A stretch of 48,831 nt of DNA from an uncultured bacterium (GTDB lineage: Bacteria > Cyanobacteriota > Vampirovibrionia > Gastranaerophilales > Gastranaerophilaceae): assembly GCA_949300485.1 (NCBI GenBank), contig CASGEL010000011.1, forward strand, positions 1 through 48,831, given 5' to 3'. Shown here piece after piece: positions 1 through 48,831 of the stretch. Positions within the stretch are counted from its first letter, which is position 1; every line of letters starts with the position of its first letter. Under the pieces are notes generated by a model. The model was not told where the DNA came from. It ran no database searches and was given only the letters and a program-made list of their open reading frames with translations. The position numbers were made by a program, and so were the translations under genes.

Positions 1-226
1 GCTCGCCTGCCATACGCACATCTGTTATTGTATTTTTCTTTAGCTCTTCTGACTTTCTTTCGGCTTCTTTAACAATTTCTTCGGACTTAGCTTCTGCTTC
101 TTTTATTATTCTGTCAGCTTCGCTTTTAGCATTTGAGATTATTTCATCAGCTTTTTTGTTGGATTTTTCAACACCATCTTGATATATGCGTTCAAGAAGG
201 GAGTCTAATTTTTTCTCTTCAGCCAT
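1..226 (-). CDS. Probable V-type ATP synthase subunit E (N-terminal part, runs off window)
   Basis: Read by hand as an ORF open to the window edge. It starts at the ATG at 224-226, with a good AAGGAG ribosome site at 232-237. The 75 visible residues (MAEEKKLDSLLERIYQDGVE...) form one long charged helix rich in Lys, Glu and Ala, ending near VRMAGE. This is how the peripheral stalk subunit E of V/A-type ATPases begins: a long coiled helix followed by an RxAA-type segment. The role would be the stator linking the catalytic head to the membrane sector. An F-type b-like subunit or an unrelated coiled-coil protein is possible, because only the helix is visible and no other ATPase gene is in view. 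The gene is transcribed out of the window to the left. Confidence 0.55.
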   Translation of the reverse strand, partial: MAEEKKLDSLLERIYQDGVEKSNKKADEIISNAKSEADRIIKEAEAKSEEIVKEAERKSEELKKNTITDVRMAGE

Positions 227-479
227 AATAACTCCTTAACGTTTTTTATAAATTGATTTATAGAAATTTTAAAATTTTCTCCAAAAAGACACTATTTTTA
301 TAGTTTATCAGTATTTTTAAAAAAATCAAGCAAAATAAAAAGTTTATCAATATTATTATTTCCATTATGTAATTATTGTGTAATTGAATTTAAAATATCT
401 AAAAAAGTATAAACAAATTTAAACGAATTAAAACTCTGAAAACAATGAATATAATTACGTTTGAATACGTTAAACAATA

Positions 480-548
480 TCAGATGCAATGAGCTAAAAC
501 TCGCTTGGGACGAGGGGGTCGCACGTTCAAATCGTGTCATCCCGACCA
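480..548 (+). pseudogene. tRNA-Pro(UGG) remnant lacking a proper D arm
   Basis: From 499 to 548 the sequence is a recognisable 3' portion of a bacterial tRNA-Pro. It has a CTCG/CGAG anticodon stem (500-503/511-514) around the loop CTTGGGA with anticodon TGG at 506-508, a variable loop, a T arm with loop TTCAAAT, the 3' acceptor strand CATCCCG (538-544), A, and encoded CCA at 546-548. The 5' half is wrong. Only GATG (483-486) can pair with the acceptor strand. Just 12 bases lie between it and the anticodon stem, so no D arm can form. The sequence looks like a deleted tRNA or an integration scar that kept the 3' half. It is followed at once by a strong hairpin terminator. Confidence 0.7.
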
Positions 549-552
549 TTTA

Positions 553-589
553 AAAAAAGACTTTCAAGAGATTCTTGAAAGTCTTTTTA
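553..589 (+). terminator. Intrinsic terminator after the tRNA-Pro remnant
   Basis: A near-perfect stem of about 16 base pairs (554-569 with 573-588) has a three-base loop and ends in a T run. An A run precedes it, so it could act in both directions. It sits five bases after the encoded CCA. Confidence 0.8.
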
Positions 590-673
590 ATCTGAATACC
601 TCGATTACATCGTAAGCACGCAATTTGTATATTTTTTTATTTTGCAACTGATTTTCAAGATGTAATATATGAT

Positions 674-958
674 TCAATTGTAAAAATTAAAATCTTCAGG
701 CAGTTGATCCTCTATAAGTTTTACAAAGTCTGAACACTTATAGCCAAATGCATTTGCCAATTTCCATAATGTTGTAATTTTTGTATCTATTAATCCTTTT
801 TCCAAACGAGACAATAAACCATTACCTATATCATACTCATAGGAGAACGTATTTATCCCTTTCCTCATTGCCGCTCTCTTTTGGTTAACAATACAACCTA
901 GCGTGGCAAGAAGTTCTTTTTTCTTTATATTTTGAATAGAAGCATCTTCATCTTGCAT
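674..958 (-). CDS. Small XRE-type helix-turn-helix regulator
   Basis: A 94-residue protein. Residues 15-80 look like a lambda-repressor-type fold: a first helix (LLATLGCIVNQKRAAM), then a helix-turn-helix ending in GLLSRLEKGLIDTKITTLWK, in which the Ser-Arg-Leu-Glu-Lys-Gly turn is typical of XRE proteins, and a closing LANAFGY helix. The C-terminus is acidic. It would bind DNA as a dimer. No clear ribosome site precedes the ATG at 958. A perfect palindrome GAACATGTTC at 982-991, just upstream, may be its own operator. It lies between the tRNA-Pro remnant and a broken acyltransferase gene, so it may be left over from a mobile island. Its target is unknown. Confidence 0.7.
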   Translation of the reverse strand: MQDEDASIQNIKKKELLATLGCIVNQKRAAMRKGINTFSYEYDIGNGLLSRLEKGLIDTKITTLWKLANAFGYKCSDFVKLIEDQLPEDFNFYN

Positions 959-981
959 ATTTTTTTATTTTAATTTATATT

Positions 982-991
982 GAACATGTTC
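982..991. promoter_or_regulatory. 10-bp palindrome upstream of the XRE gene, candidate operator
   Basis: GAACATGTTC is a perfect palindrome 24 bases before the XRE start codon. The position fits autoregulation by the XRE protein. Its short length makes chance occurrence possible. Confidence 0.3.
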
Positions 992-1034
992 TATTGATTG
1001 TAGTCTATAGATTATATTAAATGGGTAATCATTT

Positions 1035-1725
1035 ATGAAGAAGAGACACTTTATAGCATTATTATTATCTTTAGGAATACTATACTTTACCCATCATACT
1101 TGGCTCGGGTACAATTTCAAAATCAATAACAGAATTTTGGAGAAGATGGCACATATCTTTATCTACCTGGTTCAAAGAATATGTTTATATTCCTCTTGGA
1201 GGCAACAGAATGGGAAAATTAAAAACTCTAAGAAATTTAGGAATAGTATTTCTATTGACAGGTATTTGGCATGGGGCGGCATGGAACTTTGTAGTCTGGG
1301 GACTTTGGCACGGATTTTTTATAATTATAGAAAAGATAATAAATATTAAAGAATTTGAACAAAAATATACTCAAAAATGGGTACAGATTATTCAACATAT
1401 ATATTGTATTTTGGCTTTTGTTATTGGCTGGGTAATGTTCAGGGCCGAGTCTATGACGTATGCCTGGTTATATATAAAAAATATGTTCGGACTCCTAAAA
1501 ATTCAAGATATCACCTATAATATCGGATATTATATTGATACATTTGAAATAATTATATTTATTACAGCTTTATTATGTTCAATACCAATATTCAACAAAA
1601 TGCTTGACGTAAAAAATAAATTTGGAAGAGTTTGCATAAATATATGGTTACTGGTTATATTTATATTATCAACGGCAACTATTGCATCAAGTACATATAA
1701 TCCTTTTATTTATTTTAGATTTTAA
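1035..1725 (+). pseudogene. MBOAT-family O-acyltransferase remnant (AlgI/DltB-like), frameshifted and internally deleted
   Basis: The C-terminal part is clear. Reading from about 1117 in the frame of 1210-1725 gives SKSITEFWRRWHISLSTWF, then KEYVYIPLGGNR and LTGIWHGAAWNFVVWG. These are the hallmark motifs of membrane-bound O-acyltransferases, including the catalytic His of WHGAAW. The upstream stretch, including LGYNF at 1104-1118, is in a different frame. About 230 residues expected between the N-terminal membrane helices and FWRRW are absent. MBOAT proteins are normally about 450-500 residues, so this cannot be functional. Family members acylate surface polysaccharides or teichoic acids. 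Its decay, next to the tRNA remnant, suggests a degraded surface-modification island. Confidence 0.75.
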
Positions 1726-1762
1726 ATATCTTTATAAAAATCAATAAATATTATGGCTTGGT

Positions 1763-1791
1763 TTGACTTGATATATTGTTTATATTATATT
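1763..1791 (+). promoter_or_regulatory. Sigma70-type promoter for yidC
   Basis: TTGACT (1763-1768) and TATATT (1786-1791) are separated by 17 bases. Transcription would begin near 1798, leaving a leader of about 36 bases before the GTG start of yidC. Confidence 0.55.
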
Positions 1792-1834
1792 TTACAGAGA
1801 GAGATTTTACACTATAAGATGAGGATTAGGGAAA

Positions 1835-2914
1835 GTGGATTTTATTTCTTTAACTATAAAATTTTTAAGCGTATTAGCTAATTTTGTAGGCAGCTACGGA
1901 TTGGCAATTATACTTTTGACCATTATTGTAAGAGCTGCGATGTGGCATCTTAACGTACAGCAACAGCGTTCAATGAAAATGATGCAGGCACTACAGCCTA
2001 AAATGAAAGCCATTCAGGATAGATACCAAAGCAATCCTCAAATGATGCAACAAAAGATGATGGAATTTTATAAAGAACATAAATTCAATCCTATGGGAGG
2101 ATGTCTTCCTTTATTAATTCAAATGCCAATCTTCATTTTGTTATATTCTGCATTAATCAGCCCTCAATTTATTCAAGTTGCTGGAGATCAGCATTTCTTA
2201 TTTATAAAAAGTTTAGCCACAACAATGCGAGCAACTGCAGGTATCTCAGAAAATGGTGTTCTTGGAGCTGCTAAAGGTGATAAATTTATATTAGGCAACA
2301 CCGCAACTGTATATTTACCTGATGAAACTTTGAAAAATGTTAAAATTACAGATCCTGCTCAAGCAATAACCATATTAGGAGATCTGGAACCGGGTAAAGA
2401 TGTTGATTTAGCAGTTAGTCTTGATCATATAAAATTAAAATTCAGCCAGCAGGATAAAATAGAAAAAGCGGACTTAACCGTTACTAATAGTAACATAAGA
2501 GAAAGTGAAACTATTACATTTACAAGAGATAATGGAGATTTACGAGCCAAAGTTCCTACAGTTCCTGTTAATAAGACTTTGCATTGGGATGTTATTTTGC
2601 TAATTGTTTTATTTGCTATAACAATGGTTATTTCTCAAAAAGTCATGATGGCTATAAATAAAACTGATACTACAGATCCTACGCAACAGGCTCTTCAAAA
2701 ATCAATGGGAACATTCATGCCGTTAATGATTATTGCAACATTTGTTGTTATCCCAATTCCTGCAGGGGTTTTATTATACCTTATAACAAGCAATCTTATT
2801 CAAATATTACAAACGGTACTTATAAATAAACAAATTGATGCTGAAGAAGCAAAGAAAAAAGAAACAGTTGAAGATAATGAACTTAAAAATGCAAAAAAAG
2901 TAAAAGAAAAATAA
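1835..2914 (+). CDS. yidC: YidC/Oxa1 membrane protein insertase
   Basis: A 359-residue membrane insertase that helps Sec-dependent and Sec-independent proteins enter the membrane. The core is intact: TM1 about 18-36 with the groove arginine R33 in IIVRAAMW, a cytoplasmic helical hairpin (44-80), TM2 with NPMGGCLPLLIQMPIF (85-112), TM3 (about 251-268), and TM4/TM5 (about 290-330) ending in a Lys/Glu-rich tail. It lacks the N-terminal periplasmic domain of proteobacterial YidC. Instead about 120 residues (125-247), predicted to be beta-rich and extracytoplasmic, sit between TM2 and TM3, an arrangement I recall from cyanobacterial YidC. The start is GTG at 1835 preceded by AGGGAA. The usual partners rpmH, rnpA and jag are not adjacent. 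Confidence 0.95.
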   Translation: MDFISLTIKFLSVLANFVGSYGLAIILLTIIVRAAMWHLNVQQQRSMKMMQALQPKMKAIQDRYQSNPQMMQQKMMEFYKEHKFNPMGGCLPLLIQMPIFILLYSALISPQFIQVAGDQHFLFIKSLATTMRATAGISENGVLGAAKGDKFILGNTATVYLPDETLKNVKITDPAQAITILGDLEPGKDVDLAVSLDHIKLKFSQQDKIEKADLTVTNSNIRESETITFTRDNGDLRAKVPTVPVNKTLHWDVILLIVLFAITMVISQKVMMAINKTDTTDPTQQALQKSMGTFMPLMIIATFVVIPIPAGVLLYLITSNLIQILQTVLINKQIDAEEAKKKETVEDNELKNAKKVKEK

Positions 2915-2927
2915 ATTTAAACTTACA

Positions 2928-2968
2928 AAAAACAACTCCAATATTTATTGTATTGGAGTTGTTTTTAT
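2928..2968 (+). terminator. Intrinsic terminator after yidC
   Basis: AACAACTCCAATA pairs with TATTGGAGTTGTT across a seven-base loop and is followed by TTTTTATA. It separates yidC from queA. Confidence 0.85.
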
Positions 2969-2982
2969 AGAAAAGGAATAAT

Positions 2983-4041
2983 ATGAATATTTCAGAATTT
3001 GATTACAAACTTCCGGAAGAACTAATTGCTCAAATGCCATCTGACAAACGAGAAAACTCAAAAATGATGGTTCTAAATACAAAGAATCATACAATAGAAC
3101 ATAAACATTTTTTCGATATTGTAGATTATCTGGATGACAACTGTATTTTAGTTTTAAACAATACAAAAGTTCTTCCTGCCAGACTCTACGGACACAAAGA
3201 AACAGGGGCAAAAATAGAAGTATTTTTATTAGAAAACGTAACAAATTCCGAAAATAACAAATGCATATGGAAAGCTCTAATTAAACCTTCAAAACGAGTA
3301 AAGCCTGAGACATTGATAAAAATAAGCGATGATTTAACGGCAAAAGCCATAGAAAGACTGGAAGATGATGGAGAATGGTTGATTGAACTAATTTACAGCG
3401 GAGATTTATTTGAAATATTACACAAAGTTGGGAATATTCCGCTGCCGCCATATATAGAGAGAAAAATACAATCCGAAGATTTAAAAAATTTTGATATGGA
3501 AAGATACCAAACTGTTTATGCAAAAGATGAAGGCTCAGTTGCAGCCCCGACGGCAGGTTTACATTTCACTCAAAAAATTCTTGAAAAACTAAAAGAAAAA
3601 GGAGTAGAAATAGCTTATATAACATTAAATGTAGGACTTGGGACATTTAGACCTGTAAAATGTGAAAATATTTTGGATCATAAAATGCATTCCGAAACGT
3701 TTGAAATAACACAAGAAACAGCAGACAAAATCAACAAAGCTAAAGCTTCAGGCAAAAAGGTAGTAGCTGTAGGTACAACAACTGTAAGAACATTAGAAAC
3801 AGCATACAAAAAATATGGTTGTATAAAGGCATGCCACGATCATTCAGAACTTTTTATTTACCCTCCATATGAATTTAAAGTTATCGATAAACTTATAACC
3901 AATTTTCACCTGCCAAAATCAACATTACTGATGCTTGTTAGTGCTCTAGCAGGAAAAGAATTCATATTTAATGCTTACCAAGAGGCTATAAACAATAAAT
4001 ACAGATTTTTCTCTTATGGAGATTGCATGTTTATTGAATAA
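2983..4041 (+). CDS. queA: S-adenosylmethionine:tRNA ribosyltransferase-isomerase QueA
   Basis: A 352-residue enzyme of normal length. It transfers and isomerises the ribosyl part of S-adenosylmethionine onto 7-aminomethyl-7-deazaguanine in tRNA, making epoxyqueuosine at wobble position 34 of the Asn, Asp, His and Tyr tRNAs. Family motifs are present: the N-terminal FDYKLPEELIAQ, LVLNNTKVLPARL, the strongly conserved AAPTAGLHFT and the C-terminal LITNFHLPKSTLLMLVSA. The start ATG at 2983 has an AAAGGA site. No other queuosine genes are nearby, so the precursor supply must be encoded elsewhere or salvaged. It stands alone between a terminator and the next promoter. Confidence 0.97.
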   Translation: MNISEFDYKLPEELIAQMPSDKRENSKMMVLNTKNHTIEHKHFFDIVDYLDDNCILVLNNTKVLPARLYGHKETGAKIEVFLLENVTNSENNKCIWKALIKPSKRVKPETLIKISDDLTAKAIERLEDDGEWLIELIYSGDLFEILHKVGNIPLPPYIERKIQSEDLKNFDMERYQTVYAKDEGSVAAPTAGLHFTQKILEKLKEKGVEIAYITLNVGLGTFRPVKCENILDHKMHSETFEITQETADKINKAKASGKKVVAVGTTTVRTLETAYKKYGCIKACHDHSELFIYPPYEFKVIDKLITNFHLPKSTLLMLVSALAGKEFIFNAYQEAINNKYRFFSYGDCMFIE

Positions 4042-4112
4042 AATTCCCCAAATTCATAATATTTTCTCAAATATATTGACATTTTAATCTATATCCTTAA
4101 ACCATATGGAGG

Positions 4113-4148
4113 ATACATTATTTTTAAAAATTGAGTAGAATAATGTAT
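4113..4148 (+). promoter_or_regulatory. Inverted repeat in the leader of the lytic transglycosylase gene
   Basis: ATACATTATT (4113-4122) and AATAATGTAT (4139-4148) are perfect complements with a 16-base loop. The hairpin ends right where the GGGAGGT ribosome site (4149-4155) starts, so it could set ribosome access or stabilise the mRNA. A tiny ORF of 10 codons (4106-4138) overlaps the 5' arm but lacks a ribosome site. Confidence 0.45.
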
Positions 4149-4165
4149 GGGAGGTAGTATAGAGT

Positions 4166-4912
4166 ATGTTCTCTGAAATGATTCAAAGTTTGCTAAATTC
4201 AGGCGGGAAGGCTGCAGCAATGAAAAGAGCCTCACAGCTAAACGGTTATGTAAACAATATAAATAAAAGAACGCAACAACAATCTATACAAAACTCCTTA
4301 GATACAATTTATCCTCCAAATGCAAATAATGTTCAATCCTTTGAAAAAGTTTTAGCAAATTCAACGGCATCAAATTTTGGCTCTCTGCTATTAAATCCAA
4401 AATCATTAAACGTCAGTGGGAATATCTATGACAATGATATTGATGCAAGCTCATTTCAAGATGCAACCCTACGCAGGGCAATACAAGAGGTTAATGATGC
4501 TACAAGAGTTTACAATCCCCAACAAAATACCGCATCAAAATCTCAACTTCTTGGAATGATAAATAAGGTTGCACAAAAACATGGAATTGATGAAAAACTT
4601 GTTCAAGCCGTAATAAAACAGGAATCCGGATTCAATCCTAATGCGACATCTAGAACAGGTGCTATGGGCTTAATGCAACTTATGCCAGAAACAGCAAAAT
4701 CCCTTGGTGTAAATGAGCCTTATAATCCGACTCAGAATGTTGACGGTGGAGTAAGGTATTTAAAATCAATGCTGAATAAATATAACGGGAATATCATATT
4801 AGCACTTGCAGCATATAATGCAGGTCCAAATGCAGTAGACAAGTATGACGGAGTTCCGCCGTATAAAGAAACTCAAAATTATGTAAAAAACATTCTTTCA
4901 AATTATCTGTAA
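4166..4912 (+). CDS. Lytic transglycosylase with SLT domain
   Basis: A 248-residue protein. The C-terminal SLT domain (about 131-248) contains the family signature: catalytic Glu153 in [10 protein letters not shown], then [14 protein letters not shown], and [12 protein letters not shown]. These enzymes cleave the MurNAc-GlcNAc bond of peptidoglycan, forming 1,6-anhydro ends. The N-terminal 130 residues are Asn/Gln/Ser-rich, with no signal peptide or membrane helix. Export must therefore use another route, or the enzyme is delivered by a secretion or pilus-like machine; similar leaderless SLT proteins are often tied to such machines. The ATG at 4166 follows GGGAGGT by ten bases. It stands alone on its strand. 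Confidence 0.9.
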
Positions 4913-4929
4913 TTATTTACATATCAAGA

Positions 4930-5753
4930 CTACCAATCAAGATTATCCGTATGCAGATAATCCATATTGCCATTGATAACTACCCAACCTGTACATCCGC
5001 CAACGTTATTCCATCGCTGCCCCATACATTGATTTTTAAACGACTGCGTCCAATTTGTATCTTGTTTAATTCCCTTAGGTGCAATTCCATCATAATAAAT
5101 GTGAAATACAAAAACATCTCTACCATCAGTATTTGGACCCGATTGACCATTTAAATCTATATAAATATCATCACAAGTACCCTGATATCTATCATGACCG
5201 TTAAAGGTATTCACACTGCGTTTACACCACCAATCCGAATACCCATCACCATTTTGGGATTTAATAGCAATAGAGGTACCATTATTTAGAACGCCTACTG
5301 CATACTGGGTATGATTAGCAGCTACTTATATATTGCTTTTTCCAAAACGATTCTTATATGACTGACCAGAGGAAAAACATTTATTTACCCCACAAGGAGA
5401 GATTCTGGTTGTTGCACTCAAATTATTAAATATTGTATCCGTACATTTTTTATAACCCTCAGAAATATCACACCAGCTGGAAACATCTCCATATTCATCT
5501 ATTGCTCGGCGAAAACCCTGCTGTAAAATAGAATACGTTTCTTTGACTTGAGCAACAGTTGCCTTTTCTCTCCATTTTGAAATTAAACCTGGAATCGTCA
5601 AAGCCGCAATTACACCAATTATACCAAGAGTTATTAATACTTCGGCAAGAGTAAATGCAGGATAAAATGACAAAGATCTGAAACAGGCGCTATTTAAAGG
5701 CCTTAAAGGATTACCCCCACCCCAGAATTAGCGTTATTATTGAGTTGTAGCAT
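4930..5753 (-). pseudogene. Type IV pilin-like prepilin gene broken by a leader frameshift and an in-frame stop
   Basis: A strong AGGAGGA site (5761-5767) precedes an ATG at 5753, but that frame ends after 16 codons. The prepilin signature YPAFTLAEVLITLGIIGVIA lies in another frame, reached by a one-base shift at the G-rich stretch 5714-5723. That frame runs from the region of 5726 to a TAA at 5326-5328. After the stop it continues without interruption to 4930 with pilin-like sequence, including SDWWCKRS and the cysteines of YQGTCDD and NVGGCTGW. Repairing the two lesions would give a protein of about 270 residues with a hydrophobic N-terminal helix and a globular Cys-containing head. A TTG at 5673 could start a truncated form. 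It converges on the transglycosylase gene. Confidence 0.8.
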
Positions 5754-5773
5754 ATTTATTTCCTCCTATATTT

Positions 5774-6811
5774 TTATAATTTTGATAAAACATGCTGTAA
5801 TCTATCTAATTTTTTATTATCCGTACCTAATCCACAAAGAAGCATTGTAGATTTTTCATTAGTTCGCTCATCTTCTATTCCGAAATCTTCATATAACATT
5901 TCTGATAATTCAAAACCTGAAATACCCGGCACTCTAATCAAAACTTTTGTGGGATCATCTCCGAAAAATTCGCAACCTCTACATTTTGATCTTATTTTAT
6001 CCAGTCTGATTATTAAATTATCAATTTCTTTTCTGCCTTCTCTTGAATCAAGATAATTTATATTAGCCTCAATAGAGGCTAACAAAGGATAGGATGGAGA
6101 TGTAGTCATAAACATATTTAATGCAGGTTTAACATCAATCTCGCAATTACAATGCAATAATGCAGTAGGATTTAAACCACCTGCAGTTTTATGCAATGAT
6201 TGAACCGTAAAATCTGCAATATTAACAGCCGATAAAGGCAAATTATCAGAAAACGGATATAGTGCACCATGAGCTTCATCTATAATTAAAAAAGCACTAT
6301 GTTTTTCACAAATAGATTTAATCTCTTCAATATCAGAAATTATCCCCTCATATGAAGGAGAAGTAACAATAACAGTTCTGATATTATAACGACTCAAATA
6401 ATAATCAATAACATCTGGTTTAGTTTCTAAAGGCACTCCCCATTCAGGATCTATCTCCAAATCATAAGTTAAAGCTCTTGCACCAGCCAAACGTACAGCA
6501 TTAAAATGACAAGGATGAGAATTTGATGCTATTAAAACTTTATCCCCAACTTGAGTACAAGATAAAACTGCAGCAATAATACCGCTTGTCGAACCATTAG
6601 TCAAAAAAGTGGTAGAATAAGTATGATAAATAGCTCTAGCTCTTAACTGAGCACGTTCCAAAGCTTCTTGAGGATCCTGACACTCAGTTTCCGAGATATC
6701 AATTTTATACATTTCTCTCAACGGTTCATATATTGCAAGTTTTTGTCCATGAGAAGGGGTTGTAAATAAAGTTTTCTCAGGTTTTTCATACAACAGCTTA
6801 ACTAAACTCAT
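5774..6811 (-). CDS. PLP-dependent Orn/Lys/Arg decarboxylase-like enzyme, short form
   Basis: A 345-residue protein matching the major domain of the Orn/Lys/Arg decarboxylase group: TNGSTSGI (71-78, phosphate and cofactor contacts), DEAHGA (178-183) and the cofactor lysine K208 in VQSLHKTAGG. It starts close to the catalytic domain and has only a reduced C-terminal part; SpeA-type arginine decarboxylases are usually about 470-490 residues. A role in polyamine synthesis or acid resistance is the family expectation, but the shortened tail means substrate and activity cannot be assigned. It lies eight bases after the PilZ gene on the same strand, so the two are probably co-transcribed. Confidence 0.85.
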   Translation of the reverse strand: MSLVKLLYEKPEKTLFTTPSHGQKLAIYEPLREMYKIDISETECQDPQEALERAQLRARAIYHTYSTTFLTNGSTSGIIAAVLSCTQVGDKVLIASNSHPCHFNAVRLAGARALTYDLEIDPEWGVPLETKPDVIDYYLSRYNIRTVIVTSPSYEGIISDIEEIKSICEKHSAFLIIDEAHGALYPFSDNLPLSAVNIADFTVQSLHKTAGGLNPTALLHCNCEIDVKPALNMFMTTSPSYPLLASIEANINYLDSREGRKEIDNLIIRLDKIRSKCRGCEFFGDDPTKVLIRVPGISGFELSEMLYEDFGIEDERTNEKSTMLLCGLGTDNKKLDRLQHVLSKL

Positions 6812-6818
6812 TTTTATC

Positions 6819-7415
6819 CTATTTATTCTTAATTTCTACATTTCTTTTAGCACAATACTGAACTACAATCATTCTGTCATGATTTGAATTATAAACAAAT
6901 TGCCCGGAAACAATATAACCACCCTCAGATTTTTTTTCTAATCTTATAGGTTGAAATTTACAATTCATTACTGTTTCATTAACTCCAAATAAAGGAAGCT
7001 TTATATCATAGGAAGCGTCTATATCAAGTTTATCATTTGTTAAAAATTTCATACCACCAGCAGAAATATCAAGTGTTGAAATTTTATAATTATTATTATC
7101 CAAAGATAACTCTAGATTATAAATATATTTTATACGTGTGTATTGACGTCTTTGTAAAAACTTATGTTTAGCCGGACTTGCAATTACAAGAGTTTTACCA
7201 TCAATATTTTTGGCATAAGAATCAAAATACAATTTGCCATGAGCGGTTTGAGTATAGAATTCACAATATGTATTTTCCAAAATTCCATCCGGCTCATAAT
7301 CAAGTTCCAAGGTAAAATCTCCAGCTCTAACAGCAGTAACCGTACCTTTATTAGCAAATTTAAAATTTTGCGGAATCATCAATACTTTTTGATTTTCAAC
7401 AACTAATTCTCTCAT
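6819..7415 (-). CDS. PilZ-domain protein, probable c-di-GMP receptor
   Basis: I chose the ATG at 7415 (198 residues) because GAAAGG lies just upstream; an ORF extension to 7469 has no ribosome site. Residues 1-85 resemble the YcgR-type N-terminal beta domain. The PilZ domain begins with RRQYTR (89-94), matching the RxxxR ligand motif, and has DISAGG (116-121), matching the D/NxSxxG motif, so c-di-GMP binding is expected. Such proteins adjust motility, pili or polysaccharide output. The gene is followed closely by the decarboxylase-like gene. An attenuator-like hairpin with a nine-base T run (7486-7517) lies in its leader. Confidence 0.85.
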   Translation of the reverse strand: MRELVVENQKVLMIPQNFKFANKGTVTAVRAGDFTLELDYEPDGILENTYCEFYTQTAHGKLYFDSYAKNIDGKTLVIASPAKHKFLQRRQYTRIKYIYNLELSLDNNNYKISTLDISAGGMKFLTNDKLDIDASYDIKLPLFGVNETVMNCKFQPIRLEKKSEGGYIVSGQFVYNSNHDRMIVVQYCAKRNVEIKNK

Positions 7416-7485
7416 CTTTGACCTTTCTAAAAATAGTGATATATTGTGATTATACATTAATTTTCTCAAGTTGTCATAATGTTAA

Positions 7486-7517
7486 GAAAAAAAAAGCCTT
7501 CCTTTAAATAAAGAAAG
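7486..7517 (-). terminator. Intrinsic terminator or attenuator upstream of the PilZ gene
   Basis: On the minus strand GCCTTTCTTT pairs with AAAGGAAGGC (one G-T wobble) around a short loop and runs straight into nine T residues. No minus-strand gene lies to its right: the next ORF (7692-8057) is on the plus strand. It should therefore end either a short RNA begun near 7545 or the PilZ leader itself. Confidence 0.6.
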
Positions 7518-7630
7518 GCAAGCTGAGCAATCAGAAGAGTTGAGGATTTACATTATAATAATAAAAGGACTAAATTGACATTTCATTAGCTAAAATAACA
7601 ATAATAAACAAAAAATATTGTACTAAAGTA

Positions 7631-7659
7631 TTGATAAAAGTATAAAAATCAATTAAAAT
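7631..7659 (+). promoter_or_regulatory. Promoter for the small secreted protein gene
   Basis: TTGATA (7631-7636) and TAAAAT (7654-7659) are separated by 17 bases, giving a start near 7666 and a 26-base leader that contains AAGGAG. Confidence 0.5.
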
Positions 7660-7691
7660 AGAAAAAAGTGTAGAAGAAAAAAGGAGTTTAT

Positions 7692-8057
7692 ATGAAAAAG
7701 ATCTTATTAAATTTATTAGCAATTTCAACTATATTTGCAGGTATATCTCCAGCCTTTGCTTACCCATACGGATACCTTGAAACTCCAAACGGAGGAAATT
7801 CAAATTTTAGACCAATAATGCAACAAAAATTTGAAAAAGAAGAATCTCTGGATTTTATAAATAACCCTGAAGAATATAAAGAAAAAAGAGAGAAAAAGGA
7901 TGCTATACTAGATTATCAGGAGGGAAAAACTACAGAAGTACCTGAATTTCTAAAACCAAAAATCAATATCCAAAATTCCACCCCGGGCGCTAATTCTAAT
8001 ATGCAATTTGTTAAAGACGAAAACGGACAAATCAGAATAAAAGGCAGCACGCCTTAA
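7692..8057 (+). CDS. Small secreted protein of unknown function
   Basis: A 121-residue protein with a classical signal peptide: MKK start, hydrophobic core to about residue 18, and probable cleavage after PAFA (residue 23). The mature part is hydrophilic, rich in Asn, Pro, Glu and Lys, and has no cysteine, which suggests an unstructured or loosely folded exported protein. The ATG at 7692 follows AAAAAAGGAG. It has its own promoter and is closed by a bidirectional terminator. I do not recognise a family. Confidence 0.75.
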   Translation: MKKILLNLLAISTIFAGISPAFAYPYGYLETPNGGNSNFRPIMQQKFEKEESLDFINNPEEYKEKREKKDAILDYQEGKTTEVPEFLKPKINIQNSTPGANSNMQFVKDENGQIRIKGSTP

Positions 8058-8073
8058 ATTTTATAAAAATACT

Positions 8074-8109
8074 AAAAAAAAGTTCCTGCTGGTGGCAGGA
8101 ACTTTTTTA
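8074..8109. terminator. Bidirectional terminator between the secreted protein and nrdJ
   Basis: AGTTCCTGC pairs with GCAGGAACT across the loop TGGTG, with an A run before and a T run after. It can serve both convergent genes. Confidence 0.85.
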
Positions 8110-8129
8110 GTACAATCATTGTAATTAAG

Positions 8130-10175
8130 CTATGAACACCCTGAATATCCGCAGTTTAAACAAATGAAACAACCCTCAGCCATTTCTATTGTATTTCCAC
8201 ATTCAGGACAAGTGATTTTTTTAATTTCACCTGTAGGATTGTATTCTTCAGCACTCTCTTTTTTATTTAAAACTTCAGGCTTTGATTCTACAGTCTTAAC
8301 CTCTTCGATTTCAACTTTTGCTTCTTTCTTTTTATCATCAAGATTCATCGGCTGGAATTGACGAGAATTATTCCTATATACTGTTATACCTTTTAAATTA
8401 TTTTTATAAGCAAGAATATAAGCTTCCTTTATATCCTCTCTAGTTGCTGATTCAACAAAATTTACTGTTTTTGAAACAGCATTATCTGTATGTAACTGAA
8501 ATGCTGCCTGCATTTTTACATGCCAGTACGGAGAAACATCATGTGCTGTTGCAAATATCTGTTTAACCTCATCAGAAACTCCTGCCACATGTGCAATTGT
8601 ACCTTCTTTTGCAATCTGGGACATTAGCTCATCTGAGTATAAACCATGAGAGACCATATAATCCTTGAATATCGGGTTAACTTCAAGCATTTCAGTTCCG
8701 TCCATAATCAAGCGAGAAAAAACCAAACCGAATAACGGTTCTACACCGCCAGAAGCTCCAGCTATCATTGATATTGTACCGGTTGGAGCAATACATGTTG
8801 TTGTCGCATTTCTTAAACCGAATTCTTTGATATCGTCATCCAGCTTTGCCCACATGTCATCAGAAATTTTACCGGCAGATTTGCCTTTAAACTTGTTATA
8901 AAGATAATGATCCTGATCATAGATACTGCCTTTGAAATTATTAAAACTTCCTCTTTCTTTAGCAAGCTCAATAGACTCTGTTTTCGAAATATAATCAATA
9001 AATTCCATAACCTGACCTGCAAGTTTTGTCCCTGCTTCTGAGTTATATGAAATTCCCATTTTCATAAGCATATCAGCCCAGCCCATAACACCAAGTCCGA
9101 TTTTTCTGTTATTTTGAACCATATGAGAAATTTGCGGAAGCGGATAATTATTAACAGCAATAACATTATCCAAAAATCTCATAGCAGTTCTTGTTGTTTC
9201 CTCCAACAAATCCCAATCAACTTCCCAGCCTTTTTCGCCTTGCTTCATCATCAAACCAAGATTTATTGAACCTAAGTTACAAGCTTCATAAGGCAACAAT
9301 GGAACCTCTCCGCATGGATTAGTTGATTCTATAGCTCCAACCAACGGAGTAGGATTATCAGCATTCATCTTGTCAATAAATACAATTCCTGGCTCGCCAT
9401 TTCTCCAGGCTCCATCAACGATCAAATCAAATACTTTTTTAGCACTCATTTTGCCAACAACTTCATTGTTTTGAGGATTGATTAAATCATAATCGGTTCC
9501 GTTCAAATAAGCTTCCATAAACTTATCTGTTATGGCTACTGATATATTAAAATTATTTAACTTATTATTATCAGATTTACAATTAATAAATTCCAAAATA
9601 TCAGGGTGATCAACACGAAGAATCCCCATGTTTGCGCCACGTCTTGTTCCGCCTTGTTTAACAGCTTCAGTAGCGGCATTAAATACTTCCATAAATGAAA
9701 CAGGACCTGAAGATACACCCATTGTTGATCTTACTACACTGTTTTTAGGTCTTAATCTAGAAAATGAAAAACCTGTTCCTCCGCCTGACTTATGAATTAA
9801 TGCAGTATTTTTTACTGTTTCAAAAATACCTTCCAAGCTGTCTTCAACAGGCAATACAAAACATGCTGCCAATTGCCCCAACTCTCTTCCTGCATTCATC
9901 AATGTAGGAGAATTTGGCATAAAATATCTGTTTGTTATAGCTTTATAAAACCTGTCTGACAAAATTTTTACATCATCTTGAGATTTTCCAAACTGTAAAT
10001 CTCCTGAAGCGATTGTATCTGCAACTCTACGAAACATATCCTGAGGTTTTTCAACACAATTCCCATCTTTATCTCTTTTTAAATATCTTTTTTCTAAAAC
10101 CTTTATCGCATTTTCCGATAAATTCAACGACTCTTCTACACATGCACTGCTTGAATCTGACACATTAACCTCCAT
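8130..10175 (-). CDS. nrdJ: Class II (adenosylcobalamin-dependent) ribonucleoside-diphosphate reductase
   Basis: A 681-residue enzyme that makes deoxyribonucleotides using a thiyl radical generated from coenzyme B12, so it works with or without oxygen. Visible motifs are FMPNSPTLMNAG, LAACFVLP with redox Cys105, STNPCGE with the radical Cys288 flanked by N286 and E290, then EACNLGSINLG, and CIAPTGTIS further on. The C-terminus has a Cys-rich tail with TCPECG, CFICLNCG and a final CS, typical for thiol exchange or metal binding. No ATP-cone domain precedes the catalytic barrel, so it probably lacks the usual N-terminal activity switch. A 6-bp hairpin (10214-10231) lies in the leader. No cobalamin riboswitch could be recognised. 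Confidence 0.95.
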   Translation of the reverse strand: MEVNVSDSSSACVEESLNLSENAIKVLEKRYLKRDKDGNCVEKPQDMFRRVADTIASGDLQFGKSQDDVKILSDRFYKAITNRYFMPNSPTLMNAGRELGQLAACFVLPVEDSLEGIFETVKNTALIHKSGGGTGFSFSRLRPKNSVVRSTMGVSSGPVSFMEVFNAATEAVKQGGTRRGANMGILRVDHPDILEFINCKSDNNKLNNFNISVAITDKFMEAYLNGTDYDLINPQNNEVVGKMSAKKVFDLIVDGAWRNGEPGIVFIDKMNADNPTPLVGAIESTNPCGEVPLLPYEACNLGSINLGLMMKQGEKGWEVDWDLLEETTRTAMRFLDNVIAVNNYPLPQISHMVQNNRKIGLGVMGWADMLMKMGISYNSEAGTKLAGQVMEFIDYISKTESIELAKERGSFNNFKGSIYDQDHYLYNKFKGKSAGKISDDMWAKLDDDIKEFGLRNATTTCIAPTGTISMIAGASGGVEPLFGLVFSRLIMDGTEMLEVNPIFKDYMVSHGLYSDELMSQIAKEGTIAHVAGVSDEVKQIFATAHDVSPYWHVKMQAAFQLHTDNAVSKTVNFVESATREDIKEAYILAYKNNLKGITVYRNNSRQFQPMNLDDKKKEAKVEIEEVKTVESKPEVLNKKESAEEYNPTGEIKKITCPECGNTIEMAEGCFICLNCGYSGCS

Positions 10176-10213
10176 AATCTGATTAAATTTAAAATATTAA
10201 AAGTCCCAAAATC

Positions 10214-10231
10214 GGCATGCTCCGACATGCC
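10214..10231 (-). other. Small hairpin in the nrdJ leader
   Basis: GGCATG and CATGCC pair around a six-base loop. On the minus strand it is not followed by a T run, so it is not a clear terminator for nrdJ. On the plus strand TTTTAT follows, which could be a weak terminator. Confidence 0.3.
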
Positions 10232-10320
10232 TTTTATAAAATTGTACTACAGCACAAAAAGTCAATGCAATAAAATTATCAAAAACTCAACATATTTTGT
10301 AATGTTTTTTATTTGTAATA

Positions 10321-10363
10321 TTGACCACAAAGAGAATACATTTATAACTTTTTATGTTATCCT
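10321..10363 (+). promoter_or_regulatory. Promoter region of the peptide-transporter operon
   Basis: TTGACC (10321-10326) is followed after 16 bases by TATAAC (10343-10348). In addition an extended -10 box TGTTATCCT (10355-10363) lies exactly six bases before the ATG at 10370, which would give a leaderless transcript. No ribosome site precedes this start codon. Confidence 0.45.
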
Positions 10364-10369
10364 AAAAGC

Positions 10370-12211
10370 ATGACAAGGAGAGGTTTTAGGGTTTTATTTG
10401 TTATATTATTAGCAGCTCTTTTATGTAAGGGGTGTCTGGTTAAAGATGTGCCGGAATCCGAAATTTCAAAAAAAACAATAGAAAATAATTCAATAAATAT
10501 AGACTACCCTGCACCTAAAAACGTAACTTTAAACGGAATTGACTATTTGCAATCACAAGCTCCTATCGGGAAGTTCGGAGGAGAGTTAATAGCTTCTACC
10601 ATTGGAGAAGGTCCTAAAACTTTTAATCCATTCAACTGTAAAGATAATATTTCTTCTCTTATGGCAGGAATAATGTACGATGGATTGTTATCATCCGATC
10701 CTATAACAGGACAACCCATTCCAAAACTTGCAAAGTCCTTTTCAATATCTGAAAACGGAAAGGATTATACAATAAAACTAAGACATGGAATAAAATGGAC
10801 TGATGGAAAACCTATAACAGCCGATGATGTTATTTTTACATGGAATGATATAATTTTTGCTGGCTTGGGAGATACTTCAACTAGAGATTCTATAATAATT
10901 GATGATAAACTGCCAACGGTAAAAAAAATAAATGACTATACAGTAGTCTTTTCTACACCTAAACCGTTTGCACCGTTTATCAGAATGTTATCAACACCCA
11001 TTGCACCAAAACATATTTTTATGCCTGCTACCAAAAAAGGCCCTGAGTATTTTGACTCTTTCCTATCAACAAATACTCAGCCAAAAGATTTTGTAACCTC
11101 AGGTGCTTTTAAGTTGAAAGAATACGTTCCGGCCCAAAGAGTTGTGTTTGAAAGAAATCCTAATTACTATGAAATAAATACAAAAGAACAAAAATTACCT
11201 TATCTTGATAAAGTAATTTATTTAATAGTCGGAGATTTAAATAATGAAGTACTAAAATTTGAGGCAAAGGAACTTGATGTAATTTCTCTTCAAGGCTCAA
11301 AAGTTGCAAGATATAAATCGTTAGAACCCCACTCTGACTTTAAATTATATAACCTTGGACCAAATACCGGCACGATGTATTTATCAATGAACTTAAACAA
11401 CAGAAAGAATGATAAAGGTCAATATTATGTGGATCCGATTAAACAAAAATGGTTTCAGGACTTAAATTTCAGAAAAGCCGTAGATTATGCAATAGATCGA
11501 AAAAGTATGGTTTTTAATATTGCAAACGGAATAGGTGCACCGTTATTTACAGCTGAAAGCCTTAACTCAATTTATCTGAATAAAAAGTTAAAACCATATG
11601 ACAAAGATATAAATAAATCAAAAGAGCTTTTGAAAAAATCAGGATTTTATACAGATAAAAAAGGAAGACTGTTTGATAAAGCCGGACATCGTGTAGAATT
11701 CAATCTATATACAAACGCAGGGAACAGTGAACGTGAAGCTATAGGCGTTATGGTAAAACAAGATCTTGAGGATCTTGGAATGAAAGTGAACTTCAAACCT
11801 ATTGAATTTAATTCTCTTGTTAATAAACTTGTAAGTACATTTGACTGGGATATGGTAATAATGGGATTAACAGGATCACCGCTCGAGCCGAACGGAGGTA
11901 AAAATGTTTGGCTCTCTGATGGTAGACTGCATATGTTTAATCAAAGAACACCTAAAGAAGGAAAAATAGGGATATTATCATGGGAAAAAGAATTAGACGA
12001 GATGTTTATAAAAGGAGCTCTGGCTACGAAATTTGAAGACAGAAAAAAATATTATGATAAATATCAAGAAATTGCCTACAATGAAAAACCTTTCATTTAC
12101 ATATATTCACCGGTAATAATTGTAGCAATAAGGGATAAATTTAAAAACATTTACCCTTCAAGCTTAAACGGAATTACTCATAACATTGAAGAAATATATA
12201 TCGGAGATTAA
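10370..12211 (+). CDS. Peptide ABC transporter substrate-binding lipoprotein (SBP family 5)
   Basis: A 613-residue OppA/DppA-type extracytoplasmic binding protein. It starts with Arg residues and a hydrophobic stretch ending in LLCKGC, where Cys22 is probably lipidated although Lys at -2 is unusual for a lipobox. Domain features include YDGLLSSDPITGQPIPKLAK, the family signature LRHGIKWTDGKPITADDV, FRKAVDYAIDRK and the C-terminal FIYIYSPV. It captures peptides or similar ligands for the two permeases encoded directly downstream. No Shine-Dalgarno precedes the ATG at 10370; an AAGGAG lies inside the coding start but has no start codon after it. Confidence 0.93.
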   Translation: MTRRGFRVLFVILLAALLCKGCLVKDVPESEISKKTIENNSINIDYPAPKNVTLNGIDYLQSQAPIGKFGGELIASTIGEGPKTFNPFNCKDNISSLMAGIMYDGLLSSDPITGQPIPKLAKSFSISENGKDYTIKLRHGIKWTDGKPITADDVIFTWNDIIFAGLGDTSTRDSIIIDDKLPTVKKINDYTVVFSTPKPFAPFIRMLSTPIAPKHIFMPATKKGPEYFDSFLSTNTQPKDFVTSGAFKLKEYVPAQRVVFERNPNYYEINTKEQKLPYLDKVIYLIVGDLNNEVLKFEAKELDVISLQGSKVARYKSLEPHSDFKLYNLGPNTGTMYLSMNLNNRKNDKGQYYVDPIKQKWFQDLNFRKAVDYAIDRKSMVFNIANGIGAPLFTAESLNSIYLNKKLKPYDKDINKSKELLKKSGFYTDKKGRLFDKAGHRVEFNLYTNAGNSEREAIGVMVKQDLEDLGMKVNFKPIEFNSLVNKLVSTFDWDMVIMGLTGSPLEPNGGKNVWLSDGRLHMFNQRTPKEGKIGILSWEKELDEMFIKGALATKFEDRKKYYDKYQEIAYNEKPFIYIYSPVIIVAIRDKFKNIYPSSLNGITHNIEEIYIGD

Positions 12212-12215
12212 GACT

Positions 12216-13187
12216 ATGGAAACTCTAAAATATATAATTAAAAGAATACTTCAAACAATACCGTTACTTATTATAGTATCGATAATAAGCTTTTTTATAA
12301 TAAGATTGTCACCGGTTGACCCTTTGGCTGAACTAAAATTAAATCCATCTATTTCTCCGGTTACGGTAGAAAGAGAAAGGCAACGTCTTGGACTGGACAA
12401 ACCTATTATTATCCAATACGGCAAATGGGCATATTCTTTTGTAAGAGGAGATTTGGGAGTAACTTCTACCGGAGAAAGAGTAAGCCAAAAACTGAAAGAA
12501 AGAATTCCTAATACCCTTCTTTTAACTTCAATAGTAATTCTATTAACCTGGATTGTCGGAGTTCCGTTAGGTATTATTGCTGCCGTTCACTGGAAAACAG
12601 CATTTGACAGAATACTTACGGTTTTAACAAGTATTGGAATGGCTATACCTTCATTTTTCTTTGCAGTACTGTTACTTTTATTCGCAGTTAAAACAGGTTG
12701 GTTTCCTATAGGAGGCTTAACCAGCCCAAACTTTGCAGATCTAAACTTTGGTCAAAAATTTATAGATATAGCATACCATCTAATATTACCTGTATTCGTT
12801 TTATTTACAATATCTTTGGCTAGCCTGCAGCGACAGATGAGAGCAAATATGCTTGATGTATTAGATAGTGATTACGTCAAATTTGCAAGAGCAAAAGGTC
12901 TGCCGGAATGGATTGTTATTTATAAACATGCCTTACGAAATGCAATTAATCCTATGATTACCCTTTTAGGATTTGAATTTGCTGGATTATTAAGCGGAGC
13001 AGCATTAACAGAATATGTTTTTCAGTATCCGGGACTCGGCAGACTTATTTTGGAAGCGGTTTTAAAATCTGATATAAATTTAGTAATGGCATCCTTGATG
13101 ATGGGGGCTGTTATGCTTGTAACCGGTAATTTAATTGCGGATATTCTTCTTATCATCACTGATCCGAGAATAAGGGTGAAATCATGA
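12216..13187 (+). CDS. Peptide ABC transporter permease, DppB type
   Basis: A 323-residue inner-membrane permease. I chose ATG at 12216 because GGAG lies nine bases upstream; a TTG at 12186 would overlap the previous gene and has no ribosome site. The N-terminal helix (TLKYIIKRILQTIPLLIIVS) and IIRLSPVDPLAEL are typical of DppB/OppB proteins. The ATPase-docking EAA loop reads DYVKFARAKGLPEWIVIYKH followed by ALRNAINP. It forms the membrane channel with the next gene, with which it overlaps by four bases (ATGA), implying coupled translation. Confidence 0.93.
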   Translation: METLKYIIKRILQTIPLLIIVSIISFFIIRLSPVDPLAELKLNPSISPVTVERERQRLGLDKPIIIQYGKWAYSFVRGDLGVTSTGERVSQKLKERIPNTLLLTSIVILLTWIVGVPLGIIAAVHWKTAFDRILTVLTSIGMAIPSFFFAVLLLLFAVKTGWFPIGGLTSPNFADLNFGQKFIDIAYHLILPVFVLFTISLASLQRQMRANMLDVLDSDYVKFARAKGLPEWIVIYKHALRNAINPMITLLGFEFAGLLSGAALTEYVFQYPGLGRLILEAVLKSDINLVMASLMMGAVMLVTGNLIADILLIITDPRIRVKS

Positions 13188-14251
13188 TAAAAGAAGTTTT
13201 ACAACAATTATGGAAAGATAAATTTGCAAGAGCTGCACTAATTATTCTGGGTTTTATTTACCTCTCATTATTATTTGCAGATTTTATTGCACCTTATACA
13301 AAAGATTTTTCCGACAGAACAATGGCTTATGTACCACCGTCAAAAATATTTACCATAGATGAAAACGGAAAACTATCAAAACCCTATACCTACAACTATA
13401 TTAGAGAATTTGATGAGGAAAATCTTTCCATAAAATATAAATTAGACAGAAGCAAAAAACATTATATTAAATTCTTTGTAAAAGGACAGTCCTATAAATT
13501 TTTAGGATTAATTCCTTCTAAAATACATCTGTTTACAACAGATAAAGAGGGCAGAATATTTCTTCTCGGCACTGATATAAACGGTCGGGATGTATTTTCC
13601 AGACTTCTGTTTGGAGGAAGAATTTCAATGACTATAGGATTTTTATCATTGTTTGTATTATTTCCTATAGGTCTTTTATATGGAGGAATTTCAGGATATT
13701 TTGGCGGAAAAATTGATATGATAATGATGAGGTTTGCAGAAGCAATTATGTCAATTCCAAGTTTTTATCTTCTAATTATTCTCGCTTCGATACTCCCATC
13801 AGGCATGACCAGTACTCAAAGGTTTTTGCTCATTGTAATAATTCTTGCTCTTATCGGCTGGGCAGGATTTGCAAGAGTTGTTCGAGGAATGGTTTTGTCA
13901 ATAAAAAACCAAGAATATGTTCAAGCAGCTCAAGCTATAGGAGCATCCAGATTAAGAATAATAATAAAACATATTCTTCCTCAGACTACAAGTTTTGTTA
14001 TTGTTGCGATGACATTATCTATTCCCTCTTACATACTTTCAGAATCCGGACTAAGTTTTCTAGGACTTGGAATTCAGCAGCCGGATGCAAGCTGGGGAAA
14101 TATGCTAAAAGAAGCCCAAGAATTCACAAATATTCTATACAGACCATGGCTGCTAACTCCTGGATTTTTAATTTTTGTATCAGTTTTGGCATTTAACCTG
14201 ATAGGTGATACTATAAGAGATGTCTTAGATCCTAAAAGTAAAGTACGCTAA
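13184..14251 (+). CDS. Peptide ABC transporter permease, DppC type, with an extracytoplasmic insert
   Basis: A 355-residue permease, longer than the usual 280-300 residues. TM1 lies near 16-33. About 70 extra residues (55-128), predicted extracytoplasmic, come before the conserved LLGTDINGRDVFSRLLFG. The docking loop is QEYVQAAQAIGASRLRIIIK followed by HILPQ. The C-terminus, LNLIGDTIRDVLDPK-like, is typical of the family. It pairs with the DppB-type permease to import peptides. No ATP-binding subunit gene follows, so the energy-coupling ATPases must be encoded elsewhere. Confidence 0.93.
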   Translation: MIKEVLQQLWKDKFARAALIILGFIYLSLLFADFIAPYTKDFSDRTMAYVPPSKIFTIDENGKLSKPYTYNYIREFDEENLSIKYKLDRSKKHYIKFFVKGQSYKFLGLIPSKIHLFTTDKEGRIFLLGTDINGRDVFSRLLFGGRISMTIGFLSLFVLFPIGLLYGGISGYFGGKIDMIMMRFAEAIMSIPSFYLLIILASILPSGMTSTQRFLLIVIILALIGWAGFARVVRGMVLSIKNQEYVQAAQAIGASRLRIIIKHILPQTTSFVIVAMTLSIPSYILSESGLSFLGLGIQQPDASWGNMLKEAQEFTNILYRPWLLTPGFLIFVSVLAFNLIGDTIRDVLDPKSKVR

Positions 14252-14274
14252 ATTTATTATTGGAGAACTACCAT

Positions 14275-14970
14275 ATGAAAAAGAATATTTTTAAACCTGC
14301 GAATGTACTTTCAATATGCATGATTTTGCTTGGAATATTTGTATTTTTGTTTATTCATCCATTTATATATTCCTATATAGGAATAATCGAACAGGGTAAA
14401 ACAAACGTAAGAAATACCAAATGGGACAAATTAGCTGTAAAATACTCTATTTTTAAAAAGCAAAAAAAATTCACAATAAATTCTGCTATTCCAAGTCTTA
14501 TCTTAAGTGAAGAATATGATACTGCTATTGAGTATTTTCAAAAGCTTGAAGATTTGAATATTGCAAATGAAAGAAATTATTATTTTGCATCATTTGCATA
14601 TGAACATAAAAAAGATTATGATAATGCTTTAAAATACGCTAAAAAATCAGGTGATAAATTTAGAGAAGCAAAAGTCTATATTAAAATGAAAGATTTTAAC
14701 AATGCTGAACAAATACTTAATACTTTATCAAAAGAAAGTCCTATAAAACCGAGAGTGTATTTGTATCAGGCTGAATTAAAAATGGGACAAAAAAAATGGC
14801 AAGAAGCAAATATTTCTATTAATAAATTCTTAAAAATCAATCCAAACAGCAAGGAAGCATTAAAAGTTAAAGCTGAAGTTTCAAAACAACTGGGAAATAC
14901 AAAAGATTATCAAAAATATACAAACAAAATAAAAAATATAGAAACAAAAATAGAAAACAGAATTAATTAA
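14275..14970 (+). CDS. Membrane-anchored TPR-like protein
   Basis: A 231-residue protein starting at the ATG at 14275, which follows GGAG by ten bases. One N-terminal membrane helix (about 13-35, LSICMILLGIFVFLF) anchors it. The rest is helical and shows tetratricopeptide-like repeats: EYDTAIEYFQKL, KDYDNALKYAKK, KDFNNAEQILNTL and KKWQEANISINKF with INPNSKEALK. TPR proteins are scaffolds for protein contacts. It sits 23 bases after the permease gene and may be co-transcribed with it. A link to peptide import is possible but unproven. Confidence 0.75.
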   Translation: MKKNIFKPANVLSICMILLGIFVFLFIHPFIYSYIGIIEQGKTNVRNTKWDKLAVKYSIFKKQKKFTINSAIPSLILSEEYDTAIEYFQKLEDLNIANERNYYFASFAYEHKKDYDNALKYAKKSGDKFREAKVYIKMKDFNNAEQILNTLSKESPIKPRVYLYQAELKMGQKKWQEANISINKFLKINPNSKEALKVKAEVSKQLGNTKDYQKYTNKIKNIETKIENRIN

Positions 14971-14980
14971 AAGGAAAAAT

Positions 14981-15721
14981 ATGGAAACGGCAATTGATAA
15001 ACTAACACATATAGTAAATTTAGAATACTTTATTAGAATAGCTGTAGCTGTAATCTTTGGATTTTGCATAGGTCTTGAACGAGAATTAACAAACAAATAT
15101 GCAGGATTAAGGACTCATATTTTAGTATGTCTGGGAGCATGTGTATTCACACTCATCTCAATTTACGGATTCCCGACATTTGCACCTGGAGATAATGTAA
15201 TAATAGACAATGCAACAGGAGTAAGAGATACTTCAAGGGTTGCGGCTCAAATTGTTACAGGTATAGGTTTTATCGGTGCAGGAACAGTTTTAAGAAATGG
15301 ACCTATAGTTTTAGGACTGACGACAGCTGCTACACTGTGGATTGCTGCAAGTATAGGTATGTCATGCGGAGCAGGAATGTTTGATATAGCGTTTGCTGGT
15401 ACAGTTTTATCTATATTAACTCTTGTTTCTGTAAGAGTTTTTGAAAGAAAAGTTCTTCCTACAAGTACCAAAATAACCAGCCGCATAAAAATCAATATAA
15501 TTTGTAATAACGAATATACACAAAAAATCCAAAAATATATTATTGAAAAATATCCAAATATCTCAGAACTTTCCACCAAACAATTAAAAGTAGACGAAAA
15601 CAGCACAAAAATAACATGTGTATTGGATATAATAAGCAGAAAGCCGATAAAAGACTTATACAGAGCTTTCAGTAATATTCAGGGAATCGAGTCTATATCT
15701 ATTCAAGAATGTTTGGAATAA
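14981..15721 (+). CDS. MgtC/SapB-family membrane protein
   Basis: A 246-residue protein. The N-terminal 140 residues hold four to five membrane helices with the family motifs GFCIGLERELTNKYAGLRTH, GIGFIGAGTVLR and GLTTAATLWIAASIG. The C-terminal domain (about 155-246) looks like a small alpha/beta, ACT-like cytoplasmic domain. MgtC proteins help cells cope with low magnesium and can restrain the F-type ATP synthase in pathogens; the role here is not known. It follows the TPR gene by ten bases with an AAAGGA site, so it is probably in the same operon. Confidence 0.9.
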   Translation: METAIDKLTHIVNLEYFIRIAVAVIFGFCIGLERELTNKYAGLRTHILVCLGACVFTLISIYGFPTFAPGDNVIIDNATGVRDTSRVAAQIVTGIGFIGAGTVLRNGPIVLGLTTAATLWIAASIGMSCGAGMFDIAFAGTVLSILTLVSVRVFERKVLPTSTKITSRIKINIICNNEYTQKIQKYIIEKYPNISELSTKQLKVDENSTKITCVLDIISRKPIKDLYRAFSNIQGIESISIQECLE

Positions 15722-15801
15722 GCAAAAAACCGTTACAAAGAACTTTACTTTGAAATGTCTTTAAGCTAGGATAAAACAAGAGTAAAGGGAGATAAAGAAA
15801 G

Positions 15802-16512
15802 TTGAAATATAAAAGAATTTTACTAAAGGTCAGCGGAGAGGCATTATTAGGAGAACAACAGTTTGGAATAGACCAGGCTCCTGTAAAAATGATTGCAGGA
15901 GAAATAAAAAAAGCAGTTGATGAAGGTGCACAGGTTGCAGTTGTAGTTGGCGGAGGAAATATCTTCCGAGGAATGAAAAACAGTGCAAAACTTGGAATGG
16001 ATCAAGCTTCCGGAGATTATGTCGGAATGCTTGCTACTGTAATGAATGCAATAGCATTGCAATGTGCTCTAAATCAAATTGGAGTTCAATGCAGGGTTCA
16101 ATCCGCAATTACAATCAATCAAGTTGCAGAACCTTATATAAGACATAGGGCAATCAGACATCTTGAAAAAGGAAGAGTTGTTATATTTGCCGCCGGAACT
16201 GGAAATCCTTTTTTCACAACAGATACCGCAGCAGCATTAAGAGCTTCCGAAATAAATGCAGATGCCATGCTTATGGCTAAAAATGGAGTTGATGGGGTTT
16301 ATACTGATGATCCTAATACAAATCCGAATGCTAAAAAACTTGAAACAATTACATATGATGACATCATTAAAAACGGATTAAAAGTTATGGATACATCAGC
16401 TTGTGCACTTTGCAAACAAAATAACATACCTATAGTTGTCTTTGATTTCAAAAAAGAAAACGGTATAAAAAATATCCTTGATGGTCAAAAATTAGGAACA
16501 TATATTAGTTAA
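15802..16512 (+). CDS. pyrH: UMP kinase
   Basis: A 236-residue hexameric amino-acid-kinase-fold enzyme that phosphorylates UMP to UDP, usually activated by GTP and inhibited by UTP. Motifs are [21 protein letters not shown], and [19 protein letters not shown], which binds UMP and ATP. The start is TTG at 15802, ten bases after GGGAG; no ATG fits the conserved MKYKRILLK beginning. It heads a pyrH-frr-cdsA-rnc-rpe run. The pyrH-frr-cdsA order is widely conserved and links pyrimidine supply, ribosome recycling and phospholipid synthesis. Confidence 0.97.
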
Positions 16513-16532
16513 TTATACGAAAGAGGTAAAAA

Positions 16533-17099
16533 ATGACAGAATCGTTAGAAGAATTATTTTTGTTCGGAGAAGAAAAAATGGAAAAAGCAATTGCTCAATT
16601 GCAAAAAGAATTCAGTTCTATCCGTTCAGGACGTGCAAATCCCGGAATTTTAGATAAAGTTATTGTTGAATACTACGGAGCTCCGACACCTTTAAGACAA
16701 ATGTCACAAGTGTCAGTTCAAGACGGAACAACTCTTGTTATTACCCCTTACGATAAATCTATAATGAAAGAAATTGAAAAAGCGATAATTAAAGCTGAAA
16801 TAGGAATCACTCCAAACAGCGACGGTATTTGCATAAGATTAACTTTCCCGCCTCTAACGGAAGATAGAAGACGAGAAATTACAAAAGATGTAAAAAAACT
16901 CGGAGAAGATGCAAAAGTTGCAGTAAGAAATATCAGAAGAGATATGACCGATCAGCTAAAAAAAATTGAAAAGAATGAAAATCTTCCGGAAGATATGGTA
17001 AAAGATAATCAAGACAAAATCCAAAAGTTAACAGACAAATACACTGCTAATATTGATAATGCAGTAGCTGTTAAAGAAAAAGAGGTTATGACTGTATAA
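16533..17099 (+). CDS. frr: Ribosome recycling factor
   Basis: A 188-residue protein of the expected length. It splits post-termination ribosomes together with EF-G. Conserved segments are FSSIRSGRANPGILDKV, the beta-rich domain 2 with LVITPYDKS, and LTEDRRREITKDVKKLGEDAK followed by VAVRNIRRD in the helical tail. The ATG at 16533 follows AAGAGGT. The stop overlaps the next start (TAATG), a sign of translational coupling to cdsA. Confidence 0.97.
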   Translation: MTESLEELFLFGEEKMEKAIAQLQKEFSSIRSGRANPGILDKVIVEYYGAPTPLRQMSQVSVQDGTTLVITPYDKSIMKEIEKAIIKAEIGITPNSDGICIRLTFPPLTEDRRREITKDVKKLGEDAKVAVRNIRRDMTDQLKKIEKNENLPEDMVKDNQDKIQKLTDKYTANIDNAVAVKEKEVMTV

Positions 17100-17968
17100 T
17101 GATTGACTTAGGCTTGAATAAAAACGCAACCAGAATGCTAACAGGTTTCATAATGGGAACCGTTGTTATGTCCTGCATTATATTAGGAGATTTCGCTTTA
17201 TTACTTTTGCTTTTATTTATGCTGGTAGTCGGCTCAAAAGAATATGTAAGAATGCTTAATCATAAAGGTTTTTATCCAAGCCTTAAAGTTATATATATAA
17301 CTGAAGCAATACTTGCAACTGTTGTATATTTTAAAAGATTTGATTTAGTAGGAATTACCTTGACTATTTGCGCAATGGCATCATTTATGTGGGTGCTGTT
17401 TAGAGGTAGACAGCCATACATTGCCAACGTTGCAACAACTCTTTTAGGCATGGTATACTGCGGTTGGTTTCCTCTGCATTTAATATTTTTAAGAGATCTT
17501 TCATGCGCAAAATATGACAGCGGATTAGGATTTGTTGTACTAATGTTTATGTCTATATTACTAACAGATGTAGGTTGTTATTATATTGGTACAAAATTTG
17601 GAAAAAATAAATTAGCCCCTGTTATAAGCCCTAATAAAACTATTGAAGGGTCAATAGGCGGTATGTTTTTTGCAATAATCGGAGCTATGATAATAGGTTT
17701 ATATATAGGACTGCAATGGTACTTAGCATTAATTGCAGGTATATTGTGTACAGTATTTGCTCAAATTGGGGATCTGTGTGAATCTTTAATAAAAAGAGAT
17801 GCCGGAGTTAAAGATTCCGGTACCAGTCTGCCTGGTCATGGCGGTTTTTTAGACAGAACCGACAGTTTTGTCCTAACTATACCTATCATGTACTATTTCT
17901 GTAAATGTTTTATTTTCCACACAGAATGGATTACAACCCTTACAAACTGGTTAAAGGATTTATTGTAA
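17099..17968 (+). CDS. cdsA: Phosphatidate cytidylyltransferase
   Basis: A 289-residue integral membrane enzyme that makes CDP-diacylglycerol from phosphatidic acid and CTP, the branch point of phospholipid synthesis. About seven to eight hydrophobic helices are visible. The signature SPNKTIEGSIGG and the C-terminal KRDAGVKDSGTSLPGHGG, followed by FLDRTDS with the catalytic acidic residues, are intact. It overlaps frr by one base, and rnc starts directly at the next base after its stop. Confidence 0.95.
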   Translation: MIDLGLNKNATRMLTGFIMGTVVMSCIILGDFALLLLLLFMLVVGSKEYVRMLNHKGFYPSLKVIYITEAILATVVYFKRFDLVGITLTICAMASFMWVLFRGRQPYIANVATTLLGMVYCGWFPLHLIFLRDLSCAKYDSGLGFVVLMFMSILLTDVGCYYIGTKFGKNKLAPVISPNKTIEGSIGGMFFAIIGAMIIGLYIGLQWYLALIAGILCTVFAQIGDLCESLIKRDAGVKDSGTSLPGHGGFLDRTDSFVLTIPIMYYFCKCFIFHTEWITTLTNWLKDLL

Positions 17969-18655
17969 ATGAAATCAATTGCTGAGATATTCGGAATTGA
18001 AACTATCACTGAAGACTTATATAAATGTGCTTTGACACATTCTTCTTACACAATAGAACAAAACCTTCCTTATACACAATGTTATGAAAGGCTGGAATTT
18101 TTAGGTGATGCTGTTTTAAAACTTGCAGTATCGGATGTACTTTATAAAACTTATCCTGAATCAAAAGAAGGAGAACTTTCTAAAATCAGAGGAGTTATTG
18201 TTTCTGATAATGTATTAGCTGATATTACCAAGAAAAATGGCCTTCAAAATCTTATAATTATTGGAAAACATGAAGAAAAACAAGGCTGCAGAAACCTGAA
18301 TTCAATATGCGCCTGTACGTTTGAGGCAATACTTGGAGCTTATTATTTGGATGGAAAGTTTGAAGATATCATAAAATATATTGAAAAAACTTTCAAACCT
18401 TATATTTTAGAGGTTTCAACACATTTTGAAAAATTTAATGCTAAAGCAATATTGCAGGAATATACACAAGAACGAACCAAAACAACTCCTGAATACAAAG
18501 TAATAGATGAAATTGGGCCGGAGCATAAAAAAGAATTTGTTATAGAAGTTATTTACAATAATGAAATTCTTGCGACCGGAAAAGGATCCACTAAAAAAGA
18601 AGCAGAACAAAAAGGAGCCTACGAAGCCTGCAAAAATTTAGGAATAATAGAATGA
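17969..18655 (+). CDS. rnc: Ribonuclease III
   Basis: A 228-residue double-stranded RNA endonuclease that processes rRNA precursors and structured mRNAs. The catalytic signature ERLEFLGDAVLKL has the metal-binding Glu and Asp, with a second acidic set around CTFEAILGAYYLDG. The double-stranded RNA binding domain covers about 155-228 and ends in GKGSTKKEAEQKGAYEA. It directly abuts cdsA and overlaps rpe by four bases (ATGA), so it lies inside one operon. Confidence 0.96.
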   Translation: MKSIAEIFGIETITEDLYKCALTHSSYTIEQNLPYTQCYERLEFLGDAVLKLAVSDVLYKTYPESKEGELSKIRGVIVSDNVLADITKKNGLQNLIIIGKHEEKQGCRNLNSICACTFEAILGAYYLDGKFEDIIKYIEKTFKPYILEVSTHFEKFNAKAILQEYTQERTKTTPEYKVIDEIGPEHKKEFVIEVIYNNEILATGKGSTKKEAEQKGAYEACKNLGIIE

Positions 18656-19299
18656 CAGACAAAATAATAATATCACCTTCAATATTATCCGCGGACTTTG
18701 CAAATTTAGAAAAGGATATTAAAACAGTAGAAAATGCCGGAGCCGACTGGATACACATAGATGTTATGGATGGACACTTTGTACCAAATATAACAATAGG
18801 AGTTCCTGTCGTAAAATCTATACGAAAAGTTACACCTTTACCACTAGATGTACATTTGATGATTGAAAATCCTGATAAATATATAGAACCGTTTGCTGCT
18901 GCCGGTGCGGATATTTTAACGTTTCATTATGAAGCAGTTAATAATTCTCAAATTATAGAAATTATTAAACAAATACACTCATATGGAATAAAAGCAGGTT
19001 TGTCAATAAAACCCAAAACAAATCCTGACGAAATTTTCAAATATCTAAGTGAAATAGATTTGTTGCTGATAATGACAGTAGAACCCGGATTTGGCGGACA
19101 AAAGTTTATGAACGATTGTGCTGAAAAAATAAAAATAATAAAACCTAATGCCCCAAAAAATTTAATTATACAAGTTGATGGCGGAATAAATGATATTACC
19201 GGGGAAATTTGCAAAAACTATGGAGCAGACTCACTTGTTGCCGGGAATTACATTTATAAATCAGACAATATTGAACAGGCAATCAAATCACTACGCTGA
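18652..19299 (+). CDS. rpe: Ribulose-phosphate 3-epimerase
   Basis: A 215-residue TIM-barrel enzyme interconverting ribulose 5-phosphate and xylulose 5-phosphate in the pentose phosphate pathway. Visible motifs are SPSILSADFANLEKD, the metal-binding WIHIDVMDGHFVPN, LDVHLMI, the phosphate loop VEPGFGGQKFM, and VDGGIN near the C-terminus. It begins inside the rnc stop (ATGA). Its 3' end overlaps the convergent gene 19291-20397 by nine bases. Confidence 0.97.
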   Translation: MTDKIIISPSILSADFANLEKDIKTVENAGADWIHIDVMDGHFVPNITIGVPVVKSIRKVTPLPLDVHLMIENPDKYIEPFAAAGADILTFHYEAVNNSQIIEIIKQIHSYGIKAGLSIKPKTNPDEIFKYLSEIDLLLIMTVEPGFGGQKFMNDCAEKIKIIKPNAPKNLIIQVDGGINDITGEICKNYGADSLVAGNYIYKSDNIEQAIKSLR

Positions 19300-20397
19300 T
19301 TGAGAGTTAATATCTTCACCTTTTCGGATTTTTGCCTTTAAAATTTCGTCTATACTTGCACTGGCAATGGCTGAAGCCTCAGTTCCGTCATTTTGAGCTG
19401 TTTGTACAGGTTTATCAGCTTCTGATTTATTATCACCGTTTTGATCTTTACTATTACTCTCTGAATTTTCCGGAGCAACCGATGCCGCTGAAATACCTGT
19501 TTGAGCTTCAATATTACTTTGATGAGCCATAATAGAATCATGATTGCTGTTTAAAGTATCTAAAGACTGAGCAACTACAGATTGAGCTTGTTCAGAAACG
19601 GATACAGTATTTTCACCTGTACGAGAAACTCTACGTCCAAAAGCTCCGTAAATAAGCGGATATCTCCTCAATTCTTCCCCAATACTTATAGTTTCTGTAC
19701 CATAATCAATGCCGCTATCAGGTATAGAAGACTGGCCTTCAACCAAAGACATCAGATTATCCAATTCTAAGGAATACGAAGCTGCAATAGTCTGCCCGCT
19801 AGTACCCAAATTTTTAACTTGCTGATTTAGTTTATTAATTTTTGCTATATTGGTATTATCTTTTTTATTAGCTTCTGATTTTATATCTGACTTTAAGGCA
19901 TCAATTTGAGCCATCATTTCAGACATATAACTATCTAAACTTTCAATTGAATTTGAGGATTGTTCCGATGCAGCAGAGCTTGATGCCTCAACATTTTCAG
20001 ATTCCACTGTTTTGTCATTACTAATACTTCTAAATTCTACACCTATAGAATAAAGGGATTGACCATCTTTTTCCATTTGCTTTCTTTTTGCGGAAGCAGA
20101 AAGTTCCTCTTGATTTGTACCACTTGTATTTTCTGAAGTTTGAGTATCAGCAGATTCAGAAGTAGATGTAACAGGTTTAGAGGTTGTTGTTGCAGATACA
20201 GGTTCAGATGTAGCCATTTCATATGTGGTATCATCATTATCACCAGCTGCAAGCGTACGCTGAAATTCTTGTGCCCACTGCAAATACTGCGAAGGAACCT
20301 CTACTCCTTGCTGTTCAAAATCTATAATTTCTTTTGATGTAAGCTTTCTCCAATCTACTTGAGTTGGAGATACTGCACCTATTCTTGATACATCCAT
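19291..20397 (-). CDS. Ser/Thr/Glu-rich protein of unknown function
   Basis: A 368-residue protein without signal peptide or membrane helix. Residues 1-50 (MDVSRIGAVSPTQVDW...) look ordered, and 50-130 are a low-complexity Ser/Thr/Glu stretch. Residues 150-215 contain helical, coiled-coil-like sequence (SYMSEMMAQIDALKSDIK). A short ordered part follows near EELRRYPLIYGAFGRRVSR, then another disordered Ser/Asn/Glu tail. The ATG at 20397 has AAGGATG upstream. I do not recognise a family. The layout of short ordered islands in long linkers resembles scaffold or secreted-structure components, but no function can be given. Confidence 0.7.
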   Translation of the reverse strand: MDVSRIGAVSPTQVDWRKLTSKEIIDFEQQGVEVPSQYLQWAQEFQRTLAAGDNDDTTYEMATSEPVSATTTSKPVTSTSESADTQTSENTSGTNQEELSASAKRKQMEKDGQSLYSIGVEFRSISNDKTVESENVEASSSAASEQSSNSIESLDSYMSEMMAQIDALKSDIKSEANKKDNTNIAKINKLNQQVKNLGTSGQTIAASYSLELDNLMSLVEGQSSIPDSGIDYGTETISIGEELRRYPLIYGAFGRRVSRTGENTVSVSEQAQSVVAQSLDTLNSNHDSIMAHQSNIEAQTGISAASVAPENSESNSKDQNGDNKSEADKPVQTAQNDGTEASAIASASIDEILKAKIRKGEDINSQSA

Positions 20398-20527
20398 AGT
20401 ACATCCTTAGTTATTTTTATATAATCATTTACGGATAAAAAAATAAAAACTTTAAATTTTAATAAATTATTTTACAAAATTTAAAATCATTCATACAATC
20501 AAGGGATAACTTTTTACTAATCCAAGG

Positions 20528-20533
20528 TATAAT
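20528..20533 (+). promoter_or_regulatory. -10 box upstream of cdd
   Basis: A perfect TATAAT lies 22 bases before the cdd start codon, with AGAGG between them. No convincing -35 box is visible. Confidence 0.4.
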
Positions 20534-20555
20534 AAAATCAAAAGAGGTTATTTAT

Positions 20556-20936
20556 ATGACATACGAAGAATTGATGCAAAAAGCAATTGAAGTATCTCAA
20601 AAAGCATACACACCATATTCAAAATTCAATGTCGGAGCTTGTGTATTAACGGAAAACGACAAAGTCTACTGCGGATGTAATTTTGAAAATGCAAGTTTTG
20701 GACTTACCATCTGCGCAGAAAGGAATGCCATTGGTTCAGCTATCGCTGATGGAGAAAGAAAAATAAAAGCAATAGCAATTTACTCTCCGAATCAGGATAA
20801 CTGCGTACCTTGCGGAGCCTGCAGACAAGTAATCAGCGAATTTTGCGATGATAATACTGAAATTATCGTCAAAATTGGTGATAGTCTAAAAGCATATAAA
20901 ATTACAGAATTACTCCCTGAAAGATTCTCTTTATAA
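20556..20936 (+). CDS. cdd: Cytidine deaminase
   Basis: A 126-residue enzyme of the small tetrameric type that converts cytidine and deoxycytidine to uridine and deoxyuridine in pyrimidine salvage. The zinc site is complete: CAERNAI with the catalytic Glu, and PCGACRQ with two Cys ligands. The N-terminal YTPYSKFNVGA and the substrate loop GCNFENASFG are typical. The stop overlaps the next start (TAATG), so the small downstream protein is translationally coupled to it. Confidence 0.96.
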   Translation: MTYEELMQKAIEVSQKAYTPYSKFNVGACVLTENDKVYCGCNFENASFGLTICAERNAIGSAIADGERKIKAIAIYSPNQDNCVPCGACRQVISEFCDDNTEIIVKIGDSLKAYKITELLPERFSL

Positions 20937-21172
20937 TGTATATTTTTGAAATTATAGCACAACTTTTCAAAAAAAAAGAAACTGTTCAACATTCGTATGA
21001 TCCACTGACCAATAACAGTGAAGACTTACCACAAGATAATATAGAAGAATGTGAACATCTTTTTTTGCCTCTGGACAGTTCTAATATGACATTTGCTTGT
21101 AAATACTGTGGACTTGTCGTTCCAAGAGAAAAATTAAAAAACAAAAATATTTTTGAAAATAAACCTTTTTAA
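20936..21172 (+). CDS. Small protein with a possible zinc ribbon
   Basis: A 78-residue protein, unrecognised. The second half has Cys and His residues spaced like a zinc ribbon or finger: ECEHLFLPL and then FACKYCGLVV. It overlaps the cdd stop by one base, so it is made from the same mRNA. The first 30 residues are hydrophobic then polar (MYIFEIIAQLFKKK), possibly an amphipathic helix. No function can be assigned. Confidence 0.6.
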   Translation: MYIFEIIAQLFKKKETVQHSYDPLTNNSEDLPQDNIEECEHLFLPLDSSNMTFACKYCGLVVPREKLKNKNIFENKPF

Positions 21173-21237
21173 TAGGTTAATTGTAGAATACGAAAATTAT
21201 CCGAAATGATTAACCTTACATAAAAGGAGGTTAATTT

Positions 21238-21534
21238 ATGTCAAAAAATCTTGGTGAAGTAATAAATAAAATTATGGAAGAGAATTCTTCAAGAAGAGTT
21301 CTTATACTAACAAATCATATGCAAATATTAGGAACTATTCATGATTACTATGATAAATGCGACAACTGCCACGACTGTCTAATTTCGCTAAAAGATGTAA
21401 AAATTGCAAGAATAGAAGATGTTTGTAACTGTAATGATTGTGAGTGTAATTTAGAAGGATATGTTGATTTCAAATGGTTTAATATTAGTGCACGAGCAAT
21501 AGTAGGTTTCAGTATCTTAAGTCAAAACAAATAA
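21238..21534 (+). CDS. Cysteine-rich small protein, possibly Sm-like
   Basis: A 98-residue protein with a perfect AAAGGAGG ribosome site. Two Cys clusters, CDNCHDC and CNCNDCEC, could bind metal. Around them the strand pattern RRVLILTNHMQILGTIHDY, then CLISLKDVKIARI, resembles an Sm/LSm-type small beta barrel, in which a strand with a conserved Gly leads to a second strand ending in a LKDV-like segment. That reading is inference from pattern only. It is followed by an unusually long perfect palindrome. No family recognised. Confidence 0.6.
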   Translation: MSKNLGEVINKIMEENSSRRVLILTNHMQILGTIHDYYDKCDNCHDCLISLKDVKIARIEDVCNCNDCECNLEGYVDFKWFNISARAIVGFSILSQNK

Positions 21535-21538
21535 ATAC

Positions 21539-21572
21539 AAGAAGGTCTGTCGAATATTCGACAGACCTTCTT
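21539..21572. terminator. 34-bp perfect palindrome, probable bidirectional terminator
   Basis: The whole 34-base segment is its own reverse complement, with arms around the centre CGAATATTCG and no spacer. It sits between the convergent Cys-rich gene and rpsU, where a shared terminator is expected. The flanking T runs are weak on both sides. Confidence 0.6.
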
Positions 21573-21588
21573 CAATATTTACAATATC

Positions 21589-21762
21589 CTACACTTTTCT
21601 TTTACGAGCAGCTTCAGATTTGTGCTTTCTTCTAACACTTGGCTTTTCATATCTTTCACGTTTTTTTACTTCTGAAAGAATTCCGGCTTTTTGAATTTTC
21701 TTTTTGAAACGTCTTAAAGCACTTTCAATACTTTCGTTTTCGCCAACTTTAACTTCTGCCAT
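21589..21762 (-). CDS. rpsU: 30S ribosomal protein S21
   Basis: A 57-residue protein found by hand translation. It begins [19 protein letters not shown], continues [20 protein letters not shown], and ends in a very basic tail, [18 protein letters not shown]. This is the S21 family profile: short acidic start, Arg/Lys-rich helix, and the conserved KRERYEKPS segment. S21 sits near the 16S 3' end and aids initiation. The ATG at 21762 is preceded by AAAGGTGG. It is monocistronic here, facing the Cys-rich gene. Confidence 0.95.
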
Positions 21763-21915
21763 TTATATTTTCACCACCTTTATAGCTTGTTTTACAAATT
21801 GAGTTACAACCAATTATAAAACAAAACCATAAAAAAAACAAGTAAGTATAAACTTTAAAAGCTTTAACCGGCAGAATTCACGACAACAAATACACCTAAA
21901 AAGCAATGATTGCAA

Positions 21916-22167
21916 CTATTTAGTACGAAAATAATCACAAATTAATTTTTCCTTATGAGGAAGTAAATGCTTGATTCGATTTATAATGGACTTATTTTGT
22001 AAATCTTCAAGCTGTTTTGTTAATATTGCTTTCTCAATAAGAACTTTATTATATAAATCCGAACAAACTTCGCTTTTATCTATGTGTTCCTTTAATTTCG
22101 ACAGCTGTAATTCTTTTTCTTTGATAGAAAAAATAAGATCTCGTTTCACGTCTATTAAACCTCTCAT
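21916..22167 (-). CDS. Small coiled-coil protein of unknown function
   Basis: An 83-residue, largely helical protein. It has heptad-like leucines from about residue 10 to 60 (LIFSIKEKELQLSKLKEHI, then KVLIEKAILTKQLEDLQNK) and a basic tail (IINRIKHLLPHKEKLICDYF). There is no signal peptide or membrane helix. It lies downstream of the VOR operon on the same strand, with a gap of 65 bases. No ribosome site is obvious. It may be real, but little supports a role. Confidence 0.45.
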   Translation of the reverse strand: MRGLIDVKRDLIFSIKEKELQLSKLKEHIDKSEVCSDLYNKVLIEKAILTKQLEDLQNKSIINRIKHLLPHKEKLICDYFRTK

Positions 22168-22231
22168 ATATCACATTAAAAGAATAAACTGTCTTGTCAA
22201 ATTTAAAATCAACTTTTTAGGTGATTTTAAA

Positions 22232-22780
22232 CTAAACAGGCAATAAATCATACTCATAGCCTAGTTTTAAAGCTTCAACATTTTTAGGAATTAAATTTCT
22301 TCTATGAGGAGGAATCACGTTATATAAAGCCTTTTCCAACGTTTTTAACGAAATAAGCTTACTTACCTTTGCCAAAACACCTAATGCAAAAATATTAGAC
22401 ATTTTAATATTTCCAAGTTTTTCTTGAGCTAACTGAGTTATAGGAACAAAAATATAATTTATATCATTTCTTGTTTTCGCAATTTTTGCAAGTGAAGAAT
22501 TTACAATAATAGATCCACCTTTTCTCACCCAAGACGTATATTTATCAAAAGAAGCTTGATTCAAAACAATAATAAAATCAGATTTTGATTTCTGAACTGA
22601 ACTTACTTCCTCATCACTCATCACAATACCACAGTTTACGGTACCTCCACGCATTTCAGCGCCATAACTAGGATACCAGGTCACTTTTTTATTATCAAGC
22701 ATAAATGCATTTGCTAAAACTTCACCTGCCAACAATACGCCCTGTCCGCCAAATCCGGCTATCATAAAATCTTTTTCCAT
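22232..22780 (-). CDS. 2-oxoacid:ferredoxin oxidoreductase gamma subunit (VOR type)
   Basis: A 182-residue subunit of the pyruvate/ketoisovalerate oxidoreductase gamma family. Family features are the N-terminal IAGFGGQGVLLAGEVLANA with its glycine-rich turn, VTWYPSYGAEMRGGTVNC, VLNQASFDKY and MSNIFALGVLA. It completes the four-subunit enzyme made by the preceding genes. It is the last gene of the operon, 19 bases after the beta subunit gene. Confidence 0.93.
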   Translation of the reverse strand: MEKDFMIAGFGGQGVLLAGEVLANAFMLDNKKVTWYPSYGAEMRGGTVNCGIVMSDEEVSSVQKSKSDFIIVLNQASFDKYTSWVRKGGSIIVNSSLAKIAKTRNDINYIFVPITQLAQEKLGNIKMSNIFALGVLAKVSKLISLKTLEKALYNVIPPHRRNLIPKNVEALKLGYEYDLLPV

Positions 22781-22799
22781 ATTTTGTCCTTACCTACAC

Positions 22800-23546
22800 C
22801 TATACTGTAATATCTTTATACACACCCAATTTAAATACAGGCATCATCTCATTTCTTACTCTATCATGAGCCTGCTCCGGAGTCATTCGCCAATTTGTAG
22901 GACAGCTTGATAATATTTCTACAAAACCAAAACCCAGTCCTTTTAATTGAACTTCAAAAGCTTTTTTTATTGCCTGTTTTGCTTTTCTTATATTTGCAAC
23001 AGAATCCAATGCAACTCTTGCACTATAAGCTGTACCGTCACTCAAAGCAATATGTTCTGCTATTTTTACCGGATAGCCGTAATACTCAATATTTCTTCCT
23101 GTTGGAGAAGTTGTTGTAACTTGTCCTAACAAAGTTGTAGGCCCTAATTGCCCGCCTGTCATTCCATATGTCGTATTATTTATACAAATAGCAGACAAGT
23201 TTTCACCTCTAAAGGCAGAATGCATACTCTCAGCCCAGCCTATTGATGCAAAATCGCCATCCCCTTGATATGTAAAAACAAATTTATCAGGCTGAGCCCT
23301 CTTTACCCCGGTAGCTACAGCCAAAGCTCTGCCATGAGGAGCCTCAATTGAATCTATATTTAAAAAATCATATATTCCAACAGAACAACCTATAGATGTT
23401 GCTGTAATTGTATTGTCTTTTAAACCTAATTCATCCAAACACTCTGCAACTAATCTTACAGCAACACCATGGTCACACCCCGGGCAGAATGAGTATCTTA
23501 CATCTTTTTTAAATGTTTCTGGAATTTTAAAAACTTGCGTAACCAT
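22800..23546 (-). CDS. 2-oxoacid:ferredoxin oxidoreductase beta subunit (thiamine-diphosphate binding)
   Basis: A 248-residue subunit that binds thiamine diphosphate and carries out the oxidative decarboxylation. Motifs are RYSFCPGCDHG, the magnesium and diphosphate site YQGDGDFASIGWAE, and NNTTYGMTGGQLGPTTLLGQ. Its start overlaps the alpha stop by one base (TAATG), so the two are translated together. The CPGCDHG cysteines are those that often hold a cluster or stabilise the subunit in this family. Confidence 0.94.
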   Translation of the reverse strand: MVTQVFKIPETFKKDVRYSFCPGCDHGVAVRLVAECLDELGLKDNTITATSIGCSVGIYDFLNIDSIEAPHGRALAVATGVKRAQPDKFVFTYQGDGDFASIGWAESMHSAFRGENLSAICINNTTYGMTGGQLGPTTLLGQVTTTSPTGRNIEYYGYPVKIAEHIALSDGTAYSARVALDSVANIRKAKQAIKKAFEVQLKGLGFGFVEILSSCPTNWRMTPEQAHDRVRNEMMPVFKLGVYKDITV

Positions 23547-24622
23547 TATACACCACCCATTTGTATTTCAATTTCTTTTACAAGATCCTCTACATCTATC
23601 ATAGAGCCGACAGCCTTACCCTTAAATAATACCGGAACTTTACCGTTAACAGCAAGTCTTACATCCCTTACCATTTGTCCCATATTAATCTCTGTTACCA
23701 AGAACTTATCAACCCTATCAGCCAGTTCTGATAATCTTTTGCTCGGGAACGGATACAAAGTAACAGGTCTGAATGCCCCAACTTTTAAACCTTTTTCTCT
23801 GCATATTTTAACGGCAGACTTCACATTACGGTACATTGAGCCAAATGCCGCAACAATAAATGTCGCATCGTCTGTCATATATTCTTCGTATTCAACCTCA
23901 TTTTCTTCAATCAATTTGTATTTTTTAAATAAATTATCAACAAAAACACATTGATCAGATGCAAGTGGCGCATAAGACCTTATAATTCTGCCATCTCTGC
24001 CCTTAGCCCCGGTCAAAGCCCATGAAGAAGTATCTATGTCAGGATAAGGATAATCATAAAATTCTACAGGCTCCATCATTTGCCCTAACAAACCATCTGC
24101 TAACAGAATCGTAGGATTTCTGTATTTAAAAGCCAGATAAAAAGCTTTATAAGTCAAATCAATACATTCTTGAACATTAGATGGAGCTAGGACTATTAAT
24201 TTATAATCTCCATTTCCTCCTCCAATTGTAGCCTGATTATAATCACCCTGAGATGGATATATATTGCCCAAACCAGGGCCACCACGCATAACACTGACTA
24301 AAACCACAGGCAACTCATCTGCTGTAGCATAAGATAATGCTTCCTGCATAAGTGAAATCGCACAAGATGAGGAAGAAGACATTGCCTTAACTCCAGTAGA
24401 AGTTGCTCCAATAACCATATTAATAGCAGCCAATTCACTCTCTGCAGAAACATAAGCTCGCCCTAATTCCTGCATTTTTCCGCTCATAAATTCTCCGATT
24501 TCACTCTGTGGAGTAATTGGATAACCAAAATAGCACTGACAACCTGCAAGTACTGCAGCATTTGCTATAGCATAATTACCCTTCATTAAAACCTTAGTAC
24601 CTGTTAGACATTCTACTACCAT
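23546..24622 (-). CDS. vorB: 2-oxoacid:ferredoxin oxidoreductase alpha subunit, VorB-like
   Basis: A 358-residue alpha subunit. The sequence KGNYAIANAAVLAGCQCYFG, PITPQSEIGEFM, ESELAAINMVIGA, MRGGPGLGNIYPSQGDYNQA and LADGLLGQMMEPVEF matches the VorB (2-ketoisovalerate) branch better than pyruvate or 2-oxoglutarate enzymes. The complex would oxidise branched-chain 2-oxoacids with CoA to acyl-CoA, CO2 and reduced ferredoxin, or run in reverse. Substrate choice is inferred from similarity; 2-oxoglutarate remains possible. It lies four bases after the ferredoxin subunit gene. Confidence 0.93.
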   Translation of the reverse strand: MVVECLTGTKVLMKGNYAIANAAVLAGCQCYFGYPITPQSEIGEFMSGKMQELGRAYVSAESELAAINMVIGATSTGVKAMSSSSSCAISLMQEALSYATADELPVVLVSVMRGGPGLGNIYPSQGDYNQATIGGGNGDYKLIVLAPSNVQECIDLTYKAFYLAFKYRNPTILLADGLLGQMMEPVEFYDYPYPDIDTSSWALTGAKGRDGRIIRSYAPLASDQCVFVDNLFKKYKLIEENEVEYEEYMTDDATFIVAAFGSMYRNVKSAVKICREKGLKVGAFRPVTLYPFPSKRLSELADRVDKFLVTEINMGQMVRDVRLAVNGKVPVLFKGKAVGSMIDVEDLVKEIEIQMGGV

Positions 24623-24626
24623 TGAT

Positions 24627-24839
24627 TTATCCTTTATATACCTCTGTTATCGCCAAATCCGGACATCTTGTTGCACACATAGCACAACCCAAACACTCAT
24701 GCCCCGGATCACAAAATTCTACCACTTTTGCACCCAAATTGTTAGTATTCGCACTAACCTTAATTAATTTTTTAGGGCACTCTTTTATACATAAATAACA
24801 AGCTTTGCATTTTGTTTGGTCAATTACTATATGACTCAT
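24627..24839 (-). CDS. 2-oxoacid:ferredoxin oxidoreductase delta subunit (2x[4Fe-4S] ferredoxin)
   Basis: A 70-residue ferredoxin-like subunit with two complete four-cysteine motifs, CKACYLCIKECP and CLGCAMCATRCP, each expected to hold a [4Fe-4S] cluster. It passes electrons from the catalytic subunits to free ferredoxin. It is first in the operon (delta, alpha, beta, gamma). The order and very tight spacing (4, -1 and 19 bases) indicate one transcript. Confidence 0.95.
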   Translation of the reverse strand: MSHIVIDQTKCKACYLCIKECPKKLIKVSANTNNLGAKVVEFCDPGHECLGCAMCATRCPDLAITEVYKG

Positions 24840-25006
24840 ACTATCCCTTCTTTCAAATCTACCTGATTTCTATTTTAGCACCAATAATAAATTTTAAATA
24901 CTTTAATCTTAACATTTGTAATAAATAAATGAAATTAAATTTACTAATAATTTTAAGCCTGCTAATATTATATTAATAAGTAGGGATATTTTGTAAGGAC
25001 AAAGGA

Positions 25007-28000
25007 ATGGCTCAAGATTTAGAAAAAATCGTTGAATTATTAAGGGAGATAACTAAAACAAACAGCGCTAATACAAATCATTTTGATAATTTATTAGCTG
25101 AAATAAAAACAAAGCTTGAAACAGAAAAAAAAGACAAAACTTCAATAAATTTAATCAAATCTTATTTGCTGGAATTGACCTCCAGCCTTAAGGAAAAATA
25201 TACATTATCACATGCTAAATATACTCAGGTTGAAAATACTCTGCAAATAATTTTTGAAGATCAGTCCGGGCATGGAAAAGAATTTAAAAAACTCTATACA
25301 AACTTTGTTAACAGCATGGAGATACTGTGTCAGGAAAATTCTAAAAAGAGCGCAGAACTGGATAACCTTGAAAATGAATTGAAAGATAAATATTCTAACA
25401 ACGCTGAACAAATCATAAAAACAATAAATTCTTTAAAAGCGATAAATTATAGTTTTGATAATACTTTAGATACAGTTATTACTTCTTTGGATACAATTGT
25501 CAAAAAATTTATAAAACCAGGAAGAGCAAAAACCATTCAACCAAATGATGAACAAGCTAAAGTAATGCTAAACGCAATGAAAGATTTTTTAGAATATGTA
25601 AATTCTGTTGATTCAGAAGGGGACACTCTTTCTAAAATATTATCAAATATTGAAACAAATGAGAAGCTAAAAATCACTCAGGGAATCATTGATTCAATAT
25701 TTTTAAAATCTGAAGAAATATTTGCAAAAATCAAAAATTTAGCAGGAAAAAATAATTCTAAAAATATAAAAACAGAAAATCTAAACAATAATAAATCAAT
25801 TCAAACTTATAAGAATTTATCTTCTTCAGAAAGTCTTGTAAATCAAATATATGATGTAAAAAAAGCCCTTGCGGAAATAACTCAAAATATTAACAACACT
25901 CCAGATACACAGGCTTTAGAAAAATCTTTACAAAATATAGCAATAAGACTAAATAATATTTCAAACGATATAACAAAAGCAGAATCTGAAAATTTAATTG
26001 ATATTGATAATAAAATATCAACACTCAATAATGAATTAATAACAATCAAAAATATCGTTACTGACCTGAATGATGCAGTTATAGAAAAAATTAATAATTC
26101 TATTGAGTCAATTAAGACAAATAAATTGAATTCAGAATTGAAAGATCATATACATGACATATTATCCAAATTTCCTCAAAAAGAAGATATTGAAAAATTA
26201 TTAAAAAATTACGAATTAGAACTTGAAAATTTGAAGAGTAAAACGGATGAAATTTCTAATAAATTAGAAACTGTTCCATCTCAAGAAACAATTGATTCTA
26301 TATCTTCACAAAATGATGAAATAGAAAACATGATTGACAATTTGAATTTCGATGAAGAATTTGAAAATTTATATAATAAAACTCAAACGATTCAAGACTG
26401 GTTGGAAAAATCTAATGTAAAAGAAAATACGGATACCATTTTATCTGAAATTCAAAATAAAGCAGAACAAAAAGACATTATTACTCTTTTAAATGCCAGC
26501 GAAAAAATAATAAATAAACTTGAAGATATGGCAAACAATACAGACAGTACTCCTGCCGGAGAAACGGCTTCAAATATCTGCGAAATTATTGATGAATTAA
26601 AAAATGAATTTATGAACACCGCAGGCATGCATAATTCTGCGGTTATTGAACAACTTTCAGAATTAGAAAACTCTGTTTCAGGTATTGTGTCAGCAGAGGA
26701 ATTTAACAATTTTACTGAAGATTTAAAAACTTTTATTGAAAAAATCAATAGTGAAACTATTGAAATGAGTGATAACATTGATGAAATTAAAAGTTGCCAA
26801 AATTCACTTGTAGATAGACTTAATAATTTAGATTTAACTCCACTTGAAAATATCATTGAAGAAAAAACAGAACTCTTTGATAAAAAATTGACAACAATTT
26901 CAGACTTTATGGAAAACAATATTAAAGCTGATACCGAAGAAGTAAAAAAATCAATTGCAGAAATCAGAGAAATTCTTGAAAATAAAAAATCAAACTTTGA
27001 TGAAATAGAACATAACAATAATGAAACAATAAAAACAACCAATGAATATCTAAAACAGATTAAAGATCTTCTTGATACATCTGATACCGGTATAAACGAA
27101 AATGTAAGTAATAAAATAAACAAAATAGAACAAGAATTAGTTCAATATCAGAATCTAAATCAGACTTCAATAAATCAAATTATTGAAAAACTTGATGAAT
27201 ATAAAAATTTCTTTGATACACATACAAACGACTCCGATAAGAATGTAGATTCCTCTATCTCTGAAATTTTAGAAATTAAAACCCAAATTCAACAATTAGG
27301 CGAAACCTTCTCTTCATTAAACTATGAAAAAGAGTCTACAGAAGGTAATATTTCATCTTTTGTTGCTGACAAACTGCTTGAAATAAGTGAGAATCTTTCA
27401 GATTTAACAATGAATCTGGAAGAAAAGTTTCAACAAGGATTTACATACAATGCAGAACTAATTGAAGAAAAAACATCAACATTACTTGAAGTAATACAAG
27501 AATTACGACATACAAATACTGAAAATATGGATTTGTATGAGAAATTAACCGTTGCAGACAGTAAACTGCTTGATTCTAAACAAGAACTTGAACTGATTAA
27601 TACAGATGTAATAAATAGCCTGAATGAAAAGACAGATAAATTAATAATAGATTTAGAACCGATAAGGGCAATGATCGCTCAATTGACAGAAGCTTCCGAT
27701 ACCAGTAAAAAAGGAGAAGAAGTTAAAGTACAACTGGAAGATCTACATGATTCTGTTCAAGATGATTTAATAGAGTGTACAAAATATTCGAAAAGTACTT
27801 ATGATAAACTAGAAGAAACATACAATAAAATTACAGCGAATTTATCTGAAACAGAAAATCATTTAAGAGATTTTATTCTTGGAGATATTGATTCTGTAAT
27901 TATAAAAGTTGACAGTATGAAAGCATATCTGGAAGAAAATCTTTCAAAGATTACTCCTCCAGATGCTGAGCATATGGCTGAATTTAAAACTTTTGTAGAA

Positions 28001-30787
28001 CAAATCAAGTCTTTTAAAGATGGGCAGCAAAAACTAATAACCGATACCGCTGAAGATATAAAGACCTCTCTTGGAGAGCAAATGTCTGAACAGCATGAAG
28101 AAATAAAATCAATGCTGACCGTTGCAATCAATAATGAAGAAATAATTTCAGCTATTGATAACTTAAAAAAATGCTTCAAATTAAGAATTAAAGAACTAAT
28201 TAAGCTCCAAAAAGAATCTGCCCAATCAGTACAAGATAATTTGCTTGATTTTGCTAACAATCAGTATGAACAAGTTTTTGAAGCAAGTAAAAATACAAAA
28301 GTTATAGAAGAAATAAAAGAAGATTTTGATAAATTTTCTGAACTAATAAAAGACCTATCTGGAGATAATTCTCAGATAGAAGAAGTTCTTGAAATCATCA
28401 AAGGAAAAATGGAAACACTTTCTGTTACGAAAGCAGCTCCTGAAATAATCGAAGGAGATGAAGATTCTTATAACTCTGATGATGATTCAAATGAACAAGA
28501 AGCTTTTGACTTAGATAAAGACGACAATGATATCCAAATAGAAAATAATGACCTGGAAGAAGACTATGATGAAGATGAAGATATTCTTGTAGGGGTTAAC
28601 AATTTTGACATAATAAAAGCTTTGGATTTATTAAAACAAGACATAAATAATCTTCATGCTGACATCACTCGAGTTCTTCCTCAAAATGAACAAAAAACAA
28701 AAACTGACTCAAATTCTTTAAAATCAATTCCTTCTTTAGGAAATGATAATTTGCTGCTCAGCCTGAACAATAAAATAGAACTCTTATCTCGAACAATCAA
28801 TAAAGATTGGCTTGAAGAGATTAAAAATTATATCTCAGGCGGCGAAATACATTCTATGCTGGAAGAAATCAATGATAAGATTAACATCTTAACTTTGTCA
28901 GATACCAGTGAATGGATAATGGAAATCAAACAGGCACTGGATCAATTAAACAGCGGAGATATTGAAACAGGAGGCGACGCAGGTAAACAAGTACAAACAA
29001 TGCTTGCCCTAATCAATGAAAAAATTGATATTCTTGCATCAAGCGAAGATTATGATTTGATGCAAGACGTAAGAGAAGCTATTGACAGACTAAATTCTAT
29101 TCAAGGAACAGAATCTGCAGAACTTTTAAATCTTATTAATGAAAAAGTCGATATTTTGGCTTCTTCTGATAACATTGATGATCTTGAAGATATTAAAGAA
29201 TCTTTGGATGCAATTGAAAATAAAATAGATATTGTAGCATCTTCTCCAGATAACTCAGAAGATTTTGAAGATATTAAACAAACCCTTCAAACAATTGAAT
29301 CAAAACTGGAAGAAGTATCGTCAGCAAATGACCTTGAAATCATCAAGAAAGCTATTATAAAACTCGAAAAAAATCTGTTAAATAATGTAGCAGATACTCC
29401 TGAAGAGATGAACGATATCCGAGATATCCTTGATTCCATTGAGGGTAAAATAGACTCAGTTGCTTCCTCAGAAACCAGCAACAATATTGAAGATATTAAA
29501 TATACATTACTCAATGTAGATGAAAAAGTTGATAATGTAAAAAAACTTTCAGAATCTGATGCTAAAATCACATCAATGCTGGAAGAATTAAATCATAAAA
29601 TTGATACAATCTCTAAAGAAGAACTGTCAGGAACTAAATCCAATATTGAAGATGTTAAAGATTTAATACTTGCACAAACAGATTATCTTGAAAGTTTTGA
29701 AAAAAATCATAAAACAGATGCTGTAAGAAAATGTTTAAAAGAACTCACAATTGAAGTTAATAATCTGAATAGTAATGATAATACTAAGAAACTTCAACAA
29801 TCAATTAAAGAAATGAAAGAATCAATTATGGCTGCAGTGGTTACCATATTTGAACAAGTGTCTTTTGTTGAAGAATCTGAAGATATCAAAGATTTTGTTG
29901 AAGAAAAAACAGATGAAATCAATCAGAATTTAACTGCAGTTACAAAACAATTAAAGCAAATAACAAATGCGGATGAAGACCCGGATTATACATATTCAAT
30001 GCAGGATATAGAATCTGATTTGGCAAAACTTCGTCTTGCATTAAATGAATTGCAAACATCAGAACAAGAAACTCAAGCAAGCAGGTTATCCTTCATACTT
30101 GATAATATTAACCAAATTGGAGCTTCTGTTATTGATTTGCAAAATTCTCTTACTAAAGAAGAAGTTTTTGGGCTAAAAACACGATTTGACAGAATTAATA
30201 CAGATATAAAGAGTCTTAATGCTATAGTACACCAACTTCTTGTAGCTTCAGGAGAATCTTATAACGCATTAAACACTGGATTAGAAGATTTCGGGAAAAT
30301 TATAACCGATCAGCTTGCATCAAAAGTTGATAATGTGACAAAACTGCTTGAAAAATCAAACGCTTCCGATAAAGTAATGCGTCAAGCATTGATATATATG
30401 GGAGAATGGATAGACTCAGCAAGCGACAGTATGAATAAAATTTCGACAAATTCCGAAGAAATTGTTGATATCAAATCTGCTCTTGAAGGATTAAAAAAAG
30501 AAATTCCTGAACAAACAGATATCCTAAATTCTATTGAAGAAAAATTTGATGAACAACAAGAACGTCTTGCTTATTTTGAAAAACAAATAAGCAAACTCGG
30601 CGGACTTGAAGACAAATTTGAAGAACAACAGGAAAGAATTGACAGACTTGAAATGGCACTTGAAAAAATTCTTTCTGCGGTAGAAGATATAGATGACTCA
30701 AAAGTTACCAGAAAAATAGATAAAATAGATAAACAAATTGCTAAATTAAGCACAAATATAGAAAAATTGGCATCATATGTTGACTAA
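25007..30787 (+). CDS. Giant repeat-containing coiled-coil protein (1926 residues), unknown function
   Basis: A single uninterrupted reading frame beginning MAQDLEKIVELLREI at an ATG preceded by AAGGACAAAGG. There is no signal peptide, no membrane helix and almost no cysteine. Nearly the whole chain is charged, heptad-rich helix. A strongly acidic linker lies at about 1148-1193. After it, from about 1250 to 1530, a unit like NEKIDILASS...DIKE.LD.I recurs about nine times at irregular spacing (near 1253, 1289, 1337, 1379, 1406, 1430, 1478, 1504 and 1528). The C-terminus has a doubled EEKFDEQQER/EDKFEEQQER element and a final coiled coil. It would be a long cytoplasmic rod, perhaps a scaffold or cytoskeletal element. 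It overlaps the next gene by 11 bases. No family recognised. Confidence 0.85.
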   Translation: MAQDLEKIVELLREITKTNSANTNHFDNLLAEIKTKLETEKKDKTSINLIKSYLLELTSSLKEKYTLSHAKYTQVENTLQIIFEDQSGHGKEFKKLYTNFVNSMEILCQENSKKSAELDNLENELKDKYSNNAEQIIKTINSLKAINYSFDNTLDTVITSLDTIVKKFIKPGRAKTIQPNDEQAKVMLNAMKDFLEYVNSVDSEGDTLSKILSNIETNEKLKITQGIIDSIFLKSEEIFAKIKNLAGKNNSKNIKTENLNNNKSIQTYKNLSSSESLVNQIYDVKKALAEITQNINNTPDTQALEKSLQNIAIRLNNISNDITKAESENLIDIDNKISTLNNELITIKNIVTDLNDAVIEKINNSIESIKTNKLNSELKDHIHDILSKFPQKEDIEKLLKNYELELENLKSKTDEISNKLETVPSQETIDSISSQNDEIENMIDNLNFDEEFENLYNKTQTIQDWLEKSNVKENTDTILSEIQNKAEQKDIITLLNASEKIINKLEDMANNTDSTPAGETASNICEIIDELKNEFMNTAGMHNSAVIEQLSELENSVSGIVSAEEFNNFTEDLKTFIEKINSETIEMSDNIDEIKSCQNSLVDRLNNLDLTPLENIIEEKTELFDKKLTTISDFMENNIKADTEEVKKSIAEIREILENKKSNFDEIEHNNNETIKTTNEYLKQIKDLLDTSDTGINENVSNKINKIEQELVQYQNLNQTSINQIIEKLDEYKNFFDTHTNDSDKNVDSSISEILEIKTQIQQLGETFSSLNYEKESTEGNISSFVADKLLEISENLSDLTMNLEEKFQQGFTYNAELIEEKTSTLLEVIQELRHTNTENMDLYEKLTVADSKLLDSKQELELINTDVINSLNEKTDKLIIDLEPIRAMIAQLTEASDTSKKGEEVKVQLEDLHDSVQDDLIECTKYSKSTYDKLEETYNKITANLSETENHLRDFILGDIDSVIIKVDSMKAYLEENLSKITPPDAEHMAEFKTFVEQIKSFKDGQQKLITDTAEDIKTSLGEQMSEQHEEIKSMLTVAINNEEIISAIDNLKKCFKLRIKELIKLQKESAQSVQDNLLDFANNQYEQVFEASKNTKVIEEIKEDFDKFSELIKDLSGDNSQIEEVLEIIKGKMETLSVTKAAPEIIEGDEDSYNSDDDSNEQEAFDLDKDDNDIQIENNDLEEDYDEDEDILVGVNNFDIIKALDLLKQDINNLHADITRVLPQNEQKTKTDSNSLKSIPSLGNDNLLLSLNNKIELLSRTINKDWLEEIKNYISGGEIHSMLEEINDKINILTLSDTSEWIMEIKQALDQLNSGDIETGGDAGKQVQTMLALINEKIDILASSEDYDLMQDVREAIDRLNSIQGTESAELLNLINEKVDILASSDNIDDLEDIKESLDAIENKIDIVASSPDNSEDFEDIKQTLQTIESKLEEVSSANDLEIIKKAIIKLEKNLLNNVADTPEEMNDIRDILDSIEGKIDSVASSETSNNIEDIKYTLLNVDEKVDNVKKLSESDAKITSMLEELNHKIDTISKEELSGTKSNIEDVKDLILAQTDYLESFEKNHKTDAVRKCLKELTIEVNNLNSNDNTKKLQQSIKEMKESIMAAVVTIFEQVSFVEESEDIKDFVEEKTDEINQNLTAVTKQLKQITNADEDPDYTYSMQDIESDLAKLRLALNELQTSEQETQASRLSFILDNINQIGASVIDLQNSLTKEEVFGLKTRFDRINTDIKSLNAIVHQLLVASGESYNALNTGLEDFGKIITDQLASKVDNVTKLLEKSNASDKVMRQALIYMGEWIDSASDSMNKISTNSEEIVDIKSALEGLKKEIPEQTDILNSIEEKFDEQQERLAYFEKQISKLGGLEDKFEEQQERIDRLEMALEKILSAVEDIDDSKVTRKIDKIDKQIAKLSTNIEKLASYVD

Positions 30788-32162
30788 TAATTTAATAAAA
30801 GAACTAAATAATACATTACCTAAAAGCAATATACTCTCAGGAATTGAAGAGCGTTATGTATATTCGATAGATGCTTCCAACGACCCGTACATAAAATCTC
30901 AAATTCCTGATGCAGTTGTTTTTGTCGAAAATATAGAACAGGTTCAACAAGTTGTAAAAATAGCAAATAAGCATATGACTCCGATAATTTGCAGAGGCGC
31001 AGGAACAAACACAGTGGGTGCCTGTGTTGCAACACATGGTGGCATTATTTTAAATTTTTCAAAAATGAACAAAATTCTTGAAATCAATGCCGAAAATATG
31101 ACAGCACGCGTACAGCCGGGAGTTATTGTAGGAGATTTACAAAAAGCAGTAGAAGACATTGGATTATTCTACCCGCCTGATCCGTCAAATCTAAAAGTTT
31201 CGACTATAGGCGGCAGTATTGCACAAAATTCTGCAGGAGCAAGGTGCTTTAAATACGGAGCAACAAAAGATTATGTTATAGATATGCTTGTTGTAATGGC
31301 AGATGGACAGCTTATTAGAACCGGTTCTAATACTATTAAAAATGCAACAGGATACAACCTTGGAAGTCTTTTTATCGGTTCTGAAGGGACTTTGGGAATA
31401 GTTGTCGAGGCAACCCTTAAATTGATAACAAAACCCCAAACCTCTCAAGTTATTATGGCCTATTTTGATAAAATAGAAGACTCTATAAAATCTGTTAATA
31501 AAATAATAGAAAAACAAATTTGCCCTACAACAATCGACTTTATGGATCAAAATGCTATTCAAACAGTCGAAAAATTCTACCCGACAGGTTTACTTTGTGA
31601 TAAAGAATCTGCATTAATTATTGAAATTGACGGATATGAAACATATATTGAAGAACTGAGAAAAACAATTTGTAATATTCTAAGAGAAAATAAAGCCTCA
31701 AGTATTCAATTTTCTAAAAATAAACAAGAAGCAGACCACATTTGGACAGCCAGAAGATCATCAATGGCAGCCTGTACAAAATTAAAACCAAACGTAACAA
31801 CCGATGATGTTATTGTTCCAAGACAAAATCTTGCAAAACTTGTAAAAGGAATCCAAGAAATTTGCAAACGTCATAATCTTACGGTTTGTATGGTAGGACA
31901 CGTGGGAGATGGCAGTGTCCATCCTCAAATACCTATTGATTATAATGATAAAGATGAATATAGACACTATAAAATTGCAAAATCTGAAATTTATCATTTG
32001 ACAGTAAAACTTGACGGTATTATATCAGGAGAACATGGAATAGGTTTGGAAAAGAAAGCATATATTTCTAAAGTTGTTGAAGGCGGTGCTTTAGATTATA
32101 TGCGCCAAATCAAAAAAATCTTTGATCCTAAAAACATTCTAAATCCTTATAAAATATTTTAA
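30777..32162 (+). CDS. FAD-linked oxidase, GlcD/D-lactate dehydrogenase family
   Basis: A 461-residue flavoprotein. The N-terminal PCMH-type FAD domain includes VENIEQVQQVVKIANKH, RGAGTNTVGAC, FYPPDPSNLKVSTIGGSIAQ and TGYNLGSLFIGSEGTLGI. The C-terminal domain has the family's HVGDGSVHP and SGEHGIGLEKK motifs, the former carrying metal/substrate histidines. It oxidises a 2-hydroxyacid such as glycolate or D-lactate; the acceptor (quinone, ferredoxin or ETF) is unknown, and no GlcE/GlcF partner is present. It starts inside the 3' end of the giant coiled-coil gene with no clear ribosome site, implying coupled translation. Confidence 0.93.
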   Translation: MLTNNLIKELNNTLPKSNILSGIEERYVYSIDASNDPYIKSQIPDAVVFVENIEQVQQVVKIANKHMTPIICRGAGTNTVGACVATHGGIILNFSKMNKILEINAENMTARVQPGVIVGDLQKAVEDIGLFYPPDPSNLKVSTIGGSIAQNSAGARCFKYGATKDYVIDMLVVMADGQLIRTGSNTIKNATGYNLGSLFIGSEGTLGIVVEATLKLITKPQTSQVIMAYFDKIEDSIKSVNKIIEKQICPTTIDFMDQNAIQTVEKFYPTGLLCDKESALIIEIDGYETYIEELRKTICNILRENKASSIQFSKNKQEADHIWTARRSSMAACTKLKPNVTTDDVIVPRQNLAKLVKGIQEICKRHNLTVCMVGHVGDGSVHPQIPIDYNDKDEYRHYKIAKSEIYHLTVKLDGIISGEHGIGLEKKAYISKVVEGGALDYMRQIKKIFDPKNILNPYKIF

Positions 32163-32244
32163 CAATGCCAATCAAGACTTGAAAATCGGTTACCCCTGTG
32201 ATATCCTTATTTTGCTGAAAATTAAAAGAAAGAAGGCTAAAAAT

Positions 32245-33717
32245 ATGTCAGAAGTTAGAGTTAGAATAGCTCCGTCCCCAAGCGGAAACCTGCATATAGG
32301 GACAGCTAGAACAGCATTATTTAACTATTTATTTGCTAAAAAAAATAATGGAAAATTTATTTTAAGAATTGAGGATACTGATGCTGAAAGAACTTCTCAG
32401 GAATATATTGATAATATTTTTGACAGTTTGAAAGCATTAGGTCTAAACTGGGACGAAGGTCCGGATGTAGGAGGGCCATACGGTCCATATACACAATCTG
32501 AAAGATTTGATATTTATCCTAAATATGTTCAAAAACTTTTAGATTCAGGATTTGCTTATGAATGCTTCTGTACCCCTGAAGAACTTGAACAAGAAAAAGA
32601 AGAAGCAACAAAAGCTAAAAGAGCGTATGTATATTCTAAAAAATGCGAAAATTTAACAGAAGAAGAAAAAGCTAAATTAAGAGCAGAAGGAAGAAAACCG
32701 GCAATCAGATTTAATATTGCAAAGGCTCAAAAAGCTTTTCACGACTCTTCAATATTAAAATTTAATGATATGGTAAAAGGAGAACTTCACATGGATACAA
32801 ATCTTTTAGGAGATTTTGTAATCCAAAAATCAAACGGAGCTCCTACTTATAACTTTGCAGTAGTAATTGATGATGCATTGATGAAAATTTCACACGTTAT
32901 AAGAGGGGAAGACCATATTTCAAATACTTATAAGCAGATTTTAATATTTGAAGCTTTAGGATTTGAGGTTCCGCAGTTCGGACACCTTGGAATGATTTTG
33001 GCTCCTGACAGAAGCAAACTGTCAAAAAGACATGGGGCTACTGCAGTTTCAGACTTTGTTAAAGAAGGTTATTTAACAGAAGCTTTAATAAACTTTGTAG
33101 CACTACTAGGATGGTCACCTTCTGATGGAGAAGAAATTAAATCAGTTGATGAAATTGCTAAAGATTTCAGAATCCATGAAATTTCTTCTTCAAATTCAAT
33201 ATTTGAATATGACAAATTAAAATGGATGAACAGCCATTATATAAAAATGCTGCCTATAGAAAAATTAAAAGAAATGTTAAAGCCATATTTAACAAAGTAC
33301 AATTTGAATGAGTTAACTGATGAACAGTATACAAAAATGGTTGAAATAACAAGAGAGCCATTAACATTATTATCTGATATAACGGATGCTGTTCCGTATT
33401 TCTTCGGAAAAGACGTAGAAATAGAACCTGAAACTCAAACAGGCACTCTCGATACAGAAACAGCTCAAGATGTTCTAAAAGATTTTGTTTCAAAAGCAAA
33501 AGACTGGGATTGGACAGAAGAAAACCTGCACGAAAAACTTGCAGACTTTAGAGCAGAATGGAAAGAAAAAGGAGTAAAACCTAAAGTTACTATGTGGGCC
33601 GTAAGAGCAGCAGTTACAGGTAGAACCTGCGGAGCTGATATGGTTGGAATCCTTGATATCCTAGGTAAAGATACAAGTTTATACAGAGCAAATAAAGCAA
33701 TTAAAGCAGCTGTATAA
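32245..33717 (+). CDS. gltX: Glutamyl-tRNA synthetase
   Basis: A 490-residue class I aminoacyl-tRNA synthetase charging tRNA-Glu, and perhaps tRNA-Gln in organisms that use the amidotransferase route. I chose the ATG at 32245 because AAGAAGG lies upstream; the longer ORF start at 32179 has no ribosome site. The HIGH signature is in APSPSGNLHIGTARTALFNY. The KMSKS equivalent is DRSKLSKRHGATAV. IRGEDHISNTYKQ and the C-terminal anticodon-binding helices are present. It sits 82 bases after the FAD-oxidase and is closed by a strong terminator. Confidence 0.96.
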   Translation: MSEVRVRIAPSPSGNLHIGTARTALFNYLFAKKNNGKFILRIEDTDAERTSQEYIDNIFDSLKALGLNWDEGPDVGGPYGPYTQSERFDIYPKYVQKLLDSGFAYECFCTPEELEQEKEEATKAKRAYVYSKKCENLTEEEKAKLRAEGRKPAIRFNIAKAQKAFHDSSILKFNDMVKGELHMDTNLLGDFVIQKSNGAPTYNFAVVIDDALMKISHVIRGEDHISNTYKQILIFEALGFEVPQFGHLGMILAPDRSKLSKRHGATAVSDFVKEGYLTEALINFVALLGWSPSDGEEIKSVDEIAKDFRIHEISSSNSIFEYDKLKWMNSHYIKMLPIEKLKEMLKPYLTKYNLNELTDEQYTKMVEITREPLTLLSDITDAVPYFFGKDVEIEPETQTGTLDTETAQDVLKDFVSKAKDWDWTEENLHEKLADFRAEWKEKGVKPKVTMWAVRAAVTGRTCGADMVGILDILGKDTSLYRANKAIKAAV

Positions 33718-33735
33718 CTTAAATAACACAAATTG

Positions 33736-33773
33736 AAAAATACCAAAGATGTAAGTCTTTGGTATTTTTTTTG
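33736..33773 (+). terminator. Intrinsic terminator after gltX
   Basis: AAATACCAAAGA pairs with TCTTTGGTATTT around a five-base loop, followed by eight T residues in all. Confidence 0.88.
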
Positions 33774-33899
33774 ATATTTTTCTAAATATTATTAAAGATT
33801 TTGTAAATATTTGTAAATAATATACATTAAAGACTAAAGATTATGCACTAATAAACCGATATCTACGATGTGGTTACGAAAACTGAAAAGAGGTCAAAA

Positions 33900-34121
33900 A
33901 TGAAATTTAATTTTGATGAAACAACATTACTTGAACACAAGGACAATGCATTAAACGATGTTAATTCATACTTAATATTATCTAAGGCACCAACAGTTGA
34001 AGATGCCGATATGCAAAATGTTATTCAAATTATTGATGAAACAGGAGAAGAAGTTAATTGTACGTACGATAAATTTGTAGAAATTTTTGATCAGGAGGGC
34101 TTAGCAGGATTTATAATGTAA
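33900..34121 (+). CDS. Small acidic protein of unknown function
   Basis: A 73-residue acidic protein (MKFNFDETTLLEHKDNALND...). I chose the ATG at 33900 because AGAGGT lies eight bases upstream; a GTG at 33870 would extend it without a ribosome site. The end, VNCTYDKFVEIFDQEGLAGF, suggests a compact helical fold. It stands between two terminators, so it is its own transcription unit. No family recognised. Confidence 0.6.
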   Translation: MKFNFDETTLLEHKDNALNDVNSYLILSKAPTVEDADMQNVIQIIDETGEEVNCTYDKFVEIFDQEGLAGFIM

Positions 34122-34138
34122 AATTTAATAGCACGTAT

Positions 34139-34175
34139 AAAAAAGAGGTACTTTAAAAAGTACCTCTTTTTGCCA
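34139..34175. terminator. Bidirectional terminator between convergent small genes
   Basis: AAAAAGAGGTACTTT pairs with AAAGTACCTCTTTTT across a two-base centre. A and T runs flank it, so it can stop transcription from both sides. Confidence 0.85.
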
Positions 34176-34190
34176 TTATAATTATTAAAA

Positions 34191-34571
34191 TTATTTTGAA
34201 TAACGTGCATATATTTCTGCAGGAGTAATATTCTCTTTAACATTACCGCCAACAAGACGTCTGAATAAAGAGTCAAGTTTACCAAGTTCTAAAATACCGT
34301 TAAAAGATGCCTCTTCCGGAGTTTTTGCTCCATTTACAGGATTTTGAACAGTACGTTTTCCCAGTGTAAAGTTTGAATATACACGCCCGTCAGGAGTTTT
34401 TCCATGGATAATCAAGATATCACCATCATTTGCATGTAAGATATTATTCAAAGCAGAATCTAACTCTCTCAACTTCTTATTTTGAGATGCATAATTAATA
34501 ACTTCTTTCAACGCCTTTGACTCAAATTTTGCTCCAAAATTTTGAGCGGAACACCTGTTAGAAATTTCCAT
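34191..34571 (-). CDS. Conserved-looking protein of unknown function
   Basis: A 126-residue protein starting MEISNRCSAQNFGAKFESKA with an AAGGAGG ribosome site. The middle has alternating hydrophobic strands (DGDILIIHGKTPDGRVYSNF, TLGKRTVQNPV), followed by helical turns ending ITPAEIYARYSK. There is no signal peptide or membrane helix. It is divergent from rsmH, with 85 bases between start codons. I do not recognise the family. Confidence 0.65.
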   Translation of the reverse strand: MEISNRCSAQNFGAKFESKALKEVINYASQNKKLRELDSALNNILHANDGDILIIHGKTPDGRVYSNFTLGKRTVQNPVNGAKTPEEASFNGILELGKLDSLFRRLVGGNVKENITPAEIYARYSK

Positions 34572-34641
34572 AAATACCTCCTTATTATTTAGAACTAATA
34601 AAACATCTAAAAAAACTTTTTGCTACTTGTATAAAATTTTA

Positions 34642-34656
34642 TGTTAAGATACACAT
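34642..34656 (+). promoter_or_regulatory. Extended -10 box giving a possibly leaderless rsmH transcript
   Basis: TGTTAAGAT (34642-34650) is followed by exactly six bases and then the ATG at 34657, with no Shine-Dalgarno. A weak -35 candidate TTGCTA lies at 34620-34625. Confidence 0.4.
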
Positions 34657-35592
34657 ATGAAAGAGTTTACACACTATACAGTTATGAAAAATGAAGCAGT
34701 CGATGCACTTAACTGCCGTAACGGACTTATTTATGTAGACTGTACATTAGGCGGTGGAGGACACAGCGAACTTATCCTGCAAAGAATTTCACCAAATGGA
34801 CATCTTATAGCCTTTGATATCGACCAAGATGCAATAGATGCTGCAAGCGAAAGACTTAAAGAATACAAGAATTTAACAATTGTAAAAGATTCCTACACAA
34901 ATATAAAATCTGTACTAAAAAATTTAGGCATTGATAAAATTACAGGCGGAGTACTGTTTGACCTTGGCGCATCTTACCATCAATTAACAAAACAAGAAAG
35001 GGGATTTTCCTTTTCTAAAGAAGCTCCACTTGATATGAGATTCAATAAAGATTCTGATTTTTCTGCATACAATATTGTAAATGAATATTCTGAAGATGAA
35101 CTGGTAAAAATATTCTCAGAATATGGAGAAGAACGATTTTCTAAACGAATAGCCAAAGCTATTACGGAACATAGGAAACAAAATAAAATAAACACGACAA
35201 CCGAATTAGCCGAAATAATACTAAATGCTACCCCTAGGATCAAAACCTCAATACACCCTGCAACAAGGGTATTCCAAGCAATACGAATAGAGGTAAACCA
35301 TGAGTTACAAAATGTTAAAAACACATTAAATGATGTATTGGATTTATTGGAATTTGGTGCTATAATAAGTGTAATAAGTTTTCATTCACTTGAAGACAGA
35401 GTAGTAAAGCAGGTTTTCAAATACCATTCAACCCGTTGCCATTGTGAGAAAAATCAAATGATATGTACCTGTCCTCCTCCGATTTTGGAGCTGGTAAATA
35501 AAAAACCAATAATGGCATCCGAGCAGGAGATTAGAGAGAATCCGCCTTCACGAAGCGCAAAATTAAGAATTGCAAAGTGCATTAGAAGGTAA
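34657..35592 (+). CDS. rsmH: 16S rRNA (cytosine-1402-N4) methyltransferase
   Basis: A 311-residue SAM-dependent enzyme that methylates N4 of C1402 at the decoding centre of 16S rRNA. Motifs are HYTVMKNEAVDAL, the SAM loop VDCTLGGGGHSELIL, GVLFDLGASYHQL, PLDMRFNKD, ISFHSLEDRVVK and the closing NPPSRSAKLRIAK. Family length is normal. It is followed after 37 bases by an FtsL-like gene, the order found at the start of division and cell-wall clusters. The rest of that cluster (pbp, mur genes) is absent here. Confidence 0.96.
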   Translation: MKEFTHYTVMKNEAVDALNCRNGLIYVDCTLGGGGHSELILQRISPNGHLIAFDIDQDAIDAASERLKEYKNLTIVKDSYTNIKSVLKNLGIDKITGGVLFDLGASYHQLTKQERGFSFSKEAPLDMRFNKDSDFSAYNIVNEYSEDELVKIFSEYGEERFSKRIAKAITEHRKQNKINTTTELAEIILNATPRIKTSIHPATRVFQAIRIEVNHELQNVKNTLNDVLDLLEFGAIISVISFHSLEDRVVKQVFKYHSTRCHCEKNQMICTCPPPILELVNKKPIMASEQEIRENPPSRSAKLRIAKCIRR

Positions 35593-35629
35593 AATAGAGT
35601 AATAATTTAGTGGTAGGTAGTTTAGGGAA

Positions 35630-36109
35630 ATGAATTTAAATTCAGCAAGAGTAAAAATTGAAGAACGAGAATTACTATACAGACAAACCGGTTATGTTAA
35701 TAATCCGATAAAAGAAGATACCTCCGTTATAGAAGCTGACTTTTACCAAGCAAAACCTATGACAATAAGGGAAATGGTAACTAGAAAAATTAACAAATCG
35801 CTTTGTTTCTGCTTGGGTATAACAATTGCAATTACTTTTGTCAGTTATTATATAGCAATGAATTATGAAGCTAAATTAAATAAACTTGATAATGAAATAG
35901 TAAGATTAAATGTTGAAAACCAAGATTTACAAGCTGAATTAGACAGATTTAAATCATTTAATAATGTTGATAATAAAATTGGAGAATACAACATCTTACA
36001 AAAAGCAGAAAAAGTAATTGAAGTAACAGCTCTTAATTCTGCGGAAAAAGATTTTAGTCGTCCTATAAAAACTGCTTCTGGAAACTTCAACTGGGCTATT
36101 GGCTATTAA
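35630..36109 (+). CDS. FtsL/DivIC-like single-pass division protein (candidate)
   Basis: A 159-residue bitopic protein: a cytoplasmic N-terminal part of about 56 residues, one membrane helix (about 57-79, SLCFCLGITIAITFVSYYIA), and an extracytoplasmic coiled coil with heptads (KLNKLDNEIVRLNVENQDLQ and on). This layout, and its place directly after rsmH, fit FtsL, which joins FtsB/DivIC and FtsQ at the septum to activate wall synthesis. FtsL sequences diverge strongly, so synteny and topology are the evidence. AGGTAG lies upstream of the ATG at 35630. Confidence 0.65.
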   Translation: MNLNSARVKIEERELLYRQTGYVNNPIKEDTSVIEADFYQAKPMTIREMVTRKINKSLCFCLGITIAITFVSYYIAMNYEAKLNKLDNEIVRLNVENQDLQAELDRFKSFNNVDNKIGEYNILQKAEKVIEVTALNSAEKDFSRPIKTASGNFNWAIGY

Positions 36110-36120
36110 AAATTTTTGTT

Positions 36121-37002
36121 TTATGCATATGAAATTTTTTCCAGAATAGGAATTGCTCCAAACAAGTAATAAACCTTTCGTGTTTCCCATTCATAAGTTT
36201 TTAGGATAGTTAAACCTAAACATTTTATACAATTTTTCTTTTTAATAAGATTCTTTGAACGAGATGTAAGATTATATTGTCTAAAAAAGTTAAGTACATA
36301 CTTTTTAGATAGAATAGAATCTAATCTTTTTTTATCAGATTTTTGCATAGTTTTAACAGTGGAATTTTTATTAACCCAGTAGTGATAATACGTTCCAGGT
36401 ACTGTGACGACTTTATTTGAAAAATAGACAGCTCTTGTAACAAAATCAACATCCTCAAAAAACATACCTTCTATAAACTTCAAATTTATTTCTTTCAAAA
36501 AAGCGGCTCTATAAACTTTATTCCAAACATAACACATATCAGGAACCCTTGCTGCATCAATTTTTTCTTGAGGATAAATAAAGACTTCCTCTTTGGTATA
36601 ATTAATACGATATTTACGTGAAGTTTTACGCTCCCTAATAATAGAACCGCAAACTACATCTGCATCATATTTTTTTGCAGCATTCGTAAGCTTTTCATAA
36701 TAATCAGGATCAATCCAATCATCAGAATCCACAAATGTAATAAAGAATCCTGAAGCATGCTCAAGTCCGACATTTCTAGCTTTACTCTGACCAGAATTCA
36801 TCTGTGAAAAAACTTTTACCCTTGTATCAAGTTGAGCAAATCTATTACAAATCTCAAGACTATTATCATCAGATCCGTCATCCACAAGTATAACTTCTAT
36901 ATTTCTAACATTTTGGGATAACAAACTATTTATACATTTATCCAAAAATGCTTCCGAATTATAAACAGGAACTATTATACTTAATTCAACATCATTTGAC
37001 AT
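36121..37002 (-). CDS. Family 2 glycosyltransferase
   Basis: A 293-residue GT-A fold enzyme. It starts LSIIVPVYNSEAFLDKCINS, with VILVDDGSDDNSLEIC for nucleotide-sugar binding, SGQSKARNVGLEHASG, and the metal-binding FVDSDDWIDPDYYEKL. FFEDVDFVTRAVYFS further on carries the usual catalytic-base region of these enzymes. The C-terminus has no membrane helix. It probably adds a sugar to a surface glycan; donor and acceptor cannot be told. It converges on the FtsL-like gene and stands alone. No Shine-Dalgarno precedes the ATG; a TGAGATAAT box ends four bases before it. Confidence 0.92.
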   Translation of the reverse strand: MSNDVELSIIVPVYNSEAFLDKCINSLLSQNVRNIEVILVDDGSDDNSLEICNRFAQLDTRVKVFSQMNSGQSKARNVGLEHASGFFITFVDSDDWIDPDYYEKLTNAAKKYDADVVCGSIIRERKTSRKYRINYTKEEVFIYPQEKIDAARVPDMCYVWNKVYRAAFLKEINLKFIEGMFFEDVDFVTRAVYFSNKVVTVPGTYYHYWVNKNSTVKTMQKSDKKRLDSILSKKYVLNFFRQYNLTSRSKNLIKKKNCIKCLGLTILKTYEWETRKVYYLFGAIPILEKISYA

Positions 37003-37091
37003 ATATTTATTATCTCAAAATATTCCCCAACACGACATTAGACAACTGGGTATATTTATAAAAAAAATTACAAAATATTAATAAATTTCCT

Positions 37092-37125
37092 ATACTAAAG
37101 TTCAAAAAATCCCATACTTTAGTAT
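37092..37125. repeat. Inverted repeat in the divergent intergenic region, candidate operator
   Basis: ATACTAAAG (37092-37100) and CTTTAGTAT (37117-37125) are exact reverse complements. The second copy is also part of CATACTTTAGTATG, a near-palindrome (37113-37126), so three half-sites lie between the glycosyltransferase and HD-GYP starts. Confidence 0.4.
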
Positions 37126-37205
37126 GAATTTTCAAAATTTGAATTAAAGATTGGAAAAAATATGCCGTATATAAAAAAAGAAGGCATGTATTTAAAGGAA
37201 AAATT

Positions 37206-38444
37206 ATGGACAAAGAAGAGAATAAACAAGTAGGAGTTTCACTTTTCGGTCAATCCGAACGTTTTTTAGGCAACGATCCGATAGAAGAAATGTTTGCTCT
37301 AAATCTTGGAGATTTTATTGCTGAAAATTTGATCTCAGAAGATTTAGCAAAAAAAGTCATTGCTACTGCAAACAAAAAAGAACGACTACAAAACCAATTA
37401 AAAGAATTAATTGGAATTTACTCTTCAAAAAACACTCTCTGTGTACTTAACTTTTCTTCCGGAGAAGAAAGTGCAATCTATACATCTATAGCAAAATCAA
37501 TTGTTCAAATGCTTGAAGTTGAGGAATGTTCAATCTACCTAGTAAAGAATAAAGAATTACTTGCAGTGGGTAAATCAAACAATAGTAAAGAAACTATAGA
37601 TTTATCATTAACAGATTTATTACATCAAGAAATTATTGAAAAAGACCGTAATCTATATATTTCAATGAAAAGTTCAACTATACCGGTTGGTATGATTGAA
37701 ATAAAAACAGAAAATCCTTTGGAAAAAGACTACTTTGAATTAGTCTTGAGTATTGCAAATCTTTTAGGAACAACAATAACTCTGCAAAATGAAATTGAAC
37801 ATACAAATGCATTGATAAATAATCCTGACACAACAGAAATTGAATTAAAACAGGAAAGAGCTGCTTTAACAGCCCTAATAGGAGATCTATGTGATTATCA
37901 ACAAAACTTTGTAGAAGCCCTTGCTAATGCAGTAGACAGAAAGGGGCAATATACAGTATCACATTCAAGAAATACAGCCAAACTTGCAAGAAATATTTGC
38001 AAAAAGCTTGGATTAAATGAGAAAACAACAGATTTAATTTATTATGCAGGTTTATTACAAAATATAGGTAAAATCACTCTTCCTGAGAAAATTTTTGCTA
38101 CAAATGGAAAACTTTCTCCTGAAGAACTGCAAAAAATTAAAAATCATATAAATGTTGGTGTAAATCTATTAATGAATATTAATTTCTTATCAGAAGTTGT
38201 ACCATATATTACCTATCAAACGGAAAGAGTAGACGGTTCCGGAACTCCTGAAGGCTTAAAAGGACAGTCAATTCCTCTAGGTTCAAGAATTATTGCAGTA
38301 GCGGATGCATATTCTGCAATGACATCGGATAGACCATTTAGAAAAGCTATGGATCCTGAACAAGCTTTTGAAATTATGCTATCCGAATCCGGTACTAAAT
38401 GGGATAAAGATGTCCTGAATGCACTGCATCAAGTACTAAAATAA
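37206..38444 (+). CDS. GAF plus degenerate HD-GYP domain protein
   Basis: A 412-residue protein. Residues about 80-200 look like a GAF sensor domain and 225-412 are HD-GYP. HD-GYP enzymes hydrolyse c-di-GMP using a two- or three-metal site. Here H253 and H314 are kept, but the HD pair is Gln285-Asn286 (LLQNIGKI), the HHE segment is QTE (338-340), and the name-giving GYP is Gly-Thr-Pro (346-348, RVDGSGTPEG). The fold looks intact (SRIIAVADAYSAMTSDRPF). It is most likely catalytically dead and acts as a binding or signalling module. AAAGGA lies upstream of the ATG at 37206. Confidence 0.88.
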   Translation: MDKEENKQVGVSLFGQSERFLGNDPIEEMFALNLGDFIAENLISEDLAKKVIATANKKERLQNQLKELIGIYSSKNTLCVLNFSSGEESAIYTSIAKSIVQMLEVEECSIYLVKNKELLAVGKSNNSKETIDLSLTDLLHQEIIEKDRNLYISMKSSTIPVGMIEIKTENPLEKDYFELVLSIANLLGTTITLQNEIEHTNALINNPDTTEIELKQERAALTALIGDLCDYQQNFVEALANAVDRKGQYTVSHSRNTAKLARNICKKLGLNEKTTDLIYYAGLLQNIGKITLPEKIFATNGKLSPEELQKIKNHINVGVNLLMNINFLSEVVPYITYQTERVDGSGTPEGLKGQSIPLGSRIIAVADAYSAMTSDRPFRKAMDPEQAFEIMLSESGTKWDKDVLNALHQVLK

Positions 38445-38449
38445 ATAAA

Positions 38450-38489
38450 AAAAAGCGTTTAGATATAATTAATCTAAACGCTTTTTTTA
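38450..38489. terminator. Bidirectional terminator after the HD-GYP gene
   Basis: AAAAAAGCGTTTAGAT pairs with ATCTAAACGCTTTTTT around a short loop between two convergent genes. Both strands end in long T runs. Confidence 0.9.
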
Positions 38490-38506
38490 AGAAAATACTG
38501 TTTTAT

Positions 38507-39583
38507 TTATTTAGTTTCAATATATTCAACATTCGGAGTGAATTCACGCTGTTCGCCTTGAATATTTAATTTATTGACTATACTTGCGCGTTTTTTACGG
38601 AAGAGCATATCAACAAAAGCTTCCAAACGAGTAACAAAACCTGCCTCACCGGTTTGTTCATCAATCGTTAAATTCAATAATGGCTTATTAAACTGTTTAG
38701 CACGACGTGTAATACGTTCTACCATTAATGAATCAGGTCCACAGCCAAAAGCTGTAATTGTAATAATACCATCTACCTTATTATCTTTTAAAAAGTGTCC
38801 TGCAGTACCTGTCATTTCATCTTCATTAGCCCAGTATTTGTCGTTACCTAAACTTGCGATTCCTTCATCCAACTGCTCATCAGACAACTGTAATGCTGTA
38901 CAAACCTCAACATCCATTTTCTCAAGTTTATCAAAAACTTTCATACATACTCTTTCGTCATAAATATTATAACCATGACCTACGAGAGCAATAGAAATAG
39001 GATATTCTTTTGTTTTATTAGCTATCACAACCTTACCCTGCAAAGCATAACTTAAAGCTTTTGAATATGGCATACCGGATTTTGTCATAACATGAAAATT
39101 GTTATAACATCTCCATCCTGCTTTAGATGCCCTTTTAATAAGCTTCATATCCGTAATACCAAAAGGTTTTACTGCTTCTGCTAAAAATTCATATAAACCT
39201 TGATTTTTTTCAGATTTATCCAAAGTTGCCTCAATCATAGTAAAAGGCTGCTTTACTACATTACGAACCAAGTCTGGTAATCCTCTGATTTTTGAGCAAT
39301 TATAAATTTTATTATCTATTGATTGCAAAGATGGAACAAAAATTTTATCAACACCTTTATGTAACAAATTCAAAATATGTCCGATATAAACCTTAATAGG
39401 CAAACAAGTTTCCGTAACCACTAAACCAGCCCCATCAGACATTGTTTGCTTTGTTGTAACATCAGAAAGAATAATTTTGATGCCTAAATCATTAAAAAAT
39501 CCAAAATAAAATGGATAATTATTATAAAAAGACATCGCTCTTGGTATTCCTATAACTTTTTCTTCATATTTTGCTTGTGTCAT
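38507..39583 (-). CDS. 2-hydroxyacyl-CoA dehydratase activase-related protein (DUF2229-like)
   Basis: A 358-residue protein. I chose the ATG at 39583 because AGGGA lies ten bases upstream; a longer ORF start at 39643 has a hydrophobic lead with no ribosome site. The N-terminus GIPRAMSFYNNYPFYFGFF, followed by LSDVTTKQTMSDG and VVTETCLPIKVYIGHI, matches the DUF2229 part of CoA-substrate-specific activase and dehydratase proteins. Cysteines in TETCLP, IYNCSK and FGCGPDS could hold an iron-sulfur cluster. The ATPase activase domain usually fused or adjacent is missing here. It lies 72 bases downstream of the U32-like gene and may share its transcript. Confidence 0.82.
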   Translation of the reverse strand: MTQAKYEEKVIGIPRAMSFYNNYPFYFGFFNDLGIKIILSDVTTKQTMSDGAGLVVTETCLPIKVYIGHILNLLHKGVDKIFVPSLQSIDNKIYNCSKIRGLPDLVRNVVKQPFTMIEATLDKSEKNQGLYEFLAEAVKPFGITDMKLIKRASKAGWRCYNNFHVMTKSGMPYSKALSYALQGKVVIANKTKEYPISIALVGHGYNIYDERVCMKVFDKLEKMDVEVCTALQLSDEQLDEGIASLGNDKYWANEDEMTGTAGHFLKDNKVDGIITITAFGCGPDSLMVERITRRAKQFNKPLLNLTIDEQTGEAGFVTRLEAFVDMLFRKKRASIVNKLNIQGEQREFTPNVEYIETK

Positions 39584-39655
39584 GACAATAATCCCTAAAT
39601 TTTCTACTATATATATAATAGCGCAAAAAATAAAATTTGACACAACAAAAACATA

Positions 39656-41353
39656 TTATTTTACATTAGAAATATAATTAAAAAATTTATTAAATAATAC
39701 AGAAATATATTTTGGATCTAACGAACTAAAATCAAATACAAATTCATTTATTCCAAGATTTGAAAGCAATGTCAAATCAGAAAAATCATCCATTATATTA
39801 TCTTCAAACATATGCATTCTACAAAAACCATCACAAACAAACGGAAAAACTTTCTTTAAAGAAGGATCCTTAAGAGCATATTGTCCTTTATAACAAGGCG
39901 CCTTGCAAGATAGTCTTGAAACTATTGCACTGTCATTATTTAACGGACATAACCCCATACTTGAAACTCGTCTATTTCCTGCTAAAGTATACTTTCTATT
40001 TGGAATTTCATTTTTTATTTTCTTTAGAATTTTTTCTAAAGATGAAAAATCTTTAAATGGAGTGAAGTCGATAGAATTAATCACAGCTAGATCATTTAAA
40101 CATTTTATCGACATACTGTTCAACAAATTTATACCTTGCCCTATTTCAAAAGGAATATTATTTATATCTGGGTCATTTATAAAAGCCCAAAAATAGCCTA
40201 TATTATTTATGATTAAAGAATCAGGCAATGGTTCTGATAGTAACAATTGCTTTTCATACTCATAAACTCTGTCAAAATCTCGCTCAATCAATATACTCGG
40301 AGTTGAAAGTTGGAATTTAATATCGTATCTTGCACAAAATTCTTTTACATAAGTAATAACCTCAGAAAAACTTCGTGTAGAAAGATCGCATGTTGAAACA
40401 ATTTCACCGTATTCGATGGAATAAATCGGATTAAAGCCTAAATCTTCAATAAATTTTTTTAACTCTTGAGTTTGAGCCAAAGAAGTTAAACGCAAGTTTA
40501 TCCGGTATTTGTTAAGAGCATTCAATAAGAAGTGCTTATCCCAAACCGGGACTCTATCAGAATAAAGAGTTTTCAAATCTTTGCTGTCAACAGTATCATC
40601 CCAGTTAAAAGATTTTATATTTCTGCTGAATTTAAAATCTTTTCCCTCGGCACTAACCATATCTCCTGAAAAATGATTTGTCTTATAAATACTTTTTCTT
40701 ACATGTTTAAAAGGAAGTTTTTGGTTTTTGAATAACTTTGGTTTATCCAAAATATTTTCAATAAGTTCAATTCCCTCCATAATATCATCTGATGATGAAA
40801 ATTTACCCTTTATTACCACGCTGTCTATTGCTTTCAACTTGATAATATCTTCTGCACACCATGGCAGATTATCAGAATCTATTGCTAGAGGGAGCTTCGT
40901 ATATTTTTTTATTTTTACAATATTTTTTAAATATATTTCTTCGGTAATAATAAGACCAGTTACCTTATGAAAACTGTTTATAAAATCAATTCCGGCAAGA
41001 TTATGAATATCAAAATAAGAATCAGCAATAACCTGAAACGGAAATTTAAACATTTTCATCGCTTCTAACACTGCAAAACTGTTTATGAATATTCCGTCAA
41101 TTCCTGAAGTTTTCAAGTATCGAAGGAACTTTTTAATTTCCGGGAGCTCTTCTTCTATAATATCATGTTTAAAATTTACAAAAATCCTGCAATCAGCATT
41201 TTTCGCATTTTCAACAAATTCTGTTACATAATCAAAATAACCATTCAGAAATTTATTGTAATATACGTAATAATCTCTACACCTTGTATTGTCAGAAAAC
41301 TTAAGAATATCCTCCGGCTTTTTAACAGGAGCGATTATATTAATCTCTTTCAT
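39656..41353 (-). CDS. Tandem U32-peptidase-like protein
   Basis: A 565-residue protein built of two halves resembling the U32 TIM-barrel. Residues 1-200 start with INIIAPVKKPEDILKF, then SGIDGIFINSFAVLE and VIADSYFDIHN. Residues about 290-540 repeat the theme and carry cysteines at about 469, 483, 487, 507 and 511 (MGLCPLNND, CKAPCYKG, FVCDGFCRM). U32 proteins act in anaerobic hydroxylation and RNA or cofactor modification (UbiU/UbiV, RlhA, TrhP), where clustered Cys bind a [4Fe-4S] cluster. The substrate here is unknown. No ribosome site precedes the ATG; a perfect extended -10 box lies six bases upstream. Confidence 0.7.
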   Translation of the reverse strand: MKEINIIAPVKKPEDILKFSDNTRCRDYYVYYNKFLNGYFDYVTEFVENAKNADCRIFVNFKHDIIEEELPEIKKFLRYLKTSGIDGIFINSFAVLEAMKMFKFPFQVIADSYFDIHNLAGIDFINSFHKVTGLIITEEIYLKNIVKIKKYTKLPLAIDSDNLPWCAEDIIKLKAIDSVVIKGKFSSSDDIMEGIELIENILDKPKLFKNQKLPFKHVRKSIYKTNHFSGDMVSAEGKDFKFSRNIKSFNWDDTVDSKDLKTLYSDRVPVWDKHFLLNALNKYRINLRLTSLAQTQELKKFIEDLGFNPIYSIEYGEIVSTCDLSTRSFSEVITYVKEFCARYDIKFQLSTPSILIERDFDRVYEYEKQLLLSEPLPDSLIINNIGYFWAFINDPDINNIPFEIGQGINLLNSMSIKCLNDLAVINSIDFTPFKDFSSLEKILKKIKNEIPNRKYTLAGNRRVSSMGLCPLNNDSAIVSRLSCKAPCYKGQYALKDPSLKKVFPFVCDGFCRMHMFEDNIMDDFSDLTLLSNLGINEFVFDFSSLDPKYISVLFNKFFNYISNVK

Positions 41354-41359
41354 AAAATA

Positions 41360-41368
41360 ATTATATCA
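41360..41368 (-). promoter_or_regulatory. Extended -10 promoter giving a leaderless U32-like transcript
   Basis: On the minus strand TGATATAAT is a perfect extended -10 box. Six bases separate it from the ATG at 41353, so transcription should start at or next to the start codon. Confidence 0.55.
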
Positions 41369-41461
41369 TAAATTTTAAATACTAAAACGTTTCAATAAAT
41401 TTGTATGTTCAGACTTATCTGAAGAAAGAGAAGGATTATTGACCTGAGTTTGCTCCGAGTA

Positions 41462-42565
41462 TTATTTGTCTGCAAAGCTTTTTGAGTAATCAACATAATG
41501 TCTGTAATCTTCAAGCTCTTTCAGTGCAAGCATATCAGCAACCCTTGAAGCTTTTTTCTGAGCTTTTGTTGTGTATACATCAATAGCTATAACAGGAAGC
41601 GATATAAAAGCAAAAGGCAGCATAGTTTTTCCTAAAATTTTTCCTATTGAACTTTTCTTAATTTGTTCAGGATGCTCAAGCATTTTCAACATTGTTATAA
41701 CAGAAATGCCCATTGCAACAAGAGATCCAAAAAGAGTAACACCCTGTTTTGTCATTTCGCCCACAGCTTCAACACTTTCAGAATAGGTTTGCGATTTTTC
41801 ATCAACCTTATTGAAGGTTTTAAATACATTCATCTGCAAATTTTTAGCTTCTGCAAGCTGTTGTGGTGACAAATCTAACTTTTCCACAGCCTGATTAAAT
41901 TTTAAATGCTCAAGCAATTCGGTTTTTCTGTATTTATTGTACTCTTTACTATCCTTGACAAGCTGTATAAAAAATTTGAATATATTAGGCTTCTTTTGTC
42001 TTGGAGGAAGTTTAACATTTGTAATTGAAGCTGCATCATTTTCATCAACATAAACTAATAATGCAGGATTGTTTAACATTTCTTGTTTTGCTTTAAATCT
42101 TCCTATTCTTGAAGCACTAACCTGAGTCTTGGTTGCCCAGGCAATAGCAGGAAAACTTGCGGCAGTTCCAACTAACATTCCTATAACAGATGGCAGTATT
42201 GATACAATATATCCGGCACCATGGACATTTTTAGATATTTTTTTTGCCAGATTTTTAACACTTTTTAACCCGCCCAACGGAGCTCCCAAAATCATTCCGC
42301 CCATAGTAGCCAGGCTGAGAATCTGACTTGTAGCAAATTCTGTAGCTACCTCCATATCCTCGGCATTTGATTGAGAATACTCATCCATTACATCAATAGC
42401 ATGCAATAAAATCTTTCCGCGTTGAATATCATCAGGGTTAATTTTATCCTTATTTTTTTTAAGATACTCAAGCCGTCTTGCAATTGCTAAATCCTTATCA
42501 TCTCGCCAAGACAAATATTCTAGTAAATATTTTTTATAGTCTTTATAATTGTTTAGAACTTCCAT
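41462..42565 (-). CDS. Multi-pass membrane protein of unknown function
   Basis: A 367-residue protein with a soluble helical N-terminus (1-80, Lys/Glu/Asp-rich). A hydrophobic pair lies at about 82-100 and 117-143 (GYIVSILPSVIGMLVGTAAS), followed by a soluble middle domain, two more helices (about 270-290 and 308-330), and a charged tail. There is no signal peptide. The start ATG at 42565 lacks a strong ribosome site. After the TAA the same frame continues for 28 sense codons to 41375, which may be an old C-terminus. No family recognised. Confidence 0.7.
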   Translation of the reverse strand: MEVLNNYKDYKKYLLEYLSWRDDKDLAIARRLEYLKKNKDKINPDDIQRGKILLHAIDVMDEYSQSNAEDMEVATEFATSQILSLATMGGMILGAPLGGLKSVKNLAKKISKNVHGAGYIVSILPSVIGMLVGTAASFPAIAWATKTQVSASRIGRFKAKQEMLNNPALLVYVDENDAASITNVKLPPRQKKPNIFKFFIQLVKDSKEYNKYRKTELLEHLKFNQAVEKLDLSPQQLAEAKNLQMNVFKTFNKVDEKSQTYSESVEAVGEMTKQGVTLFGSLVAMGISVITMLKMLEHPEQIKKSSIGKILGKTMLPFAFISLPVIAIDVYTTKAQKKASRVADMLALKELEDYRHYVDYSKSFADK

Positions 42566-42741
42566 AACTTACTCTATAATGAAGCTAATATTTTAAAATT
42601 GTCATAATATGAAGAAATGTAAAGTAAAATTTAACTAAAAAAGCAATTTTACAGACGAAAAAAACTTTATAATTATATAAGGAATATCTAGGATATATTT
42701 TTACAGGAACAGGATAATAAAATCAATAGGGAGGACTTCGC

Positions 42742-42981
42742 ATGGGCGTAGGCGCAGAAGATTACATTGATAAAATGTTAGTCCAAAAATATCAGGAAGA
42801 ACGAGTTGATAACCATGATAATATGGAATCAATGGTTGATCCGAATAAAATGATGGAAGCAATGAATGATTATGCTTCTACTTTACGTAATATGATGGAA
42901 CTAAGACAAAGATTAAATATTGCTTGCTATGCAATAAATGCAAGAACAGCAAGATATCAAAAATCAATGGGACATCATTAA
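42742..42981 (+). CDS. Small helical protein of unknown function
   Basis: A 79-residue protein with a strong AGGGAGGA site. It is Met-, Asp- and Asn-rich and helical throughout (DPNKMMEAMNDYASTLRNMM, then ELRQRLNIACYAINARTARY), ending GHH. There is no signal peptide. It is 66 bases upstream of maf on the same strand, with a separate ribosome site. I do not recognise it. Confidence 0.65.
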   Translation: MGVGAEDYIDKMLVQKYQEERVDNHDNMESMVDPNKMMEAMNDYASTLRNMMELRQRLNIACYAINARTARYQKSMGHH

Positions 42982-43047
42982 AAAGTTTCGTGTTGAATTG
43001 TTCTTGTTTTTGATAAAAAATAATAAGTAACAAGGAGACACACGATA

Positions 43048-43617
43048 ATGGGAAAAATTATCCTGGGATCTTCATCTCCACGAAGATCTGATATTCTGAA
43101 ACAACTAAATTTAAAGTTTGAAATTATCCCGTCTTCTTATGTGGAACCACATGATCAGACGGTTTTTTCTTATGACTTTGTTGAGAAACTAGCTTTTAAC
43201 AAAGCACTGGATGTTGCAAAAAAAATAAATGAGCCAGCATTAGTCATAGGCGCTGATACTATAGTTGTCATTAATAACAAAATCCTTGGAAAACCTCAAA
43301 ATAAAAATGAAGCTTACAAAATGTTAAAAACACTTTCCGGTAAAACTCATTTTGTCGTAACAAGTATTGCAGTTATAAATTCAGAAAATCTAAATTCAAA
43401 AATAAAATCCACTACAACCCACGTGACATTTGAAAACCTGACAGATGAACAAATTAACTATTACATAGATAATTACAAACCTTATGATAAAGCCGGAGCC
43501 TACGGAATTCAAGAGCTACCTGAAGGTTTCATAAAAAAAGTTAAAGGCGAACTTGATAATGTTATAGGATTACCCTCCCAAACTCTGCTAGAACTTTTGA
43601 AAGAAAATTATAAATAA
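43048..43617 (+). CDS. maf: Maf-family nucleoside triphosphate pyrophosphatase
   Basis: A 189-residue enzyme that hydrolyses non-canonical or selected nucleotides (dTTP and UTP types) to monophosphates and is linked to septum control. Motifs are the N-terminal ILGSSSPRRSDIL, VIGADTIVVINNKILGKP, and YDKAGAYGIQE near the C-terminus, with the conserved Gln. Whether it is the YhdE or YceF subtype cannot be read safely. AAGGAGA precedes the ATG at 43048. Confidence 0.94.
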   Translation: MGKIILGSSSPRRSDILKQLNLKFEIIPSSYVEPHDQTVFSYDFVEKLAFNKALDVAKKINEPALVIGADTIVVINNKILGKPQNKNEAYKMLKTLSGKTHFVVTSIAVINSENLNSKIKSTTTHVTFENLTDEQINYYIDNYKPYDKAGAYGIQELPEGFIKKVKGELDNVIGLPSQTLLELLKENYK

Positions 43618-43705
43618 TTATTTATAATTCCACACTTAAACAATTGACAAATTGCTAAAATATGAAAATAATTATAATATAATATATCTATTTAGAAAGC
43701 GGGTT

Positions 43706-44461
43706 ATGAAAAAATATTACGGTTTCACCATTGCAGAAGTTTTAATTACATTGGGAGTTATTGGTATTGTTGCAGCAATGACTATACCTATTTTATATTC
43801 AAATATCAGTAGTGCACAATATCGAAGTAAATTTAAAAAAGCTGTATCTACACTCAATCAAGCAGGACTTATGGCACAGTCTCAATATGAATTTAATTAT
43901 GCCGGAACAACTACAAAATGTTCTGCAAACAGAGAGACCGCAGCTACAGAGCACCCAGACGTAACAATGTCTTTTTGCGCAATTTTAAATGGAACATTAT
44001 CTTCAGCAGCTTACTATGGCCCACTCACAAATCTTAAAAGATACACTAGGGATAATCAAGTTGTTCAATATAAACTTGAAACAAGAGAAACAATACCAAG
44101 TAACTATGAATCCTATCTTACATATGCACTCACTGATGGAACAATTGTAGCGTTTCATCCTGATGCTGTACACTGTGAACTTCCTTTAGGATCAAGAATA
44201 ACTCAGGATTTTATCGAAGGTTCAGGCGGAGGATTAAATTTGTCTACTTGTGTAGGCTTTGTGGATGTTAATGGTGTAACATTGCCAAACAGAGAAGTTA
44301 ACTGTTCTAATGGGGAAAACAGACTAGGGTCTACTGATCCATGTGTTGTTAAAAATAATTCAGGACATATGACAGATGTATTCCCTATTGTCTTCCACGA
44401 TGCAACAGTAGAACCGGCTTCTGCTGCTGCGGCTTACGTTCTTGATACAAGTAAATTATAA
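43706..44461 (+). CDS. Type IV pilin-like prepilin
   Basis: A 251-residue prepilin. I chose the ATG at 43706, which gives the short leader MKKYYG before the cleavage site G6|F7 and Glu at +5 of the mature protein (FTIAEVLITLGVIG). The hydrophobic helix (7-30) is followed by a globular head with about seven cysteines. The C-terminal stretch, VVKNNSGHMTDVFPIVFHDA then TVEPASAA, is shared with the gene at 48080, so the two are paralogs. It would be processed by a PilD-like peptidase and assembled into a pilus or pseudopilus, but no assembly genes are here. TTGACA at 43644 may be its -35. Confidence 0.9.
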   Translation: MKKYYGFTIAEVLITLGVIGIVAAMTIPILYSNISSAQYRSKFKKAVSTLNQAGLMAQSQYEFNYAGTTTKCSANRETAATEHPDVTMSFCAILNGTLSSAAYYGPLTNLKRYTRDNQVVQYKLETRETIPSNYESYLTYALTDGTIVAFHPDAVHCELPLGSRITQDFIEGSGGGLNLSTCVGFVDVNGVTLPNREVNCSNGENRLGSTDPCVVKNNSGHMTDVFPIVFHDATVEPASAAAAYVLDTSKL

Positions 44462-44463
44462 TA

Positions 44464-45138
44464 TTATACCATACCCTCTTTAACAGCTTTTACTGCAGCC
44501 TGAACTCTATCATTAACGCACATTTTTTGAAGAATAGAGCATACATGAGCCTTTGCAGTATGAACACTCACAATTAATTCTTTTGCTATTTCAGTATTAC
44601 TTTTGCCAGCAACAAGATGCTTTAATACTTCAAACTCACGCTCAGTTAAAGGAATTCTTGCCTGCTCTGATATCTGAGTACCAAGTAGCCCTACATTTTC
44701 AACTTTAGGGATTGATCTAAGAGCCAAATTAGCTACAACAGAATCTATCCAACAAACACCTTCTGATACATCTCTTATTACATCAGCTAATTTTGCTGGA
44801 TCAATATCTTTTAGACAATATGCATTTGCACCTGAACTTAAAGCCGCAACAACTTCGTCTTCCCTATCATGTGAAGTTAAAGCTATAATTTTTATATCTG
44901 ATGAAAATTCTCTAATTTTAACCATCGCTTCAATACCATTCATCATTGGTAAGCCTAAATCCATTAATACAACATCCGGATGCAATTTTTCGATTTGCTT
45001 CAATCCATCAATTGCATCCTCTGATTCTGCAACAACATTTAAATCAGGATTTGCATTTAATGCACATCGCAGCCCTACTCTTGTTAATTTAAAATCTTCT
45101 ACAATAACTATTGAAATTTGTTTTTCTTTTGTAACCAT
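44464..45138 (-). CDS. NarL/FixJ-family response regulator
   Basis: A 224-residue regulator. The receiver domain (1-125) has the acidic pair E14/D15, the phospho-acceptor D60 in VVLMDLGLPMMNG, the Thr/Ser switch near IIALTSHD, and Lys in CLKDIDP. The C-terminal LuxR-type helix-turn-helix (about 158-224) has LTEREFEVLKHLVAGKSNTE, then IAKELIVSVHTAKAHV. A cognate histidine kinase is not in the window, so its signal is unknown. It ends two bases from the convergent prepilin gene, and starts 165 bases from the GH13-like gene on the opposite strand. Confidence 0.95.
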   Translation of the reverse strand: MVTKEKQISIVIVEDFKLTRVGLRCALNANPDLNVVAESEDAIDGLKQIEKLHPDVVLMDLGLPMMNGIEAMVKIREFSSDIKIIALTSHDREDEVVAALSSGANAYCLKDIDPAKLADVIRDVSEGVCWIDSVVANLALRSIPKVENVGLLGTQISEQARIPLTEREFEVLKHLVAGKSNTEIAKELIVSVHTAKAHVCSILQKMCVNDRVQAAVKAVKEGMV

Positions 45139-45246
45139 TTTTTAATCTCCATTCCTATAAATAATCGGGCTAAGCCTCACTGTTCACCTACAAATTTATA
45201 TCTTAAAGGGGAGAATGCCATTAGCCTGTTAGGTAATATTTCAATA

Positions 45247-45277
45247 TTGCAAAATAAAATTTTTCTTATGCTATAAT
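45247..45277 (+). promoter_or_regulatory. Promoter of the GH13-like gene
   Basis: TGCTATAAT (45269-45277) is a perfect extended -10 box. TTGCAA at 45247-45252 is a -35 candidate at a long 19-base spacing. Start of transcription would be near 45284, with GGGAG ahead of the ATG at 45303. Confidence 0.55.
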
Positions 45278-45302
45278 TTTTATTACACATAGGGAGATAT
45301 TT

Positions 45303-47594
45303 ATGTTAGATTTATTATTTAAGAATAGAGAGCAAGAAATAGCAAAAGATGCAGAACTTAACAGTGTTTATGAAAATTTAAAAAAGGCATATCCGTCTGA
45401 CAATATTCCTGAATTGAGGAAGAAATATTTGTCAATGCATATTCAAAAATTCGGATATCTGACCTATTCATTCCAAAAAGCGCAAAATGAATTAACCCCA
45501 GAGGAAACTCTTTTTGCACTTGAAGAAAAATGGAAGCAAAATAATGTATTTAAAAATGGCAAATTCCATTTTAAAAATAATCAGATAAGTGTACTTTCAA
45601 GACACCAGGAAAAAAATTCTGATTGGTTCAAAAAAGAAGGTCATAATATAAAATTAATTAACCTTGCAGCATTAGGTAATGGGAATAAATCAAATGAACC
45701 AGGGAAATTCTTTGACTGGCTAAAACAACTGCTTATACTTCCTACAGGAAACTTAAATAACAATATTTATAATACAACTATTTATTTAATTCCATTCCAC
45801 CCTAGAGAATTTGGTTGTGCTTATTTACCAAAAAGCAGTGAAGTAAGCCCTAAGCTAAAAGATGAAAATATTGAAAAATTAACAGGAATGGATGTAAAAA
45901 AACAAGTTCAGATATTTATAGAAATGGCTCAACTTGCAGGACATCCGGTAATTTATGACATTCTTCCACAAACAGGACGTTTTTCAAAATTTGTACTTGC
46001 AAACCCACAAGTAGCTCGCTGGTATGATATTACAGAACTTCAAAAACAACTACTGGCTAAAGTCAATGAAGTTGCTGAATTTTTATCAAAAGACCATGAT
46101 CAAGATGATATACAAATTGCAAAAGATGTATACATTCAAAGATTACAAGGTAGTTCCGGAGATTTAAGTCCAGCATTTCAAGAATTATACAACAATTTTG
46201 AAGGTATTATGATTGAACATAAAAAGAAATTTTCAAATGCAATGCTGGAAAAACCTTATCAAGTAAAAATTCATAAAAGAGTTAGAGAACTTGTTGCAAA
46301 GGTTCATGAATTTAAAAACGATAAGAAAAAACTTGAAGAAAGCGATATTACAAAACAAATTGAAACAATACAACTATTGATGAATGAAGGATTATGGCCG
46401 GCACCTGGCGGCGCATGGTGTTCTGCAGGCGTTCCGATTTATGATGGAATGAGTGAATGCGGAGGATATCCTATATTCAAACACTTTGACTATAAAGGGG
46501 ATGACGTAACAGCGTTTGCAAACTTAGATTGTCAAACACCATACTATTTTGTAAATCTTGAAAACGGAAAATACAATGAAGATGTTATTGACCTATTTAT
46601 AGAGAATATGAAACAACTTCAAAAAGATTACAATTTTGACGGCTTCAGGGTTGATCATATAGACCATATTGTAGATGAAGTTTCTGAACAAAATGGTGTT
46701 CCAATAAGTTACAGAGCTCCTAGATATGTTCTAAGAAAACTTAACATGACTATGAAGAAGAAAATCCCGTATTTTGCAACACTCGCAGAGTATATGCTAT
46801 GGGATAATTACCTAAAAGAATATCATCAAGATATGAAATTTGATCTTTTATGGGGTAATGACATTGTTTCTCAATTTGATAAAACACCAGAAAGAATTTG
46901 TGAAGATAACCAATATCTGGCAAATTACAATACAAAATTCAAAAAAGGCAATATGCTGTCTATATTAAAAACTTACAATAATCAAGATGGTGAATTCCAC
47001 TGTATTGACCAGTACCCTGGGCAACTAGGAGAAAAAGGAGCTTTATACAAATGGTTCAAATATAAATTCCTTCCTGGAGGAAAGTTCGCACAAAGACCAA
47101 TCATGTATGTCGATGGAGATGAAAGCTTTACTCAAGGCGGTACAGAATACACTATTGGCGAAGAAGTTGCTATGAAACGAGCTGTTAATGAAGATTTTTA
47201 TAAAAAATTTGATGCAATTGATCGTTTTGTAAAAAATAACAGCATAATTACTAAAGGTGAAGCTCAGATAATTGTCGACGATGAAGATGGATTCAGTGCA
47301 TGGCTAATAACTAGAGAACCAATGAAAACAGCATACCTGATAGTTTCAAATCACAAGTATCCGACGGAAAAAGTTACAAAAACCGCAGCTACAGGTGAAA
47401 ACTATAGAGAAATAGTTGAAGGATATGCAATATTTGATAAAGAAATATTTATCCCAAGTGACTATAATCTTAAAAATGAATACATCTTCAATGAAAATGA
47501 CTTTGAAGCTCAACCAATAGAAAACATGGACAGTATTCATTTTGACAAACTGGAACCAAGTGATTTTAGAATATACGAACTTGAAAGAGGCTAA
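45303..47594 (+). CDS. GH13-like (alpha-amylase superfamily) carbohydrate-active enzyme
   Basis: A 763-residue cytoplasmic protein without signal peptide. The barrel is recognisable: FDGFRVDHIDHIVDE places the nucleophile at Asp451, and FATLAEYMLW puts the general acid at Glu496. HPVIYDILPQTGRF may be the region I strand, although the usual Asn-His is absent. WGNDIV (to Asp520) may be region IV, but it lies unusually close. Residues 1-330 and the C-terminal 120 match nothing I know. It could hydrolyse or transfer alpha-linked glucose, for example in glycogen use. Substrate cannot be assigned, and the family match is moderate. Confidence 0.75.
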   Translation: MLDLLFKNREQEIAKDAELNSVYENLKKAYPSDNIPELRKKYLSMHIQKFGYLTYSFQKAQNELTPEETLFALEEKWKQNNVFKNGKFHFKNNQISVLSRHQEKNSDWFKKEGHNIKLINLAALGNGNKSNEPGKFFDWLKQLLILPTGNLNNNIYNTTIYLIPFHPREFGCAYLPKSSEVSPKLKDENIEKLTGMDVKKQVQIFIEMAQLAGHPVIYDILPQTGRFSKFVLANPQVARWYDITELQKQLLAKVNEVAEFLSKDHDQDDIQIAKDVYIQRLQGSSGDLSPAFQELYNNFEGIMIEHKKKFSNAMLEKPYQVKIHKRVRELVAKVHEFKNDKKKLEESDITKQIETIQLLMNEGLWPAPGGAWCSAGVPIYDGMSECGGYPIFKHFDYKGDDVTAFANLDCQTPYYFVNLENGKYNEDVIDLFIENMKQLQKDYNFDGFRVDHIDHIVDEVSEQNGVPISYRAPRYVLRKLNMTMKKKIPYFATLAEYMLWDNYLKEYHQDMKFDLLWGNDIVSQFDKTPERICEDNQYLANYNTKFKKGNMLSILKTYNNQDGEFHCIDQYPGQLGEKGALYKWFKYKFLPGGKFAQRPIMYVDGDESFTQGGTEYTIGEEVAMKRAVNEDFYKKFDAIDRFVKNNSIITKGEAQIIVDDEDGFSAWLITREPMKTAYLIVSNHKYPTEKVTKTAATGENYREIVEGYAIFDKEIFIPSDYNLKNEYIFNENDFEAQPIENMDSIHFDKLEPSDFRIYELERG

Positions 47595-47616
47595 ATAAAC
47601 ATAATATAATAAAATT

Positions 47617-47652
47617 ATCTTCATCCAGCAGACTGGATGAAGATTGTTTTAT
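47617..47652 (+). terminator. Intrinsic terminator after the GH13-like gene
   Basis: ATCTTCATCCAG pairs perfectly with CTGGATGAAGAT around the four-base loop CAGA, followed by TGTTTTATT. Confidence 0.85.
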
Positions 47653-47927
47653 TATCCTGAAATACATAAAATAAATCGATATAAATACTTTACGGGTATC
47701 ATTATCTATTCACAAATATTAATATAATTGCAAAACAATGATACTACTTAATAAAATTTTACAAATAAGCAAAAGCACCTATAATATGCAATTTCAGGAT
47801 AATTGAAGCTTAAGAAATTAATTCTTAAGTATTAGTTTTAGATAATTAATGTTATTTAGCTAAGATATTTGGGTTAAATAAAACTATAGTATTAATATTT
47901 ATGAGGATAGAAATTTGTATATAAAAT

Positions 47928-47948
47928 GTTATCACAACAGCGGATAAC
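47928..47948. promoter_or_regulatory. Inverted repeat upstream of the prepilin promoter, candidate operator
   Basis: GTTATC (47928-47933) and GATAAC (47943-47948) are reverse complements nine bases apart, about 40 bases upstream of the -35 box. The spacing suits a dimeric regulator. Confidence 0.35.
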
Positions 47949-47952
47949 CCCG

Positions 47953-48003
47953 AAAAAAACTGTCAACTATAGGAAAAATCATCCATATAGTTGACAGATT
48001 TTT
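47953..48003 (+). terminator. Terminator-like hairpin overlapping the prepilin promoter
   Basis: CTGTCAACTATA (47960-47971) pairs perfectly with TATAGTTGACAG (47986-47997) across a 14-base loop. An A run precedes and ATTTTT follows. The 3' arm contains TTGACA (47991-47996), the -35 box of the prepilin promoter. Confidence 0.6.
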
Positions 48004-48022
48004 GAAAAAATAGTAATATAAT
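47991..48022 (+). promoter_or_regulatory. Promoter of the second prepilin gene
   Basis: TTGACA (47991-47996) is followed by TAATAT (48014-48019, spacing 17) or TATAAT (48017-48022, spacing 20). Transcription would start near 48027, leaving a leader of about 50 bases with AAAGAAAGGTG ahead of the ATG. Confidence 0.6.
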
Positions 48023-48079
48023 CGGTATGTAAAGCGTATGTTATAGTTAGTTTTTATTTAAAAGAAAGGTGAAAAGATT

Positions 48080-48831
48080 ATGACAAAAAGATTCGGTTTT
48101 ACTTTGGCAGAAGTATTGATCACATTAGGTATCATTGGTGTCGTAGCTGCAATGACTATTCCTACATTGATTGCAAACACTAACGGTGCAAAATTCCGTT
48201 CTCAATTTAAGAAAACAATTTCAACATTGAACCAGGCAGGTTTGATGGCTCAAGCTCAGTACGACTTTGACTATGCAGGTACTACTCAACCTTGCCAACA
48301 AGCAGCAACAGGTGGAGCTGTAGCTCTTGATCACCCTGACTCATTGATGACATTCTGTGCTATCTTGAACGGTACTTTAACCGGTCAAACTTATCAAGGT
48401 ACTATTACTAATATTCAACGTCAGGTAACACAAGCAGATGGTTCTTCAGGTTCTGAAGATTACGCATTAAATATTGGTGGTGATACAGCAGGTACTGGTG
48501 TTCTAACAGCAGCTCAATATCAAGATATGCTAGCTTACACTTTAGCTGATGGTTCTATCATTGCATTCTCACCTGATGCTCAAGGTTGTGAATTACCTAT
48601 CGGTACACAAATGTCTAGTACTTGGATTACCGGTCACCCTCAATGCTTAGGGTTAATCGACGTTAACGGTGCTACACTTCCTAACAAAGAAGTTACTTGT
48701 ACTGAAGGTGGTGGCGGTGCTAACACTGCAGCCAACACTGTTGAAGAACCATGCGTTGTTAAAAACAATGCTCGTAACATGACAGATGTATTCCCAATCG
48801 TATTCCACGATGCAACAGTTGAACCGGCTTC
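48080..48831 (+). CDS. Type IV pilin-like prepilin, probably a major pilin (3' end outside window)
   Basis: Read by hand as an ORF open at the window end (250 codons visible). The leader MTKRFG precedes the cleavage site G6|F7, then FTLAEVLITLGIIGVVAAMT with Glu at +5. The head contains Cys residues in TQPCQQAA, LMTFCAILN, DAQGCELPI, HPQCLGL and EEPCVVKN. It shares the order of motifs and the DVFPIVFHDATVEPAS end with the prepilin at 43706. Codon choice differs from the neighbours: many GGT, GCT, ACT, CAA, TTG and AAC codons, as in strongly expressed genes. With its own strong promoter region this suggests an abundant surface pilin. Confidence 0.92.
   Translation, partial: MTKRFGFTLAEVLITLGIIGVVAAMTIPTLIANTNGAKFRSQFKKTISTLNQAGLMAQAQYDFDYAGTTQPCQQAATGGAVALDHPDSLMTFCAILNGTLTGQTYQGTITNIQRQVTQADGSSGSEDYALNIGGDTAGTGVLTAAQYQDMLAYTLADGSIIAFSPDAQGCELPIGTQMSSTWITGHPQCLGLIDVNGATLPNKEVTCTEGGGGANTAANTVEEPCVVKNNARNMTDVFPIVFHDATVEPA

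Follow-up and report, generated by a model that had tools for sequence, protein, structure and literature searches.

The window analysed here, a stretch of 48,831 nucleotides from a genome of 2.05 Mb in 27 contigs, carries one open reading frame so long that it raises the question of what its product is and what it may do in the cell. The genome belongs to Gastranaerophilales, gut melainabacteria that are non-photosynthetic relatives of cyanobacteria. These organisms are known mainly from assembled genomes, and their cell architecture is little known. An earlier note, made from the letters alone, had likened the product to scaffold or tether proteins. The sequence supports such an anatomy, that of an unassigned giant helical protein with the marks of a cytosolic location.

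The reading frame and its product

The frame begins with ATG and runs for 1926 codons with no internal stop. It is the longest of the window, as had been claimed, and the runner-up encodes 763 aa. Overall dN/dS is 0.09–0.20 in nine ortholog pairs and third positions are the most changeable, so that the ORF is, on its substitution pattern, a real coding gene under purifying selection; the contrary evidence that the earlier note had named for this point, a sign that the frame goes untranslated, did not turn up. In the tail and the signature block of the protein, dN/dS is 0.01–0.10.

The claim that the protein has no recognised family held up. No Pfam or NCBIfam family scores over its cut-off, no PDB sequence matches at E<=0.01, no PHROG family fits, and PDB and phage sequence searches with the giant's sequences were empty or returned coiled-coil background only. 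With this ORF as founder, a hitherto undescribed family of proteins emerges in Gastranaerophilales, an order of gut melainabacteria, and its members run from about 700 to 2870 aa. No description of it was found in the open-access papers searched, and nothing related was found on Gastranaerophilales together with coiled coils. Long helical scaffolds are already known; new here are the family, its two variable arrays and its restriction to the lineage. No export signal is visible by eye, in agreement with the earlier reading, and no membrane helix is present (top 19-mer Kyte-Doolittle value 1.16). The protein is probably cytosolic.

The AF2 model of residues 1–960 (pTM 0.34) presents a head of antiparallel helices of about 35–40 residues, with pLDDT mostly 65–90 over residues 1–210, and a second confident stretch at about 745–870 with pLDDT up to 87. 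The model of residues 950–1926 (pTM 0.26) predicts a disordered acidic linker, short helices in the repeats and long helices in the tail; prediction of the repeat region, which had been proposed as a check, thus gave a low-confidence model. Of the long rod described earlier, the helicity stands, but the N-terminal half is modelled as antiparallel bundles in its two confident stretches and not as one continuous coiled coil. For the head, this moderate-confidence model suggests a helical-bundle fold. Foldseek returned no match at E<0.001 for either model. Matches from VIA-align to helical bundles, among them designed four-helix proteins (Z up to 16), were rejected as helical-bundle background that falls partly on low-confidence regions. 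Because this background is common and parts of the models are of low confidence, no fold is claimed.

Fixed parts and variable spacers

The features of the gene and its surroundings are collected in Table 1. Comparison of block lengths among orthologs separates parts that keep their size from parts that do not. The head is of near-constant length (227–248 aa), and its MAQ start is kept within the genus. Residues 241–400 correspond to 148–169 aa, the middle segment to 452–688 aa with a conserved block at 801–880, residues 1546–1700 to 149–178 aa, and residues 1791–1926 to 110–151 aa. Spacer 1 ranges from 97 to 950 aa and correlates with total length at 0.95; spacer 2 ranges from 116 to 515 aa with a correlation of 0.84. 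In the longest relatives (L009, L014 and L015), spacer 1 repeats every 171 residues.

Table 1. Features of the giant gene and its neighbours, in window coordinates; residues are those of the giant protein.
Feature	Residues	Position	Strand	Basis
Divergent genes for the three subunits of a 2-oxoacid:ferredoxin oxidoreductase		22232..24622	-	conserved upstream neighbour in many genera
Giant helical protein, whole ORF (1926 aa)	1-1926	25007..30787	+	open frame; orthologs; dN/dS
N-terminal head, predicted antiparallel helical bundle	1-240	25007..25726	+	AF2 pLDDT; block lengths; MAQ start
Variable spacer 1	401-640	26207..26926	+	block lengths; correlation; offset 171
Middle segment, predicted helical bundle at ~745-870	641-1137	26927..28417	+	AF2; block length; conserved block
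Acidic linker, predicted disordered	1148-1193	28448..28585	+	pLDDT 31-33; D/E vs K/R counts
Variable spacer 2, nine degenerate ~26-residue units (NEKIDILASS type), predicted helical	1225-1545	28679..29641	+	regex vs shuffles; offset 26
Signature block (VSFVEESEDIKDFVEE..YTYSMQDIESDLAKLRLAL)	1601-1680	29807..30046	+	identity; signature profile A4
C-terminal tail, predicted coiled coil	1785-1926	30359..30784	+	alignment A1; heptad period; coiled-coil profile matches
11-nt overlap, glcD start ATG within the giant's SYVD-stop codons		30777..30787	+	sequence
glcD-type FAD-linked oxidase (461 aa)		30777..32162	+	Pfam/NCBIfam; GHVGDGSVHP and SGEHGIG motifs

The earlier note had counted a nine-fold repeat in spacer 2. 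The pattern [LIVM]xx[ILVM][NDEKQS]x[KR][ILVM][DENQ]x[LIVM], applied to residues 1241–1540, finds nine units (starts 1250, 1285, 1333, 1374, 1400, 1427, 1475, 1501 and 1525) against 0.05 expected in shuffles (maximum 2 in 2000 runs) and 0.31 (maximum 3) when the hydrophobic pattern is kept, an excess somewhat flattered by a pattern written after the units were seen. The count stands, but the units are irregularly spaced, at 25–49 residues, and lie among the least conserved parts of the protein. The search for the unit in the lineage, proposed at the same time, found 1–14 units in orthologs. In L014, spacer 2 is a clean 26-residue tandem repeat of 14 units (for example DSDNEEFVSELKDKLGLIESKVDILA), and the nine units of the window read as a degenerate form of this second array.

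A similar outcome holds for two other elements. The proposed hinge is indeed acidic, with 25 D/E against 2 K/R over residues 1138–1197, and predicted to be disordered; its sequence is nevertheless poorly conserved in orthologs, where acidity is usual. The doubled EQQER is present near 1849 and 1873, but the first copy falls among the least conserved parts, and only the second recurs in nearly all members. Mean identity is 12–16% in the linker (1161–1200) and the repeats (1401–1480), and about half of the sequences have gaps there. The alignment thus marks linker and repeats as least conserved and the head, middle segment, signature block and tail as the fixed parts.

The conservation lies in the signature block and the tail, which the earlier note did not single out. 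The block is the most conserved stretch, about 80% identical as a whole, with identities to the window protein of 88% (1601–1640) and 75% (1641–1680) in 31 sequences. Within it lies the protein's most hydrophobic 19-residue segment (1603–1621), which is not N-terminal, and the block is for this reason the first candidate docking site. One ortholog (L084, from the same genome as L011) has an in-frame TAA at about codon 1580 that breaks the block while the frame continues, either an assembly error or a broken gene.

The tail contains the motifs GEWIDSAS and QQERIDRLE..RKIDKIDKQ..IEKLASYVD. Over residues 1881–1926, mean identity to the window protein is about 80% in the 31 aligned orthologs, a conservation not to be ascribed to protein function alone, since part of the constraint on the residues that overlap glcD comes from its start codon. 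The tail has a strong heptad signal (period 3.46), and among the solved coiled coils that its profile matches, many are trimers. It is probably oligomeric, and a trimer is a tentative suggestion. Pfam matches of the window's tail to Baculo_PEP_C, NPV_P10 and BLOC1_2 fall below cut-off and were read as coiled-coil background.

Distribution and the glcD neighbour

A full-length search found orthologs in 35 of the 36 other genomes of the genus. Gene loss in G013 was rejected, as the contig there ends inside the neighbouring oxidoreductase gene. A C-terminal profile of the last 337 residues matches 243 of 286 genomes of the order and 39 of 50 genera, counts whose weaker family f3 matches may include coiled-coil background. 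Of 386 genomes taken from the phylum, 162 match the signature profile (103 residues). All matches listed lie in Gastranaerophilales, in families f1, f6 and f7, with none among the listed genomes of the class's other families or outside the order; 204 further matchless genomes were counted without being named. In four genomes of genus g31 the profile matches 3–5 times, and in G116 and G166 it matches at several places within one ORF, which indicates that the block itself can be repeated. Orthologs in public records come mostly from metagenome-assembled genomes of Candidatus Gastranaerophilales or Melainabacteria, and by these the window would be placed there too.

The coupling to a flavoprotein oxidase claimed earlier is real in the window, where the two frames overlap, and giant and glcD are on this ground probably made from one message in a large clade. 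There, every one of 75 genomes, from 15 genera, has glcD immediately downstream. At the junctions that were read the frames mostly overlap, across many genera; in g37 and g50 a short gap separates them. The coupling does not extend to the whole family, however. It is seen in 0 of 10 genomes sampled elsewhere, and the giant is unlinked in g29, g32, g33 and g34 and in families f3, f6 and f7. In G127, a genome 99% complete, the giant adjoins cutA and glcD has no match. By these gene orders the linkage is clade-specific and the giant is without dependence on the oxidase; it seems to be older than the linkage and can be kept in the absence of glcD. Outside the linked clade, glcF follows glcD in most loci examined, and in the window's genome glcF is intact but unlinked. 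An apparent fusion of giant and GlcD in L127 (4532–8710, a 1392-aa ORF) was rejected as a scaffold artefact: the join has an unreadable residue from N bases, and the last residues of the tail and the first 31 of GlcD are missing.

The gene cutA also sits beside the giant's homolog in family f6, and in several genera it comes after glcD. The neighbours at unlinked loci, named by eye as fatty-acid synthesis genes, cutA, a putative MlaD and an ABC gene, differ between genera save for cutA and were discarded as clues to function. Proteins of about 265 aa with a HEFAHYxH-like motif, possibly zinc peptidases, recur after glcD or cutA (L111, 3900–4688, without a Pfam match; similar in L112, L121, L122 and L161). 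Elsewhere in the window, a 763-aa protein (45303–47594, forward strand) is without a Pfam or NCBIfam family and has a 52% identical relative in L158 (2484–4217). A 368-aa protein without family (19291–20397, reverse strand) is 28–74% identical in relatives, its neighbours mostly 65–97%, and so looks like a fast-evolving gene within a conserved block. A small coiled-coil protein directly 3' of rsmH (mraW) (35630–36109, forward strand), with weak DivIC/FtsL matches, is probably a divergent FtsL.

A proposed scaffold or tether and its alternatives

Fixed ends together with two arrays that track total length suggest a scaffold or tether, and on balance the giant is judged to be a lineage-specific cytosolic one with conserved docking ends and evolvable spacers. 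The head and the C-terminal module, made of signature block and putatively multimeric coiled-coil tail, would be the docking and oligomerisation ends, while helical bundles, disordered acidic hinge and repeat arrays would form a flexible arm. Gain and loss of repeat units would have changed the length of this arm in evolution, the arrays setting its reach as in spectrin-like tethers. The GlcD-type flavoprotein of the large clade may be a client of the giant or merely co-expressed. Docking and scaffolding, like the cytosolic location, are what we infer for the protein. Long helical proteins may also be rulers, segregation proteins or surface proteins, which counts against a tether.

Eukaryotic spectrin and plakin tethers have docking ends spaced by a repeat-built helical arm. 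The giant is proposed to work like them by analogy, homology not having been found; Spectrin Pfam matches in 9 of 31 tails were read as coiled-coil background. EzrA, a bacterial spectrin, carries a transmembrane helix at its N-terminus and five triple-helix repeats, each about 100 aa long (PMC4243239). The proposed likeness is that of a single long protein in which one antiparallel helical bundle follows another, although in the giant only the head and residues 745–870 are modelled as bundles and the remainder is of low confidence. Unlike EzrA, the giant has no transmembrane helix and its repeats are of about 26 and 171 aa; the EzrA Pfam match is sub-threshold, in 4 of 31 tails. Cyanobacterial CCRPs such as Fm7001, All4981 and Syc2039, with tested candidates of about 280–650 aa (Springstein et al. 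2020, PMC7002697), come from the same phylum and are likewise helical, coiled-coil-rich and initially uncharacterised, and they have been proposed or shown to be scaffolds or filaments. Membership of their loose class calls for 80 or more residues that COILS places in a coiled coil; heptad periodicity is strong in the giant's tail. The giant family differs in its greater size range, in its pair of length-variable arrays and in its signature block, whose profile has no match in listed genomes outside the order. SpiroCoCo (NF047515) is a coiled-coil family by name, to which the tail aligns at 24.4 bits, far under the 125 bits that its curated cut-off demands.

If the giant polymerised into a cytoskeleton, in the manner of intermediate filaments or of bacterial spectrin, and so gave the cell or its division site its shape, this would suit its length, helicity, heptad tail and bundle-type segments, and its retention in nearly all species. 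Weak sub-threshold matches to Spectrin and EzrA in some members point the same way, but such matches are generic to coiled coils, the membrane anchor of EzrA is absent, and no gene for division or shape adjoins the giant consistently; this explanation is unlikely. Less likely again is a dedicated organiser of GlcD, whose tail would bind the flavoprotein and hold it on an assembly, replacing GlcF, the operon partner in sister families. The unbroken linkage in 15 genera, with frames mostly overlapping, argues for it, as does the glcF-like gene that mostly follows glcD in sister families. Against it, the giant seems older than the linkage and is unlinked in the four genera and three families named above, G127 keeps it where glcD was not found, the window's genome has an intact GlcF at another locus, and the one apparent fusion is an assembly artefact.

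That the giant sets a length, as the tape measure of a phage does, is very improbable. Its length does vary between fixed ends through repeat gain and loss, and there is one weak PHROG tail-protein match (E=0.0016), but phage genes are absent around it, the signature block matches 0 of 50,697 phage records, the hydrophobic segment is absent, and it occupies a single chromosomal locus with metabolic neighbours kept across genera. Least credible is that the giant is all or part of a chromosome protein of the SMC or Rad50 kind, the catalytic type being already refuted. The NCBIfam matches to Rad50 and SMC reach 21–28 bits against cut-offs of 567–729; a motif scan found neither Walker A (GxxxxGK[ST]) nor LSGG in the window's protein, and Walker A is absent from every aligned member. 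Of the homologies that the earlier note had named as contrary evidence, to SMC, to Rad50 or to a known cell-wall scaffold, none emerged. SMC/Rad50, EzrA, SpiroCoCo and tape measures each have at least one defining feature that the giant lacks, which weakens the case for kinship but leaves the case for a tether-like function as it was.

A more far-reaching and less probable proposal, akin to the undescribed cellular structure of the earlier note, is that the giant builds something new inside the cells of Gastranaerophilales and peculiar to them: a tether or network with two ends and of repeat-tuned reach, which in one large clade would organise a flavoprotein oxidase. A gene of about 5.8 kb in a 2 Mb genome, kept by nearly all of the best-sampled family, implies that its product is structurally important. 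The fixed ends and the variable arrays predict docking ends and a tunable arm, and the signature block can be used as a lineage marker.
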